Shown: piece by piece, positions 1-64,000 of the stretch
Layout: every line of letters starts with the position of its first letter
How positions within the stretch are numbered: the first letter of the stretch is position 1
Assembly (NCBI RefSeq): GCF_030646925.1
Contig: NZ_JAUSKL010000087.1
Span: forward strand, 1-64,000
Length of the DNA stretch: 64,000 nt
Direction of reading: 5' to 3'
Source of the DNA: Candidatus Binatus sp.
Lineage (GTDB): Bacteria > Desulfobacterota > Binatia > Binatales > Binataceae
Made by a program: the position numbers and the translations under genes
Notes under the pieces: model-generated
Told to the model about the DNA's origin: nothing
Databases searched by the model: none
What the model saw: the letters and a program-made list of their open reading frames with translations, nothing else

Positions 1-341
1 TATGCGTCGAGGCCGACGCCGGCTGGGTTCCGCATTACATGTACCGCATGGATCACGCCTACGACCGCCATCGCTACTGGCTGCCGGCGGGCACGCTCAC
101 CAAAAGGCCGAGCGAATATTTTCGCGAAAATGTGTACACGACTTTTCAGGACGACTACGTCGCTTTCCAGGTCAAGGATCTGTGCAACATCCATCGCCTG
201 ATGTGGGCCAATGACTTCCCGCACAGCGACTCGACCTGGCCGTGGTCGCAGGAGGTGCTGAAGAAGCAGACCGCCGGCCTGACCCAGGACGAGAAGAACC
301 TGATACTGCACGACAACGTCGCGGAGCTCTACGGACTGTAA
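1..341 (+). CDS. Amidohydrolase_2 family protein, C-terminal part
   Basis: The coding frame is open from the left window edge, so the N-terminus lies outside. About 112 residues are visible. The end has the hallmark of amidohydrolase_2 (ACMSD-like TIM-barrel metal hydrolases): a segment ending MWANDFPHSDSTWP, where the Asp of the xxDFPH motif is the usual metal/catalytic Asp, followed by a helix and the terminal NVAELYGL typical of the family. The reaction is probably a hydrolysis or decarboxylation; the substrate is unknown. It is followed 74 bases later by a second amidohydrolase on the same strand, so the two may be co-transcribed. Confidence 0.85.
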   Translation, partial: CVEADAGWVPHYMYRMDHAYDRHRYWLPAGTLTKRPSEYFRENVYTTFQDDYVAFQVKDLCNIHRLMWANDFPHSDSTWPWSQEVLKKQTAGLTQDEKNLILHDNVAELYGL

Positions 342-415
342 AGAGGCTGGTAAGTTCGCTGCAAGTGCAGTAGCGATTTGAACCTAACAGCCAAAAGCCG
401 AATGGAGGTAACCCG

Positions 416-2114
416 ATGGCCGACTACGATGTAGTGGTGAGAAACGGAATGGTGATCGATGGGACCAGGATGCCGCGGTACCGCGCCGATGTCGCGATCA
501 AAGGCGGCCGCGTCGCAGCCATCGGGCGATTCCCCACGGACGCCGGCGCGAAGAACATCGACGCCAGCGGCATGATCGTCGCCCCCGGCTTCGTCGATCT
601 TCACACCCACTATGACGCCCAGTTGTTCTGGGATCCGTACTGCTCGATTTCGAGTTGGCACGGCGTGACCTCGATTGTCATCGGCAACTGCGGCTTCGGC
701 TTCGCTCCGGTGCGTCCCGCCGAACGCGAGCGCGCGATGCAGACCATGACCCGGGTCGAAGCGATTCCCTACGGCGCGATGAAAGCCGGGATGCCGTGGG
801 ACTGGACCACGTTCCCCGAATTCCTCGACAGCATCGACCGCAAGCCGAAGTCGATCAACATCCTGCCCTACATGGCAATCTCGCCGCTGCTGACGTGGGT
901 GATGGGCCTGGAAGCGGCCAAAACGCGGCCGCCGACCGGAGCAGGAAGAGCGCGAAATCTGCCGCCTGCTTGACGAGGCGATGGACGCGGGCGCCTGTGG
1001 ATGGTCGGCCCAGCGCCTGCCTCCCAGCGGTCCCGCCTGTGTGCAGCGCGACTTCGACGGCACGCCGATGGTCTCCGACCTGATGTCGGACGACACCTGT
1101 TACGCGCTGGCGCGCGTGCTCGGCCGGCGCAACGAAGGCTTCATCCAGATGACCCTTGCGACCGAAGACCAGAGCAAGGACATGGCGCACTACGAGAAGC
1201 TCGCCGAACTGAGCGGCCGTCCGGTGCTGTTCAATGTCGTACAGGCGCGCGACGGCCATCCGGAGGTCCATCGCGGCAGTATCGCGTGGCTCGACCGTTG
1301 CCGCCAGCGCGGACTGCGGGTGTACGGGCAAGCAATTACCACCGACACCAACGTGACGTTCTCGTTCGTCGATTGGAACTTGTTCGACGAGGTGCAGGAG
1401 TGGTGCGACGCGACCACCGGCACGACCGAGGAGCGGCTCGCGAAGCTCAGCGATCCGAAGCGGCGCGAGGCGCTCAAGAACGCCCGGACCCCGATGGTCA
1501 TTACCGAGGAGTTCGACCAAATCATCGTGACCCAGGTCGATAGCGAAGCGCTCAAGAAGTTCGAGAACCTGACGCTGCGCGAGATTAGCAAGCAGACCGG
1601 CAAGCATCCGATCGACGTGATGCTCGACATCGCGTGCGCCGATAATCTGCGCGCCGAGTTCTACGCGCCGGGCCCCAACCAGAACATGAAATACATGAAA
1701 GAGATCATCGACGAGCCGTACCTGATTCCGGGCGTTTCCGATGGCGGCGCGCATACCAAGTTCTTGACCGCCGGCCGTTACCCGACCGACTTCATCACCA
1801 AACTGGTCCGCGAGCACAACATGTTGAGCCTCGAGGAAGCGCACTGGCGCTTGAGCGCATTGCCTGCAATGTGCGCGGGCTTCCGCGACCGCGGCACACT
1901 TCGTCCGGGAGCGCCGGCCGACGTCGTGGTTTATGACTACGAGGGTCTGGCGATGCGTCCGATGGAAATCGCCCACGACTTCCCGGGCGGCGAATGGCGG
2001 CGGGTGCAGAAGGCCGACGGCTACAAGGCGGTGCTGGTCAATGGCCAGGTGACGCTCGAGGACGGCGAGCCGACCGGCGCCTCGTCGGGCAGGCTGCTGC
2101 GTCATGGTGCCTGA
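416..2114 (+). pseudogene. Amidohydrolase_3 / D-aminoacylase-like gene with one frameshift
   Basis: A strong GGAGG at 403-407 precedes the ATG. The first frame encodes a D-aminoacylase-like N-terminus: beta-sandwich start MADYDVVVRNGMVIDG, metal motif LHTHYD, and GNCGFGFAP with the conserved Cys. It runs to residue about 172 and then leaves frame. Deleting one G at about 938-939 restores a continuous protein (MGLEAAKTRPPT then EQEEREI) that continues to the SDGGAH catalytic-Asp motif and the normal C-terminus, about 566 residues in all. The rest looks intact, so this is either a very recent mutation or a sequencing error. The two beta-site His ligands of classical D-aminoacylases are not evident. 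The closest relative in the window is the intact gene at 34000. Confidence 0.85.
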
Positions 2115-2172
2115 GTTAACTATTTGATGGCGCGGATTTCCGAGCCCATCCGGTCCTTGTGAAGGTAGCTAT

Positions 2173-2207
2173 CGCGGCCGCCGTCGGCTGATTTGGCGGC
2201 GGCCGCG
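2173..2207. other. GC-rich hairpin between amidohydrolase genes
   Basis: CGCGGCCGCC (2173-2182) is perfectly complementary to GGCGGCCGCG (2198-2207), with a 15-nt loop. No T-run follows on either side, so a classical intrinsic terminator is unlikely. It could be a transcript-stabilising or attenuating structure between the two amidohydrolase genes. Confidence 0.45.
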
Positions 2208-2238
2208 GACCCTAACGAAATCAGCGAGGGCAAGCCCG

Positions 2239-3348
2239 ATGGAAGAATCTTTTTTTTCCGCCGACGGCCATGTGATCGAACCTCCGGATCTGTGGACCAG
2301 CAGGATCGACCCGCAGTTTCGCGAACGCGCGCCGCGCCTCGAAACGCTGCCGGACGGCGACTACTACTTCCTCAACGGCCGCAAATCCACGCCGCTCATG
2401 GGCCTCGAAGGCTCCATGATGAACGAAAAAATTGAAGGGCACATCGATGCCCTCAGGCCTCATCGCTTTGAAGAAGCGCGGCGTGGCGCCTGGGAACCCT
2501 CGGCGCGGCTGGCCGATCAGGATCTCGACAACTTGCGCGCCGAGGTTATCTACCCCGGCGTCGGGCTCGGGTTTTTTGCGCTCAACGATGCGGCTTTCCA
2601 GCGTGCGGTGTTCCGCGCCTACAACGATTGGCTGATTGACTTTTGCCGCTTCTCACCTAATCGCCTGTTAGGCGCCGGTCTGCTCACGGTTAAAGGACCG
2701 ATTGAATGGGCTATCGAAGAAGCCCGGCGCGTGGCCAAGTCCGGCCTCCGCTCCGTATCGATCCAGGCCACCGTGCCGGAGCGTCCGTATGGCAGGTCCG
2801 AGACTTACGAGCCGTTGTGGGCGGCGCTCCAGGATCTTGGCCTGCCGGTGGCCATCCACACCGGAACCGGAGTCGATTTGGGCAAGAGCATGGCCGAACT
2901 GGGTCCCGGCATGTTTGTTCTGGAAAACAAGATCATCGTGATGATGCGCGCGGTGGGCGAACTTATCTGGTCGGGTATTCCGCAACGCTATCCGAAGTTG
3001 CGCTTTGTGCTGGTCGAAGGCGGCATCGGATGGATCGCTTCGCTGCTTCGCTTCATGGACCACTGGTGGGAAGACCATCACCGATGGATGGAGCCTAAGC
3101 TCGATGAACCGCCGAGCGCATATTTCCACCGTCAATTCTGGGCCACGTTCGAGGATGACCGGCCCGGCCTTCTCACTCGCGAACTGCTCAATGTCGATCA
3201 TCTGATGTGGGGCGCGGACTATCCGCACACCGAAGGAACCTTCCCGAACTCGCGAGCGCAAGTGGCGAAGGATTTCAAAGGCATTCCCGTTGCCGAAGTC
3301 TTAAAGATGGTGTCGGTCAACGGAGCAAAATTGTATGGCGTCGCGTAA
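2239..3348 (+). CDS. Amidohydrolase_2 family protein
   Basis: A 369-residue TIM-barrel metal-dependent hydrolase, the usual length for amidohydrolase_2. It begins with the strand-1 metal motif as SADGHVIEPPDLW (the DxHxxEP form). Mid-protein it has PVAIHTGTG with the metal His, then LRFVLVEGGIGWI, and near the C-terminus MWGADYPHTEGT with the catalytic Asp. All the motifs of an active member are present. The start ATG follows a GAGGGCAAGCCC stretch. No substrate can be inferred. Paralogues in this window lie at 1-341, 29386 and 42716, and a dead remnant at about 33830. Confidence 0.9.
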   Translation: MEESFFSADGHVIEPPDLWTSRIDPQFRERAPRLETLPDGDYYFLNGRKSTPLMGLEGSMMNEKIEGHIDALRPHRFEEARRGAWEPSARLADQDLDNLRAEVIYPGVGLGFFALNDAAFQRAVFRAYNDWLIDFCRFSPNRLLGAGLLTVKGPIEWAIEEARRVAKSGLRSVSIQATVPERPYGRSETYEPLWAALQDLGLPVAIHTGTGVDLGKSMAELGPGMFVLENKIIVMMRAVGELIWSGIPQRYPKLRFVLVEGGIGWIASLLRFMDHWWEDHHRWMEPKLDEPPSAYFHRQFWATFEDDRPGLLTRELLNVDHLMWGADYPHTEGTFPNSRAQVAKDFKGIPVAEVLKMVSVNGAKLYGVA

Positions 3349-3398
3349 AGCATGCCGATCGCACCACGCCGCAGGTCACCTCTAAACATGGAACATGA

Positions 3399-3646
3399 TT
3401 AAGCATTGAACGGACGCTTCAGATCGAGTTCGGCCGGGAGATGCTCTCCGCGCTGCAAGCGCATCGCACTTCGTTGGCCGAAAGCATCTACCGAAACCCG
3501 GTCGGCGATTATGTTTCTGCCGACCAGGCCGCCCTTCAGCGACAGCTTTTTTCTGTGACAAACCGCTGATGATGGCGCAGACGGGCGACCTGCCCGAGCC
3601 CGGTGATCGCATCACCAATGCTCACTTCCAATTACTCAATCGATGA
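3399..3646 (+). pseudogene. Remnant of a Rieske aromatic-ring hydroxylase alpha subunit (N-terminus)
   Basis: One frame reads FGREMLSALQAHRTSLAES then IYRNPVGDYVSADQAAL. After a one-base slip in the T-run near 3547 it continues as DKPLMMAQTGDLPEPGDRIT. This is the pattern preceding the Rieske iron-sulphur domain in ring-hydroxylating dioxygenase alpha subunits: a YxDP-like segment, a short helix ending in LF, then a hydrophobic strand, LPEPGDxxT. The Rieske CxH motifs and the whole catalytic domain are absent; a stop comes at 3644-3646. It has no convincing start codon. It is a dead 5' fragment, about 80 residues. The identification rests on pattern memory, not on a search. Confidence 0.5.
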
Positions 3647-3780
3647 GTGTCCCTACTGAAAATCGCGATGAATCGTTGACATTCCTGCGCTGATGCAGGC
3701 GATCGTTTACTTGCTAGTGCGCCGGTTCCGAGGCGGGACCGAGGGTTCGGTACAGGCGGATCGGTGCAGCGGGCTCCTGA

Positions 3781-4417
3781 TTATTCGAACGTAGTCTTCA
3801 GTCGCGCCGCCGCGTTTATGAAGTACTGAAAGCTTTGGTTGTACAAGTAGAACTTGTCCATGCCATTCGCGTCGCGATAGCGAAGCTTCAATCGTCCAGG
3901 ATACACCAATGTATTGAGCGTGTGCTGCGCATCAGCAAACCCATTGGCGCCGACGTTCTCGATCAGCTCCTTCCAATCGCGCTTCGGCATTTCCAGGATG
4001 ATATCCGACGCTTCCTCCGCCTGAGCCGGGCTGAGCTCACGTACATCGCGGTCTCGCGTAGCTCCCCAGACCGATCGATTCGAGGCGGGTAACATAGTCC
4101 CGCACCATCTTCCTCTTTACGCCCGCGACCATTTCGAGGCCCTGATCGTATCGCGCGATGCCGCCGCCCATCAGTATCGCAAGCGCTTCCCAAGTCTGCT
4201 GGCCAAAATACTCGTCGAGGATGAATCGCTCGCCGCCGAGCAAGTAGTTGGTCAGTTCATCGACGCGTTCCGGTTTCTGCGCCAGCATAAACTTGACGTG
4301 CCCTGCGCCATAGGCAAGGTGACGCGTGAGGAGCGCGAACGTCAAACCGCAAAGCCGTTTGTGCAAATGGATGCCGCTCATTGCCGCTCGGACATCAGCC
4401 GCCATCCCGGCATGCAT
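3781..4417 (-). pseudogene. Frameshifted C-terminal part of a helical, possibly ferritin-like protein
   Basis: Two overlapping reading frames join into one protein of about 212 residues if the frame changes near 4050 (SYARPR in the upstream frame, DVRELSPAQAEEA in the downstream one). The protein is almost all helical, with segments such as LTRHLAYGAGHVKFML, WEALAILMGGGIARYDQG and MVRDYVTRLESIGL. The spacing resembles the C-terminal half of ferritin-like or phenylacetate-oxygenase-like diiron proteins, but only one plausible His ligand is visible. An in-frame stop lies shortly before the first ATG, so the N-terminal half is missing. Fold assignment is tentative. No functional partner is next to it. 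Confidence 0.45.
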
Positions 4418-4520
4418 AAGACCCGCACCATCAACCCCTCCGCCTTACGGTACGGACTGTCGCGGAGTAAAACGATACCAACCCAAGCGCGAGCGCGGCG
4501 GCGTGGCGGAGATTTATGCC

Positions 4521-4560
4521 TGACCAATAACGGTCAGGGTGCCGAACAGCAACTGTGTGT
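4521..4560. repeat. Left copy of a diverged 40-bp direct repeat flanking a HEPN-like gene
   Basis: This 40-bp stretch aligns without gaps to 5342-5381 at roughly three-quarters identity, with shared cores TGACCA-TAAC-GTCAG and GCAACTGTG. The left copy starts with a TGACC-N6-GGTCA palindrome. The copies bracket the minus-strand gene at 4560-5293, as expected of target-site or end repeats of a small mobile unit, although 40 bp is long for a target duplication. Confidence 0.5.
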
Positions 4561-5293
4561 CAGCGCGAGAGATCGCGGTGAACGATGTTCAGAATGTTCA
4601 ACCCGCCATGCGCTTCTAGTCGATCGATGCTCATCTTGTTTCGCAATTCGTAGCCGGGATGAATCAAGTTTCTGTACTGCCGTATGGCATCGGTTAACAT
4701 CCCGGCGCTAGCTTCAACGATCTTCAATTCAATAGCCACCTTGATCAGGTCCGAGAGGTCCCACCTCGAAAGGTCAGAGTCTGATGGAGCGCATTTTGCG
4801 CTTCTTGCCTTCGCCTCGTCTTGGCTTAGGCGATCTAAGAGGATCGCTTCTATCGAGCCGCCCGCGAGGATGACTACCGACTTCCAGCATTCCGCGATGA
4901 ACGCCTTCTGAATTTCTATATAGTCTCTTTCAAGGATTGTTCGCAGCGAAGTATCTCTAACAAACTTGAATTCAATACGCTCCCCGACTGGCGCGATGTT
5001 CTTGTCGGTGTCTAGCACAGCCTTCAAACGGGCGATGCATGCGGCCACAACGCCTCGAATTGGAGGGCGTTCAAAGTAATTCGGGTTTCCCTTGAAGGTA
5101 AAGTTCTTAGGTCGAACGGGGGTAAAAGATCGGTAAAGTCTGATCTGATTCTCGCGATTTCGTCCAGTGCGAATTTGCATGCGGCGACCTTTGCGAGGGT
5201 CTCCTTTTCGTGCGCGAGAATCTCCGCCTGCGAAACCAACGAGTCATAGTAGCCTTTTAGTTTCGTCTTTTGTTCATCGCTTAGAGCAGCCAC
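4560..5293 (-). pseudogene. HEPN-like protein, frameshifted
   Basis: It starts at GTG (5293) with GAGGG 7 bases upstream. The first part (MAALSDEQKTKLKGYYDSLV...) is a predicted coiled coil. Near 5110 the frame ends inside PPFDLR and resumes as NFTFKGNPNYFERPP, so one base is missing or two are extra. The joined protein has about 244 residues. The C-terminal half has KSVVILAGGSIEAILL, RWDLSDLIKVAIEL and AIRQYRNLIHPGYELR; RNLIHP resembles the conserved Arg-Asn...His motif of HEPN-type proteins (often RNases or toxin/defence effectors), although the R-to-H spacing is one residue shorter than the canonical R-x4-6-H. Base composition is less GC-rich than the neighbours, and direct repeats flank it, so it was probably acquired by transfer. 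Whether it is still functional depends on whether the frameshift is real. Confidence 0.6.
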
Positions 5294-5341
5294 TTTCTAT
5301 CCCTCGTTTTTGAATTGCTTCTCGGACTTGTTTGCTCCGAC

Positions 5342-5381
5342 TGACCATTAACAGTCAGCCGCGCGAGCGGCAACTGTGCGT
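5342..5381. repeat. Right copy of the diverged 40-bp direct repeat
   Basis: Partner of 4521-4560. It begins with TGACC-ATTAAC-AGTCA, an imperfect version of the left palindrome, and shares GCAACTGTG-GTG with it. A further palindrome, CGAGCGCTCG, lies just downstream at about 5403-5412. Confidence 0.5.
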
Positions 5382-5668
5382 GTTCGAGCGATCGTCGGGC
5401 CGAGCGCTCGAACCTAGTCAACGTCAGACCCTAGTAGACTAAATCAGCCGCGACCCCCTCACCGCGCAGCCCTACCGGGTCCTTGGCGCTCTGACGTCCA
5501 TCAACGCTGCGGCGTCCCACCATACGTGCGCCGGATAGCCCCCTTCCAACATCGCGCGCCCAGGGCAGCGCTATCCAACGTCCGTTGTTCGGGAGCCGCT
5601 GGCCCCGCTGCATATCCGGAAAGGGTCGAAACCTGCCGTTCGGAAATGACGCAGATCAGGCGACGCAA
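5382..5668. other. Non-coding stretch with no recognisable gene
   Basis: The stretch between the repeat and the small ORF at 5669. The only sizeable minus-strand frame (5431-5613, 60 codons) is Arg/Gly-rich, has no recognisable domain and no ribosome binding site, so I do not call it. Its composition is mixed and it may be debris from the same rearrangements that left the neighbouring broken genes. Confidence 0.5.
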
Positions 5669-5893
5669 TTAGGCCGAGGTAGTCGCCGCCCGCAGGAGTC
5701 GTGACACGGTAGCGGGATGGACTCCGAATAGATGCGCCGCGTCTGCGGCCGCTCGCGAGCGTGGATGGGCGAGGGTTTCGATCGGTATCAGCCGGCCCGA
5801 TAGGGTCGTTGGTTGGGCAATTGCCCGAATCGCAGGCATCGTTGCGGCGAGCAGAATCAACCGCGCTGCGAGCAACATCGTCACTCGCTTCAT
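5669..5893 (-). CDS. Small chimeric ORF: signal-peptide-like start, recombinase-type HTH end
   Basis: A strong GAGGAG lies 6 bases before the ATG. The first ~27 residues (MKRVTMLLAARLILLAATMP...) look like a Sec signal peptide. The last ~30 residues read RSRAAADAAHLFGVHPATVS followed by RLLRAA, the helix-turn-helix that ends resolvase/invertase-type serine recombinases. A secreted protein with a DNA-binding tail makes no sense, so this is most likely an accidental fusion of two gene fragments. It lies 81 bases downstream of the P-type ATPase, at the end of the metal-efflux operon. It is expressed if the ribosome binding site is used, but is probably without function. Confidence 0.4.
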   Translation of the reverse strand: MKRVTMLLAARLILLAATMPAIRAIAQPTTLSGRLIPIETLAHPRSRAAADAAHLFGVHPATVSRLLRAATTSA

Positions 5894-5974
5894 CTTTTTC
5901 TCCTCGCGGTTGGCGCCCGTCGCAAAATCTGCGCTGGTCTGGTCGTAAGCTAATCTATGCCAGTTCTTTTCCGA

Positions 5975-8665
5975 TCATTTCCTTTTTGCAAGCTTCCTCA
6001 GCTCCAGCACCGCGAGCGGTATCAGGCCGAGAACTATCCACCAAACGCATTGGGCAAGCGTGACTGGCTCGATCCCAAAGAGCAGCTCCAGCAGCGAAAG
6101 ATGATGGATAATGAGCTGCAATCCAAAGCTCGCGGCCACGACCGCAAACAGCCGGAGATTCGAGAGCAGGCCGATCTCCCATACCGTCCGGACGTTGCTG
6201 CGCGCCCCAAACGAGCGCATCAATTCCGCGATGACCAGCGCGGAGAACGCGGCATTGCGCGCATCCATCACGCTGCCGTCAACGTAGAGCTCCCAGGCGA
6301 AAGCCGTTATCGCGACTCCGGCCGTAAGACATCCCGTCAAAGCGATCAACCCGAAGAACCCGCGATCCATGATCTCGGACTTGGGATCGCGAGGGGGCCG
6401 CGCGAGAACGTCGGCGTCGATCGGGTCGGTCGCGAGGGCCAATGCCGGAAGCCCGTCGGTAACCAGGTTGATCCACAGCAGCTGAATTGGCAGAAGCGGC
6501 AAGGGCCAACCGATCACTGCGGCAATCAGCATTACCGCCAATTCCCCGGCGTTCCCGCCCATCAGGTAACTGAGTGTCTTCACGACATTGTCGTATATGC
6601 CGCGGCCTTCCTCGACGGCCGCGACAATCGATGCGAAGTTGTCGTCCGTCACTATGATGTCGGCGGTCTGCTTCGTCACTTCGGTGCCTGTAATTCCCAT
6701 CGCAACACCGATGGACGATTCCTTGAGAGCTGGCGCATCGTTGACGCCGTCACCGGTCATCGCGACCACGACGCCACGCGCCTTCCACGCGCGAACGATG
6801 CGGAGTTTGTGTTCGGCCGTGGTCCGCGCGTACGCGCACACTCGCTCGACCCGATCCGCGAGTTCAGCATCCGTCATCATCTCGAGATCGCGTCCAACCA
6901 GAACCTGGTCCGCGTGTTCGATGATGCCCAGCTCGCGGCCAATCGCACGTGCCGTGTCGGGATGGTCACCGGTGATCATCACGACCTTGATTCCCGCGAT
7001 TTTGCACTTGCGGATTGCTTCCCGAGCCTCCGCGCGAGGAGGATCCTGCATCCCGACAAGGCCAAGGAGTGTCAGGTCTAGCTCGATGTCTTCGGGTGAG
7101 CCATCTAGCGAAGAGGTGATCGGCGAAAACGAATCGAGTCTCCGCTGCGCGAAAGCGAGCACGCGCAGGGCTTCACTGCCCATCAGCGCACTCGCCTCAA
7201 GCATCCGGGCGCGGTCAGCGTCGCCAAGTTTCGTGACACCGCTCGCGGTGCGAACCTGAGCGCAGCGTTCGAGGATCACCTCGGGTGCGCCCTTGACGAA
7301 CGCCCACGGGTTTTCATCGCGGCGACGAATCACCGTCATTCGTTTCCGATCGGAGCTGAACGGGACCGAGCCCAGCTTCGGCATCGCCGTATCGATTGCT
7401 TCGCGGGAAAAACCCGCCTTCGCGCCCGCGACCAGCAGAGCACCTTCCGTTGGGTCGCCAATCACGGTTTCTCTACCGTCACGCCGCGCAAGCTGCGCAT
7501 CGTTGCAAGCGACAGCCGCGGTAAGGAGGTCGGCAAGCAACGGATCGTTACTAGTCCTCGCTTCGGCGCCATCCGAGAAAATCGAGCCGACGGTTGAGTA
7601 GCCCTCGCCGGTGACGTTGTAATTGCGCGCGCTTGTGATGATCCTGCGCGCAGTCATCTCGCCAACCGTGAGAGTCCCCGTCTTGTCGGTGCAGATGACC
7701 TGGACGCATCCGAGGGTTTCGACCGCCGGCAGTCTGCGCACCAGCGCGTTGCGTCGCGACATCCGCTGTACGCCAAGCGCGAGCGCGATCGTTACGACCG
7801 CGGGCAGGCCCTCGGGGATTGCAGCGACCGCTAGACTCACCGCCCCGAGAAACATCTCGAATGCCGCAACTCCTCGCAGAATTCCCAGGAGGAAGACCAC
7901 GAGGACGATCGCGAAGCAGGCCCACAACAGCCGCTTGCCCACCCCGTCGAGTTTCTGTTGGAGCGGCGTTTCCCCGCTGGAGGCGGTTTCAAGCAGTGTC
8001 GCGATGTGCCCGACCTCGGTGTTCATCCCGGTTGCAATCACCAGCGCGGCGCCCGTGCCGGTGGCGACACTGGTCCCGAGAAAGGCCATGTTGGTCCGTT
8101 CGGCGAGGGGAGCGTCGGCTGAACATTCTCCGGTTCGCTTTTGAACCGGCTCAGACTCGCCGGTAAGAGGAGCCTCGTTGGTCCGGAGCATCGAAGTCTC
8201 GACCAGGCGCGCGTCAGCGGCGATCAGATCGCCCTCGCCGAGAACGAGGAGATCGCCGCGCACGATTTGTGCCGCCGGCACGATTTCGGATTTGCCATCC
8301 CGAATCACGCGAGCGCGCGGCGCCGTAAGGCGCGCCAACGCGGCGACTGCCTGCTCGGCGCGGTACTCCTGAAAAAAACCGATCCCGGCATTCAAGATGA
8401 CGATCGCGATAATTACGGCGCCATCGACGCGTTCGCCGAGCGCCGCGGACACTACCGCGGCTCCGATCAACACCCAAATGACGAGACTCTCGAATTGCCA
8501 CAGGAATATCGTCAATCGCGAGGCATGCTCGGCTTTTCGAATTTCGTTGCGCCCATCGCGCGCAAGTCGGGCGGCGGCTTCGTCGGACGATAGACCGTGC
8601 GCCAAGTCGCTGCGGAGTTCCGAGACGACTTGCGCAACCGTGAGCTCGTGCCAGTGTTGATTCAT
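5975..8665 (-). CDS. P2A-type cation-transporting ATPase (calcium-pump family)
   Basis: A complete P-type ATPase of about 896 residues. In order it shows an N-terminal cation-ATPase domain (MNQHWHELTVAQVV), actuator motif TGESEP (about residue 170), M4 motif AAIPEGLPAVV (about 285), phosphorylation site DKTGTLT (about 328), nucleotide-binding KGAPE (about 458), hinge TGDGVNDAPALK (about 640) and M6 NLVTDGLPALALATDP. The PEGLP and M6 Asn/Asp pattern is that of SERCA/PMR1-type Ca2+ (or Mn2+) pumps, not the CPx heavy-metal pumps. I place the start at the ATG 4 bases after the RND stop; an ATG 45 bases further upstream is in frame but overlaps the RND gene. It is the last clear member of a four-gene efflux operon, an unusual partner for a Cus/Czc-type system. 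Confidence 0.92.
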   Translation of the reverse strand: MNQHWHELTVAQVVSELRSDLAHGLSSDEAAARLARDGRNEIRKAEHASRLTIFLWQFESLVIWVLIGAAVVSAALGERVDGAVIIAIVILNAGIGFFQEYRAEQAVAALARLTAPRARVIRDGKSEIVPAAQIVRGDLLVLGEGDLIAADARLVETSMLRTNEAPLTGESEPVQKRTGECSADAPLAERTNMAFLGTSVATGTGAALVIATGMNTEVGHIATLLETASSGETPLQQKLDGVGKRLLWACFAIVLVVFLLGILRGVAAFEMFLGAVSLAVAAIPEGLPAVVTIALALGVQRMSRRNALVRRLPAVETLGCVQVICTDKTGTLTVGEMTARRIITSARNYNVTGEGYSTVGSIFSDGAEARTSNDPLLADLLTAAVACNDAQLARRDGRETVIGDPTEGALLVAGAKAGFSREAIDTAMPKLGSVPFSSDRKRMTVIRRRDENPWAFVKGAPEVILERCAQVRTASGVTKLGDADRARMLEASALMGSEALRVLAFAQRRLDSFSPITSSLDGSPEDIELDLTLLGLVGMQDPPRAEAREAIRKCKIAGIKVVMITGDHPDTARAIGRELGIIEHADQVLVGRDLEMMTDAELADRVERVCAYARTTAEHKLRIVRAWKARGVVVAMTGDGVNDAPALKESSIGVAMGITGTEVTKQTADIIVTDDNFASIVAAVEEGRGIYDNVVKTLSYLMGGNAGELAVMLIAAVIGWPLPLLPIQLLWINLVTDGLPALALATDPIDADVLARPPRDPKSEIMDRGFFGLIALTGCLTAGVAITAFAWELYVDGSVMDARNAAFSALVIAELMRSFGARSNVRTVWEIGLLSNLRLFAVVAASFGLQLIIHHLSLLELLFGIEPVTLAQCVWWIVLGLIPLAVLELRKLAKRK

Positions 8666-8669
8666 GAGT

Positions 8670-11600
8670 TTACGTTTGCCGGGATTGCGCGCTGGCAAGC
8701 CCGTGCTCACGCCAGATTACATAGATCGCTGGAATCACCATCAGCGTCAGCACGGTCAGCGACACGAGTCCACCCCAAAGCGGCGCCGCGATTCGCTTTG
8801 CCACGTCCGATCCGATTCCCGTAGCGAACATAATCGGGATGAGCCCGAAGATGTTCATTCCGACTGCCATTAGGAGTGGTCTCACGCGGGCGACTGCCGT
8901 TTCGTGCGTCATCTGAACTAAATCCTGACGACTGCGAAGACGGCCTTCAGCCAGCCACTGCCGATAGCCCTCATCGAGATAGATCACCATGATCGATGCG
9001 GTCTCGGCCGCTACACCGAGCAGCGCGATCAGTCCGACCCAGACGGCGATCGAAGTGTTGTACCCGAGCGCATACATCAGCCAGATCGATCCCATCGCAG
9101 CGCACGGCACGGAGAACAGCACAAGCAGCGCCTGAATCCATCCACCGAAGTTCACGTAGAGGATCATCAGGATGATTCCGACCGTGAGCGGAATCACGAT
9201 TTGCATTCGCGCTCGCGCGCGCTCCAGAAACTCGTACTGTCCGGTCCACTTGAGAAAGTAGCCGGGCTTGAGTTTCAATTCGCGCGCGACCACCCGCTTC
9301 GCGTTATCGACGTACCCGCCAATGTCTCTGCTGGTGGTATCGACGTAAACCCATCCGCTGAGCGAGCCGCCTTCGTCCTTGATCATCGGCGGGCCCATCG
9401 TCGCGACGATTCGCCCGAGCTGGCCCAGCCGGACGTGCGCGACGCGCTCGCCCGGTGACATCGCGCCATCAGGCCCGCCCTGCTTCATTTGATCTGCTGG
9501 CATACCTGGTTGATTCGCGCGCTGCCTGGGAATCGGCACCAGCACGCGGGCAAGCGCCTCGGGGCTGTCGCGCAACTCTCGCGGATAGCGGACGTTGATC
9601 CGGTATCGCTCGCGTCCCTCAACTGTTGTGTCGAGGTCGAGCCCGCCGATCGCCGTCTCAACCACATTCATCACATCCATCAGCCGCAGTCCGTAGCGGG
9701 CGATCGCGTCGCGATCAGGTATGAAGTCGACGTAAAAGCCGCCCATTTCACGCTCCGCGTATACGGACCGCGTACCCGGGACGCTGCGCAAAATGCTTTC
9801 GAGCGATTCACCGATTTTCGCGATTTCGCCGAGATCGGGGCCGAAGATCTTCACGCCGATGGGTGTGCGGATGCCCGTCGTCAGCATATCGACCCGCGCC
9901 TTGATTGGCATCGTCCAGGCGTTCTGGAGACCCGGCATCGTAACCGCATCGCTCATTTCGCCAGTCAGCCGATCCAGCGTCATTCCAGGCCGCCATTCGG
10001 ATTTCGCCTTCAACGCTATCACCGTTTCGATCATCGAGAGCGGCGCGGGATCGGTAGGCGTCTCGGCACGGCCAGCCTTGCCAAACACGGATGCGACCTC
10101 GGGAAACTGTTTCAGCCGGCGGTCTTGTTCCTGAACCAGTTGCTTTGCCGCCTCGATTGAGATCCCGGGAACCGTGATAGGCATGTAAAGGAGCGTGCCT
10201 TCGTAAAGCGGCGGCATAAACTCTGAGCCGAGCCGCGAAAAAGGCACGATCGTGAGAACGAGCACCACGACGGTCCCGATCGCCAGCAGCCATCGATACT
10301 TAAGACAGACGCGCAGGACCGGCCGGTACACAGCCATACATGCGCGATTCACTGGATTCGACGCCTCGGGCCGAATCTTTCCTCGCACGAACAGAACCAT
10401 GAGCGGCGGTACCAGCGTGACCGAAAGAATGGACGCAAAAAGCATCGCGAAGGTCTTCGTGAACGCGAGTGGCTTGAAGAGTCGCCCCTCCTGGGCCTCG
10501 AGTGTAAACACCGGCAGAAACGAGATTGCGATCACCAGCAACGATCCAAAGATCGCAGGTCCCAACTCCTTTGCGGCCTGGATCACGAGTTCCGATCGAT
10601 CCGCATCGGGTCCCGCATGCTCCAGCTTCTTGTGAGCGTTTTCGATCAGCACCACGGCCGAATCGACCACGTCGCCGATCGCGATGATTATTCCCGCGAG
10701 CGACATGATGTTGGTCGTGAGGTGCATGTACGCCATCGGGATGAACGAGATGATGACCGCAATCGGCATCACGATCGCGGGCACCAACGCCGACCGCACG
10801 TGGAAGAGGAACAGGATGATCACCAGGCTGACGATGATCATCTCCTCCGCGAGGTTCTCGGTTAGCGTATTGACGGAGGCGCCGATCAGACCGGATCGGT
10901 CGTAGGTCGTGACTACGCGGACGCCAGACGGCATTGCGGATTGCATTTCCGCGAGCTTGGCCTTCACTCGCTCGATGACTGCCAGCGCGTTCTCGCCGAA
11001 GCGCATTACGACGATTCCGCCGACTGTCTCACCCTTGCCGTCGAGTTCCGCGAAGCCGCGCCGGATGTTCCCGCCGACCTGGATTCGCGCGATATCACCC
11101 AGCCTGACGGGAGTGCCGGCCGCGTTCGTCGCAACGACAATTTTCGCGATGTCATCGCGACTCTTGATGTATCCGCGGCCGCGAACGGCGTACTCATGTC
11201 CCGCGAGTTCGATCACGCGGCCGCCGACGTCGCCATTGGACATTCGCACTGCCTCTCCGATTTCGCTGATCGAGAGGTTGTAGGCCTGCAGACGGACCGG
11301 ATCGAGTTCGATCTGGTACTCCTTCTCGTAGCCACCGATACTTGCCACCTCGGCAACTCCGGGAACCGACGATAGCCAATACCGAAGCTGCCAATCCTGG
11401 AAGCTGCGAAGCTGCTGGAGGTCGTGCTGGCCGGTGTCGTCCACCAGCGCATACTCGAAGATCCATCCGACGCCGGTGGCGTCGGGTCCGATCTGCGGTG
11501 AAACACCGGGCGGCAGCTTTCCTTGCAACTTCGCGAGGTATTCGATTACGCGGCTGCGCGCCCAGTAGATGTCGGTGCCGTCCTGAAAGACGATGTAGAC

Positions 11601-11876
11601 GAAAGACATCCCGAACATGGTGAAGCCGCGGACGAGTTTGACCTTCGGCGCTGCGAGAAAGGCCGTGACGATCGGGTAGCTAATTTGATCCTCGACGAGG
11701 TCTGCACTGCGTCCCATCCATTCGGTGAATACGATCACCTGCGTGTCGGACAGGTCGGGCAGCGCATCGATCGGCGTGGTGCGAATTGCCCAGATCCCCC
11801 ATGCGACAAAGAATCCAGTCGCGATGAAGACCATCGTCTTGTTGCGCGCGCAGATGTCGATGAGCCGTTCGATCAT
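8670..11876 (-). CDS. CusA/CzcA-family heavy-metal efflux RND pump
   Basis: The inner-membrane proton-driven pump of a tripartite metal exporter, 1068 residues, full length for HME-RND. Motifs: N-terminal DALPDLSDTQVIV, TM4 AIGDVVDSAVVLIENAHKKL with the proton-relay Asp, pore region GRAETPTDPAPLSM, then a second set of six membrane segments. About residues 782-812 hold an insertion absent from E. coli CusA as I recall it, containing three Met (GMPADQM and GAMSPGE); it lies in the periplasmic C-terminal region and could bind a soft metal such as Cu(I) or Ag(I). The start is 2 bases after the adaptor's stop. The metal cannot be fixed from sequence; the Met content leans towards copper/silver. 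Confidence 0.95.
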   Translation of the reverse strand: MIERLIDICARNKTMVFIATGFFVAWGIWAIRTTPIDALPDLSDTQVIVFTEWMGRSADLVEDQISYPIVTAFLAAPKVKLVRGFTMFGMSFVYIVFQDGTDIYWARSRVIEYLAKLQGKLPPGVSPQIGPDATGVGWIFEYALVDDTGQHDLQQLRSFQDWQLRYWLSSVPGVAEVASIGGYEKEYQIELDPVRLQAYNLSISEIGEAVRMSNGDVGGRVIELAGHEYAVRGRGYIKSRDDIAKIVVATNAAGTPVRLGDIARIQVGGNIRRGFAELDGKGETVGGIVVMRFGENALAVIERVKAKLAEMQSAMPSGVRVVTTYDRSGLIGASVNTLTENLAEEMIIVSLVIILFLFHVRSALVPAIVMPIAVIISFIPMAYMHLTTNIMSLAGIIIAIGDVVDSAVVLIENAHKKLEHAGPDADRSELVIQAAKELGPAIFGSLLVIAISFLPVFTLEAQEGRLFKPLAFTKTFAMLFASILSVTLVPPLMVLFVRGKIRPEASNPVNRACMAVYRPVLRVCLKYRWLLAIGTVVVLVLTIVPFSRLGSEFMPPLYEGTLLYMPITVPGISIEAAKQLVQEQDRRLKQFPEVASVFGKAGRAETPTDPAPLSMIETVIALKAKSEWRPGMTLDRLTGEMSDAVTMPGLQNAWTMPIKARVDMLTTGIRTPIGVKIFGPDLGEIAKIGESLESILRSVPGTRSVYAEREMGGFYVDFIPDRDAIARYGLRLMDVMNVVETAIGGLDLDTTVEGRERYRINVRYPRELRDSPEALARVLVPIPRQRANQPGMPADQMKQGGPDGAMSPGERVAHVRLGQLGRIVATMGPPMIKDEGGSLSGWVYVDTTSRDIGGYVDNAKRVVARELKLKPGYFLKWTGQYEFLERARARMQIVIPLTVGIILMILYVNFGGWIQALLVLFSVPCAAMGSIWLMYALGYNTSIAVWVGLIALLGVAAETASIMVIYLDEGYRQWLAEGRLRSRQDLVQMTHETAVARVRPLLMAVGMNIFGLIPIMFATGIGSDVAKRIAAPLWGGLVSLTVLTLMVIPAIYVIWREHGLASAQSRQT

Positions 11877-11878
11877 CG

Positions 11879-13036
11879 CTAGTGAGATCCGTGGCGCGCG
11901 CCACCGCCAGTCGCGCCACGCAGCCGGCTCTCGGAATCGAGCAGGAACTGCGCGCTGGTTACGATGCGTTCGCCATCGCTCAATCCGCTCAGGACTTCGT
12001 AGTAACCGCCGGCGCGCCTCCCAAGGCGAACCTCGCGCGGCTGGTAGCTTGTGTTCCCGACCTGCACGAAGACGATCTTCCGTTCCCCTGTGTCGATCAC
12101 CGCGTCGTCGGGCAGCGCAAGAACGTCACCCAGCGGAGATTCGATGTCGACCGTCGCGTACATTCCAGGCTTCAGCCGGCCATCCGGATTAGGCACATCA
12201 AAGCGGATCTTTACGGTGCGAGTCGCCACGTCCATCGTGGGGCTCACATAGCTGACCGCGGAGGTAAGTTTGGTTCCGAGCGCTGAGGCCAGCGAAATTT
12301 CAGCTCGCTGGCCGACACGGACGAGACCGATTTCATCTTCATACACATCTGCCCACACCCAGACATTTTTCAGGTCGGCGACGGTGTAGAGTTCCATGTC
12401 GGGCGTAATGTACATGCCCTGGTAAACGGGCTTCATCGTGACGTAGCCGGCGATCGGCGAGTGCAGATCGATCGTCCGGCGAGGGGTGTCACTGCTCTCC
12501 AGCTCGCGGATTTGTGCGTCGGTGATATCCCACAAGCGCAACCGGTTCCGCGCCGAATCCACAAGCAGCTTTTTCTCGGCATCGCCAATTCCGGCGCCAT
12601 CTTTGCCTTGGGCGCGGTTGGCCTCGAGCGCGAGCAGGTATTCGTGCTCAGTGGCGACCAGCTCGGGGCTGTAGATCGAGAGAATCGGCTGCCCGGCCCT
12701 GACATACTGTCCCGTAAAGTTCACAAACAATCGGTCAACCCAGCCGGAAATCTTAGTTTGTACTTTCCGCACCTGGCGTTCGTCCGCAACCACCACGCCG
12801 ACGGTGCGAATTTTCGCCGCAAGCTGCCGGCGCTCGATTACCGCCGTGCGAACTCCGATCGCCTGTCGCCGCTCGTACGGTAGTTCGACCTCCGCCATCC
12901 CGGGAACTTGCCCTTGCACTGTCCGCTGAACCTGCGCCTGGACGTGCGCGTGAGGATCGTCGCCGGGCGCGTCCCCCCGGGTGCATCCCGCCACCACAAG
13001 CGCCAAGGCGAGCGAGATCGTGATGGCGCGGTTCAC
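11879..13036 (-). CDS. CusB-like RND periplasmic adaptor lipoprotein
   Basis: Membrane-fusion protein linking pump and outer-membrane channel, 385 residues. It has a lipoprotein signal with lipobox VAGC (Cys 18), a short His-containing linker (DDPHAHVQAQ), then the barrel-sandwich hybrid (VQTKISGWVDRLFVNFTGQ), a helical hairpin (LVATEHEYLLALEANRA), lipoyl half-motif (LHSPIAGYVTMKPVYQGMYI) and beta-barrel domain (DVYEDEIGLVRVGQRAEISL). These are standard for CusB/CzcB. The CusB N-terminal Met-rich metal site is not clearly present (only MAEVELPYERRQAIGV). The ATG overlaps the stop of the channel gene by 4 bases (ATGA). Confidence 0.93.
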   Translation of the reverse strand: MNRAITISLALALVVAGCTRGDAPGDDPHAHVQAQVQRTVQGQVPGMAEVELPYERRQAIGVRTAVIERRQLAAKIRTVGVVVADERQVRKVQTKISGWVDRLFVNFTGQYVRAGQPILSIYSPELVATEHEYLLALEANRAQGKDGAGIGDAEKKLLVDSARNRLRLWDITDAQIRELESSDTPRRTIDLHSPIAGYVTMKPVYQGMYITPDMELYTVADLKNVWVWADVYEDEIGLVRVGQRAEISLASALGTKLTSAVSYVSPTMDVATRTVKIRFDVPNPDGRLKPGMYATVDIESPLGDVLALPDDAVIDTGERKIVFVQVGNTSYQPREVRLGRRAGGYYEVLSGLSDGERIVTSAQFLLDSESRLRGATGGGARHGSH

Positions 13037-14370
13037 GGAGACGCTCCCTGATCGAGTTCGGGCGGCGGTTCTCCAACCAGCGGGCCGATTTCTGCCACTG
13101 CCCGGCGATACTGTCCGATTTGCTCCGTGTAGCGCATTCGATACTCAAACAACGCGTTGAACGCATTGAGCGTTGTGAGGAAATCGACTTTTCCTACTGA
13201 GTATGAGGCGCGCGCGGACTTGAGCGTGAGCGAAGCCTCGGGGATCAGGTTCTCGCTGTAGAGGTTGATAAGTCGCATCGATGTTTCCGCCATCGCGTGG
13301 GCTTGGCGTAGGCGACTCTCCAGCGTCACGCGACTGTTCTGGCGGGCGTGCTCCGCGGCACGCCTGTTGTATTCCGCCTCGGCAATGGCCGGTCGCTGCT
13401 TGCGCCAGAAGTAGAGCGGCACCGTGACGCGCAGCCCCACCTCCCATTCCGCGTACAGGCCGTTCTTGTCCGCGTAAGCTCCCATAGCAGTGAAGTCGGG
13501 AAGGTATCCTCGTTTCGCCAGAAGCAACGCGTCAGAGGTCTTCAGCACGTCTTCTTCGGCAGCGCGAAGTTCAGGCGCCTGAGCCTCAAGTCGGCGGGTC
13601 AAACTATCGAGCGGCTCAAGAATCGAAACCTTATCGATCCATGCGGATTTCGCAAGCACCTCGGTCGCCTGTCGATTCAACAGTGCGTCTATCTCTGCCT
13701 CAGCGGTGGTTCGCTGGAGTGCGAGCATCGCGATCCTCTCGCGGAGCGCGTCCCGTTCCAGCGTTGCCCGCAAGATATCCTGCTGCACGGCAGTTCCCAC
13801 GCTGTAAGCTTGTGCCGTCTGTTTGATCACCGTGTCGAGCACATCGGCGCTTTCGTCAAGGATTGCGGTCGAGCGATCTGCCACGCTCAGGTCAGTGTAT
13901 GCCAATACCACTCTGGCCAGGACGGAGAGTATCATCGAATCGCGCATCGCGCGCTCCCGTTCGGCTTCGCGACTCGCGATGCTCTCCTTGAGCCCCAGTT
14001 TTCCCGGGAAGGGGACTTCCTGCTCGGCGGAAAATTCGAGGTATGAAAAATCCGAGGAGCCGAAGGTGATTCGCCCGAACTGCTCGTTGTGGTAACGCAC
14101 GCCTACAGACGGATCGGGCAGCGTGCCTTCCTGCGACGGCCGCTGGCGCATCGCCTGGTATTTTTCGTCCACAGCGCGGATTTCCGGATTGTCCGCGCGC
14201 GCCGCCCTTAATAGATAACCGAGCGTTAAAGGCCCCGGTGGCGGTGTCTCACCGGCGGCCGCGATTGCCGGCGCGCACAGTATCGCCAAGAAGATAATGG
14301 CGATGGTAAAGCATGCCGACCCCCGATATTGGCGCGGGAGCGACCTATAGGCCGAATATTCTTTGAGCAT
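13033..14370 (-). CDS. TolC/CusC-family outer-membrane efflux channel
   Basis: First gene of the efflux operon. From the chosen ATG, about 445 residues: signal peptide (core FTIAIIFLAILCAPAIAAAG), then the OEP repeat structure with two long coiled-coil halves, e.g. DILRATLERDALRERIAMLA and SARASYSVGKVDFLTTLNA, the latter typical of CusC/CzcC. In-frame starts exist further upstream (14388, 14439 and beyond), but they would put extra residues before the signal peptide; no start has a clear ribosome binding site, so the exact N-terminus is uncertain. Upstream lies a dead serine recombinase, and any promoter must be within or just after it. Confidence 0.9.
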   Translation of the reverse strand: MLKEYSAYRSLPRQYRGSACFTIAIIFLAILCAPAIAAAGETPPPGPLTLGYLLRAARADNPEIRAVDEKYQAMRQRPSQEGTLPDPSVGVRYHNEQFGRITFGSSDFSYLEFSAEQEVPFPGKLGLKESIASREAERERAMRDSMILSVLARVVLAYTDLSVADRSTAILDESADVLDTVIKQTAQAYSVGTAVQQDILRATLERDALRERIAMLALQRTTAEAEIDALLNRQATEVLAKSAWIDKVSILEPLDSLTRRLEAQAPELRAAEEDVLKTSDALLLAKRGYLPDFTAMGAYADKNGLYAEWEVGLRVTVPLYFWRKQRPAIAEAEYNRRAAEHARQNSRVTLESRLRQAHAMAETSMRLINLYSENLIPEASLTLKSARASYSVGKVDFLTTLNAFNALFEYRMRYTEQIGQYRRAVAEIGPLVGEPPPELDQGASP

Positions 14371-14486
14371 CGCCCGAGTCTGCACCATGGCGCCTGCCAG
14401 CTCAAAGAACACCTGGAGGTCGCTGAAAGGGACACGCATAGCTGGCGAATCGCTAAACATGTGGTCAGCCGCGCGGCCCGCTGGGT

Positions 14487-15603
14487 CTATCCTCGCGTGC
14501 GCGGGGGAACCATGATCCGTGTCTCGACGCCGCGCCGTTTCACCTTGATCGGCAGGAGCCTTGAGAGATGAAGGACGCTGGCAATCGGCACTTCGGGATG
14601 GCTGATTGAGGCGACGGGGAGTCTGATGGAAACCCGGATGCCCTACTCGAGGAGTTCCACCCGCTCGACCAGATCGGCCATGCACGCTTCCACGTCGATC
14701 GAGGCCATTAGGCGGCGGCCGTAATCCGCCGCTGCCTCAAGCATCGCCCGCACGTCCGGAGAATCGATTTCGGACTGCTCCAGCGCCTCGAGCAGACCGG
14801 GACGGTCGTCCAGAATGGCTCGTGCGGCGATCGCCACCGCCCGCTCGATCTCAGTGGCCGACAATCGCCAGCCGCGTTGCGCATCGTTGGCAGAGGCTGT
14901 AATCAAGCCTCGCGATACGTAATAACGGTATCTCCGCGCGCCCTTTGCGGTGCATTGCGCGTAGAGCGGCTCACCGCTTTGATCGAATAGCAGGCCGCGC
15001 AACTGGTGCTGAGCCTTTTCCCACAGCTCGCGCTCGAGGATTGCCTCGTGCAGTCCCAGATGACGTTCCCGCTTGTGGCGAATCTCGCCGATGTAGATCG
15101 GGTTGGCGAGCAGCTCATAAAGGGCGCCGCGCGAGAACGATCGACCGCCGGATTTATTGCCCTTCATCGAGACTCGAAGTTTCGAGCTGACGCCGCGGCG
15201 ATCCAGATCCTGCTTAAGCAGCCTCACGCTGCCGAGTTCCAGGTACCATTCATAAATCTGCTTCACGGTCGCCGCTTCCGCCCGATTGATCACGAGGTGG
15301 CGATCGCGAACGTCATAGCCGAGCGGTACGGTGCCTCCCATCCAGAAGTCCCTTGCGCCCGGAGGCGGCGATCTTGTCCCGAATTCGCTCCCCCGTCACT
15401 TCCCGCTCGAACTGCGCGAAGGAGAGCAGCACATTCAGCGTGAGCCGACCCATCGACGTGGTGGTGTTGAACTGCTGGGTGACGGACACAAACGAGACGC
15501 CCTGGGCGTCGAACACCTCGACCATCTTCGCGAAGTCTGCCAGCGACCGTGGTCGGGACCGCTGTTCTTTGGCTTGAAGGGCACCAGCGCAAGCCGGTCT
15601 CAT
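14487..15603 (-). pseudogene. Large serine recombinase, broken at three places
   Basis: Remains of a zinc-ribbon-type serine recombinase (site-specific integrase/resolvase). The resolvase domain begins only at RSLADFAKMVEVFDAQG, so the catalytic Ser segment at the N-terminus is lost. It continues QFNTTTSMGRLTLNVLLSFA and REVTGERIRDKIAAS, then slips frame near 15347 (one extra C; GFWMGGTVPLGYD is restored by removing it). The Recombinase domain (IYIGEIRHKRERHLGLHEAI) and zinc-ribbon region follow. An in-frame TAG at 14643-14645 interrupts it, yet recognisable sequence (VLHLSRLLPIKVKRRGVETR) continues to a second TAG at 14487. It is clearly inactive and marks an old integration event at the upstream edge of the metal-efflux operon. 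Confidence 0.85.
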
Positions 15604-15732
15604 GCGCTTAAAAAGATCGGATTAAGCGCAACCGCAGATGCGCTCGGGTCGCGCGCAGTTCATCTGCTAATATCGTGAAGCGAACGTCGCTTAACGTCGC
15701 GTGTCTGCGGACTTGACGCGCCGGGCGGGAAT

Positions 15733-18700
15733 TTGTCCGCCGACTCAGATGAACGGATCAATCAACGATTTTGCGCCACGCCCGCGCGGACCCCGCCGAC
15801 CAACGAGGCAAGTTTGAATCTGGTATTCCTGCGGGCCATGAAGGGCCCGGCCGCATCGTTCGCGCGAGATGCCGAGGAACCGATCCGTGCGGAACTGTTC
15901 AGTATCGAGCGTCTCGAAGAGCACGGCGAGACGCTGGCAGTTGCCCAGCGCGTTACGGACCGCCCCGGCGCAGGACGCCCGATGGCGTCGAGGGTACGCG
16001 CCAATGCACGGGTGCTGCTCGAAGTGTATCGCGGCACCGCCGCCGCGATTCGTGAGGAACGCGCTATCACTCCTGCGGCCGAATGGCTGGTGGACAACTT
16101 TCACGTCGTAGAGCAGCAGATTCGCGAAATTCGCGACGACCTTCCGCGCGGCTTCTATCGCCAACTGCCCAAGCTTGCGGACGGTCCGCTGGAGGGCTAT
16201 CCGCGCGTGTTCGGCATCGCGTGGGCCTTCGTCGCGCACACCGACAGCCATTTCGATCCGCAGACGCTCAGCCGGTTCGTGCAAGCCTACCAGCGAGTTC
16301 AACCGCTGACGATCGGTGAGCTATGGGCGGTCGCGATTACGCTCAGGATCGTGCTGGTGGAAAACCTCCGGCGTTTGGCCGCGCGCATCGCCGCCGAACG
16401 GACGGCGCGCCAGCAAGCCGACGCGCTGGCCGATCGATTGCTCGGAGACGGCGGCCGCGAGCCCGAGCCCGCCGCAACCGCCCTCAGGGCGTTGGCACGA
16501 TCGCCGCTGTCGGCGGCCTTCGCGGTGCAGTTGGTGCAACGCTTGCGCGATCAGGATCCCAAGGTGACGCCAGCGCTGCGCTGGCTCGATCAAAGGCTGC
16601 GGGAGCAGGGAACCACGGCTGACGAAATAGTCCGCACCGTGCATCACGGGCAGGGCGCGACCAACGTCACCGTGCGCAATGTGATCACCAGCATGCGCCT
16701 GATGTCGGCCGTCGATTGGGCGGAATTCTTCGAGAGCGTGAGCGTGGTCGATGCGGTGCTGCGGGCCGACAGCGACTTCGCCGCGATGGATTTCCCGACC
16801 CGGGATCGTTACCGGCATGCGATCGAGGAACTCGCGCGCGGTTCGGGGCATACCGAGATCGAGGTCGCTGAGCACGCGATCGCGGCGGCCAAACGCGCAG
16901 CGCCGGAAGGCCCCAATCGCGATGCGGCGACCGCTCGCCGCGAGCATGACCCCGGCTATTACTTGATCTCGCGCGGGCTTCATGCGGTTGAGAAAGAACT
17001 CGGATTTCGAGCCCCGATTCGCGATTGGATAGAGCGCGCCAACGCGGCGGCGGGAATCAAAGGCTATCTCGGAACGATCGCGGTCGTCAGCGCTCTTATC
17101 CTCGCGACGGCGCTATTCGCTATCGCCGAGGCTCACGTCCCCGAATGGACGCTGTTCATCCTCGCGATCGTCGGAGTAATCCCGGCAATGGACACTGCGG
17201 TGACGATCGTCAATCGCGCCGTCACGATTTGTATCGGCCCAGCATCGATTCCCGCGCTCGAGCTTCATGATGGAGTGCCGTCGAGCCTGCGCACGATGGT
17301 CGTGATGCCCACCTTGCTGACCACACCGGCGGAACTCGAAGAGCAGGTCGAGCGTCTGGAGGTTCATTATCTCGCGAGTCCCGACGGCGAGCTGCGCTTT
17401 GCGCTGCTCTCGGACTGGTGCGACTGCGCGACTGAGAGTGCAGCCGGTGACGACGAGCTGCTCGGCGCAGCCGCGGGCGGGATAGCTCGTTTGAACCTGC
17501 GTCACGGACCCGCCCCGGACGGCGAGCGATTTATCCTGCTCCATCGGCGCAGAGTCTGGGACGAAGCAGAAGGAAAGTGGATGGGATGGGAACGCAAGCG
17601 CGGGAAATTGCATGAGCTGAACCGATTGCTTCGCGGTGCGACCGATACCAACTTCATCGGCGTGGATGGCCGTCCGCCGCTCGTGCCGGCCGGTGTCCGC
17701 TACGTGATCACCCTCGACGCCGACACCCGGCTGCCGCGCGGCGCAGCCAAGCGGCTGGTCGGCAAGATGGCTCATCCGCTCAACGCTCCGCGCTTCGACC
17801 CGCAATGCGGCCGCGTGGTCGAAGGGTACGGGGTGCTCCAGCCGCGAGTCACGCCGTCGCTGCCGACCGGGCGCGAGGGGTCAGTTTTCCAGCGCGTATT
17901 TTCGAGCGCGAGCGGCATCGACCCGTACGCGTTCGCGGTTTCCGACGTGTACCAGGATCTACTCGGCGAAGGCTCCTACAGTGGCAAGGGAATTTATGAC
18001 GTCGACGTCTTTGAGGCGGCGCTCCGAGGGCGCGTTCCCGACAACACGCTGCTGAGCCACGATCTCTTCGAGGGCACCTTTGCACGCTCGGGATTGGCCT
18101 CCGACGTCGAGGTGGTGGAGGAATTTCCGTCCCGTTACGACGTTGCCGCAGCAAGGCAGCATCGATGGGCGCGCGGCGACTGGCAACTGCTGCCGTGGAT
18201 TTTGGGGCGCGGTCACGCCGTCGGCGAGGATCGCCGCCGCATGGGCGGTGACGGTACTAGCTCAGCGATTCCCGCCCTCGGGCGCTGGAAGATGATCGAC
18301 AACCTGCGCCGGACGTTATCTGCGCCGACCGCATTCATCGCGTTGATCGTGGGATGGATGCTGCCTTTTTCCGCCGCCCTGATTTGGACCGGATTCGTCA
18401 TCGCAACGATCGCGACCGCGCCGATGCTCCCGTTCATCACCGGAATCGTGCCGCGCCGCCTCGGGATCTCCAAGCGCAGCCACGTGCTAGCGGTCGGCGC
18501 CGATCTCGCCAGTGGATTGGCGCAGATCGCGATGCTGCTTACCCTGCTCGCGCATCAGGCATGGCTGATGACGGACGCGATTGCGCGGACCCTCAATCGG
18601 CTGTTGGTAAGTCATCGACGATTGCTCGAATGGGTGACCGGGGCGCAGGCAAAGTTGACGACCCGTCTCGATCTCCGCGGATTTTACCAGAGGATGGCCG

Positions 18701-21700
18701 GCGGCGTCGCGCTGGGGGCCGCGGCCGCGATTTTTGTAGCGTTTGAACACCATCGCGCCGGGTTGCTCGCGGTTCCATTCGTGCTCCTGTGGCTATTGGC
18801 GCCGGTGATCGCGCGCTGGGCCAGTCTTCCGCCGCCGATCGGCGGCGCCAAGCCGGTCTCGATTGCCGATGCGCGAGCACTCCGGCTAACCGCACGCCGC
18901 ACCTGGCGTTTCTTCGAGAAGTTTGTGACTGCGGAAGACAACCTGCTGCCGCCCGACAACTTTCAGGAAGTTCCGATTCCGGTTGTGGCCCATCGGACCT
19001 CGCCCACCAATCTCGGACTCTATCTTCTGTCGGTGATTGCGGCTCACGATTTCGGCTGGGCTGGTACGCACGAAACCATTGAGCGACTGGATGCAACGCT
19101 CGCAACGATGAATCGGCTCGAGCTTTTTCGCGGCCACTTCTACAATTGGTACGGAACCAGCGATCTGCGGCCGCTGGAACCCAGATACGTTTCCTCGGTG
19201 GACAGCGGAAATCTCGCGGGACATCTGATCGCGCTCGGTAACGCCTGCCGCGAGATGATTACCCGTCCGGTGCTGGCCCCGCAGCGGACCGCGGGAATCG
19301 AAGACCTGGTTGCGCTCACCCGTGAATCGCTCGGCATGCTCACCGCCGACCGCCGAACTCATATCGTCACGCCGAAGCAATTGGAGGAGGCGCTCGACAG
19401 CCTTTGCGCAGCGCTTCGATCGGAACCGCTAACTCCCGTGGCTGCTGCCGCGCAGATGGCGGAACTCTTGTCGCAGGCCGACTCCGTCAGCGACATCGCG
19501 CGAGCGCTAACCCAGGATCGCGCCGATTCGGAGAGTACCGAGCTCCTGGCCTGGGCGGAGTCGCTGCGCGGATGCATCTGGAGTCACCAGCGTGAGATCG
19601 AACTGCTGATACCCTGGGCGACTCTCGTCGCGCGCGACGGCGATGCTGCGTTCCGCGCGAAGGATTCGGGACCAATCTGCGCGGACGATGGGCTCGGAAT
19701 TCTATTCGACTCGGTGCCGACCCTGGCTACGCTGGCGGATCGGTGCGACCAGGCGACCGGCATACTGATGCATCGCAAGACGGAACTCGCGGCCACCCCG
19801 GGCGCGTCCGGAGGCTCGGTCGTACGAATCGACGCGATGCTCACGGCGCTTAAGAGTTCCGCGCACGCAGCAATATCGCTCGAACGGCGTTTGACCGAGA
19901 TCGGCGCAACGGCGGGCAGGATGTTCGACGCGATGAAGTTCGACTTTCTTTTCGACCCCGCGCGCCAGTTACTTTCGATTGGATATCGCGTCACCGACGG
20001 CATTCTGGACCCGAACTGTTACGACTTGCTCGCATCGGAAGCGCGGCTTGCGAGTTTTGTCGCAATCGCGAAGGGCGACGTGCCGGTCCGTCACTGGTTC
20101 CGGCTGGGGCGCGGCCTGACTCCAGTGGTTCGAGGTTCTGCGCTGATTTCATGGTCGGGATCGATGTTCGAGTACCTGATGCCGTCGCTGGTGATGCGCG
20201 CTCCGCTCGGGAGCCTGCTCGAACAGACCAACCGGTTAGTGGTTCGCCGGCAGATTAAATATGGCGCGGAGCTTGGAATGCCGTGGGGCGTTTCGGAATC
20301 CGCATTCAACGCGCGCGATCTCGAACTCACCTATCAGTACTCGAACTTCGGGGTGCCCGGGCTCGGGCTTAAGCGGGGCCTAAGTGAGAACGCGGTGATT
20401 GCTCCCTACGCGACGGCATTGGCGGCGATGGTCGATGCGGAAGCGGCAGTGCTGAATTTCGCTCGGCTATTGCTGGCCGGCGGTCTCGGCCGCTTCGGCT
20501 GGTATGAAGCGCTCGACTACACGCCCTCGCGGGTGCCGGAAGGTGAGACGGTCGCGATCGTGCGCGCCTATATGGCGCATCATCAGGGCATGACCCTGGT
20601 CGCGATCGCTGATGCGCTGCTCGATGGCGCGATGCGCGCGCGCTTTCACTCCGAGCCGATTATTCAAGCAACCGAGCTGTTGCTCCAGGAACGGACGCCG
20701 CGCGACGTCGCGGTTGCTCGCCCGCGTGCCGAAGAGGTCAAAGCCGAAGGCAACGTTCGCGAGATCACGGTGCCGACGATTCGCCGCTTCCATTCGCCGC
20801 ACGACCTGATCCCGCGCACCCATCTGCTGTCTAACGGCAATTACACGGTGATGATCACCGCGGCCGGCTCGGGGTTCAGCCGATGGCGGGAGATGGCGGT
20901 GACGCGCTGGCGCGAAGACGTTACCTGCGATTCGTGGGGTTCGTACATTTTCCTGCGCGACGTGGGCAGCGGCAAAGTTTGGTCGGCGGGTTACCAGCCG
21001 AGCGGCGTCGAGGCGGACAGCTACGAAGTCGAGTTCTCCGAGGATCGGGCGGAAATCGTGCGCCGCGACGGCGCCCTGACCACCACGCTCGAAGTAGCGG
21101 TCTCGGCGGAGGATGACGCGGAGGTTCGGCGCGTATCGATCTCGAATCTCGGCAACCGGGTTCGCGAGATCGAGCTGACCTCGTACGCGGAAGTGGTACT
21201 GGCGCCCGACGCGGCCGACGCCGCGCATCCGGCCTTCTCCAAGATGTTCGTGCAGACCGAGTTTGACGCCGACATCGGCGCGTTGCTGGCGACCCGGCGG
21301 CTGCGCTCGCCCACCGACGCACCGATCTGGGCGGCACATCTGGCGGTGGTGGAAGGCGAGTCAATCGGCGAGGTCCAATTCGAAACCGACCGCGCGCGCT
21401 TCCTTGGCCGCGGTCGCGACGCTCATATGGCGATTTCGGCAACCGACGGACGGCCGCTTTCCGATACGGTCGGCACAGTACTCGATCCGATCTTCAGTCT
21501 TCGCCGCCGAGTTCGAATACCGGCGGGCGCCACGGCGCGGGTGGCCTTCTGGACGATGGTCGCGCCGACCCGTGCGGAAGTGCTCGACCAGGCTGACAAA
21601 CATCACGATTCCAACGCGTTCGAGCGCGTGTTGACGCTCGCGTGGACGCAGGCGCAAGTGCAGTTGCATCACCTGAGAGTGGGTGCCGATGAGGCGCATC

Positions 21701-24657
21701 TATTTCAGCGTCTGGCAAATCGCGTGCTCTATTCGGATCCGACCCTGCGCCCTTCGCCCGACGTGCTGAAGCGAGGTGAGGGCGGCCCATCGAAGCTGTG
21801 GGGGAGTGGAATCTCGGGCGATCTGCCAATCGTGCTGGTGCGCATCGATGAAGCCGAAGATTTGGAGATCGTCCGCGAGCTGGTGCGCGCCCACGAATAT
21901 TGGCGGATGAAACGGCTCGCCGTTGATCTAGTGATTCTGAACGAGCGCCCGCCGTCCTACGATCAGGATCTGCAAGCCGCGCTGGAGGCGTTGGTCCGGA
22001 CCAACCTGGCGCGCCCGAAATTCGACGGTGAAGGCACGCGCGGGAGCGTGTTTGTCTTGCGCTCCGAGTTGGTTTCGGTCGAGGTGCGAAGCCTGCTTCA
22101 GAGCGTCGCAAGAGCGGTGCTGCTAAGCCGGCGCGGGACGCTCTCCGAGCAGGTCAAACGCCTCGAGATGTTCGAGCCGGCTGCCGCCCCGCCGCCGCGG
22201 CGGGCACCGATGAACGGCCAGATCCAGAGCGCACCCGCGCGCCGCGAGATCGAGTTCTTCAATGGGCTCGGCGGATTCGCAAAAGACGGTAGCGAATATG
22301 TCACGACTCTCGGCGAGGGTCAGTGGACGCCGGCGCCGTGGATCAATGTGATCGCCAATTCCTCGTTCGGCTTCCAGGTCTCGGTCGAAGGCGCGGGTTA
22401 CACCTGGTCGGTCAACAGCCGCGAGAATCAGATCACACAGTGGTCCAACGACCCGGTCGGCGACCGCCCAAGTGAGGTGATTTACGTCCGCGATGAGGAT
22501 AGTGACGAGCTGTGGGGCCCGAGCGCGCTGCCGATTCGCGAGGATGGCGCGCCGTACGTGGTTCGCCACGGTCAGGGCTACAGCGTTTTCGAGCACAGCT
22601 CGCACGGGGTCTCACTTGAGCTGCAGCAATATGTGCCGCTCGACGACTCGATCAAGATTTCGCGCCTCAAGATTCGCAACCTCTCCACCCGAGTCCGGCA
22701 TCTCTCGGTCACGGCTTATGCGGAGTGGGTGCTTGGCACTGCGCGCGGCGCCTCGGCGCCATTCGTGGTAACCGAGCTCGACGCCGAGACTCGCGCGATG
22801 TTCGCACGCAATCCATTCAGCAATGAATATGGAAGCAGGGTGGCATTCGCGGACTTGAACGGCCGTCAACTGTCATGGACCGCCGACCGCACGGAGTTTC
22901 TAGGGCGCAACGGCACACTCGACAATCCGGCCGCACTCGCGGACGGGAGGCCGCTCTCGAACCGCGTCGGCGCCGCGCTCGATCCATGTTGCGCGATGCA
23001 AACTCCCTTGCATCTCAGGCCGAATGGCGAAGCCGAAATCGTTTTCTTTCTCGGCGAGGCGGCGACCAGGGCCGACGCAGTTTCCTTGATAGCAAAGTAC
23101 CGAAGCATCGATCTCGACGCAGTGCTGGCCGACGTCACGCGGCGCTGGAACGACGTGCTTGGCGCCGTCCAGGTGAAAACACCCGATCGCTCCATGGACA
23201 TCATGCTCAACCGATGGCTGCTCTATCAGACCCTCGCCTGCCGCGTATGGGCGCGATCTGCGTTCTACCAGGCGAGCGGAGCTTTCGGCTTTCGCGATCA
23301 GCTCCAGGACGTCATGGCCTTGACCGTGGCGCAGCCGGCGCTCGCGCGGGAGCATCTGATCCGCGCCGCCGCGCGCCAGTTCGCAGACGGAGATGTGCAG
23401 CACTGGTGGCTTCCGCCGCTTGGTCAGGGGGTTCGCACGCGGGTCTCCGACGATCGCATATGGCTGCCGTTCGCGGCGGCGCATTACGTCGAGGTCACCG
23501 GCGATCTCGCGATCCTGGATGAGACGGCGGCGTTTCTCGATGGCCCCGCTCTGCGCGATGACCAGCAGGAATCGTACTTTCAGCCGATGGTCTCCGAGCA
23601 ACGCGCAACGCTGTTCGAGCATTGCGCTCGCGCGCTCGATTTGAGTCTCTCGGTCGGCGCCCACGGGCTGCCGCTGATGGGTTCCGGAGACTGGAACGAT
23701 GGCATGAACCGGGTCGGTGAGAAGGGCAAGGGCGAAAGCGTCTGGCTCGGATGGTTCCTTTATACCACGCTCCTGACGTTCGCTGCGTTCGCGGAACGTC
23801 GCGGCGAGGAAGTGCGCACCGCGGCCTGGCGGAACCACGCAGCCGAACTTCGCGACTCGCTTAAGCGCTCAGGATGGGACGGCAATTGGTATCGGCGCGG
23901 ATACTTCGATGACGGAACGCCGCTCGGTTCGGCCGGAAGCATCGAATGCCGAATCGATTCGATCGCGCAGTCGTGGGGAGTAATTTCCGGCGGCGCGGAT
24001 CCCGCTCATGGGGCCGCCGCGATGGCGGCTGTCGACGAATACCTGGTGCGCAAAGAGGACGGCCTGGTACTGCTTTTCACTCCGCCATTCGACAAGACTC
24101 CGCTCGACCCCGGATACATCAAGGGGTATCCGCCCGGGATCCGCGAGAATGGCGGTCAATATACACATGGCGCAATCTGGTCAGTGATAGCGTTTGCAAT
24201 GCTCGGTGACGGCGATCAGGCCGGCGAACTGTTCTCGATTTTGAATCCAATCAATCACGCAAACACGCGCGCCGGTATGCAGCGCTATAAAGTCGAGCCC
24301 TACGTAGCCTCCGCCGACGTGTACTCGATGCCACCGCATGTCGGGCGTGGCGGATGGACCTGGTACACCGGCTCGGCCGGCTGGATGTATCGAGCGGGCC
24401 TCGAGTGGATACTCGGATTTCGTCTGCGGGACAAAGCGCTAGTCATCGAGCCGTGCATACCGAAGGCCTGGAAGGGTTTCGAGATGAGTTTCAAGTACCA
24501 CTCCGCGCGCTACGATATCGCCGTCGAGAATCCACGTGGCGTAAGCCGCGGAGTCACCCGGGCGGAACTCGACGGCGAGTTGCTGACGGCGGGCATGGCG
24601 CGGATCGATCTTTGCGACGACGCCGTCATCCATCGCGTCCGCATCGTCCTTGGCTGA
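15733..24657 (+). CDS. ndvB: Cyclic beta-1,2-glucan synthase (NdvB/ChvB-type)
   Basis: A giant inner-membrane enzyme of about 2974 residues, close to the known length of NdvB (about 2.8-2.9 k). Order: N-terminal region (IRAELFSIERLEEHGETLAV), membrane segments from about residue 445, a GT84 glycosyltransferase core with DADTRLPRG (about 661) and QHRWARGDWQ (about 808), more membrane segments, a glucoamylase-like domain (FYNWYGTSDLRPLEPRYVSS; RAYMAHHQGMTL), then two GH94 phosphorylase-like super-sandwich parts and the catalytic (alpha/alpha)6 region with GSGDWNDGMNRVG (about 2650). It polymerises UDP-glucose into beta-1,2-glucan and trims and cyclises it to periplasmic osmoregulated glucan. 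The start used is TTG; an ATG at 15838 is an alternative. It stands alone, with no exporter (NdvA) beside it. Confidence 0.93.
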   Translation: MSADSDERINQRFCATPARTPPTNEASLNLVFLRAMKGPAASFARDAEEPIRAELFSIERLEEHGETLAVAQRVTDRPGAGRPMASRVRANARVLLEVYRGTAAAIREERAITPAAEWLVDNFHVVEQQIREIRDDLPRGFYRQLPKLADGPLEGYPRVFGIAWAFVAHTDSHFDPQTLSRFVQAYQRVQPLTIGELWAVAITLRIVLVENLRRLAARIAAERTARQQADALADRLLGDGGREPEPAATALRALARSPLSAAFAVQLVQRLRDQDPKVTPALRWLDQRLREQGTTADEIVRTVHHGQGATNVTVRNVITSMRLMSAVDWAEFFESVSVVDAVLRADSDFAAMDFPTRDRYRHAIEELARGSGHTEIEVAEHAIAAAKRAAPEGPNRDAATARREHDPGYYLISRGLHAVEKELGFRAPIRDWIERANAAAGIKGYLGTIAVVSALILATALFAIAEAHVPEWTLFILAIVGVIPAMDTAVTIVNRAVTICIGPASIPALELHDGVPSSLRTMVVMPTLLTTPAELEEQVERLEVHYLASPDGELRFALLSDWCDCATESAAGDDELLGAAAGGIARLNLRHGPAPDGERFILLHRRRVWDEAEGKWMGWERKRGKLHELNRLLRGATDTNFIGVDGRPPLVPAGVRYVITLDADTRLPRGAAKRLVGKMAHPLNAPRFDPQCGRVVEGYGVLQPRVTPSLPTGREGSVFQRVFSSASGIDPYAFAVSDVYQDLLGEGSYSGKGIYDVDVFEAALRGRVPDNTLLSHDLFEGTFARSGLASDVEVVEEFPSRYDVAAARQHRWARGDWQLLPWILGRGHAVGEDRRRMGGDGTSSAIPALGRWKMIDNLRRTLSAPTAFIALIVGWMLPFSAALIWTGFVIATIATAPMLPFITGIVPRRLGISKRSHVLAVGADLASGLAQIAMLLTLLAHQAWLMTDAIARTLNRLLVSHRRLLEWVTGAQAKLTTRLDLRGFYQRMAGGVALGAAAAIFVAFEHHRAGLLAVPFVLLWLLAPVIARWASLPPPIGGAKPVSIADARALRLTARRTWRFFEKFVTAEDNLLPPDNFQEVPIPVVAHRTSPTNLGLYLLSVIAAHDFGWAGTHETIERLDATLATMNRLELFRGHFYNWYGTSDLRPLEPRYVSSVDSGNLAGHLIALGNACREMITRPVLAPQRTAGIEDLVALTRESLGMLTADRRTHIVTPKQLEEALDSLCAALRSEPLTPVAAAAQMAELLSQADSVSDIARALTQDRADSESTELLAWAESLRGCIWSHQREIELLIPWATLVARDGDAAFRAKDSGPICADDGLGILFDSVPTLATLADRCDQATGILMHRKTELAATPGASGGSVVRIDAMLTALKSSAHAAISLERRLTEIGATAGRMFDAMKFDFLFDPARQLLSIGYRVTDGILDPNCYDLLASEARLASFVAIAKGDVPVRHWFRLGRGLTPVVRGSALISWSGSMFEYLMPSLVMRAPLGSLLEQTNRLVVRRQIKYGAELGMPWGVSESAFNARDLELTYQYSNFGVPGLGLKRGLSENAVIAPYATALAAMVDAEAAVLNFARLLLAGGLGRFGWYEALDYTPSRVPEGETVAIVRAYMAHHQGMTLVAIADALLDGAMRARFHSEPIIQATELLLQERTPRDVAVARPRAEEVKAEGNVREITVPTIRRFHSPHDLIPRTHLLSNGNYTVMITAAGSGFSRWREMAVTRWREDVTCDSWGSYIFLRDVGSGKVWSAGYQPSGVEADSYEVEFSEDRAEIVRRDGALTTTLEVAVSAEDDAEVRRVSISNLGNRVREIELTSYAEVVLAPDAADAAHPAFSKMFVQTEFDADIGALLATRRLRSPTDAPIWAAHLAVVEGESIGEVQFETDRARFLGRGRDAHMAISATDGRPLSDTVGTVLDPIFSLRRRVRIPAGATARVAFWTMVAPTRAEVLDQADKHHDSNAFERVLTLAWTQAQVQLHHLRVGADEAHLFQRLANRVLYSDPTLRPSPDVLKRGEGGPSKLWGSGISGDLPIVLVRIDEAEDLEIVRELVRAHEYWRMKRLAVDLVILNERPPSYDQDLQAALEALVRTNLARPKFDGEGTRGSVFVLRSELVSVEVRSLLQSVARAVLLSRRGTLSEQVKRLEMFEPAAAPPPRRAPMNGQIQSAPARREIEFFNGLGGFAKDGSEYVTTLGEGQWTPAPWINVIANSSFGFQVSVEGAGYTWSVNSRENQITQWSNDPVGDRPSEVIYVRDEDSDELWGPSALPIREDGAPYVVRHGQGYSVFEHSSHGVSLELQQYVPLDDSIKISRLKIRNLSTRVRHLSVTAYAEWVLGTARGASAPFVVTELDAETRAMFARNPFSNEYGSRVAFADLNGRQLSWTADRTEFLGRNGTLDNPAALADGRPLSNRVGAALDPCCAMQTPLHLRPNGEAEIVFFLGEAATRADAVSLIAKYRSIDLDAVLADVTRRWNDVLGAVQVKTPDRSMDIMLNRWLLYQTLACRVWARSAFYQASGAFGFRDQLQDVMALTVAQPALAREHLIRAAARQFADGDVQHWWLPPLGQGVRTRVSDDRIWLPFAAAHYVEVTGDLAILDETAAFLDGPALRDDQQESYFQPMVSEQRATLFEHCARALDLSLSVGAHGLPLMGSGDWNDGMNRVGEKGKGESVWLGWFLYTTLLTFAAFAERRGEEVRTAAWRNHAAELRDSLKRSGWDGNWYRRGYFDDGTPLGSAGSIECRIDSIAQSWGVISGGADPAHGAAAMAAVDEYLVRKEDGLVLLFTPPFDKTPLDPGYIKGYPPGIRENGGQYTHGAIWSVIAFAMLGDGDQAGELFSILNPINHANTRAGMQRYKVEPYVASADVYSMPPHVGRGGWTWYTGSAGWMYRAGLEWILGFRLRDKALVIEPCIPKAWKGFEMSFKYHSARYDIAVENPRGVSRGVTRAELDGELLTAGMARIDLCDDAVIHRVRIVLG

Positions 24658-24842
24658 TGGCGCTGAGGCTACCCGACGATAGGATCGGTATGGAGATCAA
24701 GTTCATTAGTATGTGGTTTCTCCCGAGCACCGCATCAACCTCGAATTCTGAAACGGCCTCCGGTGGCATTGTGGCTTACTCGCTCGCTTTTGGGAGGGTG
24801 TATCGCTCATCTCGAGTGGACGGGTCGAAGCTGGCTCAGGCG

Positions 24843-24875
24843 AAAAAACTGGCGTGATCTTTCGACCACGCCAGT
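24843..24875 (-). terminator. Intrinsic terminator of the DUF1329 gene
   Basis: Reading the minus strand, ACTGGCGTG pairs perfectly with CACGCCAGT across a 10-nt loop, immediately followed by TTTTTT. It lies about 30 bases past the stop of the DUF1329 gene. On the plus strand it also sits downstream of the glucan synthase, where only the stem would act. Confidence 0.9.
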
Positions 24876-24904
24876 CCGGTTAGCAGGCAGTTTTGCCTAG
24901 CTGA

Positions 24905-26209
24905 TTAGAACGATGCCGCGCGGAACATCGCGTCGGTGGTGAAGAACGAACGATCCACCGCGCCCATGTTGATGTACCAGCACTCTTTCTCAGGCGTTTC
25001 GATGCCGGGCAGATAGCACATCGTGGCAAGCCCGCTCTGCACGTCGGTCGAAACCGCACCGACGACGAACGAACGCTTGAACGGATAGATCGCCACGCGT
25101 GCATCGGGCACCGGGCGATCGCGGGTCGCGAGCCAGTAGATGTGCGCACGGAACAAATTGCCCTTGCGATCATAGGTATCGATATACGGCTCGAACCACA
25201 TTTCGCTGTCCATGTAGATCAGGGTCCGTGAGTCGAGCGCGTCGATTCGGCTGCGATCCGGCTTGGCCTCGACCACATACATATGGCGCATTTCCCAAGC
25301 TTCGGGGCAGGCGCTGGCGCCGCCGTCAGTCGGACAGCGGAGTTCTGGCGAATGCTCGGCATGAACGGTCGCGAGCATGTTCTTCTCGCCAAGGAACTTG
25401 TAGAAATACTGCTCAGTCTTGGGATTGAAGCCTGAGTAGTGATCCGGATCCCACGCGTGCGCGGAGGTTCCGCTCGCGGTCGATGAACTCATGATCGACT
25501 CGTTGATTCGGCGGATTCGCCGCGAGCCGGCATTGAGGCTCCAGATATCGTCCGAACGCTTCGGATCGGAGTAACGCCAGCGGATGAAACCGGTGCCACG
25601 AATTTCTTGCGGAGCGAGCACGGGATAGAGGGCAAATAGCCAGTTGCGACCGCTGTTCTTGAAATCCGGATCGGTCGGGAGCGGTTCGACTTCGGTGCGT
25701 CCGACCAGGTTATAGCCAGCATAGTGGCCGATCTGGAAGTACTCGACCTGTCCAGTCTGCGGACCTTTCTTCTGATATTCGGAGTCGCAGTCATAGAAGC
25801 GAAGGTCGTAGTCGTCGGTCAAGAGCGGACGGAACGCGTTGTTCCAGATGATCTTGACGGCGACGTCCTGATCGTTCGCGTCAATCAGCGGGAAAGGCTG
25901 GCCGGCGACATATCCGACGATCGACTTTTTATCTTGCGAAAGCCGGACCTGCGCAGAGTACTTTTCGGTCGCATCCTTATAAGGAGGTGGCCAATCCACG
26001 CGTTGAGACGGGACGATCTTCATCGTCATCCCGCGCTCGACTTTGTAATAAACGCCCGGGCTGACCAGATCCTTAACCTTGAGGGCATTTTCGGGCGTAA
26101 TAAAGTTGCCCGGTTTCACCTGCGCAAAACTTGTCGCCGGCCAAAATGAAGCCAACAGCGCCAAGGCTGCGACAGCCGCAGTGGCAGAGACTCGCAACAA
26201 ATTTCTCAT
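24905..26209 (-). CDS. DUF1329 family secreted protein
   Basis: 434 residues with a clear Sec signal peptide (core AAVAALALLASFWPATSFAQ). The mature part has the DUF1329 pattern: KPGNFITPENALKVKDLVSP near the N-terminus, YNLVGRTEVEPLPT, a basic SRRIRRINESIM segment, HAWDPDHYSGFNPKTEQYFY, WEMRHMYVVEA, and a C-terminal YDRKGNLFRAHIYWL strand. DUF1329 proteins are periplasmic or outer-membrane associated, and in proteobacteria often sit with RND (MmpL-like) exporters and hydrophobic-compound catabolism; the biochemical function is unknown. GGAGG lies about 12 bases upstream of the ATG. It is monocistronic, ending at a strong terminator. No DUF1302 partner is in the window. Confidence 0.88.
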   Translation of the reverse strand: MRNLLRVSATAAVAALALLASFWPATSFAQVKPGNFITPENALKVKDLVSPGVYYKVERGMTMKIVPSQRVDWPPPYKDATEKYSAQVRLSQDKKSIVGYVAGQPFPLIDANDQDVAVKIIWNNAFRPLLTDDYDLRFYDCDSEYQKKGPQTGQVEYFQIGHYAGYNLVGRTEVEPLPTDPDFKNSGRNWLFALYPVLAPQEIRGTGFIRWRYSDPKRSDDIWSLNAGSRRIRRINESIMSSSTASGTSAHAWDPDHYSGFNPKTEQYFYKFLGEKNMLATVHAEHSPELRCPTDGGASACPEAWEMRHMYVVEAKPDRSRIDALDSRTLIYMDSEMWFEPYIDTYDRKGNLFRAHIYWLATRDRPVPDARVAIYPFKRSFVVGAVSTDVQSGLATMCYLPGIETPEKECWYINMGAVDRSFFTTDAMFRAASF

Positions 26210-26358
26210 AAAAAACGCGGCCTCCTATTAGTTTTACTGCATTCGTCACTCTGACGAACTAATTTGATCATTAGATCAGACAGGCATCGGAGTCAATTAA
26301 CTTTATGGATTTGTCGACTGCCCTGCCTGGCGGATGAAGCAGTCTGATGCGAACGCGC

Positions 26359-26550
26359 TCAAGCGTCGTTCGAGCATCGATTCTCGAGCGGAATCATAAC
26401 CAGGTCGCCGTCACGCTTAGGGTGCCGGGCGACGGCCGAAGCAGAGTCGTTAGGGAAGATAAACAGTTCGCCCGGCTTGAGTTGCGAACACCGGGTCGGT
26501 CTGGGTGCAGGCCCCATCATTTGCACGCAAGCGGGACCCGAGAAAATCAC
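26359..26550 (-). CDS. Small unassigned ORF, probably a gene fragment
   Basis: 63 codons downstream of the D-threonine-aldolase-like gene. The frame is open further back through PRKVIFSGPACVQ, directly from that gene's stop. LKPGELFIFPNDSASA has the look of a beta-strand-rich cupin or ligand-binding segment, but I cannot name a family. It has no ribosome binding site; it is probably the 3' end of a deleted gene. The flanking bases 26210-26358 hold only the ribosome-binding and presumed promoter region of the DUF1329 gene. Confidence 0.3.
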   Translation of the reverse strand: MIFSGPACVQMMGPAPRPTRCSQLKPGELFIFPNDSASAVARHPKRDGDLVMIPLENRCSNDA

Positions 26551-26583
26551 CTTCCGGGGGATGCCGCGCTCAAGCCGGGCGCT

Positions 26584-27570
26584 CTACCATCCGCGCAGGT
26601 CGATCGGCCAGGTTTCGAGGATCTCGTCGGCGCGGACCAGATGGATCCGCTCGTGATAGGCGATCGTCGGATCGATGTGCGCCGGCATCACCCGAATGCG
26701 ATCCCCTACCTTCACCGGTGAAGCCGGCCTGAAAGTGATGTGCTCGTCGGATACAAACCATACCTGATGACCGCCCTCGATCGACGGGTTGCCGTGATCC
26801 ATTCCCATCGCCTTCAACCCGGAGTCTCCAACCGCGTGCGACGATGACACCGAGATGACGGTCGCCAGCACGGTGAGTCCCTGACGAAACGGCAGACCTA
26901 GCTTGGCGTAAGCGGTATCCATCAGTACGTAGGACCCAGCCTGGATTTCGGTCGCCCAGGTGTTGATGTCGTAGGTGCCGGTGCCGCCCGCCGATACTAG
27001 GTCGCCGCCGACGGCCCGATGCGCTTGCAGTAGCAGTTCCATTGCTTGAGCGGTCAGCTTCTCACGACTGGCACGGTCTTCAAGGCCTACGACGTGTCCT
27101 TCGTAGCCCATCACACCACGTACGATGAGACCCTTGCTGCGCGCGAGATCGGCGAGTCGCGCCGCATCGTCGGGAGCACAACCGCATCGCGGCAGCCCCA
27201 CGTTCACGTCGATCAGAACTTCTCTTAGCCCGGCCTCAGCAGCGGCGAGAATAGTGGACGCGGAATCGACAGCAACGGTGACGCGCGCGTTGACGGAAGC
27301 CAGGCGGCGCGCATCGAGCACTTCGTTGGCGAGCAATAGATCGTCGCCGAGTCCGGCCGCGGCCATTCCTTCGACCTCGCGGATCGTTGCGCAAGTGAAG
27401 CTATGATGACCGGCTCGAGCCTGCATTTTGGCGAGTGCGGTGCATTTGTGGGCTTTGACATGCGGGCGGAGCCGCGGACCCGGCAGAGCTGCGGCCATCG
27501 TCGCGAGGTTATATTCAAGCGCGTCGGCATCGGCGAGCAGCGCCGGAGTGCGTAGGTCGTGGAGTTTCAT
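26584..27570 (-). CDS. PLP-dependent D-threonine-aldolase-like enzyme (alanine racemase N-terminal fold)
   Basis: About 328 residues. The N-terminal fold-type III PLP barrel carries the Schiff-base Lys in RPHVKAHKC, followed by strands such as VLIDVNVGLPRCGC and VMGYEGHVV. The C-terminal domain ends with MPAHIDPTIAYHERI. In this family D-threonine aldolases bind their divalent metal with His and Asp (HxD), and eukaryotic-type D-serine dehydratases with His and Cys (HxC). The HID here therefore favours D-threonine aldolase or a related D-3-hydroxyamino-acid aldolase. I take the ATG at 27570, since the longer frame starts at TTG. It faces away from the CoA-transferase. Confidence 0.85.
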   Translation of the reverse strand: MKLHDLRTPALLADADALEYNLATMAAALPGPRLRPHVKAHKCTALAKMQARAGHHSFTCATIREVEGMAAAGLGDDLLLANEVLDARRLASVNARVTVAVDSASTILAAAEAGLREVLIDVNVGLPRCGCAPDDAARLADLARSKGLIVRGVMGYEGHVVGLEDRASREKLTAQAMELLLQAHRAVGGDLVSAGGTGTYDINTWATEIQAGSYVLMDTAYAKLGLPFRQGLTVLATVISVSSSHAVGDSGLKAMGMDHGNPSIEGGHQVWFVSDEHITFRPASPVKVGDRIRVMPAHIDPTIAYHERIHLVRADEILETWPIDLRGW

Positions 27571-28165
27571 CTGATTCGACTCGAGGTGCGGCAAATTGAA
27601 AAATCAGGGCTACTTTATACACCACGGGCGGCGAGTTTCGACCTGCACGGAAGCAGAGACGTCGCCACGCACGATGGAAATCGCCTCAAAGAGGAATGGG
27701 CCTCGCGCGCTCGCGCAGCGACGGAACAGAGTTGACCCGCTCCGAATAAAGTTCTCCGACCGGTCGAAGGCTGCACGAAAACCCGCAAGCACTCGGGCTA
27801 TTTCCGGCAAAAAGGGGTCGTGGAAGTTCAAGTCTGGCTCTTCCCGCAACCGAGTCCTCGATCTTGAGCATTCTCCGCGGGGTGCGCGCAATTGGTTTCC
27901 ATGCGGCGCCAAAAGCCTGCTGGACGATCGCGACATCGCTGGAATACATGGTTTTCTCACACGAACAGGAGAAAATGATCCAACGGTTCCATACTAACCT
28001 TGAACGCTTCATGAGGTCATGACGAGTTTCCATGTGGCCGTCGGACATGGCGTCCCTGACGCGACCGTGGTCGCGCGCAGGGGCCGATTCCGCCCCAGCG
28101 ATGGATTGCGTTTGGCGCGGTGCGGTGTGAAGAGTTGTGGCGCGGATAAGGAGGCGCAGACTTGG
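27571..28165. other. Long intergenic stretch with a possible dead gene end
   Basis: No convincing intact gene in about 600 bases. On the plus strand a frame ending at the TGA 28020-28022 reads VRAIGFHAAPKACWTIATSL, then EYMVFSHEQEKMIQRFHTN and LERFMRS. This looks protein-like and could be the 3' end of a lost gene (the QRFHxNLxRF end resembles some Rieske oxygenase C-termini, weakly). Upstream of it the frame is low quality. The last 140 bases carry the AAGGAGG site of the CoA-transferase. Confidence 0.4.
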
Positions 28166-29389
28166 ATGGCACAAACATCGAAGCACATGCTGGAGGGCTA
28201 CCGCGTACTCGATTTTACGCAGGTGCTGGCCGGACCGACGACGACGCGATACATGGCCGAGATGGGCGCCGAGGTAATCAAGGTCGAATTCGCGCCGAAC
28301 GGGGATATAGCGCGCGGCGTGCCATATATTCGCGACGGACGGAGCGCATACTACGTGCAGCAGAACCGGGGCAAGAAAGGTTTGTGCCTCGACCTTAAGA
28401 ATCCGGCGGCGGCGGCGATTATCCGGGAACTGATCCCGAAGGTTGATGTGCTGGTAGAGAACTACGCGCCCGGGGTGATCGGGCGGCTGGGATTCGGCTA
28501 CGAGGCGGTAAGGGCGCTCAATCCGAAGGTCATCATGTGCTCGATTTCGACGTTCGGGCAGGGCGGGCCGCTGGCGAACCGTCCCGGCTATGATTTTATC
28601 GGGTGCGCGTATTCAGGCGTGCTCAGCATGATCGGCGAACGGGACGGCGCACCGTCGCTGCCGGGGGTGGGACTGGGCGATATTACGACGGGGGTGCATG
28701 CGCTGTCTGCGATCACGGCGGCGCTGCTCCATCGCGAGCGCACGGGCGAGGGGCAGTACGTCGAGACGTCGCTGCTGGATTGTTACTTCAGCTACAACGA
28801 CATGCCGGTGCATGCGGCGAGTTTAAGCGGGGGCGCCATTTCGCCGCGGCGCAACGGCGCGCACCATTTCGCGATGGCGCCACTGGGCGTGTTCAACGGC
28901 AAGCGGCATCCGATTCTGATCATGGCGGCCACCGAACATCAATTCGTGTATCTCTGCCGCGCGATGGGGCGGCCGGAGATGCCGAGCGATCCGCGCTATT
29001 GCAACAACACTCAGCGGATGGCGAATGTCGAGGAGTTGAAGCGGCTGATCCAGGACTGGTTCGACGCGATGCCGAGCGATGATGAAGTGTACCGGCTGTT
29101 CAACGAGCATCGGGTGCCGTACGCGCAGGTGCTGTCGATTGAAGAGGCGATGGCGCATCCGCATCTGCGCGAGCGCGAGGTGGTGCGGACGGTGAACGAT
29201 CGATATTTAGGGGAGTTCGAGGTACCGGGATTTCCGCTGCGGTTTTCGAGCTACGAACGGCATCGGGAGATGGAAGCGCCGACCCTGGGGGAGCATAACG
29301 AGGCGGTGCTGCGCGAGTATTTGGGATATTCGCCTGAACGGATCGCGGCGCTGGAGCGCGAGGGCGTGTTGCATCGCGGCGAGCGATGA
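28166..29389 (+). CDS. Family III CoA-transferase (CaiB/BaiF)
   Basis: 407 residues from the ATG 12 bases after AAGGAGG; the frame runs further upstream but without family sequence. It has the typical start LEGYRVLDFTQVLAGPTTTR, MAEMGAEVIKVE, the CoA-binding QNRGKKGLCLDLKNP, DVLVENYAPGVIGRLGFGYE, and VETSLLDCYFSYND, where the Asp aligns with the catalytic Asp that forms the acyl-anhydride. It moves CoA between carboxylic acids, so it probably activates a carboxylate for degradation. The stop overlaps the next gene's ATG by 4 bases, so it is translationally coupled to an amidohydrolase. Confidence 0.92.
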   Translation: MAQTSKHMLEGYRVLDFTQVLAGPTTTRYMAEMGAEVIKVEFAPNGDIARGVPYIRDGRSAYYVQQNRGKKGLCLDLKNPAAAAIIRELIPKVDVLVENYAPGVIGRLGFGYEAVRALNPKVIMCSISTFGQGGPLANRPGYDFIGCAYSGVLSMIGERDGAPSLPGVGLGDITTGVHALSAITAALLHRERTGEGQYVETSLLDCYFSYNDMPVHAASLSGGAISPRRNGAHHFAMAPLGVFNGKRHPILIMAATEHQFVYLCRAMGRPEMPSDPRYCNNTQRMANVEELKRLIQDWFDAMPSDDEVYRLFNEHRVPYAQVLSIEEAMAHPHLREREVVRTVNDRYLGEFEVPGFPLRFSSYERHREMEAPTLGEHNEAVLREYLGYSPERIAALEREGVLHRGER

Positions 29390-30573
29390 CGAATCGAGGC
29401 AACGACATGGCGCGGATCGAAGAAACCTTTCACAAACTCAAGTATCCGGGCGCGGTTGACGCCGACGGCCATATCGTCGAGGACGTCGGCCTGTGGGACC
29501 GCCACCTCGAGGCAAAGTACAAAGCCAACGGGATCCGCCTCAAGACCGATAGCGGCGGCGTCGAGTATATCGAGCTCAACGGCAAGCCATCGAAAATCTT
29601 ACGCGGTCCGATGTTGGGCATGTTCGCCGCGATGGGCCAGATCGATCGCAAGCGCTCGATGACGCGCGTGCCCAAGTTTGGCGAGGACGTGCCGCTGGGC
29701 GCGATGGACGCTAGGGAGCGCCTCGCACGCCTCGACGCGGAAGGCCTCGACGCCGCCTTCATCTACCCGACGCTCAGCCTGATGTACGAGAGCGAGATGA
29801 CCGACCCGGAACTCATGCAGGCCTGCACCCGCGCTTACAACCGCTGGATCGTCGATTGGTGTTCCGACAGCGGCGGGCGGCTGCTGCCGGTGGCGCACCT
29901 CTCGTTGGGCGATCCGGTCGCCGCCGCCCAGGAACTCGAGCGTGCGGTCAAGGCCGGATGCAAGGGCGGATGGGTCGCGCAATTCACCATGACGCGCAAG
30001 CCCCACGCCCATCCGGACCACGACGTGGTGTTCGCCAAGGCTCAAGAACTCGGCGTGCCGCTCGGCCTGCATCCGTCGCTCGAACCACCGTGGGCGCTGC
30101 CCGGACGCTACGACCTTCAGCACATCCGCAATCAAGGTTTCTTCCTGAACGTAACGGCCGCCGACGCGATTCGCCAGGGCTTCACCAGCTTCTTCCAGTG
30201 CGGCACCTTCGACAAATTTCCCGAGCTTAAACTGGTGCTCCTCGAAGTCGGCTCCGGCTGGATCAGCTACTGGCTGGACCGGATGGACGCCGTTTACGAC
30301 AGCACGATCGGGCGCACGGTGCCGCTCAAGGAGAGGCCGAGTCACTACTTCAAACGCAATGTTTGGATTTCGGCCGATCCCGACGAACATTCGCTGCCGG
30401 CGATGGTGCAACTATGCGGCGAGGACAAGTTCTTCTGGGCCACGGACTTCCCGCATCCGGACCACACCGGCGATTACATCAAGGAACTCGAAGAGCTGGC
30501 CGGCAAGCTCCCAGCCGGCGCGCGGGCAAAGGTGCTCGGCGAGAATGTGATGCGCGTGTACCGCTGCAAGTAA
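29386..30573 (+). CDS. Amidohydrolase_2 family protein
   Basis: 395 residues, coupled to the CoA-transferase through ATGA. It has AVDADGHIVEDVGLW at the N-terminus (DxHxxE metal motif), LGLHPSLEPPW with the central His, LKLVLLEVGSGWISYW, and FFWATDFPHPDHTGD with the conserved Asp and His. This is the divergent branch of amidohydrolase_2 that often accompanies CoA-transferases and acyl-CoA dehydrogenases; it may hydrolyse or decarboxylate the activated or released acid. An in-frame ATG at 29407 is an alternative start. A P450 fragment with a good ribosome binding site follows on the same strand, so the ancestral operon probably continued into a cytochrome P450. Confidence 0.9.
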   Translation: MTNRGNDMARIEETFHKLKYPGAVDADGHIVEDVGLWDRHLEAKYKANGIRLKTDSGGVEYIELNGKPSKILRGPMLGMFAAMGQIDRKRSMTRVPKFGEDVPLGAMDARERLARLDAEGLDAAFIYPTLSLMYESEMTDPELMQACTRAYNRWIVDWCSDSGGRLLPVAHLSLGDPVAAAQELERAVKAGCKGGWVAQFTMTRKPHAHPDHDVVFAKAQELGVPLGLHPSLEPPWALPGRYDLQHIRNQGFFLNVTAADAIRQGFTSFFQCGTFDKFPELKLVLLEVGSGWISYWLDRMDAVYDSTIGRTVPLKERPSHYFKRNVWISADPDEHSLPAMVQLCGEDKFFWATDFPHPDHTGDYIKELEELAGKLPAGARAKVLGENVMRVYRCK

Positions 30574-30633
30574 TCGATGTTCATGTAGCGCAATCGCGTG
30601 CGGCGGCATCAGGAGCAGCTAACGGAGGATTCG

Positions 30634-30813
30634 ATGGATTTTCATGGCATCGACCAAAGCACCACGCGGTCTCCGCGCCTGATGCTGCAAGCGCTCCTCA
30701 AACGGACCAGGCAAATCGAGTTGAATGGCAAGGTCGAGCGGCTGCGGTCAAACTTTCTCGCCGGTATCAAGCACATGCCGGTGCGCTTCACGGAGTCGCG
30801 CGCGGCGGCCTGA
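30634..30813 (+). pseudogene. Cytochrome P450 copy A: start joined to its last 47 codons
   Basis: ACGGAGG sits 5 bases before an ATG, a strong initiation signal. About 14 novel residues (MDFHGIDQSTTRSP) are followed directly by RLMLQALLKRTRQIELNGKV and the rest of the P450 C-terminus, ending TESRAAA. The same C-terminus ends P450 copy B at 33759. Everything between the N-terminal peptide and the last 47 residues, including the I-helix, ExxR and heme-Cys motifs, is gone. It may still be translated to a 59-residue peptide but cannot bind heme. Confidence 0.8.
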
Positions 30814-30822
30814 GTAAGAGTC
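30675..30822 (+). repeat. 148-bp direct repeat, left copy
   Basis: Gap-free match to 33621-33768 with only 5 differences that I can count (about 97% identity). It covers the last 45 codons of the P450 gene, its stop and the next 9 bases. The two copies flank the AAA ATPase/DUF4276 module plus P450 copy B. Confidence 0.97.
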
Positions 30823-30940
30823 CGGTATCACCGCGTATTTGGCTGAGTTTCTCTCCGCCCGCCGGTTCACCCGGTGCCCATTCCGCTTTACGGCAGCGTT
30901 TTTGAGATGGCTCGAACCAGAAGAATCGAGATGACCGGCC

Positions 30941-31084
30941 TCAGCCATAAGCGAGCATCCGCATTTCGGCGATCAGCGCCGCTTTGTCATCGCCTCCCTG
31001 CTTCATGGTGTAGCCTAAGAACCTTGCCGTCTCGCGTTGCCGCCCGTTCCCAAATCGTTCGCGGAATTGGGTTCCAACAGCTAG
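30941..31084 (-). pseudogene. Possible 3' end of an unknown gene, cut by the module
   Basis: On the minus strand the last ~48 codons read VGTQFRERFGNGRQRETARF then LGYTMKQGGDDKAALIAEMR and MLAYG, ending in TGA. The charged, helical composition looks like a genuine protein C-terminus. Upstream it merges with antisense of the ATPase gene and is not credible. I do not recognise the family. It may be what is left of a neighbour of the module, or part of its ancestral cargo. Confidence 0.25.
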
Positions 31085-31111
31085 CATGGAGCAACAAATC
31101 GGTAGGCGGTC

Positions 31112-32263
31112 TTGGAAACCGGAATCAGATTCACTCATATCGCACTGAGTAATTGGCGGAACTTCTCGCGAGCAGACGTTGGTCTGCGCAAGAGAGTCTT
31201 TCTCGCGGGTCCGAACGCGTCGGGGAAATCCAACTTTCTCGACGTGTTTCGGTTCCTTCATGACCTAGTGGCCGTCGGAGGTGGCTTTCAGGAAGCAGTG
31301 CTCAAGAGGCGAGGAGTGTCCTCACTTCGCTGCTACGCTGCTCGCCGGTATCCCGACATCAGCATCCAAGCTGACATTGGAACGGACGAAAATCTTGAGA
31401 TTTGGAAGTACGAACTGGACTTCAGCCAAGACAACAATCGACGGCCTTTCATAAAGAGAGAGGCCGTCTACCGGGCCGGAACCAAGATCCTAGACCGGCC
31501 TAACGAAGAAGATACCCGAGACCCGGCCCGTCTTAGGCAAACCTATCTGGAACAGGTGAATGTGAACCGAGAGTTTCGGGACATTTCCGATTTTTTCTTA
31601 TCGGTTCGCTATCTGCACCTAGTGCCACAGTTGGTTCGCGACCCCGACCGCTCAGTCGGTCGCCACGGAGACCCTTATGGTGGAGATTTCCTCGAGCAGA
31701 TAGCAAGCACCTCTGATAAAACTAGGGTCGCCCGACTTCGACGCATACTTGATGCTATGCGCGTGGCGGTTCCTCAGCTTAAAACACTAGAATTGTGGCG
31801 CGATGTGCGCGGCACTCCCCATCTTCGCGGGAGATATCAGCACTGGCGTGCGCATGGCGCATGGCAAACCGAGGATCAGTTCTCTGACGGAACGCTGCGG
31901 CTAATGGGTCTCTTATGGGCGGTTATGGGTGGGCCGGGAGTTTTGCTGCTGGAAGAACCCGAACTATCACTCCATCCTGAAGTAGTTCAGCACATTCCTC
32001 AGATGCTTGTCCGAGTGCAGCGCCGCTCGGGGGCTCAGGTGATGATCAGCACGCATTCCGGTGATCTGCTCCGGGACGAGGGCATTGGACTCGACGAAGC
32101 GCTCCTGCTAATCCCAGGCGCCGAAGGGACTACGGTTAAACCAGCCGCCGAATTTCAGCAGATCAAAGCATTGCTTGAGGGCGGCTCAAACCTCGCTGAT
32201 GCCGTGCTCCCACAGACCCGGCCAGCCAACGCTCAGCAACTCATATTCAAAATGGGCGACTAG
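31112..32263 (+). CDS. AAA family (AAA_21/OLD-like) ATPase, first gene of a putative defence module
   Basis: 383 residues from a TTG with AGGCGG 5 bases upstream. ABC/SMC-like ATPase: N-terminal FTHIALSNWRNFSRADVGL (the ALxNFxxF strand of RecF/OLD ATPases), Walker A GPNASGKSN (residues 33-41), signature-like FSDGTLRLMGLLWA (about 257), Walker B VLLLEEPELSLHP (about 277-289) and switch His in ISTHSGDLL (about 312). It has no C-terminal TOPRIM domain, unlike a one-piece OLD nuclease; the next gene could supply it. It is less GC-rich than its surroundings and inserted in a P450 locus. The most likely role is the sensor/motor of a two-protein anti-phage system, by analogy with AAA/TOPRIM pairs such as PARIS. 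Confidence 0.88.
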   Translation: METGIRFTHIALSNWRNFSRADVGLRKRVFLAGPNASGKSNFLDVFRFLHDLVAVGGGFQEAVLKRRGVSSLRCYAARRYPDISIQADIGTDENLEIWKYELDFSQDNNRRPFIKREAVYRAGTKILDRPNEEDTRDPARLRQTYLEQVNVNREFRDISDFFLSVRYLHLVPQLVRDPDRSVGRHGDPYGGDFLEQIASTSDKTRVARLRRILDAMRVAVPQLKTLELWRDVRGTPHLRGRYQHWRAHGAWQTEDQFSDGTLRLMGLLWAVMGGPGVLLLEEPELSLHPEVVQHIPQMLVRVQRRSGAQVMISTHSGDLLRDEGIGLDEALLLIPGAEGTTVKPAAEFQQIKALLEGGSNLADAVLPQTRPANAQQLIFKMGD

Positions 32264-32266
32264 CGC

Positions 32267-32881
32267 GTGGCGAACGGTGAGATCGTCATTACGGCTGCCG
32301 TCGAAGGTTCTCTTGACCAGGCCGTCGTTCAGCGGGTGGTCGAAGACGCAGGCGGAGCGCTCGGACCGGTCCACGGTCGGAAAGGAAAACATTATCTAAG
32401 GGACAAGCTCAGCGGCTTCAACAACGCAGCGAGGTTTTCTCCCTGGATTGTTCTGGTCGACCTGGACGAGGATGCGGAATGTGCTCCGGAGTTACGGCAG
32501 GATTGGCTTCCGCAACCTGCCGACTACATGCTCTTTCGCGTTGCGGTCAGAGAAGTCGAGGCGTGGATTTTCGGTGACCCCGAACGTCTCTCTCGGTTCC
32601 TCCGAGTGCAGCGCGGCAGAATCCCGAGTAATCCTGAAGCTCTGATGGACGGGAAGCGCGCGATGGTGGACTTGGGGCGCCTGTCGAAAAGTCGTGACAT
32701 TCAGGAGGACATGGTTCCCAGTCCCGGGAGCGGAAGGGCCGTCGGCTCTGGATACACCTCTCGGCTGAGCGAGTTCGTCCTCGACCGAACCCATGGCTGG
32801 AGGCCGCAAGTTTCAGCCGACGCGTGCAACAGCCTGCAGCGCTTGCTCGCCCGCCTGAGTGCTCTCGCTGAAGGACGGTAA
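32267..32881 (+). CDS. DUF4276 family protein, TOPRIM-like partner of the AAA ATPase
   Basis: 204 residues from a GTG 3 bases after the ATPase stop. Pattern of DUF4276: first strand with the acidic residue (VITAAVEGSLDQ, Glu 13), second strand WIVLVDLDEDAEC with Asp 65, 67 and 69, and FRVAVREVEAWIFGD (Glu 96, Glu 98). This Glu...DxD arrangement matches the TOPRIM metal site of OLD nucleases and topoisomerases, suggesting a Mg2+-dependent nuclease. With the preceding gene it makes a split OLD-like ATPase/nuclease. Its TAA overlaps the ATG-like start of the P450 fragment (TAATG), showing how sharply the module joins P450 sequence. The nuclease role is inferred from the pattern, not demonstrated. 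Confidence 0.85.
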   Translation: MANGEIVITAAVEGSLDQAVVQRVVEDAGGALGPVHGRKGKHYLRDKLSGFNNAARFSPWIVLVDLDEDAECAPELRQDWLPQPADYMLFRVAVREVEAWIFGDPERLSRFLRVQRGRIPSNPEALMDGKRAMVDLGRLSKSRDIQEDMVPSPGSGRAVGSGYTSRLSEFVLDRTHGWRPQVSADACNSLQRLLARLSALAEGR

Positions 32882-33759
32882 TGGAACATCGCAAAAGGCT
32901 GATTGAAGTGGCGCTGGCGCGCGGCGAATGCGATTTTGTGATCGACGTCGCGGCGCGGATGCCGATGGCGTTCATCTGCGAGATCATGGGCATCCCGCGG
33001 ATTGACTGGCCGGACATGTTCAAGTGGGGCAACATGATCGCCGGCTACGACGACGACGAGTATCAAGTCGAATCGGGATCGCCGGTCGATACCCGTCAGC
33101 AAGGCACGGTTAACCTGGGCAGGTATTGCATCAAGGCGGCGCTCGAGCGGCGGGGCGGAGACGGGGAAGACCTGTTGAGCGTGCTGGGCAACGCACGAAT
33201 CAATGGCCGCCTGCTGACAGAAAGAGAACTCGCGCACAACGGCACGCTCTAGGTGGGAGCGGGGCTCGAAACCACGCGCAATGCTATCTCGGCCGGGCTG
33301 CTCGCGTTGATCGAGCATCCGGCGGAGTTGGACCTGCTGCTGAAAGACGAAACGCTGATGCCGAGCGCGGTCGAGGAGATTCTCCGATGGTCCAGCCCGG
33401 TCACCCATTTTGCACGGGTGGCAATGAAAGATACGGAGCTGGGTGGCAAGCAGATTCATCAGGGAGACCGCGTGGTGCTCTGGTTTCCCTCCGCCAATCG
33501 CGATGAAGAGGTCTTCGCAAATCCTTACACCTTCGATATTCGGCGGACTCCTAACGAGCATCTCGCTTTCAGCAAAGGCGAACATTTTTGCGCCGGCGCG
33601 CATCTGGCGCGGCTCGAATTGCGCCTGATGCTGCAAGCGCTTCTCAAATGGACCAGACAAATCGAGTTGAATGGCAAGGTCGAGCGGCTGCGGTCGAACT
33701 TTCTCGCCGGTATCAAGCATATGCCGGTGCGCTTCACGGAGTCGCGCGCGGCGGCCTGA
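32881..33759 (+). pseudogene. Cytochrome P450 copy B: 5'-truncated and with a nonsense codon
   Basis: P450 sequence begins abruptly at EHRKRLIEVALARGECDFV, about residue 130 of a normal ~410-residue bacterial P450; the N-terminal third was replaced by the AAA/DUF4276 module. It reads on through FICEIMGIPRIDWPDMFKW to ELAHNGTL, where TAG (33250-33252) replaces an expected codon (probably TTG Leu) just before the I-helix VGAGLETTRNAIS. Downstream all is normal: EEILRW (ExxR), the heme-ligand loop FSKGEHFCAGAHLA and the C-terminus. Two independent lesions make it non-functional, although the GTG right after the TAG could start a C-terminal fragment. Confidence 0.9.
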
Positions 33760-33768
33760 GTAAGAGTC
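33621..33768 (+). repeat. 148-bp direct repeat, right copy
   Basis: Partner of 30675-30822 and identical in length; it covers the end of P450 copy B and 9 bases beyond. It may come from an old tandem pair of P450 genes or from a duplication that accompanied insertion of the module. Confidence 0.97.
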
Positions 33769-33829
33769 GCGGGCAGGACTCGATGGCCTGAATCAAGACA
33801 AGGGCGCTGGACAAAACAGTCATTTATTG

Positions 33830-33943
33830 AGTATGGGATCGTCAAGGTGATCGAGCAGGATTTGGTCGGCGTGCCAGCGGATGTGAAGCGCTGAGATCGT
33901 GTTCGAAAATGCTGCGAAGATTTACGACATCGAGTTGAACTAG
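33830..33943 (+). pseudogene. Amidohydrolase_2 C-terminal remnant
   Basis: A frame reading VIEQDLVGVPADVKR shifts by one base at about 33892 and continues EIVFENAAKIYDIELN before TAG. The joined text is the standard last 35 residues of amidohydrolase_2 proteins (…GVPxxxxxKIxxENAxxLYxI). The rest of that gene is absent. It sits between the broken P450 and an intact amidohydrolase_3, extending the zone of decay. Confidence 0.6.
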
Positions 33944-33999
33944 CCAAGGACGTCGGACGGAAGTTCCGAAGGATCCCGTCGTCGAAGAGGAGTAGATCC

Positions 34000-35676
34000 A
34001 TGGCATATGACCTATTGATAAAGAACGGCACGGTCGTCGACGGCACTGGCGCACCGCGGATGCGCGCCGACATCGCCGTGGCTGGCGATCGCATCGCAGA
34101 AATCGGCAACATCAGGGAGGGCGCGAAGCGCGTGATCGACGCCTCCGACCTGATCGTGTCGCCTGGCTTCGTCGATCCGCATACGCATTACGACGCGCAG
34201 ATTTGCTGGGATCCCCTGATTAGCTGCACGTCGTGGCATGGGATCACGTCGGTCGTGATGGGCAACTGCGGCGTCGGCGTTGCGCCATGCAAGCCTGAGT
34301 CGCGCGAAATCGCGGCGTGGGACCTGACCAACGTCGAGGCAATCCCGTTCGAATCGCTGAAGAAGGGAATCACCTGGGACTGGGAAACCTTCCCCGAGTA
34401 CCTCGACGCCGCGGAGCGGCGCGGCTCCGCGATCAATCTCGGCTTCCTCGCCCCGCTTACGCCGTTTCGTCATTACGTGATGGGCATCGAGTCGATGGAT
34501 CGCGCCGCCACACCCGAGGAGACCCGGCAGATCGCGGCCCTGCTGAGTGAAGCGATGGCGGCCGGCGCGATGGGTTTTTCGACCACTACGCTGAAGCAGC
34601 ATATCGGCTACCAGGGCTCGCCGCTGGCCTGCCGGCTGGCCAGCAAGGACGAGCTGAAGGCATACGCCAACGTACTGAAGCAGCATCGCAAGGGCGCTAT
34701 CGAGGTCGCGCTGACGAAGAAGATCGCAGTGGTGCAGGAGGATGAGTACGAATTGCTCGACATGCTGCTCACCGAGAGTGAACGGCCAGTGACGTGGCTC
34801 GCGATGGCGTCGTCGCCGCGGCGCCCCGAGCGCGCGCTCGAGACGTTGACGCGCCTCGAACCACTGATAAGCCGGGGCGGTATCCCGCAGGTGCTGTGCA
34901 AGCCGTTCGTCGCTCAGCTCGATCTGCGGAGTCCATTCACCTTCGCCGATAACGATTCGTGGAGCCAGGTGTTCAACCAGCCGGTCGAGGTGCAGAAGAA
35001 GATCTACGCCGACCCGAACTTCCGCGATAACTTCCGCGCGAGCCTCAGCCAGCCGCATCTCTTCCCCGGCAAATGGAATCGCGTGGAGATACTCGAGGCG
35101 ATCAACCCGGCTCTCAAGCAGTATGAGGGCAAGACGGTAGCCGAGGTCGCAGAGATGCGCGGCGCCGACGGGCTGGATACGTTCCTCGACCTCACGCTGG
35201 AGGACGACCTTCAGCTCCAGTACACGATGCAGCAGTACCATGAGGGGGGAATCCAGCAGTTGATCTCGGACCCGCGCACCATGATTGGGCTGAGCGACGG
35301 CGGCGCGCACGTCGATATGCTATGCGACGCGGGCTACGCGACTTATCTGCTCGGCAACTGGGTCCGCAAGAATCAAGCGATGACGCTCGAATTTGCGATC
35401 AAGCGAATCACGTCGGAGCCGGCGAACTTTTTCGGCATCCGGGAGCGCGGGCAGCTCAAGAAGGGTTGGAAGGCCGACATCACGGTCTTCGACTACAACA
35501 CCGTGAATTCGGCGCGGCGGGCGACGATGCAGCATGACCTGCCGGGCGGAGGACGCCGCTTGGTGATGCCGGCCGAGGGAATCGAGTACACGGTCGTGAA
35601 CGGCCGCGTCTCGTACGTGCACGGACGTCAGAGCGGCGAGCTTGCCGGCCAGGTAATCCGGTCGGTCGCGGCATAG
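34000..35676 (+). CDS. Amidohydrolase_3 / D-aminoacylase-like hydrolase
   Basis: 558 residues; GAGGAG is 8 bases before the ATG. N-terminal MAYDLLIKNGTVVDGTGAPR, metal pair DPHTHYDAQ, conserved Cys in MGNCGVGVAP, catalytic Asp in GLSDGGAHVDM, C-terminal small beta domain ending IEYTVVNGRVSYVHGRQSGE. This is the N-acyl-D-amino-acid deacylase superfamily. However, where D-aminoacylases have their two beta-site His residues, this protein reads EVALTKKIAVV and LAMASSPRRPER, so that site looks incomplete and the reaction may differ. The frameshifted gene at 416 is a paralogue with the same feature. It is upstream of a 2-hydroxyacid dehydrogenase on the same strand. Confidence 0.9.
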   Translation: MAYDLLIKNGTVVDGTGAPRMRADIAVAGDRIAEIGNIREGAKRVIDASDLIVSPGFVDPHTHYDAQICWDPLISCTSWHGITSVVMGNCGVGVAPCKPESREIAAWDLTNVEAIPFESLKKGITWDWETFPEYLDAAERRGSAINLGFLAPLTPFRHYVMGIESMDRAATPEETRQIAALLSEAMAAGAMGFSTTTLKQHIGYQGSPLACRLASKDELKAYANVLKQHRKGAIEVALTKKIAVVQEDEYELLDMLLTESERPVTWLAMASSPRRPERALETLTRLEPLISRGGIPQVLCKPFVAQLDLRSPFTFADNDSWSQVFNQPVEVQKKIYADPNFRDNFRASLSQPHLFPGKWNRVEILEAINPALKQYEGKTVAEVAEMRGADGLDTFLDLTLEDDLQLQYTMQQYHEGGIQQLISDPRTMIGLSDGGAHVDMLCDAGYATYLLGNWVRKNQAMTLEFAIKRITSEPANFFGIRERGQLKKGWKADITVFDYNTVNSARRATMQHDLPGGGRRLVMPAEGIEYTVVNGRVSYVHGRQSGELAGQVIRSVAA

Positions 35677-35771
35677 CGCCCAGTTACTTTCCAAATCGGT
35701 TGCAAACCGCGAGGGTCGAAGACTTAGGCTTCGGCCCTCGCGATGGATCGACTCAGCGCACTGATTGCTCG

Positions 35772-36773
35772 ATGCTCAAGATTGCCATCCTCGACGATTA
35801 CGCGAAAGTCGCTCTTCAATCGGCCGATTGGTCTGTGCTGCAGGGCAAGGCGGAAATCACGGTCTTCGATCGGCATCTGTCGGAGGACGAGGCCGCATCG
35901 TTGCTGCAGCCATTCGATATTCTTTGCACGGTCCGCGAGCGGATGAGTCTGCCGCGCAGCTTGTTCGAGCGATTGCCCAACCTGAGGCTCGTCACCATCA
36001 TCGGCATGTCCCTGCCTAATCTGGACATGGCGGCGGCGACCGATCATGGCGTGATAGTAGCTCATTCCGACTTCGGCAACCCCATCTATACGGGCGTCTT
36101 CAATGCGACTCCGGAACTCACGTGGGGACTGATGATCGCCGTCGTTCGCCACTTTGACCTTGAGAGTCGGCGGATGCGCGCCGGCCAATGGCAGAGCACA
36201 GTGGGAACGATACTGGCCGGTCGCACGCTCGCGCTCCTGGGGCTGGGTCGCATTGGCAAGCGGATGGCCGCATACGGCCGTACTTTCGAGATGCCGGTGA
36301 TCGCATGGAGTCAGAATCTAACTGAGGAGGCCGCCACGGCCGTCGGTGCACGGCGGGTCGAGAAGGACGACCTGTTCCGTCTTGCCGACGTTCTCTCGAT
36401 CCACGTTCAGCTAAGCGATCGCACCCGCGGCTTGGTCACGGCGCGTGAACTCGCTCTGATGAAGCCCGGGGCTTACCTGATCAACACTTCGCGCGGGCCG
36501 ATCGTGGTCGAAGCGGATCTGATTGCGGCGCTACGGTCGGGAGGCATTGCCGGCGCCGGAATCGATGTTTTCGATGTCGAGCCGCCGCCCGCCGATCATC
36601 CTTTCCGCACCATGCCTAACGTCACCGTCACTCCGCACCTCGGCTACGTCACTTACGAAACGCTGACGGCCTTCTATACCGATACGCTGGAAGCAGTGGT
36701 CGCGTTCGCCGATGGCAAACCAATCCGGATAGCTAACCCCGAGGCCTTGGTGCACGCAAATCAGCGACGCTGA
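35772..36773 (+). CDS. D-2-hydroxyacid dehydrogenase family protein
   Basis: 333 residues from MLKIAILDDYAKVALQSADW. NAD-binding motif LGLGRIGKRM, substrate/catalytic Arg in NTSRGPIVVEADL, Glu in VFDVEPPP and catalytic His in VTPHLGYVTYE. It has the order and size of D-isomer-specific 2-hydroxyacid (phosphoglycerate-type) dehydrogenases. The substrate is unknown. The frame is open 72 bases upstream, but that part has no family sequence, so I use the internal ATG. It ends 60 bases before the convergent acyl-CoA dehydrogenase gene. Confidence 0.9.
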   Translation: MLKIAILDDYAKVALQSADWSVLQGKAEITVFDRHLSEDEAASLLQPFDILCTVRERMSLPRSLFERLPNLRLVTIIGMSLPNLDMAAATDHGVIVAHSDFGNPIYTGVFNATPELTWGLMIAVVRHFDLESRRMRAGQWQSTVGTILAGRTLALLGLGRIGKRMAAYGRTFEMPVIAWSQNLTEEAATAVGARRVEKDDLFRLADVLSIHVQLSDRTRGLVTARELALMKPGAYLINTSRGPIVVEADLIAALRSGGIAGAGIDVFDVEPPPADHPFRTMPNVTVTPHLGYVTYETLTAFYTDTLEAVVAFADGKPIRIANPEALVHANQRR

Positions 36774-36833
36774 TCACGCAAGCTGGATCGATCACAATCG
36801 ACGGCGCAGAGGTTCTCGAATGACGCGCGCCTG

Positions 36834-38078
36834 CTAGTTCTTTCGCACGTTCCGGAACGGGCCGGTGTCGAAACGTGGCTCCTTCGGTAAGCCAAGCACG
36901 CGCTCGCTGATGATGTTGCGCTGAATCTCGTCGGTGCCCCCGGCGATAGAGGTGGCGGGCACTGACACTAGAATCTCGGCTATGATTCCGTCACGCGGAC
37001 TGCCGGGACCGGCGAGCATTGCTTCTGCGCCCGTAATCAAAGTGTGCACGTGGGCACAGGATCGAGCAACGTTGCTGGCTGCGAGCTTTCCGAGCGAGCC
37101 TTCCGGACCCTGCGGTCGCCCATGTTGCTGGGCAGCGCGCGCTCGGCGCGCGGTCCACTCGGCCGACTTCGCCATGATCATCAGCTTGGCGATCTCCTGA
37201 CGCACATAAGGATCCTTGTTCGCGCCGGTCTCCTTGGCGCGCTCGAATACGAGATCGACCCGACCCGCGCGCTGCGGATACCATTTGTACGGCTGGTTAG
37301 CCGTTTCGAGCTCGGACCGCTCCTCGGCGTGGATACGTCCCAAGCGCGCCCCTCGCTTTGATGGTGGGTTCAGCCCGTCGGCGCCGCGGCGTTCGTGGGC
37401 CAGCGTCGTCATCGCCACCTTCCAGCCATCGCCGACGCCGGCGACCAGATTCTCGGCCGGGACGATCGCGTCGGTGAAGAACACCTGGTTAAATGACGCG
37501 TGGCCGTTCATTTGCTTGAGCGGCTGCACGTCGACACCCGGCTGTTTGACGTCGATCACGAAAAACGACATCCCCTCGTGCTTGGGCGCATCCCAATCGG
37601 TGCGGGCTAGCAATAGGCCGTGGTCGGCATGATGCGCGCTCGTCGTCCATACCTTCTGCCCGTTGATGATCCAATGGTCGCCGACCAAATCCGCGCGAGT
37701 GGTGGCGCCGGCGAGGTCCGAGCCGCTGCCGGGCTCGCTGAAGAACTGGCACCAAGTGTCTTCGCCGGTGAGGATGCGGCGCAGGAATTTCTTTTTTTGT
37801 AGATCCGACCCATGCTCGAGCAGCGTGGCCGCCGCCAGTAGTCGCACTCCCGATTTCGCAACGCTCACCGCGCCCACATTGGCGAATTCCTCCTCGACCA
37901 CGCGCGCGAGGCCCACTGGCAGACCGCGCCCGTACCAGGCCTCAGGCCATTGCGGCATCCCCCAGCCGGAGTCGGCGAGCTTGTTTCGCCACGTCACCAG
38001 GGACATCTCCGGATCCCAGTTAGCCGCGAGCCACGCACGTACCTCGGCTCGCACCTGCTCATCGCTGATCCTGCTCAT
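36834..38078 (-). CDS. Acyl-CoA dehydrogenase, larger-type subunit
   Basis: 414 residues. FAD/substrate motifs: WCQFFSEPGSGSDLAGATTR, VWTTSAHHADHGLLLARTDW, C-terminal SIAGGTDEIQRNIISERVLG. It oxidises an acyl-CoA to the 2,3-enoyl-CoA with electron-transfer flavoprotein as acceptor. It follows a second, shorter-type acyl-CoA dehydrogenase after only 3 bases. Such adjacent unlike pairs form alpha2beta2 heterotetramers in steroid-side-chain degradation of mycobacteria (ChsE type), so a heteromeric enzyme for a bulky acyl-CoA is plausible here. Confidence 0.93.
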   Translation of the reverse strand: MSRISDEQVRAEVRAWLAANWDPEMSLVTWRNKLADSGWGMPQWPEAWYGRGLPVGLARVVEEEFANVGAVSVAKSGVRLLAAATLLEHGSDLQKKKFLRRILTGEDTWCQFFSEPGSGSDLAGATTRADLVGDHWIINGQKVWTTSAHHADHGLLLARTDWDAPKHEGMSFFVIDVKQPGVDVQPLKQMNGHASFNQVFFTDAIVPAENLVAGVGDGWKVAMTTLAHERRGADGLNPPSKRGARLGRIHAEERSELETANQPYKWYPQRAGRVDLVFERAKETGANKDPYVRQEIAKLMIMAKSAEWTARRARAAQQHGRPQGPEGSLGKLAASNVARSCAHVHTLITGAEAMLAGPGSPRDGIIAEILVSVPATSIAGGTDEIQRNIISERVLGLPKEPRFDTGPFRNVRKN

Positions 38079-38081
38079 CGC

Positions 38082-39254
38082 TCAGACTCCCCACCGCTGC
38101 ATCAAGAGTTCCCGATGGTAGCTCGGTTGGCCGAGAAACACCTCGGAGCTCTTGGCGCGCTTGAACCAGAGATGCGTATCGTTGTCCCAAGTGAAGCCGA
38201 TGCCGCCGTGAATCTGAATACATTCGGCCGCGGTGCGCAGGTAAGTTTCTGACGCCGCGGCCTTGGCTAGGCACGCCAGCGCCGGCCACTCGGGGTCCTC
38301 CACCGCACAGGCTTGAGCCGCGCAGTAGGCGGCTGACTTGGCTAGCTCCACATCCAGCAGCATGTCGGCCAACTTGTGCTTGATCGCTTGAAACGAACCG
38401 ATTGTCCGTCCGAACTGAACTCGCAGCTTGGCGTAATCCACCGCCGAATCGAGCAACGCCTGCGCGCCACCCATCATTTCGTTGGCGAGTGCGATGGCCG
38501 CCTGGTCGAGCGTACGGATAAGTGGCTTTGCGCCGTCATCGACGCTGCCGAGTAGGTCCGCATGCGCGCCGTGAAAATCGATCCGCGCCAGCTTGCGAGT
38601 AGGATCCATGGATTCCAGAAGTCGTCGTTGAACGCCTTCGGAATTGGCGCTGAGCGTGAATAGCGCCAAGCCCTCATGGCCAACACTCGCGGGCACGCGT
38701 CCCGCGACGATCAGCAGGTTCGCGATATGGCCGTCCACGACGTAACTTTTGACTCCGTCAAGAAGATAACCATTCACGACGGGGGTGGCGACGAGCTCGA
38801 TCTCGCGCGGGTCCCAATGGCCACTTAGCTCGGTGACCGCAAGCGTCGCGAGCCGCGCGCCACTGGCAAGATCGGGCAACAAGCTCGATTTCTGCGCTTC
38901 GGTGCCGGCGTTCAGTATCGCATTGGCGGCGAGTACCGTCGTCGAGAAATAAGGCGCGCAAAGTAAGGCGCGACCAAGCTCCTCGGTAACGATACAAAGC
39001 TCGACCATGCCGAATCCCGCGCCGCCGTATTGCTCCGGGATGGGAATCCCCGGCAGCGCGAGCTCCTCGCTCAACTGGCGCCACACCTCGGGATTGTAGC
39101 CCTCGGCCGTGGCCATGAGCCGCCGCACCTCAGTCGTGGGCGATTTATCCTTCAGAAATCGCCGCAGCGCCGAGCGGAACTGCTCCTGCTCGTCGGTGAA
39201 CGCGAACTGGATGCGGCGCGCTGGCTCGACTCTCGATTCGTCTGATGCGCTCAT
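38082..39254 (-). CDS. Acyl-CoA dehydrogenase, partner subunit
   Basis: 390 residues: FAFTDEQEQFRSALRRFLKD start, GIPIPEQYGGAGFGMVELC, central beta domain, C-terminal helices AKLRVQFGRTIGSFQAIKHK and IQIHGGIGFTWDNDTHLWFK. The middle domain lacks the usual SEPGxGSD (reads VTELSGHWDPREIEL), as is common in the non-FAD-binding or less conserved partner of heteromeric acyl-CoA dehydrogenases. First gene of the two-gene unit. No clear ribosome binding site was checked beyond the ATG, which fits the family start. Confidence 0.92.
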   Translation of the reverse strand: MSASDESRVEPARRIQFAFTDEQEQFRSALRRFLKDKSPTTEVRRLMATAEGYNPEVWRQLSEELALPGIPIPEQYGGAGFGMVELCIVTEELGRALLCAPYFSTTVLAANAILNAGTEAQKSSLLPDLASGARLATLAVTELSGHWDPREIELVATPVVNGYLLDGVKSYVVDGHIANLLIVAGRVPASVGHEGLALFTLSANSEGVQRRLLESMDPTRKLARIDFHGAHADLLGSVDDGAKPLIRTLDQAAIALANEMMGGAQALLDSAVDYAKLRVQFGRTIGSFQAIKHKLADMLLDVELAKSAAYCAAQACAVEDPEWPALACLAKAAASETYLRTAAECIQIHGGIGFTWDNDTHLWFKRAKSSEVFLGQPSYHRELLMQRWGV

Positions 39255-39368
39255 CGCTATTGAAATGCGCTCCGCCGCGAACTCTTAAGAATGATCGTCT
39301 AATGGCACAAACACGTTGCGCGCATCAATAATCAGCTTGCACTTCCGACCGCTCCCGATTTGCAGGCG

Positions 39369-39764
39369 CTACGTGTTCTGCAGGAACTCGACCGTGTTGC
39401 CGTCTGGATCGGTCACCATCGCGATCGTGACGCCCGGACGGAACTCAGTGACGGGCATTGTCGGGCGGATGCCTTTCGCCTCGAGCTGCGTCATCAGTCC
39501 GCGGATATCGGGCACCGAGATCGTGAAGTAGCGGTAGCCAAGTCCGCCCATCGGTCCGCCCGGTGCGGGTTTCGCCGCCGGAGTCCGGTCGAGCTTCAGC
39601 AGTTTGATGACGGTGGTTCCGCACTTGAGGCGATACATCCGGCCTCCCGGCAACGGCAGCTCGCCCTCGACCTCCAAACCGAGCCCGTCGCGGTAGAAGC
39701 CGAGGGCCGCCTTCTCGTCAGTCACGATGATTCCCAAATCGATAGAGTCTTTGCTTACCTGCAC
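39369..39764 (-). CDS. VOC family (glyoxalase/dioxygenase fold) protein
   Basis: 131 residues, one vicinal-oxygen-chelate unit: two beta-alpha-beta3 modules, MQVSKDSIDLGIIVTDEKAA with FYRDGLGLEV, then YRYFTISVPDIRGLMTQLEA and VTDPDGNTVEFLQ. The terminal metal Glu is present (VEFLQ); the first-module ligand is not an obvious His. Function unknown; in this neighbourhood, isomerase or epimerase roles on CoA esters are possible. It is transcribed with the acyl-CoA dehydrogenases downstream and the SDR upstream. Confidence 0.88.
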   Translation of the reverse strand: MQVSKDSIDLGIIVTDEKAALGFYRDGLGLEVEGELPLPGGRMYRLKCGTTVIKLLKLDRTPAAKPAPGGPMGGLGYRYFTISVPDIRGLMTQLEAKGIRPTMPVTEFRPGVTIAMVTDPDGNTVEFLQNT

Positions 39765-39826
39765 GCCTTTCTCCTTCTCGGTGTTGAGTTTCAGTCATGA
39801 CAACTGTTGGCTCGATATGCCAGCGC

Positions 39827-40699
39827 TTAAATCTTGCGGACCGGACGACGGGTGCTTGGCGCTCCCGTGCTGCCCCGGTTTACGCCCACCTGCGATAGCT
39901 GTGCTTCGCGCGACGTTCCAAACCTCCGCCAGATGTCCGGACCGGCGGCGGTTAACCCTCCATCCACCACCAGTGCCTCGCCGGTGACGAATGCGGAGTC
40001 ATCACTGGCCAGGAACAATGCGGCGCCAGCGATGTGCTCGGGTTTACCATGCTCTGGCCACGGTTGTAACTGTTCCATCCGCTTGGCGGCGGCAACGGGG
40101 TCGCCGCGGTCGGTGAGCGGCGTAAGAACTCCTCCGGGACAGATCGCATTGACCCTGATGCGGTCGGAAGCGAGTTGCAGCGCCGCCGCTTGCGTGAGAT
40201 TGATCACCGCCGCTTTGGCGGCCGAATAAACCAGCGGTCCGCCTCCGCCGCTCAGACCGGCGATCGACGCAGTGTTGATAATCGAGCCGCCTCGACCAAG
40301 GCGCTTCATGGCGCGGGCCGCGTGCTTGATGCCCAGGAAGACACCCTTCGCGAGCACGTCGAAGGTGTAGTCCCATTCTTCTACTTCCACGTCCCAGATC
40401 GGGCCGAGCGCGCCGCCGACACCGGCGTTGTTGAACACGATATCGAGCCGGCCGAATTCGGCAACCGCCAAATCGATCATCGCGGCAACCGCGGGCTCTT
40501 TGGCCACGTCAGTTCGAATGAAGCGGACCTGCTCGCGAAATCCACGATCGGATGCGATCGCCAGAGTCTGCATGCCGGTATCTTCGTTGTAGTCGGCGAT
40601 GACCACTGACGCCCCCTCCTCTAGGAAACGCATCGTGGTCGCGCGGCCCATCCCGCTCGCGCCTCCGGTGATCACCGCCACTTTGTTCTCAAGTCTCAT
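39827..40699 (-). CDS. Short-chain dehydrogenase/reductase (SDR)
   Basis: 290 residues of classical SDR: cofactor loop TGGASGMGRA, ADYNEDTG after strand 2 (Asp favours NAD), NNAGVGG, catalytic Ser in NTASIAGLSG and YSAAKAAV (YxxxK), PGGV after strand 6, and LFLASDDSAFVTGEALVVDGG. The ~35-residue C-terminal extension (DIWRRFGTSREAQLS…) is longer than usual. It oxidises or reduces a secondary alcohol/ketone in the catabolic block; the substrate is not identifiable. Confidence 0.92.
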   Translation of the reverse strand: MRLENKVAVITGGASGMGRATTMRFLEEGASVVIADYNEDTGMQTLAIASDRGFREQVRFIRTDVAKEPAVAAMIDLAVAEFGRLDIVFNNAGVGGALGPIWDVEVEEWDYTFDVLAKGVFLGIKHAARAMKRLGRGGSIINTASIAGLSGGGGPLVYSAAKAAVINLTQAAALQLASDRIRVNAICPGGVLTPLTDRGDPVAAAKRMEQLQPWPEHGKPEHIAGAALFLASDDSAFVTGEALVVDGGLTAAGPDIWRRFGTSREAQLSQVGVNRGSTGAPSTRRPVRKI

Positions 40700-40790
40700 A
40701 GTTGGAACCTCGCTACACAGTCCATTGGCGTTTTAGTTCGGGAAGGGTTCGTTCGCAAGAAGAATTTCTTCTCGATTGTTCGAACAGTGA

Positions 40791-41348
40791 CTACTTTCGC
40801 TGCGTCATGCCCTCCAGTATGTCCACTTTGCCCGCGAAGTCCTCGAGTTCGACTTCCGTCGTTTCGAGGATACTGGCGGTCTGGCGCCAATGACCGATTA
40901 TAACCAGCAATTCAATTATCTCTCCCGGACTGAGATGCTGCTTGATCGCTTCCAAGGTTGCGCGGCTGGCCTTGACGTTCGCGTTCACCTCATCCGTGAA
41001 TTGCAATACCAGGCGCTCCACTTCGCTGAAGCACCTGGCGTTCTGCCAATTCTCTATCGCCGCGATCTGTTCATCTTTGACGCCGACGTGCTTCGCCGCG
41101 GGCACATGCTGGGTCCATTCGTACACCGAATGGCAATCCTTGGCGGTGCGCAAGATTGCGATTTCCCGCAGCTTTGGATCTATCGCACTCTGCGTGAAGA
41201 GCGCATTGCTCAAACGGCTGCGGTGAAGGAATATGTTCTGCGCATTAGCGGTCATCCTTTGCACATTGAGTACGATGGGTCTGGACTTGAGAATCTTGAG
41301 AACTTCAGGCGAAGCGTCCTTTTCGTCGAGATAGGGTAACAAGGCCAT
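40791..41348 (-). CDS. Carboxymuconolactone decarboxylase/AhpD-fold family protein
   Basis: 185 residues from an ATG 8 bases after GGAGG (the frame extends upstream but without family sequence). Helical CMD/AhpD-like domain: IDPKLREIAILRTAKDCHSV then YEWTQHVPAAKHVGV, and LLVIIGHWRQTASILETTEV. The CxxC of alkylhydroperoxidase AhpD is absent; YEWxxH fits the gamma-carboxymuconolactone decarboxylase-like branch. Possibly a small decarboxylase or hydrolase of a cyclic lactone; role unproven. It lies between the SDR and the phytanoyl-CoA dioxygenase on the same strand. Confidence 0.85.
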   Translation of the reverse strand: MALLPYLDEKDASPEVLKILKSRPIVLNVQRMTANAQNIFLHRSRLSNALFTQSAIDPKLREIAILRTAKDCHSVYEWTQHVPAAKHVGVKDEQIAAIENWQNARCFSEVERLVLQFTDEVNANVKASRATLEAIKQHLSPGEIIELLVIIGHWRQTASILETTEVELEDFAGKVDILEGMTQRK

Positions 41349-41467
41349 TGGTGCATTCCTCCAAAAATTGTTCATCCAATGAACGCCGGCGCTGGCGCGC
41401 CGAAAAGCTGGGAGCGCTCCTAAGACGTAACCTGGTCCTTCGAGGCTGCAGGCTAGCCGGGTGACAA

Positions 41468-42634
41468 CTAGATTCCGAGGTCCAGCAGGTTGTAATCTCG
41501 TAGGCCCGGTTTCACTTCCGGCGTCCAGCAATACCGGTCTTCCAGTCCGGCGAACGGCTTGTATCGGTAAGGCTTCTCGTTCGGAAAGCGCTGCTGCCGC
41601 GCATCGATCGCATACATGATCACCCGTGAGCGCTCACGAATGCGATCCTCGTCGTAAACCGCGACCGGGTTATGCACGCCCCCGCTGACTACTCCCAGCA
41701 CTGACTTGCGGCGATGAAAACCGAAGTTGAGCGTGACGCGAACATCTTCGCTGGTGTTGGCAAACGAGCCATGAACCGCTTGCCGGTTGCAGATCACGAC
41801 ATCGCCGGGCGCGCAGATGAGCGGCACCGCGTCAGGCAATCGATCCGAACCCGCCGCCTCGACCATTGCTTTGATGTCCACCTTGCGGCGCCGATGGGAA
41901 CCCGGCACGACCCACAGGCCGTTCGCCGCGTTACACCCATACAGTTGTGCCATGAAGTTGAAGCCGTGAGTGCCTTCGTCGAGGTCCGGACTGTCCCAGT
42001 GGGTCCAGCCATCCTGGTGCCAGGCCACGGAGCCGCCCAGGCCAGGCTGCTTGATCCACACCGCCTCGTTGAATGGCGTGAAGTCTTCGCCATTGATGGT
42101 TTCCGCAACTGCCAATAGCTGTGGATGGCCGTAGAGCCGCAGGCAGGCATCGGAAAACTGCAGCGAACCAAGGACGAGTTGCAGGACGTACTCGGGCGCC
42201 CCTATAGGAGGTGTGGGTTCGATCATCTTCACCGGATGCCGGCCGTTGGCGAAACCGGTGCCGCCGAAAGGATCGGAAAGCGGCCTGACCCAACTGATGT
42301 TCTGGGCTTTGCAATCCGCCCCGAGGGCCGGGCGGCCCTGGCTGTCGACCTTGGCCTGCTTGTTCACTGGAGCGCGCGCGAGGATTTCGGCCACGTCGCG
42401 TTCGATGTCTTCAAGTTCTTCTTCTCGCAGTAACCGTTCGAAGATATAGAACCCACAGCGCGAGTAGGCGTCGAGAATCGCCGGATCGAGCTTACCGTCT
42501 CGGTCAAAGCGCAGCGGGCCTCGATTGCCGAGCCTCAGCGCGCGCTCCTCGCCTTCTCTACGATAACGCTCCATCGCAGCCTGATCGCGTCCGTAATCGA
42601 CGATGGGGACCTTGATGAGGGGTAGGTTAGCCAT
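41468..42634 (-). CDS. Phytanoyl-CoA dioxygenase (PhyH) family protein
   Basis: 388 residues; AGGAG lies 9 bases before the ATG. Double-stranded beta-helix Fe(II)/2-oxoglutarate oxygenase: iron facial triad from AWHQDGW (HxD) and the distal His in NRQAVHGSFAN; the 2-oxoglutarate Arg is probably in SEDVRVTLNFGFHRR. N-terminal ~130 residues are helical (FIFERLL-like start: CGFYIFERLLREEELEDIER). It hydroxylates an unactivated carbon next to a carboxyl or CoA ester. Substrate unknown. Confidence 0.9.
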   Translation of the reverse strand: MANLPLIKVPIVDYGRDQAAMERYRREGEERALRLGNRGPLRFDRDGKLDPAILDAYSRCGFYIFERLLREEELEDIERDVAEILARAPVNKQAKVDSQGRPALGADCKAQNISWVRPLSDPFGGTGFANGRHPVKMIEPTPPIGAPEYVLQLVLGSLQFSDACLRLYGHPQLLAVAETINGEDFTPFNEAVWIKQPGLGGSVAWHQDGWTHWDSPDLDEGTHGFNFMAQLYGCNAANGLWVVPGSHRRRKVDIKAMVEAAGSDRLPDAVPLICAPGDVVICNRQAVHGSFANTSEDVRVTLNFGFHRRKSVLGVVSGGVHNPVAVYDEDRIRERSRVIMYAIDARQQRFPNEKPYRYKPFAGLEDRYCWTPEVKPGLRDYNLLDLGI

Positions 42635-42715
42635 GCTCAATCTCTCCTACGAAAACCGCCGGCGGTAAGACTCACTATGCAGAAACATTCTCCTACGACT
42701 AGCCTCGGCTGTTAG

Positions 42716-43831
42716 CTAATTGAGCCCATACAATTTCACCGCGGTATCGCGCACGATTTTGCGCCGGTCGGTCTCGGACAGCTTGCTCAGATGTTTGGCG
42801 ACATAATCCTGAGACCTCGGGAAGGTAGCCTGCCGGTGGGGATAGTCGGACGACCACATGATGTTATCGGCAGGGAACCAGTCGAGCAGATTCACGAAAA
42901 CCGGATCGTCGATGAAGGTCGCGTAAACCTGGCGCTTTATATACTCGCTCGGCTTGAGCGGCAGTTTGAAGCCACGAGACCCGTATTTGTCTATCCGAAA
43001 GAGATAGAAGGGTATCCAGGCCACATCGTTTTCGGCCGACACTATTTTCAGACGAGGAAATCTCTCAAAGACCTTGCCAAACACCATCGAGGTTAGCGAA
43101 CGTTCGATAGGATGAACCATCGAGATGAGGCCCGACATAAATTCGATGCCGCGCATGTCGGCATTGACGACGTTGCTAGCGTGACCGGCGGTGCCTTTGG
43201 CGCCGGTCAAAATATGCAGTGAGAGCGACATATCGAGGTCCTGAGCAGCAGCCCAAAACGGATCGTAATCTGGATGTGAGTAAGGTCTTTCCGCCGGCGC
43301 ATCGCCCCAAATCATCGCGCCGACCATACCGCGGCGCTTGATTCTCGTAAGCTCGGCGATTGCGGCCGGAATATCTTCCAGCGTGATGAGTCCGAGCGGA
43401 ATCAAGCCCTTGAGGTCGTAGCTGCAATAGTCGGTGGCCCAGTCATTGAAGGCGCGGAAACAGGCCGAGCGGAACTCGGCGTCGCCGAGGCCGAACAGCG
43501 GCATCCCCATCGAGGTGTAGATGACTTCCGCCGATACACCGTCGCGCTCCTGATCCTTGATGCGCTCGGCCGGGTCGTGGACGGCTTTGGGCGCCTGATC
43601 AAAACCGCGCTTCATAAATTCCCGGATTTCCTCGGGCGGCACTCCGGCACTGAAGAACGGCGCGATTGGCGCCGGCGCCAGATCCTCGCAGACAAAATAC
43701 TCGCCCGGTTTGCCTTCGAGCTTGACCGCGCGCGGAGCTCGGTCGCGGAATCGTCGATCGAGTCTTTCCGCCCACATTTTAGGCGGTTCAACGAAATGAG
43801 AATCTGCTGAGATCAGTCTGCTCTCTGACAT
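42716..43831 (-). CDS. Amidohydrolase_2 family protein
   Basis: 371 residues. SADSHFVEPPKMWAERLD at the N-terminus (DxHxxEP), VIYTSMGMPLFGLG, LSLHILTGAKGT with the metal His, LKIVSAENDVAWIPFYLF and MWSSDYPHRQATFP with the catalytic Asp: a complete active-site set. Closest in style to the gene at 2239. First intact gene of the run of minus-strand genes that continues down to the acyl-CoA dehydrogenases. Confidence 0.92.
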   Translation of the reverse strand: MSESRLISADSHFVEPPKMWAERLDRRFRDRAPRAVKLEGKPGEYFVCEDLAPAPIAPFFSAGVPPEEIREFMKRGFDQAPKAVHDPAERIKDQERDGVSAEVIYTSMGMPLFGLGDAEFRSACFRAFNDWATDYCSYDLKGLIPLGLITLEDIPAAIAELTRIKRRGMVGAMIWGDAPAERPYSHPDYDPFWAAAQDLDMSLSLHILTGAKGTAGHASNVVNADMRGIEFMSGLISMVHPIERSLTSMVFGKVFERFPRLKIVSAENDVAWIPFYLFRIDKYGSRGFKLPLKPSEYIKRQVYATFIDDPVFVNLLDWFPADNIMWSSDYPHRQATFPRSQDYVAKHLSKLSETDRRKIVRDTAVKLYGLN

Positions 43832-43897
43832 GACTCTTCCCTCCGCGCTGGCGATGCAGTCAAATGGGCTTTCGAAGGTTGGTTTGCTTTGTCACTC

Positions 43898-44133
43898 CTA
43901 GCGCAAACTGCCCTCTCCGCCTAGCTTGCGAAAATTGAGATCTGTGCCGCCGCTCACCGGAAGGGTCGCTCCAGTAATGAAGCTGGCGGCGTCGGAGGCC
44001 AGGAAGACAACCGCCTCACCGATGTCCTCGGGTTGGCCCATTCGGCCCAGCAGAAATCTTGCCCTTACCTTGTTGCTTCATGACCGGGATGACGGCCCTA
44101 CAACAGAGGCAGGTACCTTTGACTTTGACTTTT
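43898..44133 (-). pseudogene. SDR pseudogene with an internal deletion
   Basis: The minus strand reads [20 protein letters not shown] then QGKGKI, the SDR segment that precedes the catalytic Ser strand. At about 44054-44060 it jumps to [20 protein letters not shown] and [15 protein letters not shown], the SDR C-terminus, and stops at 43898. The catalytic Ser-Tyr-Lys region (about 80 codons) is deleted and the frame at the join is broken. The N-terminus with the cofactor loop is also missing. Bases 44134-44372 beside it hold nothing I can recognise. Confidence 0.75.
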
Positions 44134-44372
44134 GCGTCGCCAATGGATGCATATTCGCATTACACTCTCGGTTCGGCTTGCGATCCATCAGAAATGTGTG
44201 ACATCCAGCAATGAACCTCTACCGCCTGTGAGGGGCGGTTCAGAGCGATAGATACGAGCCACGTTTCCGCTACTCCCCGAGGGCTCGGCAAACCTTCTTT
44301 CGGCGATGGGCTTACTGACGGCATTCCCCTCACCGCATGATCAACCAGATGCTGTCGTTTAGGGGCCGGGGT

Positions 44373-45977
44373 TCAGGAATGCCGCAGAGCGAGAATGCTC
44401 CCATCGCCGTCGGCCGAAAGGTAAATCCGGCCATCGCTGGCGATAGTCACTCCGGCAAAAGGCCGGAGCGGCCCCGGTATCAATCCCGGTATTCCCATAA
44501 GCAACTTCGGCACGACGCCCGGCGGGGCGCCGACGGGTAGATTTGACGCGACGGTCTCGCGCTCACGAGTCTTAAGCGAATATGAGATCAATTCGCGTGC
44601 GCCCGCGTCAACGACGTAGAGAGTATCGCCGGTAGTTGCGACCCCTTGCGGTTCCTTGAGGCCTTCGATCACCGCCGTCACTACGCCGTTATCGACCTGC
44701 ACGACGCGTCCCTTGTCGCTCTCGGAAACAAAGCAACTGCCGTCGGGAGCAATCGCAATCCCAGTTGGTCGCGCGAGACCGCGCGCCTTGACCTTGAGTT
44801 CGCCGGAAGCGAATTCGAGCACACGCCCTTCGCCTCCATCCGCAATGAAGATGCTACCCCCGGCGCCGACGGCGACGCCGTAAAGTTCATGCAGACCGGT
44901 CGCAAGGACTTCCATTGCGTGCGTCACCGGATGGTAGGAGGTGACGTTGCCGCCGGAGGTGGTCACGATCAATACGCCATTCGCGCCCTTGGCGACACCG
45001 CGAACGAAGCCGGGGAAATGCCCATCGAAGAGCAGTCCTACACGATGGCAAGAGCCGTCGGAAGCTACCTCGGCCATACTGATGCCGTCGGCGGCATAGA
45101 GCTTACCATCGTCGCCGAACGCAAGGCCCATCGGCCCGAGGAATCCTGGCGCGACCAGCACACGTTCTTTGCCGTCACCCATGATCTCCGCGACTCCGCC
45201 ATCGACGAAATGCGAAACGAAGAGACGGTCGTTGTCGGATAGCGCGAAATTGTCGATACCGGGACGCATCTTCGCGATCACGCGTCGGTCGCCGCTTTGC
45301 AAATCGATGCGCAACACCTCGCCGCTGCGGCCTTGAGTGGAAAGCAGGAAGCCTTTGCTGTCGAACTTGACCGCCGTTGGGACGGCGAGTTCGGTCGCAA
45401 ATACCTCGGGCTTACCGCCTTCCAGGGGGACGCGCCAAATCTCGTTAACGCCGATCGCGGGGAAGTAGATTTTGGCGTCGGGCCCGACCGCGAGAGCATT
45501 GGGCAGGGGCAGATTACCGGCGATTAGGCGCGGCGCTCGACCGTCCGGGAAAAGCTCGAAGAGTCTTCCGTCGGGGCGGCATTCGTCCATGAACAGACGA
45601 TCGTGCCACGCTGTGATGCCATTGGCGGCGGGAACCTTGTCGGCGATGACGCGGACCTCGCCATTGGGCGCGCGCGCACAGACTCGTTCGCTCATGACCT
45701 CGGTCGCGTACAGAATGCCGTTCGAGTCGAAGGCGAGATCGTCGGGCGCGACGATTGGTCCGCCGATAGGACTAAGAGTCGAGACCGCGCCACTGGTGAC
45801 GTCTATAGCGCTGACCTGGCTGCCAAACGCCTGCGCGACGTAGAGGCGACCGTCGGGTCCGACGCGCATGCCGTTGGCGCCAAAAAGCGTGCTCGGATCG
45901 GTGACACGGCTGACGCTCCATCCCTGGGCAGTGACGACTGTCGATGCGGCGCCAAAGCGGTTCGAAGAACTTTCCAT
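44373..45977 (-). CDS. SMP-30/NHL-type beta-propeller protein
   Basis: 534 residues made of repeated blade motifs: GMRVGPDGRLYVAQAFG, DLAFDSNGILYATEVM, LALGPxAKIYFP-like NALAVGPDAKIYFPAIG, GLAFGDDGKLYAADGIS, GVAVGAGGSIFIADGGEG, GIAIAPDGSCFVSESDKG and TIASDGRIYLSADGDG. The length fits two propeller units or one large one, about twice a normal gluconolactonase. It may be a lactonase of the SMP-30/gluconolactonase superfamily acting in the same pathway, or a binding protein. No signal peptide, so cytoplasmic. Confidence 0.85.
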   Translation of the reverse strand: MESSSNRFGAASTVVTAQGWSVSRVTDPSTLFGANGMRVGPDGRLYVAQAFGSQVSAIDVTSGAVSTLSPIGGPIVAPDDLAFDSNGILYATEVMSERVCARAPNGEVRVIADKVPAANGITAWHDRLFMDECRPDGRLFELFPDGRAPRLIAGNLPLPNALAVGPDAKIYFPAIGVNEIWRVPLEGGKPEVFATELAVPTAVKFDSKGFLLSTQGRSGEVLRIDLQSGDRRVIAKMRPGIDNFALSDNDRLFVSHFVDGGVAEIMGDGKERVLVAPGFLGPMGLAFGDDGKLYAADGISMAEVASDGSCHRVGLLFDGHFPGFVRGVAKGANGVLIVTTSGGNVTSYHPVTHAMEVLATGLHELYGVAVGAGGSIFIADGGEGRVLEFASGELKVKARGLARPTGIAIAPDGSCFVSESDKGRVVQVDNGVVTAVIEGLKEPQGVATTGDTLYVVDAGARELISYSLKTRERETVASNLPVGAPPGVVPKLLMGIPGLIPGPLRPFAGVTIASDGRIYLSADGDGSILALRHS

Positions 45978-46088
45978 CCGGCGATCCTCCCGCGCTTATC
46001 GATCCGCGATGCGAATCCGCGCCGAATCGGCGATTGCAGACTTGGCAGCCAACAGCCCCGATGGGTTTTTTCTTCTACTCAAGACTCA

Positions 46089-46340
46089 TCACGCCTGGCG
46101 AGCCGAATCGTAGAGAATATTCTTTGACCGAGCTTGGATTGCGGCACCTGACATATAAGCGAGGAACTGCAACACGTCCGGGCAAATCGCGTAGTCGTCG
46201 AAGTGGTGCTCGACCGACCAGACCGAATCAAAGCCGAGCGGCTCTGCCATCTCGCACAGCCTCAGTTCGTTGCGATAGACCTCGGCGTCAGAGATAGCGT
46301 TGTGGGGATTCTGAAAAGCGACTGCATAGCCTACGCGCAT
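46089..46340 (-). pseudogene. LLM flavin-dependent oxidoreductase, N-terminal fragment
   Basis: The ATG at 46340 follows AACGAGAGAGTACTACC. MRVGYAVAFQNPHNAISDAE, MAEPLGFDSVWSVEHHFDD and PDVLQFLAYMSG are the first ~70 residues of a bacterial-luciferase-like monooxygenase (typical VEHHF strand-2 motif). After FLAYMSG, where a normal protein continues to TxxIxLG, the text becomes unrelated and stops at 46089. About 80% of the gene is missing. It lies downstream of the selenoprotein candidate, with about 200 bases of featureless sequence between. Confidence 0.75.
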
Positions 46341-46544
46341 GGTAGTACTCTCTCGTTGAGCCTTACATTTGGGCGTGTGCGATGAGCGATCCTGCTGCCG
46401 GATATCTTGGCACACTGCATTCCGTACTGCCAACGGCCGTGGCATCGCCGCACCTCCAGCCGCGAGGACGATCGTTCGATTGCGCATCGCTACATTCCTC
46501 CCGAAGAGGAGTGCGGCGATCGCGCAGCATCCAAGAACCCGTCG

Positions 46545-47729
46545 TTACTTGGCCGACGGCTTCAACTCCAGCGGCGTATAGTAGTGGCGGTCGCCGAGCG
46601 CCTGCACCATAGCGAAAAATTCCGGTCCCGACGCCTTGCCCGGTTGCTCGAGTTCCCAGGTTTGACGAATGAAGCACCAACTATCAGGCCGCAAGCGGCG
46701 CGCTTCGGCAAAATACTTTAGCGCCTCGTCGCGATGACCGCGCTCGAACAGATGTTCGCCCAATCTGAAATTTGCCATGGCAAGCGCGTCGGTGTCGTCA
46801 GGCACCTGGGTCCGTCGCCGGGCTTCCTCGGCCGACAATACGTATTCGCTGCGCTCGCCTTTCTCGACCCAATCACGAATCGCATCCACATATGAAGTGC
46901 GCAGACGCTTGGCCTCCGCGGCGACGTCCGCCGGCATTGTGAACGTCTGCGGATCCAACGAACGGACTCCGTCGTTAACTCCTGCCGACTCGGCTGGCCG
47001 CACGATTCGACCTTGCTCGTCGATCCACACCGCCATCGGCACGTTGATGATGTCGTAGAGTTCTCCGACGATGTGCTTCTGATCGATCAAGCACGGGTAC
47101 TCGGGAATTCCTGCTCGAGCGAGCAATCGATCGTCCCAACCCATGATGTCTTTGAGCAAGTCCGGCATTTCGGTCGAAGACGGCCGAATGAAGTCGCGGA
47201 CGGCGGCCGCGCCTCCGCTATCGAACGCGACCGCGATGACGGTGAAGCCCTGGTCTTTCAGTTCTTCGTAAAGGCCCTGCCAAACTGGCAGGTCATAACG
47301 GCATCCTCACCAGGAGGCCCACGCGGCGATTAACACCTTCTTGCCGCGGTAGTCGGACAGCCGATGCATCTTGCCGTCGAGGTCCGGCAGTTCGAAATCC
47401 GGAGCCTCGAGCGACTTCAATGCGGCGCGGCGGGTTCCCGCGTTCTCACCGAAATACCAGACGCCATTTTTGTCGTCGTGCAGCGTCGGCTGGCCCATCA
47501 ATCGCGCGAACGATGCGAGGTTGAAGCTCTGCCGATTGTCGCGAACAAAGTCCGCCTCGCGTCCGACCGGAATTGGCACGCAGACGCCGCCCTTGCAGAC
47601 GCCTTCGGGTTTCAATTCCCATCCGCTTACTTTGGCTAGCTCCGCGGCGCTCAGCCACAGATTGTCGCGCTCGGCTTTGGCGGTGATGGCCTGTGAAGGG
47701 CGGTCCGCATAAATTACTTCTATCGGCAT
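46545..47729 (-). CDS. TlpA/ResA-like thioredoxin, candidate selenoprotein (in-frame TGA in the redox motif)
   Basis: AGGAGG stands 9 bases before the ATG. One frame runs 394 codons, interrupted only by TGA at 47307-47309, residue 141. Before it: SLEAPDFELPDLDGKMHRLS and GKKVLIAAWASW, the standard redoxin/TlpA start up to the active-site Trp. After it, in the same frame: GCRYDLPVWQGLYEELKDQG, then a redoxin domain (FTVIAVAFDSGG, IINVPMAVWIDEQGRIVRP with the cis-Pro) and a C-terminal ~90-residue TPR-like tail (FRLGEHLFERGHRDEALKYF). The TGA replaces the first redox Cys (WASW-U-GC), and a hairpin follows at the right distance. Selenocysteine insertion explains this better than a nonsense mutation. 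Residues 1-105 carry another Cys pair (CKGGVC). Probably a cytoplasmic thiol/selenol oxidoreductase, as no signal peptide is seen. Confidence 0.85.
47276..47306 (-). promoter_or_regulatory. Putative bacterial SECIS hairpin
   Basis: Beginning 14 nt after the TGA, CCTGCCA-GTT-TGGCAGG forms a perfect 7-bp stem; the apical loop GUU starts 22 nt after the UGA. Published descriptions of bacterial SECIS elements call for a short stem-loop with a G in the first loop positions and a loop roughly 16-37 nt from the UGA; this fits. The same bases encode the conserved DLPVWQ protein motif, so part of the pairing could be coincidence. Confidence 0.7.
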
Positions 47730-47970
47730 GACGCGAATCCTCCTGCGGTCCCAGTAGCAATATCGGAAGCTTAGTTGCAGGCCTGGTCGTCTCGAAAGTT
47801 ATTTCGCTTCTATCATTTGTACGGGCGATTGCACACAGCGGATGCGCTGTTTACGGTGTGCGGTTCAGATTGCATCCCGTTTCACTTCATCGCTGCAATT
47901 CGATAGCTATTCCTTACGATAGGTGAATTTCTAGTTCCCGGTGGATCTTTTAGCAGGGACAGGTGAAGTC

Positions 47971-48417
47971 ATGATCGAAAGCATCTTTCACGTAAACGTC
48001 AATTGCACTGATTTTGCGCGCTCGATGGAGTTCTACGCCAAGCTGGGATTCAAGGTTGTTCGCGATCTCGAGGTGGTCGGCAATCCGGAATTGAGCGCAG
48101 GACTGCGAATCCCCGACGGCCGCGGCCGCGCCGTGCTCCTGATGCTGGGGAACAACCGGCGCGCAACCAGGCTTGATCTGATCGAGTGGCTGCATCCGAA
48201 AACGGCGGGAACTTCGTATCCGAATCTCTGGAATGCCGGCATCTGCAGAATCGCGCTCCGCACGCGCGATCTCCGCAAAGACTATGCAGCGTTGAAGGCT
48301 CAAGGAATCGAGTTCTGGACCGAGCCGAGTTTTTTCAACGTCCGCGAAGGCCGCGAGGAGGGCTTCGTCTGCTGTTCCGATCCGGACGGCGCCGTGATCG
48401 AGCTAATCCAGGTATGA
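47971..48417 (+). CDS. VOC family protein
   Basis: 148 residues; AGGTGA is 7 bases before the ATG, while an upstream in-frame start adds nothing. Two-module glyoxalase fold: MIESIFHVNVNCTDFARSME, FYAKLGFKVV, then AGICRIALRTRDLRKDYAAL and CCSDPDGAVIELIQV. Metal ligand candidates are His 7 and the Glu of VIELI. Resembles the CoA-ester epimerase/dioxygenase-type VOC proteins. Divergent from the selenoprotein gene; the 240-base gap between them is relatively A/T-rich and presumably holds both promoters. Confidence 0.88.
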   Translation: MIESIFHVNVNCTDFARSMEFYAKLGFKVVRDLEVVGNPELSAGLRIPDGRGRAVLLMLGNNRRATRLDLIEWLHPKTAGTSYPNLWNAGICRIALRTRDLRKDYAALKAQGIEFWTEPSFFNVREGREEGFVCCSDPDGAVIELIQV

Positions 48418-48504
48418 TCTAGTCGATTACACAACACGCGGCATCCACTTTTAGCTGTTCTGGCAGCCGTCGCTTCGGCTATTGTCGCGTCCGAGGAAGC
48501 AGTA

Positions 48505-49584
48505 ATGGCGAACGAAGATCTCACCTATGCGGATCGGCTGACGGCTCTCCAGAACAAAGTCCTGGAATTCCTGCGCACTTTCGAATCCATCCAGGAAGAA
48601 CTGCGGCCCGGCGTGCTGGCCGAGAGCCAGGCGCGACTGGTTAGCGTCGTGCGTGATACCTTTCGCCGCTTCGAGTCGAGCTTTGTTCCACTGACGCCGC
48701 CCGCGGCGACGAAGGAACTGCATCAGCCGCTGTGCGCTGCGATCCGCGAACTGGGCAAGGCATACGAAATTTTCATGAGCAAGCCGGGACCCGAATGGAC
48801 GCTCGCCTTCCTCCACAGTCGCGCTGCATTTTGCCGCGGCCTGTACCAACTCTACGAATTGCGCGACCAGTTGCCGCTCGTCGCCCCGCATTTTTTGACC
48901 GTCGGAGCCAAGGCGCCCGCCCCCGGCGCGCCGGGCGGCCCATCGACTGGTTTCATCCAGCGCCAGCGCAACACGGATCGTTCTGATTACACGCTCTACG
49001 TTCCGGAAGATTATTTGCAGGAGAAGCCGATTCCGCTGATCGTCGCGTTGCACGGCGGCTATGGTCAGGGCTACGAGTACGTCTGGACGTGGCTGCGGGC
49101 GGCGCGCAGTCGCGGTTACGCCGTTCTCGCGCCTAAGTCGTTAGGCGATACCTGGGACATGATGGTGCCGAGTTCCGACACGCGGTCGGTCGTGCGGATG
49201 ATCAGCGAAGTTGTGAGCGAATATTCGATCGATCCCGCGCGCGTTTACCTGACCGGCCTCTCGGACGGCGGCATCTTCACCTACATTTTAGGGCTCGAAC
49301 AACCACAACTGTTCCGCGGTCTCGCTCCGATAGCCGGCGCGCTTCATCTGACGGTGGATCCGATGCTGCGCCAGGGACGCGGCAAGGACACCCCGATGCT
49401 GGTAGTCCATGGGGTCCACGACTTCATCTTTCCGGTCGCCTATACCCGCCAGACCTGCAACTTGCTCAAAAGTATCGGCTACAACGTGACCTATGAGGAG
49501 CTACCTGAGTGGGGACACGCGTATCCTTACTCGATCAATGAGCGGCTAGTGCTGCCGTGGTTCGAGTCGCTACCGGCTAAGTAG
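48505..49584 (+). CDS. Alpha/beta hydrolase (PHB-depolymerase/Dienelactone-hydrolase-like esterase) with helical N-terminal domain
   Basis: 359 residues. The first ~140 residues are helical with no family I recognise. From about 165: TLYVPEDYL, oxyanion strand PLIVALHGGYGQGYEYVW, nucleophile elbow YLTGLSDGGIFTYIL (GLSDG), acid in VVHGVHDFIFPVAYTRQ and catalytic His in EWGHAYPY. A complete Ser-Asp-His triad of the PHB depolymerase/feruloyl-esterase-like group. No signal peptide, hence a cytoplasmic esterase or thioesterase. Its end overlaps the convergent chimeric ORF by 8 bases. Confidence 0.88.
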   Translation: MANEDLTYADRLTALQNKVLEFLRTFESIQEELRPGVLAESQARLVSVVRDTFRRFESSFVPLTPPAATKELHQPLCAAIRELGKAYEIFMSKPGPEWTLAFLHSRAAFCRGLYQLYELRDQLPLVAPHFLTVGAKAPAPGAPGGPSTGFIQRQRNTDRSDYTLYVPEDYLQEKPIPLIVALHGGYGQGYEYVWTWLRAARSRGYAVLAPKSLGDTWDMMVPSSDTRSVVRMISEVVSEYSIDPARVYLTGLSDGGIFTYILGLEQPQLFRGLAPIAGALHLTVDPMLRQGRGKDTPMLVVHGVHDFIFPVAYTRQTCNLLKSIGYNVTYEELPEWGHAYPYSINERLVLPWFESLPAK

Positions 49585-50230
49585 TGCACGAAGGACTATG
49601 GCGGAATTGCAGCGCTCCCGGCACGAGCAAACCGGGTTGCGAGACGATGCGATAGGCGTTCTCCACCCACTCGCACACCCAACCCCGTGTGTCGCGCGGG
49701 TCGATCATCTCCTCCATCTGGAACCTGCTCAGCGGGCCGATGGGTCCGCGCGCGCTTTCGATGCGCGCATTGATTTCGGCGTGGAGCGCTTTGGGGTCGG
49801 CACTCTCGGCAAGCTGGCTACCGATAGCGAGGATGATCGTATCGGCAGTCGCGACGATAAGCTCGCGCTCGACGTGCTTCAGGTCGAACTCGTGCAGTTT
49901 GAAAACCGTTTGCAACTGAGCGAGCGCCTGCTCGATGTGGGGCCAGAACTCCGCGAATCGGGTCGCGACCATGCCCCGTCCGACTCGCACCAGGATTGCG
50001 TCCTCAAACTGAGCCCGCAGCCGGCCGAGTGCCTCGCTCACCGCCGGCTGGCTCATATGCAACGCGGCTGCCGCCTGCGTCACGCTTCGGGTGCGCAGCA
50101 GCTCGCGCAAAATCGGCAACAGGTTTAAGTCAGTGGCGTTCAGTCGGACGGCGGCAGTGGAGTCCCGGTATCTGACGGCCGGGACCGATGGCCGATACGC
50201 GGGACGAATGCCCCTGTTCGAATCTGGCAA
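49577..50230 (-). pseudogene. Chimeric ORF: LysR-type regulator N-terminus fused to a carboxyltransferase C-terminus
   Basis: Starts at TTG; LysR similarity starts at LNATDLNLLPILRELLRTRS with the winged helix (VTQAAAALHMSQPAVSEALG) and continues to ERELIVATADTIILAIGSQL, the beginning of the effector domain. Then, near residue 145, it changes to SADPKALHAEINARIESARG, EMIDPRDTRGWVCEWVENAY, the C-terminus of an acyl-CoA carboxylase carboxyltransferase (beta) subunit. The frame stays open, so a deletion joined the two genes in frame. It could still make a DNA-binding protein without a sensing domain. The parents, a LysR gene and a carboxylase gene, are otherwise absent here. Confidence 0.7.
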
Positions 50231-50240
50231 ATCGGGTCGC

Positions 50241-50609
50241 TCAGGTTGATTTCTCCGGCAGGCGTTTCAGGATGTCGAGGCGCAACGCCAGCTTTTCTCC
50301 CAGCCATAGCGCATTGATCGCGTGATCGACGTAGTCGTCGCCAGTCTCGGGATGCACCAGGATCGTGAGGCCCGCGCGATTGAGCATCAGCCACGGCACG
50401 ATTCGCGCAAATTCATCGGGCTGAAATTTGACTTGGTACATCGCCTGCGGATGCGGTCCGACCGGCTCGTCGCGCCATCGGCCCATCTCGACTGTGAACC
50501 TGTGCTGGATTTTCTTGCGCAAGCTGGCGGCGACTTCGCGCGACTTCGCATCATAATAGACATGGGCGTGGTAGCCGCGGATTTTTTTCGGGTCGATCGC
50601 TCGCGTCAT
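50241..50609 (-). CDS. DOPA 4,5-dioxygenase family protein
   Basis: 122 residues; GGAG is 9 bases before the ATG. IRGYHAHVYYDAKSREVAAS at the N-terminus, VGPHPQAMYQVKFQPDEF in the middle and LTILVHPETGDDYVDHAINA near the end are the three conserved blocks of this family, including the metal His residues. Plant and fungal members cleave DOPA in betalain synthesis; bacterial members are common and mostly uncharacterised small extradiol-type dioxygenases. It lies upstream of the LysR/carboxyltransferase chimera. Confidence 0.9.
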   Translation of the reverse strand: MTRAIDPKKIRGYHAHVYYDAKSREVAASLRKKIQHRFTVEMGRWRDEPVGPHPQAMYQVKFQPDEFARIVPWLMLNRAGLTILVHPETGDDYVDHAINALWLGEKLALRLDILKRLPEKST

Positions 50610-50702
50610 CTGCGATTTCTCCAACTTGCGCGCGCAAAGAGGGACGCGGCAGATTTTCTCATCGCCGCGCCGCGGTGGATAGCTATCCGCGTTCGGCAGT
50701 AT

Positions 50703-50951
50703 ATGTCGATCGTCAACCTCGAAGGAGAGTGCTCAAAGGTGCCACCGGCGCTCCGCCAGCGGTGCAGCGATCGCCTCGAAATCATCGATGCTGCAGCCGA
50801 ACTGATTCAACTGAATTTGCCGGGCTACGATCTGCATCCTTTGCACACGCAACCGGTGCGACACAGCATCCACGTGAATGGGCCGTGGTGCATCACATTC
50901 GAATGGCACGCTCCGAGGGCTGCAAAGATCGATCTTGAGCAATATCACTAA
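50703..50951 (+). CDS. higB: HigB-like (RelE superfamily) toxin, possibly 5'-truncated
   Basis: 82 residues. SKVPPALRQRCSDRLEIIDA, LIQLNLPGYDLHPL, VRHSIHVNGPWCITFEW and KIDLEQYH follow the HigB pattern (LNLPPxxxLHxL, xxSIxVNxxWRITF, DYH end). At the catalytic-site strand an Arg usually found in WRITF is Cys here (WCITF), which could weaken mRNA cleavage. The usual N-terminal start (MIxSFxDKxTEKxW) is absent or altered, and the region before the ATG is of poor quality, so the toxin may be degenerate. The antitoxin gene follows 21 bases later. Confidence 0.75.
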   Translation: MSIVNLEGECSKVPPALRQRCSDRLEIIDAAAELIQLNLPGYDLHPLHTQPVRHSIHVNGPWCITFEWHAPRAAKIDLEQYH

Positions 50952-50972
50952 AGAGCGCACAGGCTTTCAGTT

Positions 50973-51293
50973 ATGAGCGAGGAATTTACAGTCAATCGGA
51001 AGAACATCAAGCGCCCGCCGACTCATCCGGGCGTGTTGTTCGAGCGCGACATCCTGCCAGCGCTCGGGCGCCGCACGGTCGGCGAAATTGCGACGCTGAT
51101 GGGAGTGAGCCGCCAAACGCTTCATCGCGTGATGGCGGGCGATACCGCGATCAGCCCCGAAATGGCGGTTCGGCTCGGCAAGCTATGCGGCAACGGTCCC
51201 GAGTTGTGGCTTACTCTGCAAGCGCGATACGACGCGTGGCACGCAACGCGCCGTCTTCGACGATCGATCGACAAGATTCCGACGCTGACCTGA
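50973..51293 (+). CDS. higA: HigA-family antitoxin (XRE helix-turn-helix)
   Basis: 106 residues. PPTHPGVLFERDILPALG, then the HTH VGEIATLMGVSRQTLHRVMA, SPEMAVRLGKLCGNGPELWL and LQARYDAW: the textbook HigA signature. It binds and neutralises HigB and represses the higBA promoter. Toxin-first order is normal for higBA. Followed by ilvD on the same strand after 99 bases. Confidence 0.93.
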   Translation: MSEEFTVNRKNIKRPPTHPGVLFERDILPALGRRTVGEIATLMGVSRQTLHRVMAGDTAISPEMAVRLGKLCGNGPELWLTLQARYDAWHATRRLRRSIDKIPTLT

Positions 51294-51392
51294 ACCGGTG
51301 GATGTTTCGCGCGGCAGCTATATAATGAACCCCTCAATTTGAAGGCATCGTCGCGGCGCGACGCGCTAATCGCGGACACGACAGGAGCAGAC

Positions 51393-53066
51393 ATGAGCGC
51401 GAATCCGAAAAGCCAGATCATAACCCAGGGGGCGCAGCGATCGCCGAATCGCGCGATGCTGCGCGCAGTGGGATTCACCGATACCGATTTCGACAAGCCA
51501 ATCGTCGGCATTGCAAATAGCTACAGCACGATTACCCCGTGCAACCTCGGTTTGAACGTGCTGGCGAATCGCGCGGAGGCGGCAATCAAGGCGGCGGGCG
51601 CGATGCCGCAAGTCTTCGGCACCATCACAGTCAGCGACGGAATCGCGATGGGCACCGAAGGCATGAAGTACTCGCTGGTCTCGCGCGAGGTGATCGCCGA
51701 TTCGATCGAGACCGCGTGCACCGGGGAATCGATGGACGGCGTGCTCGCGATCGGCGGCTGCGACAAAAACATGCCGGGCGCGATGATCGCGCTCGCGCGG
51801 ATGAATATACCCGCGATCTTCGTTTACGGTGGAACGATCAAGCCGGGCCGCTATGGCGATCGCGACTTGACGATTGTGAGCGCGTTCGAGGCCGTCGGCG
51901 AATTCAGTGCGCATAAGATCGACCAGGCCGAACTGCTCGAAGTCGAGCGGCGCGCCTGTCCGGGCGCCGGTTCGTGCGGCGGGATGTACACCGCGAACAC
52001 GATGTCCTCGGCGATCGAGGCGATGGGCATGAGCGCGCCCTACTCTTCGACCATGGCGGCCGTCGATTCGGAAAAAGCCGACAGTGCCGCGAAATCGGGC
52101 GAGATGCTGGTGGCGGCGATTCGGAGCGGACTCACGCCGCGCAAAATCATGACGCGCAACGCCTTCGAAAACGCGATCGCAGTCGTGATGGCGGTCGGCG
52201 GCTCGACCAACGCCGTGTTGCATCTGCTCGCGATCGCGCATGCTGCCGAGGTGCCGCTCAAGCTCGACGACTTCGAGGCGATTCGCCAGCGCGTGCCCGT
52301 GCTCTGCGATCTCAAACCGTCGGGCCCATACGTGACGACTCAACTGCACCAGGCCGGCGGTATCCCGCAAGTCATGAAGATGCTGCTGAAGCATGGCGTG
52401 CTGCACGGCGGCGAGATGACGATCACCGGCAAGACTATCGCCGAGAACCTGGCCGAGGTGCCCGACGCGCCGCGCAAGGATCAGCCGGTCATTCATCAGT
52501 GGGAAAGCCCGGTGTACGCCAAGGGGCATCTCGCGATCATGCGCGGCAACCTCGCGACCGAGGGCGCGGTGGCGAAGATCACCGGCATCAAGCATCAGGA
52601 CATCACGGGACCGGCGCGAGTGTTCGATCGCGAGGAGGACAGCCTGACCGCGATTCTCGAGGGCAAGATCAAGGCCGGCGACGTGCTGGTGATTCGCTAC
52701 GAAGGACCGCGCGGCGGCCCCGGGATGCGCGAGATGCTGTCGCCGACGTCGGCGATAATCGGCGCCGGGCTGGGCGATTCGGTCGGACTCATCACCGACG
52801 GCAGATTCTCCGGCGGCACCTACGGACTCGTCGTGGGGCACGTCGCGCCGGAAGCGCAGGTCGGTGGATTGATCGCGCTGGTGCACGAGGGCGATTCGAT
52901 CACGATCGACGCGAAGCGGCAATTGCTGCAACTGAATGTGCCGGAGGACGAAATCGCGCGGCGCCGCGCACTGTGGAAGGCGCCCAAGCCGCGCTACACG
53001 CGTGGCGTGCTGGCGAAGTACGCGGCGCAGGTATCGTCGGGCAGTCTGGGCGCAGTGACCGACTAG
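51393..53066 (+). CDS. ilvD: Dihydroxy-acid dehydratase
   Basis: 557 residues, full length; GGAG 7 bases before the chosen ATG (an upstream ATG adds 18 unrelated residues). Fe-S ligand Cys in [18 protein letters not shown] and [20 protein letters not shown]; also [15 protein letters not shown] and [20 protein letters not shown] with the catalytic Ser. It dehydrates 2,3-dihydroxy-isovalerate and -methylvalerate to the keto acids in branched-chain amino-acid synthesis. Housekeeping gene, isolated from other ilv/leu genes. Confidence 0.97.
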
Positions 53067-53077
53067 AGGTCACGAAC

Positions 53078-53290
53078 ATGACTACGAAGGCAGACGTTCG
53101 GACGTTCTTCGCGGTGTTGCTTTCTTTCTCATCGGGTTGCATCCCAATGCATTCGACCGCCACGGTCAATGGAACGCTGTGCACCTCGAATGGTTGGGCG
53201 ACGCCCGTTGGAGCATCGTTAAAATCCGAATGCGTATCTCCTGATGGCAAACCAGTGAGTAACTCTGAAGTGCACACCGGACTCTTGTGA
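53078..53290 (+). CDS. Small secreted protein, possible lipoprotein
   Basis: 70 residues directly after ilvD; GAGGT is 8 bases before the ATG. The N-terminus FFAVLLSFSSGCIPMHS is a signal-like stretch ending in Cys; SSGC is an imperfect lipobox. The rest (NGTLCTSNGWATPVGASLKS) has two more Cys and no known domain. Less GC-rich than ilvD. Confidence 0.5.
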   Translation: MTTKADVRTFFAVLLSFSSGCIPMHSTATVNGTLCTSNGWATPVGASLKSECVSPDGKPVSNSEVHTGLL

Positions 53291-53402
53291 AGATGACAAT
53301 GGAGTCTTTTGCGGTAGCAGAGTGGCGTAGCCGACGCGCGGCAAGCTCGAGCACATTGCGACGGGACTACACCCGGGACCGGCACAACACGCTGATTCGG
53401 CG

Positions 53403-54098
53403 TCATTGATTAAAGTTCTTGCTGCCCTCTATGGTTCCTTGCGATACGGCGCCTTCTCGAATCAACTCTGAATGCAGTTCAACGTCTTCTTCGTTGCTGA
53501 GTATGTGGAGTACCCCATGGAAGTTCGCTGAGTGAGCGGGCCGGTCGTAAGGACTTGACGAACCGTCGCTATTGATCTGAACGGTTTCGAGACAATCGAT
53601 TACTTTCTTATCTTTCAATAATAAGCTGTATTTCTGGGTCACACGTAGAACGCGCGAATCTGCTGATACCAAATGCTCCTCAGTGATCTTGATTCTGTTT
53701 GGAGTGAGAACTTGTGCCGTCGCGCTCAAAATTCGCGCATCCGTCTTTCCCCAGATCCCGGTTCGAACGTAGATCGTGCCGTCTCCGCGCTGTCCAAACA
53801 GCAGACTGGTCGGCGATGAGTGCGATGACGATCCATTGGATGACATTTCGTACAAGTGGCCTCCCCATAGCCCGATGATCTCTGGAGTTACTTGCGGAAG
53901 TACTAATTCGTTTTCTTGCTCATCAGGTGGCGCGCTCGGTTTCGCGATAGAAGGAGGTTCAGGGAGTGCAGGGCTTTGCCGGTGCATGATGGTTCCGCGC
54001 TGCTGGGCTGAAATCGGCGACGATAGAACGCCCATGAAGCAAACAAACAAAATAACAACTCTTATCGTGTCGTTCTTGAAAGTCTTTTGAATACGCAC
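53403..54098 (-). CDS. Hypothetical secreted protein
   Basis: 231 residues with a signal peptide (core VVILFVCFMGVLSSPISAQQ), then a Pro-rich linker (SPALPEPPSIAKPSAPPDE) and a domain with ITPEIIGLWGGHLYEMSS-like text (TPEIIGLWGGHLYEM), TIYVRTGIWGKTDARIL, RIKITEEHLVSADSRVL and KYSLLLKDKKVIDCLETVQI, predicted all-beta. No family recognised. Base composition is lower in GC than most of the window. It ends by convergence with nothing obvious; the neighbour at 54155 is on the same strand. Confidence 0.7.
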   Translation of the reverse strand: MRIQKTFKNDTIRVVILFVCFMGVLSSPISAQQRGTIMHRQSPALPEPPSIAKPSAPPDEQENELVLPQVTPEIIGLWGGHLYEMSSNGSSSHSSPTSLLFGQRGDGTIYVRTGIWGKTDARILSATAQVLTPNRIKITEEHLVSADSRVLRVTQKYSLLLKDKKVIDCLETVQINSDGSSSPYDRPAHSANFHGVLHILSNEEDVELHSELIREGAVSQGTIEGSKNFNQ

Positions 54099-54154
54099 AA
54101 GGGCACACGCCGCAACTGTACACTTTAGGACTGTGGAGTTGATTCCGACACCCT

Positions 54155-55102
54155 CTATTCAGTATGAGTCTGCCGTCTTTCTTCCTCTAGCTGCTGCTGC
54201 GACAGTGGCTGACCCGCCGGTTTAGCCTGAGATCCGGCGGGCGGGGACGATGCGCTCGGTTGAGCAGCGACGGAACCTCCCGCTTCGCTCAAGCTAGCCG
54301 GTGCTCTTGTCGCCTCCGACGTGGTCCCAGGCGCGGCGCTCGCTTGAATCCCGTTCTCACGCCCTACCGCCGCCGCCGTAATCTCGCCATCTTCCCAAGG
54401 TGTTGTGTGTGTTTCAGATTGATGTGTCTCTTCGTTCATCAAGTTCATCTGAATCGAGGTGTATTCACCCTTTGGATAAAAGACGTAGCCATTGATCGAG
54501 AAGTTCGGATTCGCTTCGCGAGGCTGCAAGGAAAGTGCGTTGACTTGAGTCTCAGCATCTTGACGGGCTGCAACTTGTCCTTGAACACCGCCCGCCACGC
54601 CCCCTTGGGCTAGGCCAATGCCTCCACCCATCGCGGCACCGTATGCGGCCCCTGTAGCCGGCGCACCAAGCATCGCACCGACGGCAACACCGAGTGCAGC
54701 ACCAAGCACCGCCCCGGCTATAGCCCCAACCGCGGCGTTTTTGGCAGCGCCCGTTAGGCCCGCTTTCAAAGCATTCGCGTCACCAGCTTCCTGAATAGCC
54801 TCGCCTGGAGGAACAGGGAGTATCTTTTGACCTTGCTGATTGATAGCGAATACCTGACTTGGCTCTACCATGTAAGGCTCATCGGTTCCGTTTGCGATCG
54901 CTATATCAACTGGGACGATTTCGCCGATCGGCTTCCCCGGTCGAGCCTGCATCGTAACTGCGCCTTTGCTTGGTGTCAGGGCAACTCGCGGGGTAATGGG
55001 AATCGGACGGGCGCTGGTGGCGCAACCGAAGACACCCGATGTGCTCAGAATCGCCATCCACGAAATCGCGGCCAATCGCCATCCAAAGCTCTTCTTCAGC
55101 AT
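54155..55102 (-). CDS. Glycine-zipper lipoprotein, function unknown
   Basis: 315 residues from the ATG 6 bases after GAGGT. Lipoprotein signal with lipobox VFGC, then a beta-rich part (PGKPIGEIVPVDIAIANGTD) and a central glycine zipper (AAVGAIAGAVLGAALGVAVG, then AMLGAPATGAAYGAAMGGGI) that could insert in a membrane or oligomerise. The C-terminal ~80 residues are Ala/Ser/Pro/Gln-rich and disordered. Probably an envelope protein. Upstream gene of a pair with the secreted protein at 53403. Confidence 0.75.
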   Translation of the reverse strand: MLKKSFGWRLAAISWMAILSTSGVFGCATSARPIPITPRVALTPSKGAVTMQARPGKPIGEIVPVDIAIANGTDEPYMVEPSQVFAINQQGQKILPVPPGEAIQEAGDANALKAGLTGAAKNAAVGAIAGAVLGAALGVAVGAMLGAPATGAAYGAAMGGGIGLAQGGVAGGVQGQVAARQDAETQVNALSLQPREANPNFSINGYVFYPKGEYTSIQMNLMNEETHQSETHTTPWEDGEITAAAVGRENGIQASAAPGTTSEATRAPASLSEAGGSVAAQPSASSPPAGSQAKPAGQPLSQQQLEEERRQTHTE

Positions 55103-55362
55103 ACTGCACCTCGACGGCTGACAGTTGAAGGAGAGCCGCAACTTTCGAGCATCCCCTGAGTGCCTGGCAGTTGTCAACGAGCAGTTAATGGGCGCTTTTT
55201 CTGGATAGCCGGATCCGACGTCCGCTCGACGCTGCGAACCAATGACGATACATTACGGCCGTCTTTTCACGGCGACGCCGGGCGCTGCCGATCGAGCGTT
55301 GAGTACAGCACGCCGAAGAGCCGGCGACTCGTCGCTAAACGCTCGAAATCAATCTGGAAAAG

Positions 55363-55426
55363 TGGAGTGGGGGAGCGGTTTCGAACCGACGGCCTCACGC
55401 TTGCCAAGCACGCGCTCTAGCAACTG
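55363..55426 (-). repeat. Degenerate copy of the 3' two-thirds of tRNA-Gly
   Basis: Matches the tRNA-Gly gene at 59431 in the same orientation with about eight mismatches over some 64 bases, from the CCA end through the anticodon arm into the D-loop. T-stem pairing is damaged (GUCGG versus CCGCU), the anticodon reads GGC instead of GCC, and the 5' acceptor strand is missing, so it is not a working tRNA. Looks like an old attachment-site duplicate. The rest of the 55103-55489 gap has no gene I can see. Confidence 0.75.
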
Positions 55427-55489
55427 GATCTCTGCCGGCGCGCGCTTCCCCCAATTGCGGCGGTCGAAGCTCGCAGCTTAGACTGCACG

Positions 55490-56239
55490 ATGATGCGAAA
55501 CTCCGATCGAGCATGGCAGCTATTCGGCGCCTCGGAGCCTTACGGCACCGTCGCCGGCTCGAGCCGATACGACCGGGCGGAACTCGACGCGGAGCGCCTG
55601 CGAGAATTTTTCGAGGCGGGCGCCCACGAGATCGCGGACGTCTTTCGCGTGATCGCCGAACGGCTGGATTCCGGCTTCCGGCCGCGGCGGGCGCTCGATT
55701 TCGGCTGCGGCGTCGGCCGGATGCTGATTCCGCTGGCCGCGCGATGCGACGAAGTCGTCGGCGTCGATGTGGCCGATTCGATGCTCGCCGAGGCGGCCCG
55801 CAACTGCGCCTCGCTCGACAACGTGAAACTGCTGAGCGGCGACGACTTGCTCTCGCGCGTCGAGGGCAAGTTCGATCTGATCTATTCATCGTGGGTGCTG
55901 GGTCATATGCCGGCCGCGAAGGGCGAGGCGCTGGTCGCGCGGATGGCCGAGCGGCTCAACGCCGGCGGCGTGGCCGTGCTGCAGTTCCCGTACGCATGGC
56001 GCGTCGCGAGATCGCGCAAATTGATGAACTGGGCGCGCAACACGATTCCCGCCGTCAACGGCCTGATCAACCTGGCGTCGCGGAGATCGTTCGGTTATCC
56101 GCTGATGCAGACCAACTTTTACTCGATAAGCCGCCTGCTCGACATCATGGACGAACACGGCTGCACGACCGCCTTCATGCGCTCCGAGCCCGATCACAAG
56201 TCAGTGCTGAGCGCCACCGCCTTCTTCTATCGCGGCTGA
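55490..56239 (+). CDS. Class I SAM-dependent methyltransferase
   Basis: 249 residues. SAM-binding motif I RALDFGCGVGRMLIPLA, motif II VVGVDVADSMLAEA, post-I NVKLLSGDDLL and motif FDLIYSSWVLGHMPAAKGEA. The C-terminal part (NTIPAVNGLINLASRRSFGY) is of the type seen in methyltransferases of sugar or small-molecule modification. Substrate unknown. First gene after the degenerate tRNA copy. Confidence 0.9.
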   Translation: MMRNSDRAWQLFGASEPYGTVAGSSRYDRAELDAERLREFFEAGAHEIADVFRVIAERLDSGFRPRRALDFGCGVGRMLIPLAARCDEVVGVDVADSMLAEAARNCASLDNVKLLSGDDLLSRVEGKFDLIYSSWVLGHMPAAKGEALVARMAERLNAGGVAVLQFPYAWRVARSRKLMNWARNTIPAVNGLINLASRRSFGYPLMQTNFYSISRLLDIMDEHGCTTAFMRSEPDHKSVLSATAFFYRG

Positions 56240-56352
56240 GCGCCGCGGCAAACGAGCAAGCGGACTGCGCGCGCCGCTTCCAGATAGATCGAGCATCCCG
56301 GCGCGGCGCTCGCCAGTATCAGCAACCCGAACAAGGCTGTGAAGATTTTCAA
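56227..56352 (-). CDS. Short lipoprotein-like ORF, probably a 5' fragment
   Basis: 41 codons from a TTG: hydrophobic KIFTALFGLLILASAAPGC followed by SIYLEAARAVRLL. The signal peptide with lipobox APGC resembles small GCSxYLEA-type lipoproteins, after which the text becomes Arg-rich and stops, overlapping the end of the methyltransferase by 13 bases. Probably the surviving start of a truncated lipoprotein gene. Confidence 0.35.
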   Translation of the reverse strand: MKIFTALFGLLILASAAPGCSIYLEAARAVRLLVCRGAQPR

Positions 56353-56462
56353 GCTATCCCCGGCGTCCCCGCAACCACCAATGCGTCGATCAGCCGGCGC
56401 GATAACTACTAGTTAGTCTCGCTCGACGCAAGCGATAATGCGACGCGCGCTCGAACAGAGCT

Positions 56463-57407
56463 TTAATCCGGGGCGGAACCAGGATCGCCCGCCGACAGCC
56501 TGCCCTCCTTCAGCCATCGATTCAGCGCCGGCGACAATTCCGCTTTGACTCTCGCCTCATAGTTCGCGAGATCATCTTCAGTCAGCACGCCTTTCCAGCG
56601 ATTGTTGGTGCCGCTATGCAGAAAAGTCTCGTGACCGTTCTTGAATGCGCGCTCGAGGCCCGCCATGATCGCGCCGCCGTTGCGCTTCATCGAGTCGAAC
56701 GTCGCCGCCTCGACCAATTGCGGCCACAGATCTTCAGGCGTCTCGATCCCGATGAAATCCGCGATCCGTTTCATCTCGCCCGACAGGTCGGCTTTCAAAT
56801 CGTTGTAATGAACCATCAGCAGATTCGGCCGCTTCCTTTCCTGCCAGAACGAGCGCTCGAGATGAAAGAACGCCTTCGACATCATCGAAATCTTCGAATA
56901 GTCATCGGCCATCCAGTAGAGAAAAAACTCGCGGGCACTCTTCGGCGGGCGAAAGTACGGCATCCCGATCGCGTCGTCGGCGATTCCGATTGCGTCGAGT
57001 TGCTCCCACATCGCGGGCAGGACGCTGTTGAAGTGATTGAGGAACGACATGCACGCGTCGCGGCCGTCGCGCGCGACGTGGATATACTTGACCTCATCGT
57101 AGATCGGCAGCGCGTCGAGCGGCAGATGAGATTTGAGAAACCGCCGATGCGTCTGCGCCTCGATCATCGGCAGCGACACCTCGATCGGCATCTGGAACCT
57201 GGCATCGATCCACGGCGACAGATCCCACAACGGATGCGGCTCGGGCGATTGAAAAACCAGCAGGCTGACGATCTGCTGGGTCCAGGTGGTGCCGACTTTG
57301 GGCGCGGTCGCGATAATCACGTCGCCGTCGCGCGGTTGGTAGCCGGCCCATTGGCGGCTATCCATGATCCAGTTGCGAACGACGCTTTGCGGCGCGCGGC
57401 TCAGCAT
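56463..57407 (-). CDS. Sulfotransferase family protein
   Basis: 314 residues. 5'-phosphosulfate loop ATAPKVGTTWTQQIVSLL (residues about 33-50), RFLKSHLPLDALP with the conserved Lys/His, 3'-phosphate site YIHVARDGRDACMSFLNH, and C-terminal FLHSGTNNRWKGVLT, the counterpart of KxGxxGxWK. These are the PAPS-binding elements of cytosolic-type sulfotransferases (Sulfotransfer_1). Transfers sulfate from PAPS to a hydroxyl or amine of a small molecule; acceptor unknown. Confidence 0.92.
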   Translation of the reverse strand: MLSRAPQSVVRNWIMDSRQWAGYQPRDGDVIIATAPKVGTTWTQQIVSLLVFQSPEPHPLWDLSPWIDARFQMPIEVSLPMIEAQTHRRFLKSHLPLDALPIYDEVKYIHVARDGRDACMSFLNHFNSVLPAMWEQLDAIGIADDAIGMPYFRPPKSAREFFLYWMADDYSKISMMSKAFFHLERSFWQERKRPNLLMVHYNDLKADLSGEMKRIADFIGIETPEDLWPQLVEAATFDSMKRNGGAIMAGLERAFKNGHETFLHSGTNNRWKGVLTEDDLANYEARVKAELSPALNRWLKEGRLSAGDPGSAPD

Positions 57408-57585
57408 AGCAATTCCTCCAGTTGTCCCGCAGTCAAGAACGCGTTTCGCAGCCTACGCTTGACTGCCCGTTCCAGGCAACGGTTCGACGAGGCCGCATCG
57501 CGCGAGATTTGACATCGAGCCGCCCGGCGGACTAGCACCATCTCAATAGAACGGCGCAGCGAAAAATTCCGCACGGAGAAAAATC

Positions 57586-58263
57586 ATGGCCGACACAGCT
57601 TCGAATCCATCGCAGATAATCCAGGTGAGCGAACTCGAATGGCAGTCTGTGACACCGGCTATCAAGGCTAAGATGCTCTGGTCAGACCCCGCGACCAAGC
57701 GGCGCGCCCAAGTGACGCGCTTTGAACCCGGAGCAGTCCTGCCGCTCCATAAACACGTCGGCGACGAGTTCCTTTACGTGATCGAAGGCGCAATCGCGGA
57801 CGAGGCGGGCGTCACCGCGGCGGGCAGCGTCGGCTATCGTCCCGACGGATGTATCCATACCGTCACGAGCAAACACGGCGCGACAGTCTTCGCGATTATC
57901 AGCGGCGGTGTCGAGCCAGCCTCGGCGATCGGCGATGCGCCCCCGTCGCAAACTATCGTACTAAGCGAAATTCCCTGGAGCAGCGCGATGCCCGGCGTCA
58001 GCCAGAAGCCCATCTGGAGCGACAAGGCGAGCAAGCGCCGCGCAGTTCTCGCGCGTTTTGACGCGGGCGCGAAATTGCCGCTGCATAAGCATCTCGGTGA
58101 CGAACTGATCTTCATGATCGAGGGCTCCAACTTCGATGAATCCGGTGAAGTCCGCACCGGCAACGCTAACTACCGCCCCAACGGATGCACGCACACGGTG
58201 TCCTCGAAGCACGGCGGCACCGCGCTCGCTTTCGTGACCGGCACCGTCGAGATGCTCAAGTAG
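57586..58263 (+). CDS. Tandem ChrR-type cupin protein (bicupin)
   Basis: 225 residues composed of two similar ~110-residue cupin units. Unit 1: FEPGAVLPLHKHVGDEFLYV, then YRPDGCIHTVTSKHG; unit 2: FDAGAKLPLHKHLGDELIFM, then YRPNGCTHTVSSKHG. Each has the HxH...E...H zinc/iron set of the ChrR cupin domain. ChrR is an anti-sigma factor responding to singlet oxygen, but here the ZAS (sigma-binding) domain and any ECF sigma gene are missing, so it is more likely an enzyme or a metal/redox sensor. It is flanked by the sulfotransferase (divergent) and the HEPN-like gene (convergent). Confidence 0.9.
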   Translation: MADTASNPSQIIQVSELEWQSVTPAIKAKMLWSDPATKRRAQVTRFEPGAVLPLHKHVGDEFLYVIEGAIADEAGVTAAGSVGYRPDGCIHTVTSKHGATVFAIISGGVEPASAIGDAPPSQTIVLSEIPWSSAMPGVSQKPIWSDKASKRRAVLARFDAGAKLPLHKHLGDELIFMIEGSNFDESGEVRTGNANYRPNGCTHTVSSKHGGTALAFVTGTVEMLK

Positions 58264-58279
58264 CGCGGAAAAGACGGCT

Positions 58280-59314
58280 TTAATCGAGTGCTTGCACCGC
58301 TGTGCGGATTGCGTGCAGAGCGTCGGCAGCGCGGGCTCGGATTGCATCCCACGTCAGACCATAGTCTGAAATCGGGAAGTCGATCCCGAGTCTTGCCAAA
58401 GCGGCTATCAGTTCAGGCGATCCCACGTGCGTCATTTTGTTGCGGACCTTCACGATATCTTTGAGAATCGCGATCGCCCTGCGCGCGTTTTCTTGCTCGG
58501 ATTCGGGCGCAACCGATTCCATCGCAACCGTTAGACGAATCAGCTTTTCTTCGCGTTTTACTCCCCGGTCTTCCGGCACTTTCTCATCAGGAACTTCAAT
58601 CCATCTTAGCATCTCACCGAGATCGCCAACTCGAGCTTTGAAATCCTCAAAATTCGCGCAGGGGAATCCAAGAGAAGCCACTTTTTCGGCTGACCTTATC
58701 CGAACCAGCGGCTCGGTAAACTTTTTTTCCCAGACCGCGTTAAGGAAATCTATTGCAAGTGGCAATTCGCGTGGCGAGTAAGGCACGGCCGAGGACTTTG
58801 GCGTTGTCAGTTCTTCGTAACGCTCCCAACCTGTGGGCCTCATCTGAATACGTTCCCCATCTTGTGAAACGCGAGAAACGTACCCTTTATTGGCAAGCGC
58901 CTGCATTACGTACCTGAGCCCTCCGCTAGATACCGGAGGAGCAGCGCCTATGAGCGCAGTCACTATTCGAGGTTCAATGGCTATGGAAGCATGAGGCACT
59001 GCTTGATGCAAAAGTGTCTCGCCAAACCATTGAATGAAGTTGTCCTGCTGCTTCGAAATAGAGGGCAGCCGGTAGGATTCAACAATCGTTTGCAGCAGCG
59101 AAGTTGTGAGCTCTACCTGTTGGCTGCGCTGGCAAGCGAGTCGGATTCGGTGACTCACTAAGGCTCGTATCTCGGGTCTCGAATTCAACTGATCCTCCGC
59201 TGCCTGGTGCAATCGGAATGTGCCGCATGCAGGACAGTTGACTATCTTGGACTCGAGGCTGCTCTCATTTTCTATCTGAGCAGAGTCATAGCAAGCCGGA
59301 CAATTGGGCATCAC
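58280..59314 (-). CDS. Zinc-ribbon / winged-helix / HEPN-like protein of unknown function
   Basis: 344 residues. Residues 1-31 form a zinc ribbon (NCPAC at Cys 5/8, NCPACG at Cys 27/30). A middle part reads GLRYVMQALANKGYVSRVSQ, a likely winged helix. The C-terminal ~150 residues are helical and contain IVKVRNKMTHVG (about residue 290); RNKMTH is an R-x4-H motif as in HEPN RNases. The architecture (CPxC ribbon plus effector-like helical domain) resembles proteins found in anti-phage islands, where a variable effector follows a small sensor part. Less GC-rich than its surroundings and adjacent to tRNA-Gly. Function not known; defence is an inference. Confidence 0.7.
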   Translation of the reverse strand: MMPNCPACYDSAQIENESSLESKIVNCPACGTFRLHQAAEDQLNSRPEIRALVSHRIRLACQRSQQVELTTSLLQTIVESYRLPSISKQQDNFIQWFGETLLHQAVPHASIAIEPRIVTALIGAAPPVSSGGLRYVMQALANKGYVSRVSQDGERIQMRPTGWERYEELTTPKSSAVPYSPRELPLAIDFLNAVWEKKFTEPLVRIRSAEKVASLGFPCANFEDFKARVGDLGEMLRWIEVPDEKVPEDRGVKREEKLIRLTVAMESVAPESEQENARRAIAILKDIVKVRNKMTHVGSPELIAALARLGIDFPISDYGLTWDAIRARAADALHAIRTAVQALD

Positions 59315-59430
59315 CCTCTTTCTCCCCGTTACCGGAGTTTGTCACTGCACCCGAATCGCTTTACAGGGCAAGGACGTAGCACGAAGACTTCAGGCATTCG
59401 GAACCTAATGGGAAATTGCTGCAGGAAATA

Positions 59431-59506
59431 TGGAGCGGGTGATCGGTTTCGAACCGACGACCTCGTGCTTGGCAAGCACGCGCTCTACCAACTGAGCTAC
59501 ACCCGC
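59431..59506 (-). tRNA. tRNA-Gly (anticodon GCC)
   Basis: 76 nt with encoded CCA. Acceptor GCGGGUG/CACCCGC pairs fully; D-arm has the usual GCUC...GAGC stem; anticodon stem-loop GUGCU-UGCCAAG with GCC; T-arm GUCGG-UUCGAAA-CCGAU (one G-U). All invariant positions look normal. A degenerate copy lies at 55363-55426. Confidence 0.97.
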
Positions 59507-59653
59507 TCTCCGATCACGGTAGAGAACTATCTTGATTATCGGCCATCGCGACGCAAGTCAAACATTATACCGAATGCGGCGTATCGAAGCACGGCTTCCC
59601 TCGCGACACGCGGCTCTCTCGACAGATGCGTCGCAAATCAAAAGCGGCCCGGA

Positions 59654-60238
59654 TTAACCCGCGGCGCGCTTGCTCGACGAAACCGGCTCCGGTCTCAGCG
59701 CCACGAAGACGCGGACATAGTAATCGATGGCCGACCACACGCTCACCAGCATCGAGAGCCACAGGATGAACATCCCGGCCGCGAAAAAATCGACGTGAAA
59801 ATAGGTGTAATGCAGCAGCAAGCCATGCAGCGCGATCGACTGCAGCGCCATCTTGTATTTGCCGAGTTCCTCCGCGCCGACGATGAGCCCCTCGGCCGCC
59901 GCGACCGCGCGCAGCCCCGTGACCATGATTTCGCGCGAGACCAGCACCACCACCATCCACGACGGGACGTGCGGCGCGCGCGCCATCCCGACCAGCATCA
60001 CCAGCGCCGTGATGACGATCAGCTTGTCGGCCATCGGATCGAGAAATTTGCCGAGCGTCGTGACCGCGTCGTAGCTGCGCGCGAGGTAGCCGTCGAAGTA
60101 ATCGCTGAGGGTGGCGACAAAGAACACGCCGGCGGCGGCAGTCGACGCGGCCGGCCCGGTGTCCAGCAGCAGCCAGACCAGAATCGGCGCCATCGCGATT
60201 CGAAACAGCGTCACCAGGTTGGGCGTGGAGAACATCAC
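59654..60238 (-). CDS. pgsA: CDP-diacylglycerol--glycerol-3-phosphate 3-phosphatidyltransferase
   Basis: 194 residues, multi-pass membrane enzyme of phosphatidylglycerol synthesis. CDP-alcohol phosphotransferase motif DYFDGYLARSYDAVTTLGKF then LDPMADK (D-x2-DG-x2-AR-x8-G-x3-D-x3-D) is intact. N-terminal STPNLVTLFRIAMAPILVWL and SREIMVTGLRAVAAAEGL are typical of PgsA. Upstream of the tRNA and downstream of lpxA, all on the minus strand. Confidence 0.95.
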   Translation of the reverse strand: MMFSTPNLVTLFRIAMAPILVWLLLDTGPAASTAAAGVFFVATLSDYFDGYLARSYDAVTTLGKFLDPMADKLIVITALVMLVGMARAPHVPSWMVVVLVSREIMVTGLRAVAAAEGLIVGAEELGKYKMALQSIALHGLLLHYTYFHVDFFAAGMFILWLSMLVSVWSAIDYYVRVFVALRPEPVSSSKRAAG

Positions 60239-60338
60239 GATTGTGCGGCTCGGGACAGCGGACTCGCGCGTATTGTCCCGCCCTTCGAGAATAGGTCAAT
60301 CAGGCGGAAGTGGCAAATCAGGGTGCGCGACGAGCGAA

Positions 60339-61172
60339 TCAATCTTCGCCATCGCCGCCGGAGCCATCATGATGAGGCCCGAACGCGACGCCGCGTTTCG
60401 ACGCCCGAATAAAATCGATCAGCTCGATCACTTCGGGCGCGAGATTGCCCGCTTCGAGCAGTCGCGCGATCGCGAGCTTCAGGTTCTGCCGCGTACCGAA
60501 CAGCACGCCGAAGGCGTGGCGCAATGCGTGGATCGCCTGATTGCTGATGCCCGCGCGCTTCAGTCCGACGATGTTGATACTGCGGAGCGTGTGGGTGCCA
60601 TCCATGATGCAGAACGGCGGCACGTCGCGGCTGGTGCGCGACAGCCCGCGCATCATCGCGAGCCGCCCGATTCGGGTGTACTGATGCACCACGCAATTGC
60701 CGGATACCAGCGCGCGATCGCCCAGCTCGACCCATCCGGCGAGCAGCGCGCCGCCCGCGATGATCGTCGAGTTGCCGATGCGGCAATCGTGCGCGACGTG
60801 CGAATTCTGCATCATGTAGTTGTCGTCGCCCATGATCGTGATCGCGCCATGCTCGCTGCCGCGATGCACCGTGGCGTATTCGCGGAACACGTTGCGATTG
60901 CCGATCTTCACCGCGCGCGGCGCGCCGCGGTAGCTGAGGTCCTGCGGCTCGTCGCCGATGACGGCGCCCGGATGCAGCACGTTGTCCTCGCCGAATTCGG
61001 TGATGCCGAGAATCGTGACGTGGCCGATCAGCCGGGTGCGCGCGCCGATGCGGATGGCGCCATCGACGAGGCAGAGCGGTCCGATCTCGACGCCCGGCGA
61101 AAGCTGGACGTCGGGGCCGACCACGGCGCTCGGATGAATCTTCGGGGGCGGCGAAGCGGCACCGTCAGGCAT
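60339..61172 (-). CDS. lpxA: UDP-N-acetylglucosamine O-acyltransferase
   Basis: 277 residues. Left-handed beta-helix hexapeptide repeats from IHPSAVVGPDVQLSPGVEIG, catalytic His in NSHVAHDCRIG, and the helical C-terminal domain SNQAIHALRHAFGVLFGTRQ. First committed step of lipid A synthesis, showing that the organism makes LPS. Unusually it is not next to lpxD/fabZ/lpxB in this window but beside pgsA and yacG. Confidence 0.95.
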   Translation of the reverse strand: MPDGAASPPPKIHPSAVVGPDVQLSPGVEIGPLCLVDGAIRIGARTRLIGHVTILGITEFGEDNVLHPGAVIGDEPQDLSYRGAPRAVKIGNRNVFREYATVHRGSEHGAITIMGDDNYMMQNSHVAHDCRIGNSTIIAGGALLAGWVELGDRALVSGNCVVHQYTRIGRLAMMRGLSRTSRDVPPFCIMDGTHTLRSINIVGLKRAGISNQAIHALRHAFGVLFGTRQNLKLAIARLLEAGNLAPEVIELIDFIRASKRGVAFGPHHDGSGGDGED

Positions 61173-61181
61173 CGAAGCGGC

Positions 61182-61373
61182 TCAATGCAGGGTTCGCCGC
61201 TTTTTCAAATCGTCGGGATGCTCGTGATCTTCGGCGCTGCCGGCGTCGTCGGGCTCATAGCCGCCGCTGGCCCAGGTGCCGAGATCGACGAGTTGGCATC
61301 GCTCCGAGCAAAACGGCCTGAATCGATTCTGCTTCGACATGTCCACTGGCTTCTTGCAAATCACGCAGAGCAT
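61182..61373 (-). CDS. yacG: DNA gyrase inhibitor YacG-type zinc protein
   Basis: 63 residues. Zinc-binding CVICKKP (Cys 3/6) and RPFCSERCQLVDLGTW (Cys 22/26), followed by ASGGYEPD and an acidic/basic tail: the standard YacG pattern. E. coli YacG binds GyrB and blocks DNA binding. Nine bases upstream of lpxA, so co-transcribed with it. Confidence 0.93.
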   Translation of the reverse strand: MLCVICKKPVDMSKQNRFRPFCSERCQLVDLGTWASGGYEPDDAGSAEDHEHPDDLKKRRTLH

Positions 61374-61509
61374 CGTACCGCACCTATCAGAGAAAACTGC
61401 CAGATGGTCGCGGCGAATGAAAGGCTGAAGACGCGCCTGAATCGGCGTTCAGTGTATGAACCGAGCCGCGATCGCCGCGCGCCCGGGATTGTTTCGGCAT
61501 GACGCACTC

Positions 61510-61538
61510 CCCTTCGCACGCGCTAAACGTGCGAAGGG
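61510..61538. terminator. Strong hairpin downstream of the lipoprotein gene
   Basis: CCCTTCGCACG and CGTGCGAAGGG form a perfect 11-bp stem with a 7-nt loop, 25 bases past the stop of the minus-strand lipoprotein gene. No U-run follows, so it is a stable 3' structure or a non-canonical terminator. Confidence 0.5.
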
Positions 61539-61562
61539 TGTGTGACTGTTCGGGAACCGAAC

Positions 61563-61877
61563 CTACGAACCGAGGCCGGGACGCATCACGAACACGCTAC
61601 CCTTGGGGCCGATTCGCACGCAGGAAACATCTGTGCGCTGAAACTCAGGCGTACAAATCGGCTGATCGACTGCCGGGCATTTATACAGATTGGGCGATAA
61701 TAGCTGGCACTTTTCGAGTGCGAAGTTCACCGCGACCGGCTTCTCGCCTGCCGGAGGTTCCGTTGCGTTTTCTGAAGCACAACCGGCCATCGCGAGCATC
61801 GCGAGCGACACTGCTATTACGCCAGCGCGAAACAAGCGCGCGCCAGGCCTCACCATCGAAACGACATTCTTCTCCAT
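61563..61877 (-). CDS. Small lipoprotein with conserved cysteines
   Basis: 104 residues; AGGGGAGG lies 5 bases before the ATG. Signal GVIAVSLAMLAMAGC with lipobox MAGC (Cys 33). The mature part has four more Cys (EKCQLLSPNLYKCPAVDQPI, CTPEFQ, DVSCVRIG), suggesting two disulfides in the periplasm. No family recognised. It stands alone upstream of yacG. Confidence 0.8.
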   Translation of the reverse strand: MEKNVVSMVRPGARLFRAGVIAVSLAMLAMAGCASENATEPPAGEKPVAVNFALEKCQLLSPNLYKCPAVDQPICTPEFQRTDVSCVRIGPKGSVFVMRPGLGS

Positions 61878-62252
61878 CGATTCCTCCCCTCGATACTGAC
61901 GCGTTTAACCCCTGACCTTGGCAGGGGGAGCGCTGGCCCCGAATGATGCCCCAAGTGCGCCCACGAATCTAATACACGATAGCCGCGAAATTCCAAATAG
62001 CAACAGAAAGGCGAAGTTGCGAAATTCGCCAGAAAACCTCGCCCCCGCATCGATCACGGCCGCCGGCGGTGCGGAACGTCGCCGGCCGATAATCGTAAAC
62101 CAGTTGCTCGCGATAGCAACAATCGCTGCTCCGCACCGGGCCTTTGTACAAGAAACCGACGTGGATTTGAAGGCTCGATTGGCCGCTCGCGACCGCTGGC
62201 TGCGGCGAATCGGGGGCCTCGAACCTTGCTGAGAGCGGCAACGGGCGCCGCT
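61878..62252. other. Intergenic region, no gene seen
   Basis: Between the lipoprotein gene and glgB, both on the minus strand. No frame on either strand has a credible domain. On the minus strand TTGGAA (61991-61996) and TATTAG (61969-61974) with 16 bases between them make a weak sigma70-like promoter candidate about 90 bases upstream of the lipoprotein start. No terminator with a T-run is visible after glgB. Confidence 0.4.
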
Positions 62253-64000
62253 TCAGGGGGCGGCGAACCAAATCGTGCTGAGCGGCGGCAATTCGATCAT
62301 GATCGAGTCGTCGAACTCGTGCCACGGAATCGGCGCCGAATCGACGCCGCCCAGATTGCCAATATTCGAGCCGCCGTACGCGGCCGCGTCGGTGTTGAGT
62401 ATCTCGCGATAGCGTCCCGGGCGCGGCACTCCGATCCGCAGATTGCTGCGCATCACGGGCGAGAAATTGCACACGCAGATCACGCGTTCGCCGCGCGCCG
62501 GCGCGATCCGCATGAAGGCGATCAGGTTGTCGGCGGCGGCGTCGGCTTCGATCCATCGAAAACCGGACGGCTCGGCATCGGCTTCCCACAGCGCCGGCGT
62601 CGCGCGGTACAGGTGATTGAGATCGCGCACCAGCGCCTGCAGCCCGCGATGCTCCGGGTAGTCGAGCAGGTTCCAATCGAGGCTGGCGTCGTGATTCCAT
62701 TCGCGCCATTGGCCGAACTCGGCGCCCATGAAGATCAGCTTCTTGCCGCCCCGCGCCCACATGTAGCCGAACAGCGCGCGCTGATTGGCGAGTTGCTGCA
62801 CGCGATCGCCCGGCATCTTCGAGAGCAGCGCCCGTTTGCCGTGCACGACTTCGTCATGCGAAATCGGCAGCACGAAATTTTCGCTCCACGCGTACAGCAG
62901 GCCGAAGGTGAGATCGCGATGGTGGTATTTGCGGTAGATCGGATCGAGCGCGAAGTACTCGAGCGTATCGTGCATCCAGCCCATGTCCCACTTGAAGCCG
63001 AAGCCGAGGCCGCCTATGAACACCGGACGGCTCACGCCGGTCCACGCCGTCGATTCCTCCGCGATCATCATGATGCCGGGGTTCAGGCGGTACACGTCCT
63101 GGTTGAGTTTCTTGATGAACGACAGCGCGTCGAGATTTTCGCGGCCGCCGTATGCATTGGGAATCCATTCGCCGTCGCGCCGACCGTAGTCGAGATAGAT
63201 CATCGACGCGACCGCATCGACGCGCAATCCGTCAGCGTGAAATTCGCCCAACCAATAGAGCGCGCTGGCGGTAAGAAAACTTCTCACCTCGGCCCGCCCG
63301 TAGTTGAAAATGTAAGTCCCCCAGTCGGGATGATGCCCCTGGCGCGGATCCTGATGCTCGAACAGCGCGGTGCCGTCGAAGCGCCCGAGGCTGAACGCGT
63401 CCTTGGGAAAATGCGCGGGCACCCAATCGAGAATCACGCCGATTCCGCGTTGATGCAGCTCGTCGATCAGATAGCGCAAATCGTCGGGCGTGCCGTAACG
63501 CGCAGTCGGCGCAAAATAGCCGCTGACCTGGTAGCCCCACGAGCCGGTGAACGGATGCTCCATCACGGGCATCAGCTCGACGTGAGTAAATCCCATCTCG
63601 GTCAGATAATCGCCGAGCATCGGCGCTATCTCGCGATACGTGAGCGGACGATCGCCGTCCTCGGGCACGCGCCGCCATGACCCCAGGTGCAGCTCGTAGA
63701 TCGACATCGGACTCTTGACGGCTTCGCGATTCTCCCGCTCCGCGAGCCATCGATCGTCGCGAAATTCGTAGCTCGATTCATACACTACCGACGCGGTCGC
63801 GGGCGGCGCTTCCATGCTCTGCGCAAACGGATCGCACTTCAGGAGCAGCCCGCCGTCGCGCGTGCGAATTTCATATTTGTAGTTGAAACCCGCGCCGGCG
63901 CCGGGAATGAACAGCTCCCAAACCCCCGAGTTGCCGAGCATCCGCATCATGTGCACGCGGCCGTCCCAGCGATTGAAATCGCCGACCACGCTAACGCCAT
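62253..64000 (-). CDS. glgB: 1,4-alpha-glucan branching enzyme, C-terminal ~80%
   Basis: The frame continues past the right window edge; about 581 residues are visible, beginning [13 protein letters not shown], the CBM48 domain. GH13 catalytic motifs: [32 protein letters not shown], nucleophile in [13 protein letters not shown], acid/base in [12 protein letters not shown] and [17 protein letters not shown]-terminal beta domain ends [12 protein letters not shown]. It introduces alpha-1,6 branches into glycogen. Other glg genes presumably lie beyond the edge. Confidence 0.96.

Follow-up and report, generated by a model that had tools for sequence, protein, structure and literature searches.

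In the genome of a Candidatus Binatus sp., two adjacent genes lie amid the remains of a P450 gene, and the question they raise is whether they form an anti-phage system that moves between genomes and, if so, of which kind. The window (the whole stretch of DNA analyzed, 64,000 nucleotides from contig NZ_JAUSKL010000087.1) was initially annotated as carrying a split OLD-like nuclease, in which an AAA_21-type ATPase devoid of a TOPRIM domain is followed after 3 bases by a DUF4276 protein. Both genes were recovered as annotated, on the same strand and in the order A then B:

31112..32263, + strand: HEC-01A, OLD/SMC-type ABC ATPase (AAA_21) of 383 aa, TTG start, Pfam AAA_21 E 5.2e-32
32267..32881, + strand: HEC-01B, DUF4276-type protein of 204 aa with TOPRIM-like acidic residues, GTG start

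Identity of the gene pair

From our run of PADLOC, a check proposed in the initial annotation, the pair was named HEC-01A (PDLC04180, E 7.4e-154, residues 6-378 of 383) and HEC-01B (PDLC04194, E 9.1e-56, residues 6-201 of 204), the HEC-01A match being far above those to the AriA (1e-29), AbiLi, OLD, and GajA models. These specific matches place the pair in an already catalogued candidate system; it is thus not a new system but a clear new, intact, and solitary example of the candidate anti-phage system HEC-01. The acronym is short for Hma-embedded candidate, a name given to systems found between the genes of Hma operons (PMC12111858), Hma being an operon of helicase, methylase, and ATPase (PMC8565338). 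HEC-01 goes back to the work of Payne et al. on "genetically embedded" systems (bioRxiv 10.1101/2024.01.29.577857, to which PMC12111858 and PMC12988326 refer); activity of several HECs is stated in PMC12988326, where HEC-06 and not HEC-01 is named. Our literature search for DUF4276 found no paper, and that for HEC-01 returned mostly unrelated uses of the string, plus a genome survey listing HEC-01. The locus shares with the catalogued system the A-type ATPase and the B-type partner, adjacent, on one strand, in the same order, and with near full-length model matches; embedding in Hma is seen among homologues (loci L049, L040, and L047), whereas the window copy stands alone among metabolic genes.

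The claim that the architecture parallels PARIS, OLD, and Gabija with a different nuclease family is right as to the split ATPase/TOPRIM-like plan and the DUF4276-type partner, but the pair is a member of neither PARIS nor Gabija. Like PARIS, it consists of two genes, an ATPase and then a separate effector of TOPRIM type (TOPRIM-like for HEC-01B), and A matches the AriA models (E 1.1e-29 and 5e-14), far more weakly than HEC-01A; the PARIS effector AriB is, in contrast, a DUF4435 protein, and membership was rejected as B matches DUF4276 only. OLD and GajA have a related ABC ATPase, and B aligns with the active-site motifs of the OLD TOPRIM; here the TOPRIM-like part is a separate protein, which sets aside class 1 OLD, and Gabija was rejected because A has 383 aa with no fused TOPRIM and its downstream neighbor beyond B is a P450 fragment rather than a UvrD-like GajB. 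The model of A is closest in the PDB to PtuA structures of Septu and retrons, whose partner is the HNH nuclease PtuB; B is DUF4276-type with no HNH family match, and no reverse transcriptase is present. MADS was dismissed with a mad3 match far under the NCBIfam cut-off. HEC-04 (IbfA) likewise combines ABC ATPase and TOPRIM and came from the same embedding approach, but as a single fused protein instead of two genes; it is reported to protect against phages (PMC12111858).

The ATPase

The motifs of the ATPase are invariant, at the residues named, across 50 homologues:

31208..31231, + strand: Walker A GPNASGKS (aa 33-40), with G33, N35, A36, G38, K39, and S40 invariant
31883..31900, + strand: ABC signature-like SDGTLR (aa 258-263), with S258, D259, G260, T261, and R263 invariant
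31943..31960, + strand: Walker B (aa 278-283, ending EEP), with L279, E281, E282, and P283 invariant
32054-32056, + strand: H-loop, H315 invariant

In structural searches with the AlphaFold2 model of A (mean pLDDT 89.9), the best PDB matches were PtuA of retron/Septu complexes (E 2e-14), followed by SMC/Rad50 heads and GajA. The protein closes with 60 conserved residues and carries no TOPRIM domain. HEC-01A belongs to the OLD/SMC-like ABC ATPase group, and ATPases of the OLD type are commonly paired with nucleases of various kinds (PMC12839542).

The partner protein and its kinship to TOPRIM

The assignment of B to DUF4276 (Pfam PF14103) holds for the family, 59 of 66 homologues matching at E<=0.01, but the window protein alone scores 23.7 bits, under the curated cut-off of 30.2. 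The Glu/DxD acidic pattern that had been read from its sequence was borne out over 69 homologues:

32303..32305, + strand: E13 at the end of strand 1, proposed as the catalytic Glu, invariant, aligned with the VEG glutamate of OLD TOPRIM
32459..32467, + strand: D65-L-D67 at the end of strand 3, proposed as a DxD metal site, aligned with the DxD of OLD TOPRIM; D65 invariant, D67 is D in 61/69 (88%) and N in 8/69
32558..32560, + strand: E98 in REVEAW, past strand 4, proposed as the third acidic residue, invariant

The full set of invariant residues is E13, D65, C72, E98, W100, G160, Y163, and W178. The TOPRIM acidic residues leave C72, which lies five residues past the DxD, as well as W100, Y163, and W178 unaccounted for. 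In the confident AlphaFold2 model of B (mean pLDDT 95.3), four strands alternate with three helices, beginning and ending with a strand; E13 directly follows strand 1 and D65 closes strand 3, which are the positions of the TOPRIM acidic residues. By inspection, E98 lies 8 residues past a conserved F, the same spacing as that of the DLE-motif glutamate in DUF4435 proteins.

Profile comparison (hhalign) of B with three OLD TOPRIM domains gave a score of 29.6 (E 8e-4, with a probability of only 24%), in register, with E13 and D65-x-D67 paired with their counterparts; the maximum was 21.1 among 60 column-shuffled profiles and 21.9 among 360 unrelated ORFs, the latter read as single sequences. Against DUF4435, the score was 24.6 in the same register, not above that of its own shuffles (maximum 24.7). 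The OLD-like_TOPRIM model matched one of the 66 family members (E 3e-4). A Foldseek search of the PDB and of viral models returned nothing significant (best E 0.06 and 0.09), the weak matches including the Toprim of RNase M5 and a phage RloB-like protein; a PDB sequence search with the B profile gave chance matches only, and a scan of viral contigs with an OLD protein, intended to deepen the TOPRIM profile, returned no relative. The initial reading of B as TOPRIM-like is thus modestly supported by the acidic residues, the strand-helix order, and the in-register profile match, and not by a significant fold match. Judged from sequence and model, B is probably kin to TOPRIM, and probably a TOPRIM-like nuclease in fold and activity.

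Conceivably, the additional invariant residues (C72, E98, W100, Y163, and W178 beside E13/D65/D67) form a distinct, extended active site and HEC-01B represents a divergent class of TOPRIM nuclease. In that case, the split OLD-like plan of HEC-01 would have evolved separately, with a substrate and a trigger unlike those of PARIS; we offer this only tentatively and consider it somewhat improbable on balance. The invariant C72, W100, Y163, and W178 outside the acidic triad, the N at D67 in 8/69 homologues, and the lack of a significant fold match for B would also suit a defense pair in which B is not a nuclease, acting instead on nucleotides or proteins, or serving as a regulatory subunit while the activity comes from A. 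We regard that as unlikely: the acidic residues are invariant and placed as in TOPRIM, the OLD TOPRIM profile match exceeds all controls, and A belongs to a group whose partners are usually nucleases (PMC12839542).

A complex insertion site

The initial annotation had the pair inserted exactly into P450 sequence. P450 sequence does lie on both sides, but the insertion is not an exact one:

30653..30674, strand not assigned: 22-nt inverted copy of P450 33463-33484 (95% complementary), abutting the tail duplicate
30675..30822, + strand: duplicate of the P450 3' end on the left flank of the insert, 148 bp, 97% identical to 33621-33768
30823..30890, + strand: dispersed repeat, here cut short at the left junction, found by alignment, with further partial matches
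32881..33759, + strand: P450 pseudogene, first ~135 aa missing, Pfam p450 6.7e-25 (second half)

With intact P450 paralogues as tblastn queries, the alignment begins only at 32899, which lies close to residue 137 in an open frame of 427 residues; the paralogues read through the position where the window carries an in-frame TAG (33250-33252), which makes this P450 a pseudogene. As the right piece starts at 32881-32899 and the left piece is a copy of the 3' end (62% identical to the intact P450 C-terminus), the first third of the gene is missing and its tail is duplicated upstream. The dispersed repeat, whose truncated end coincides with the left junction, is partially matched at 11 other places in this genome, with 74-89% identity (contigs C8, C91, C20, C45, C21, C82, C94, and C89) and two in the congener G003. 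Two 45-aa P450 tails, in contigs C44 and C45, were considered as further mobile copies of the tail and set aside, since each sits at the end of its contig, probably as an assembly overlap. Overall, the pattern looks like an illegitimate or repeat-mediated, complex rearrangement. A search for the empty site by means of the flanking genes yielded no close relative whose P450 occupies this position, and neither a transposase gene nor a target-site duplication was recognized in the insert.

The pair was also described as less GC-rich than its flanks, and this is true of third codon positions: GC3 is 0.58 in A and 0.66 in B, whereas three neighboring genes have 0.77-0.83. Overall GC is only at the 10th percentile of the window. 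Given the broken P450 and duplicated fragments around it, the search for a sigma-70-like promoter upstream that found none, and the frameshifted copies borne by relatives, the pair here might be a non-functional remnant of the rearrangement. This is improbable, as HEC-01A and HEC-01B are both full-length frames that keep every invariant residue, and their GC3, still off the host value, fits a recent arrival.

Partnership and spread

We then scanned a genome collection with an alignment of A and kept the best 80 loci. In 74 of these, a B homologue (intact or in pieces) lies directly downstream of A on the same strand, and in the 72 cleanly readable loci, the B frame starts <=17 bases from the A stop or overlaps A. 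Among the six remaining loci, one contig ends 55 bases past A (L019) and five have lost or lack B (L046, L053, L057, L060, and L062). Conversely, among 395 genomes from the same phylum, 23 carry B, with A directly upstream in 22 of the 23. The partnership of A and B is thus strict and near-obligate, and the expected co-occurrence in other genomes was confirmed. Two Acidobacteria (L057 and L060, around 8001-9095) carry A without B beside an M16-like peptidase ORF, a shared arrangement which suggests a fixed B-less lineage. On a 78-kb viral contig (L154:5001-9135), B is absent next to the A homologue, after which come a second AAA ATPase and an apparent adenine methylase ORF; this gene order is possibly a different arrangement.

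On a tree of 50 A proteins sampled from 22 named groups, archaea included, the phylum label changes 36 times, and shuffling the labels gives 38.5 changes; phyla are thus spread almost randomly over the tree, which is indicative that the genes travel widely. Among closer relatives, the pair is absent from six congeneric genomes and, in the family, present in just three other genomes, in two of which the A gene is broken. A recent horizontal arrival in this genome is well supported. Viral contigs held five clear relatives of A, three of them with B; B was not matched in the plasmid collection, nor was A in the phage collection. The claim that the pair moves as a unit had been drawn from a misread insertion site; since neither transposase nor target-site duplication was recognized, the locus alone is no proof of such movement, but the survey of other genomes shows it.

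Neighborhoods of the pair

To compare neighborhoods, 143 ORFs adjoining the pair in many genomes were set against 142 ORFs located far from it on eleven of those contigs (E<=1e-15). Adjacent ORFs matched 164 PADLOC models and control ORFs 23, a ratio that overstates the difference because a single protein can match many models; the named neighbor genes are more telling. In L049, the order is HmaA, A, B, an AriAB-like ATPase, and HmaB, and in L040 and L047, HmaB directly follows B; type I specificity subunits, Fic, and Schlafen-type proteins are further neighbors of the pair. The expectation of defense-gene neighborhoods is therefore borne out in part: they are richer than matched control regions and include Hma operons, but many copies, that of the window among them, are solitary among housekeeping genes. 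The 45 other ORFs of the window gave a GlgB-type enzyme as their sole PADLOC match, and no other defense gene was recognized within the window. A further feature of the window is an open frame of 2992 codons (15679-24654) with GH94 catalytic, supersandwich, and glucoamylase-like domains, which resembles cyclic beta-1,2-glucan synthase.

The RecF/SMC-like ATPase, the many pairs beside housekeeping genes, and the precedent of Cran1, an archaeal OLD protein with a cell-cycle role for its OLD ATPase (PMC12796447), might suggest a mobile module for housekeeping or genome maintenance (repair or cell cycle), but the patchy distribution (none in the six congeners, 23/395 in the phylum, broken copies in relatives), the near-random A tree, and the pairs inside Hma operons make this the least probable of the alternatives.

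A proposed PARIS-like model for HEC-01

In PARIS, the tRNA-cutting effector AriB, a two-metal TOPRIM nuclease, is kept inactive by AriA, which sets it free on recognizing a phage protein (PMC12409363). By analogy, HEC-01 would most likely be an abortive-infection pair working in the same way, and the simplest model would be PARIS logic with a DUF4276-type effector. HEC-01A may assemble in an ATP-dependent manner, keeping hold of HEC-01B and sensing infection; upon the trigger, it would activate or release HEC-01B, a putative TOPRIM-like two-metal nuclease (E13, D65/D67, and probably E98) predicted to cut nucleic acid, and this cleavage could bring the infection to an abortive end. The intact genes, the strict partnership, the conserved ATPase motifs and acidic residues, the wide transfer, and the association with Hma and other defense genes are shown. 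We consider it likely that the HEC-01 pair is a two-protein, horizontally mobile candidate anti-phage system in which an ATPase assembly holds B, senses infection, and activates or releases the TOPRIM-like nuclease B so that infection is aborted. The original proposal of a split ATPase and TOPRIM-like nuclease as a candidate defense pair is sustained by co-occurrence, defense-richer neighbors, and the in-register alignment with OLD TOPRIM, though the pair is not new in kind.

What is new here is the supporting evidence for a TOPRIM-like effector; the pair is otherwise ordinary in kind and a useful test case. It turns the catalogue entry HEC-01 into a testable model with named residues (K39 of A; E13, D65, and E98 of B). 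Copies that, like this one, travel alone and away from defense islands would be missed by island-based surveys. In essence, the pair, which is found in many bacterial phyla and in archaea, adds to the ATPase-plus-nuclease designs seen repeatedly in bacterial immunity.
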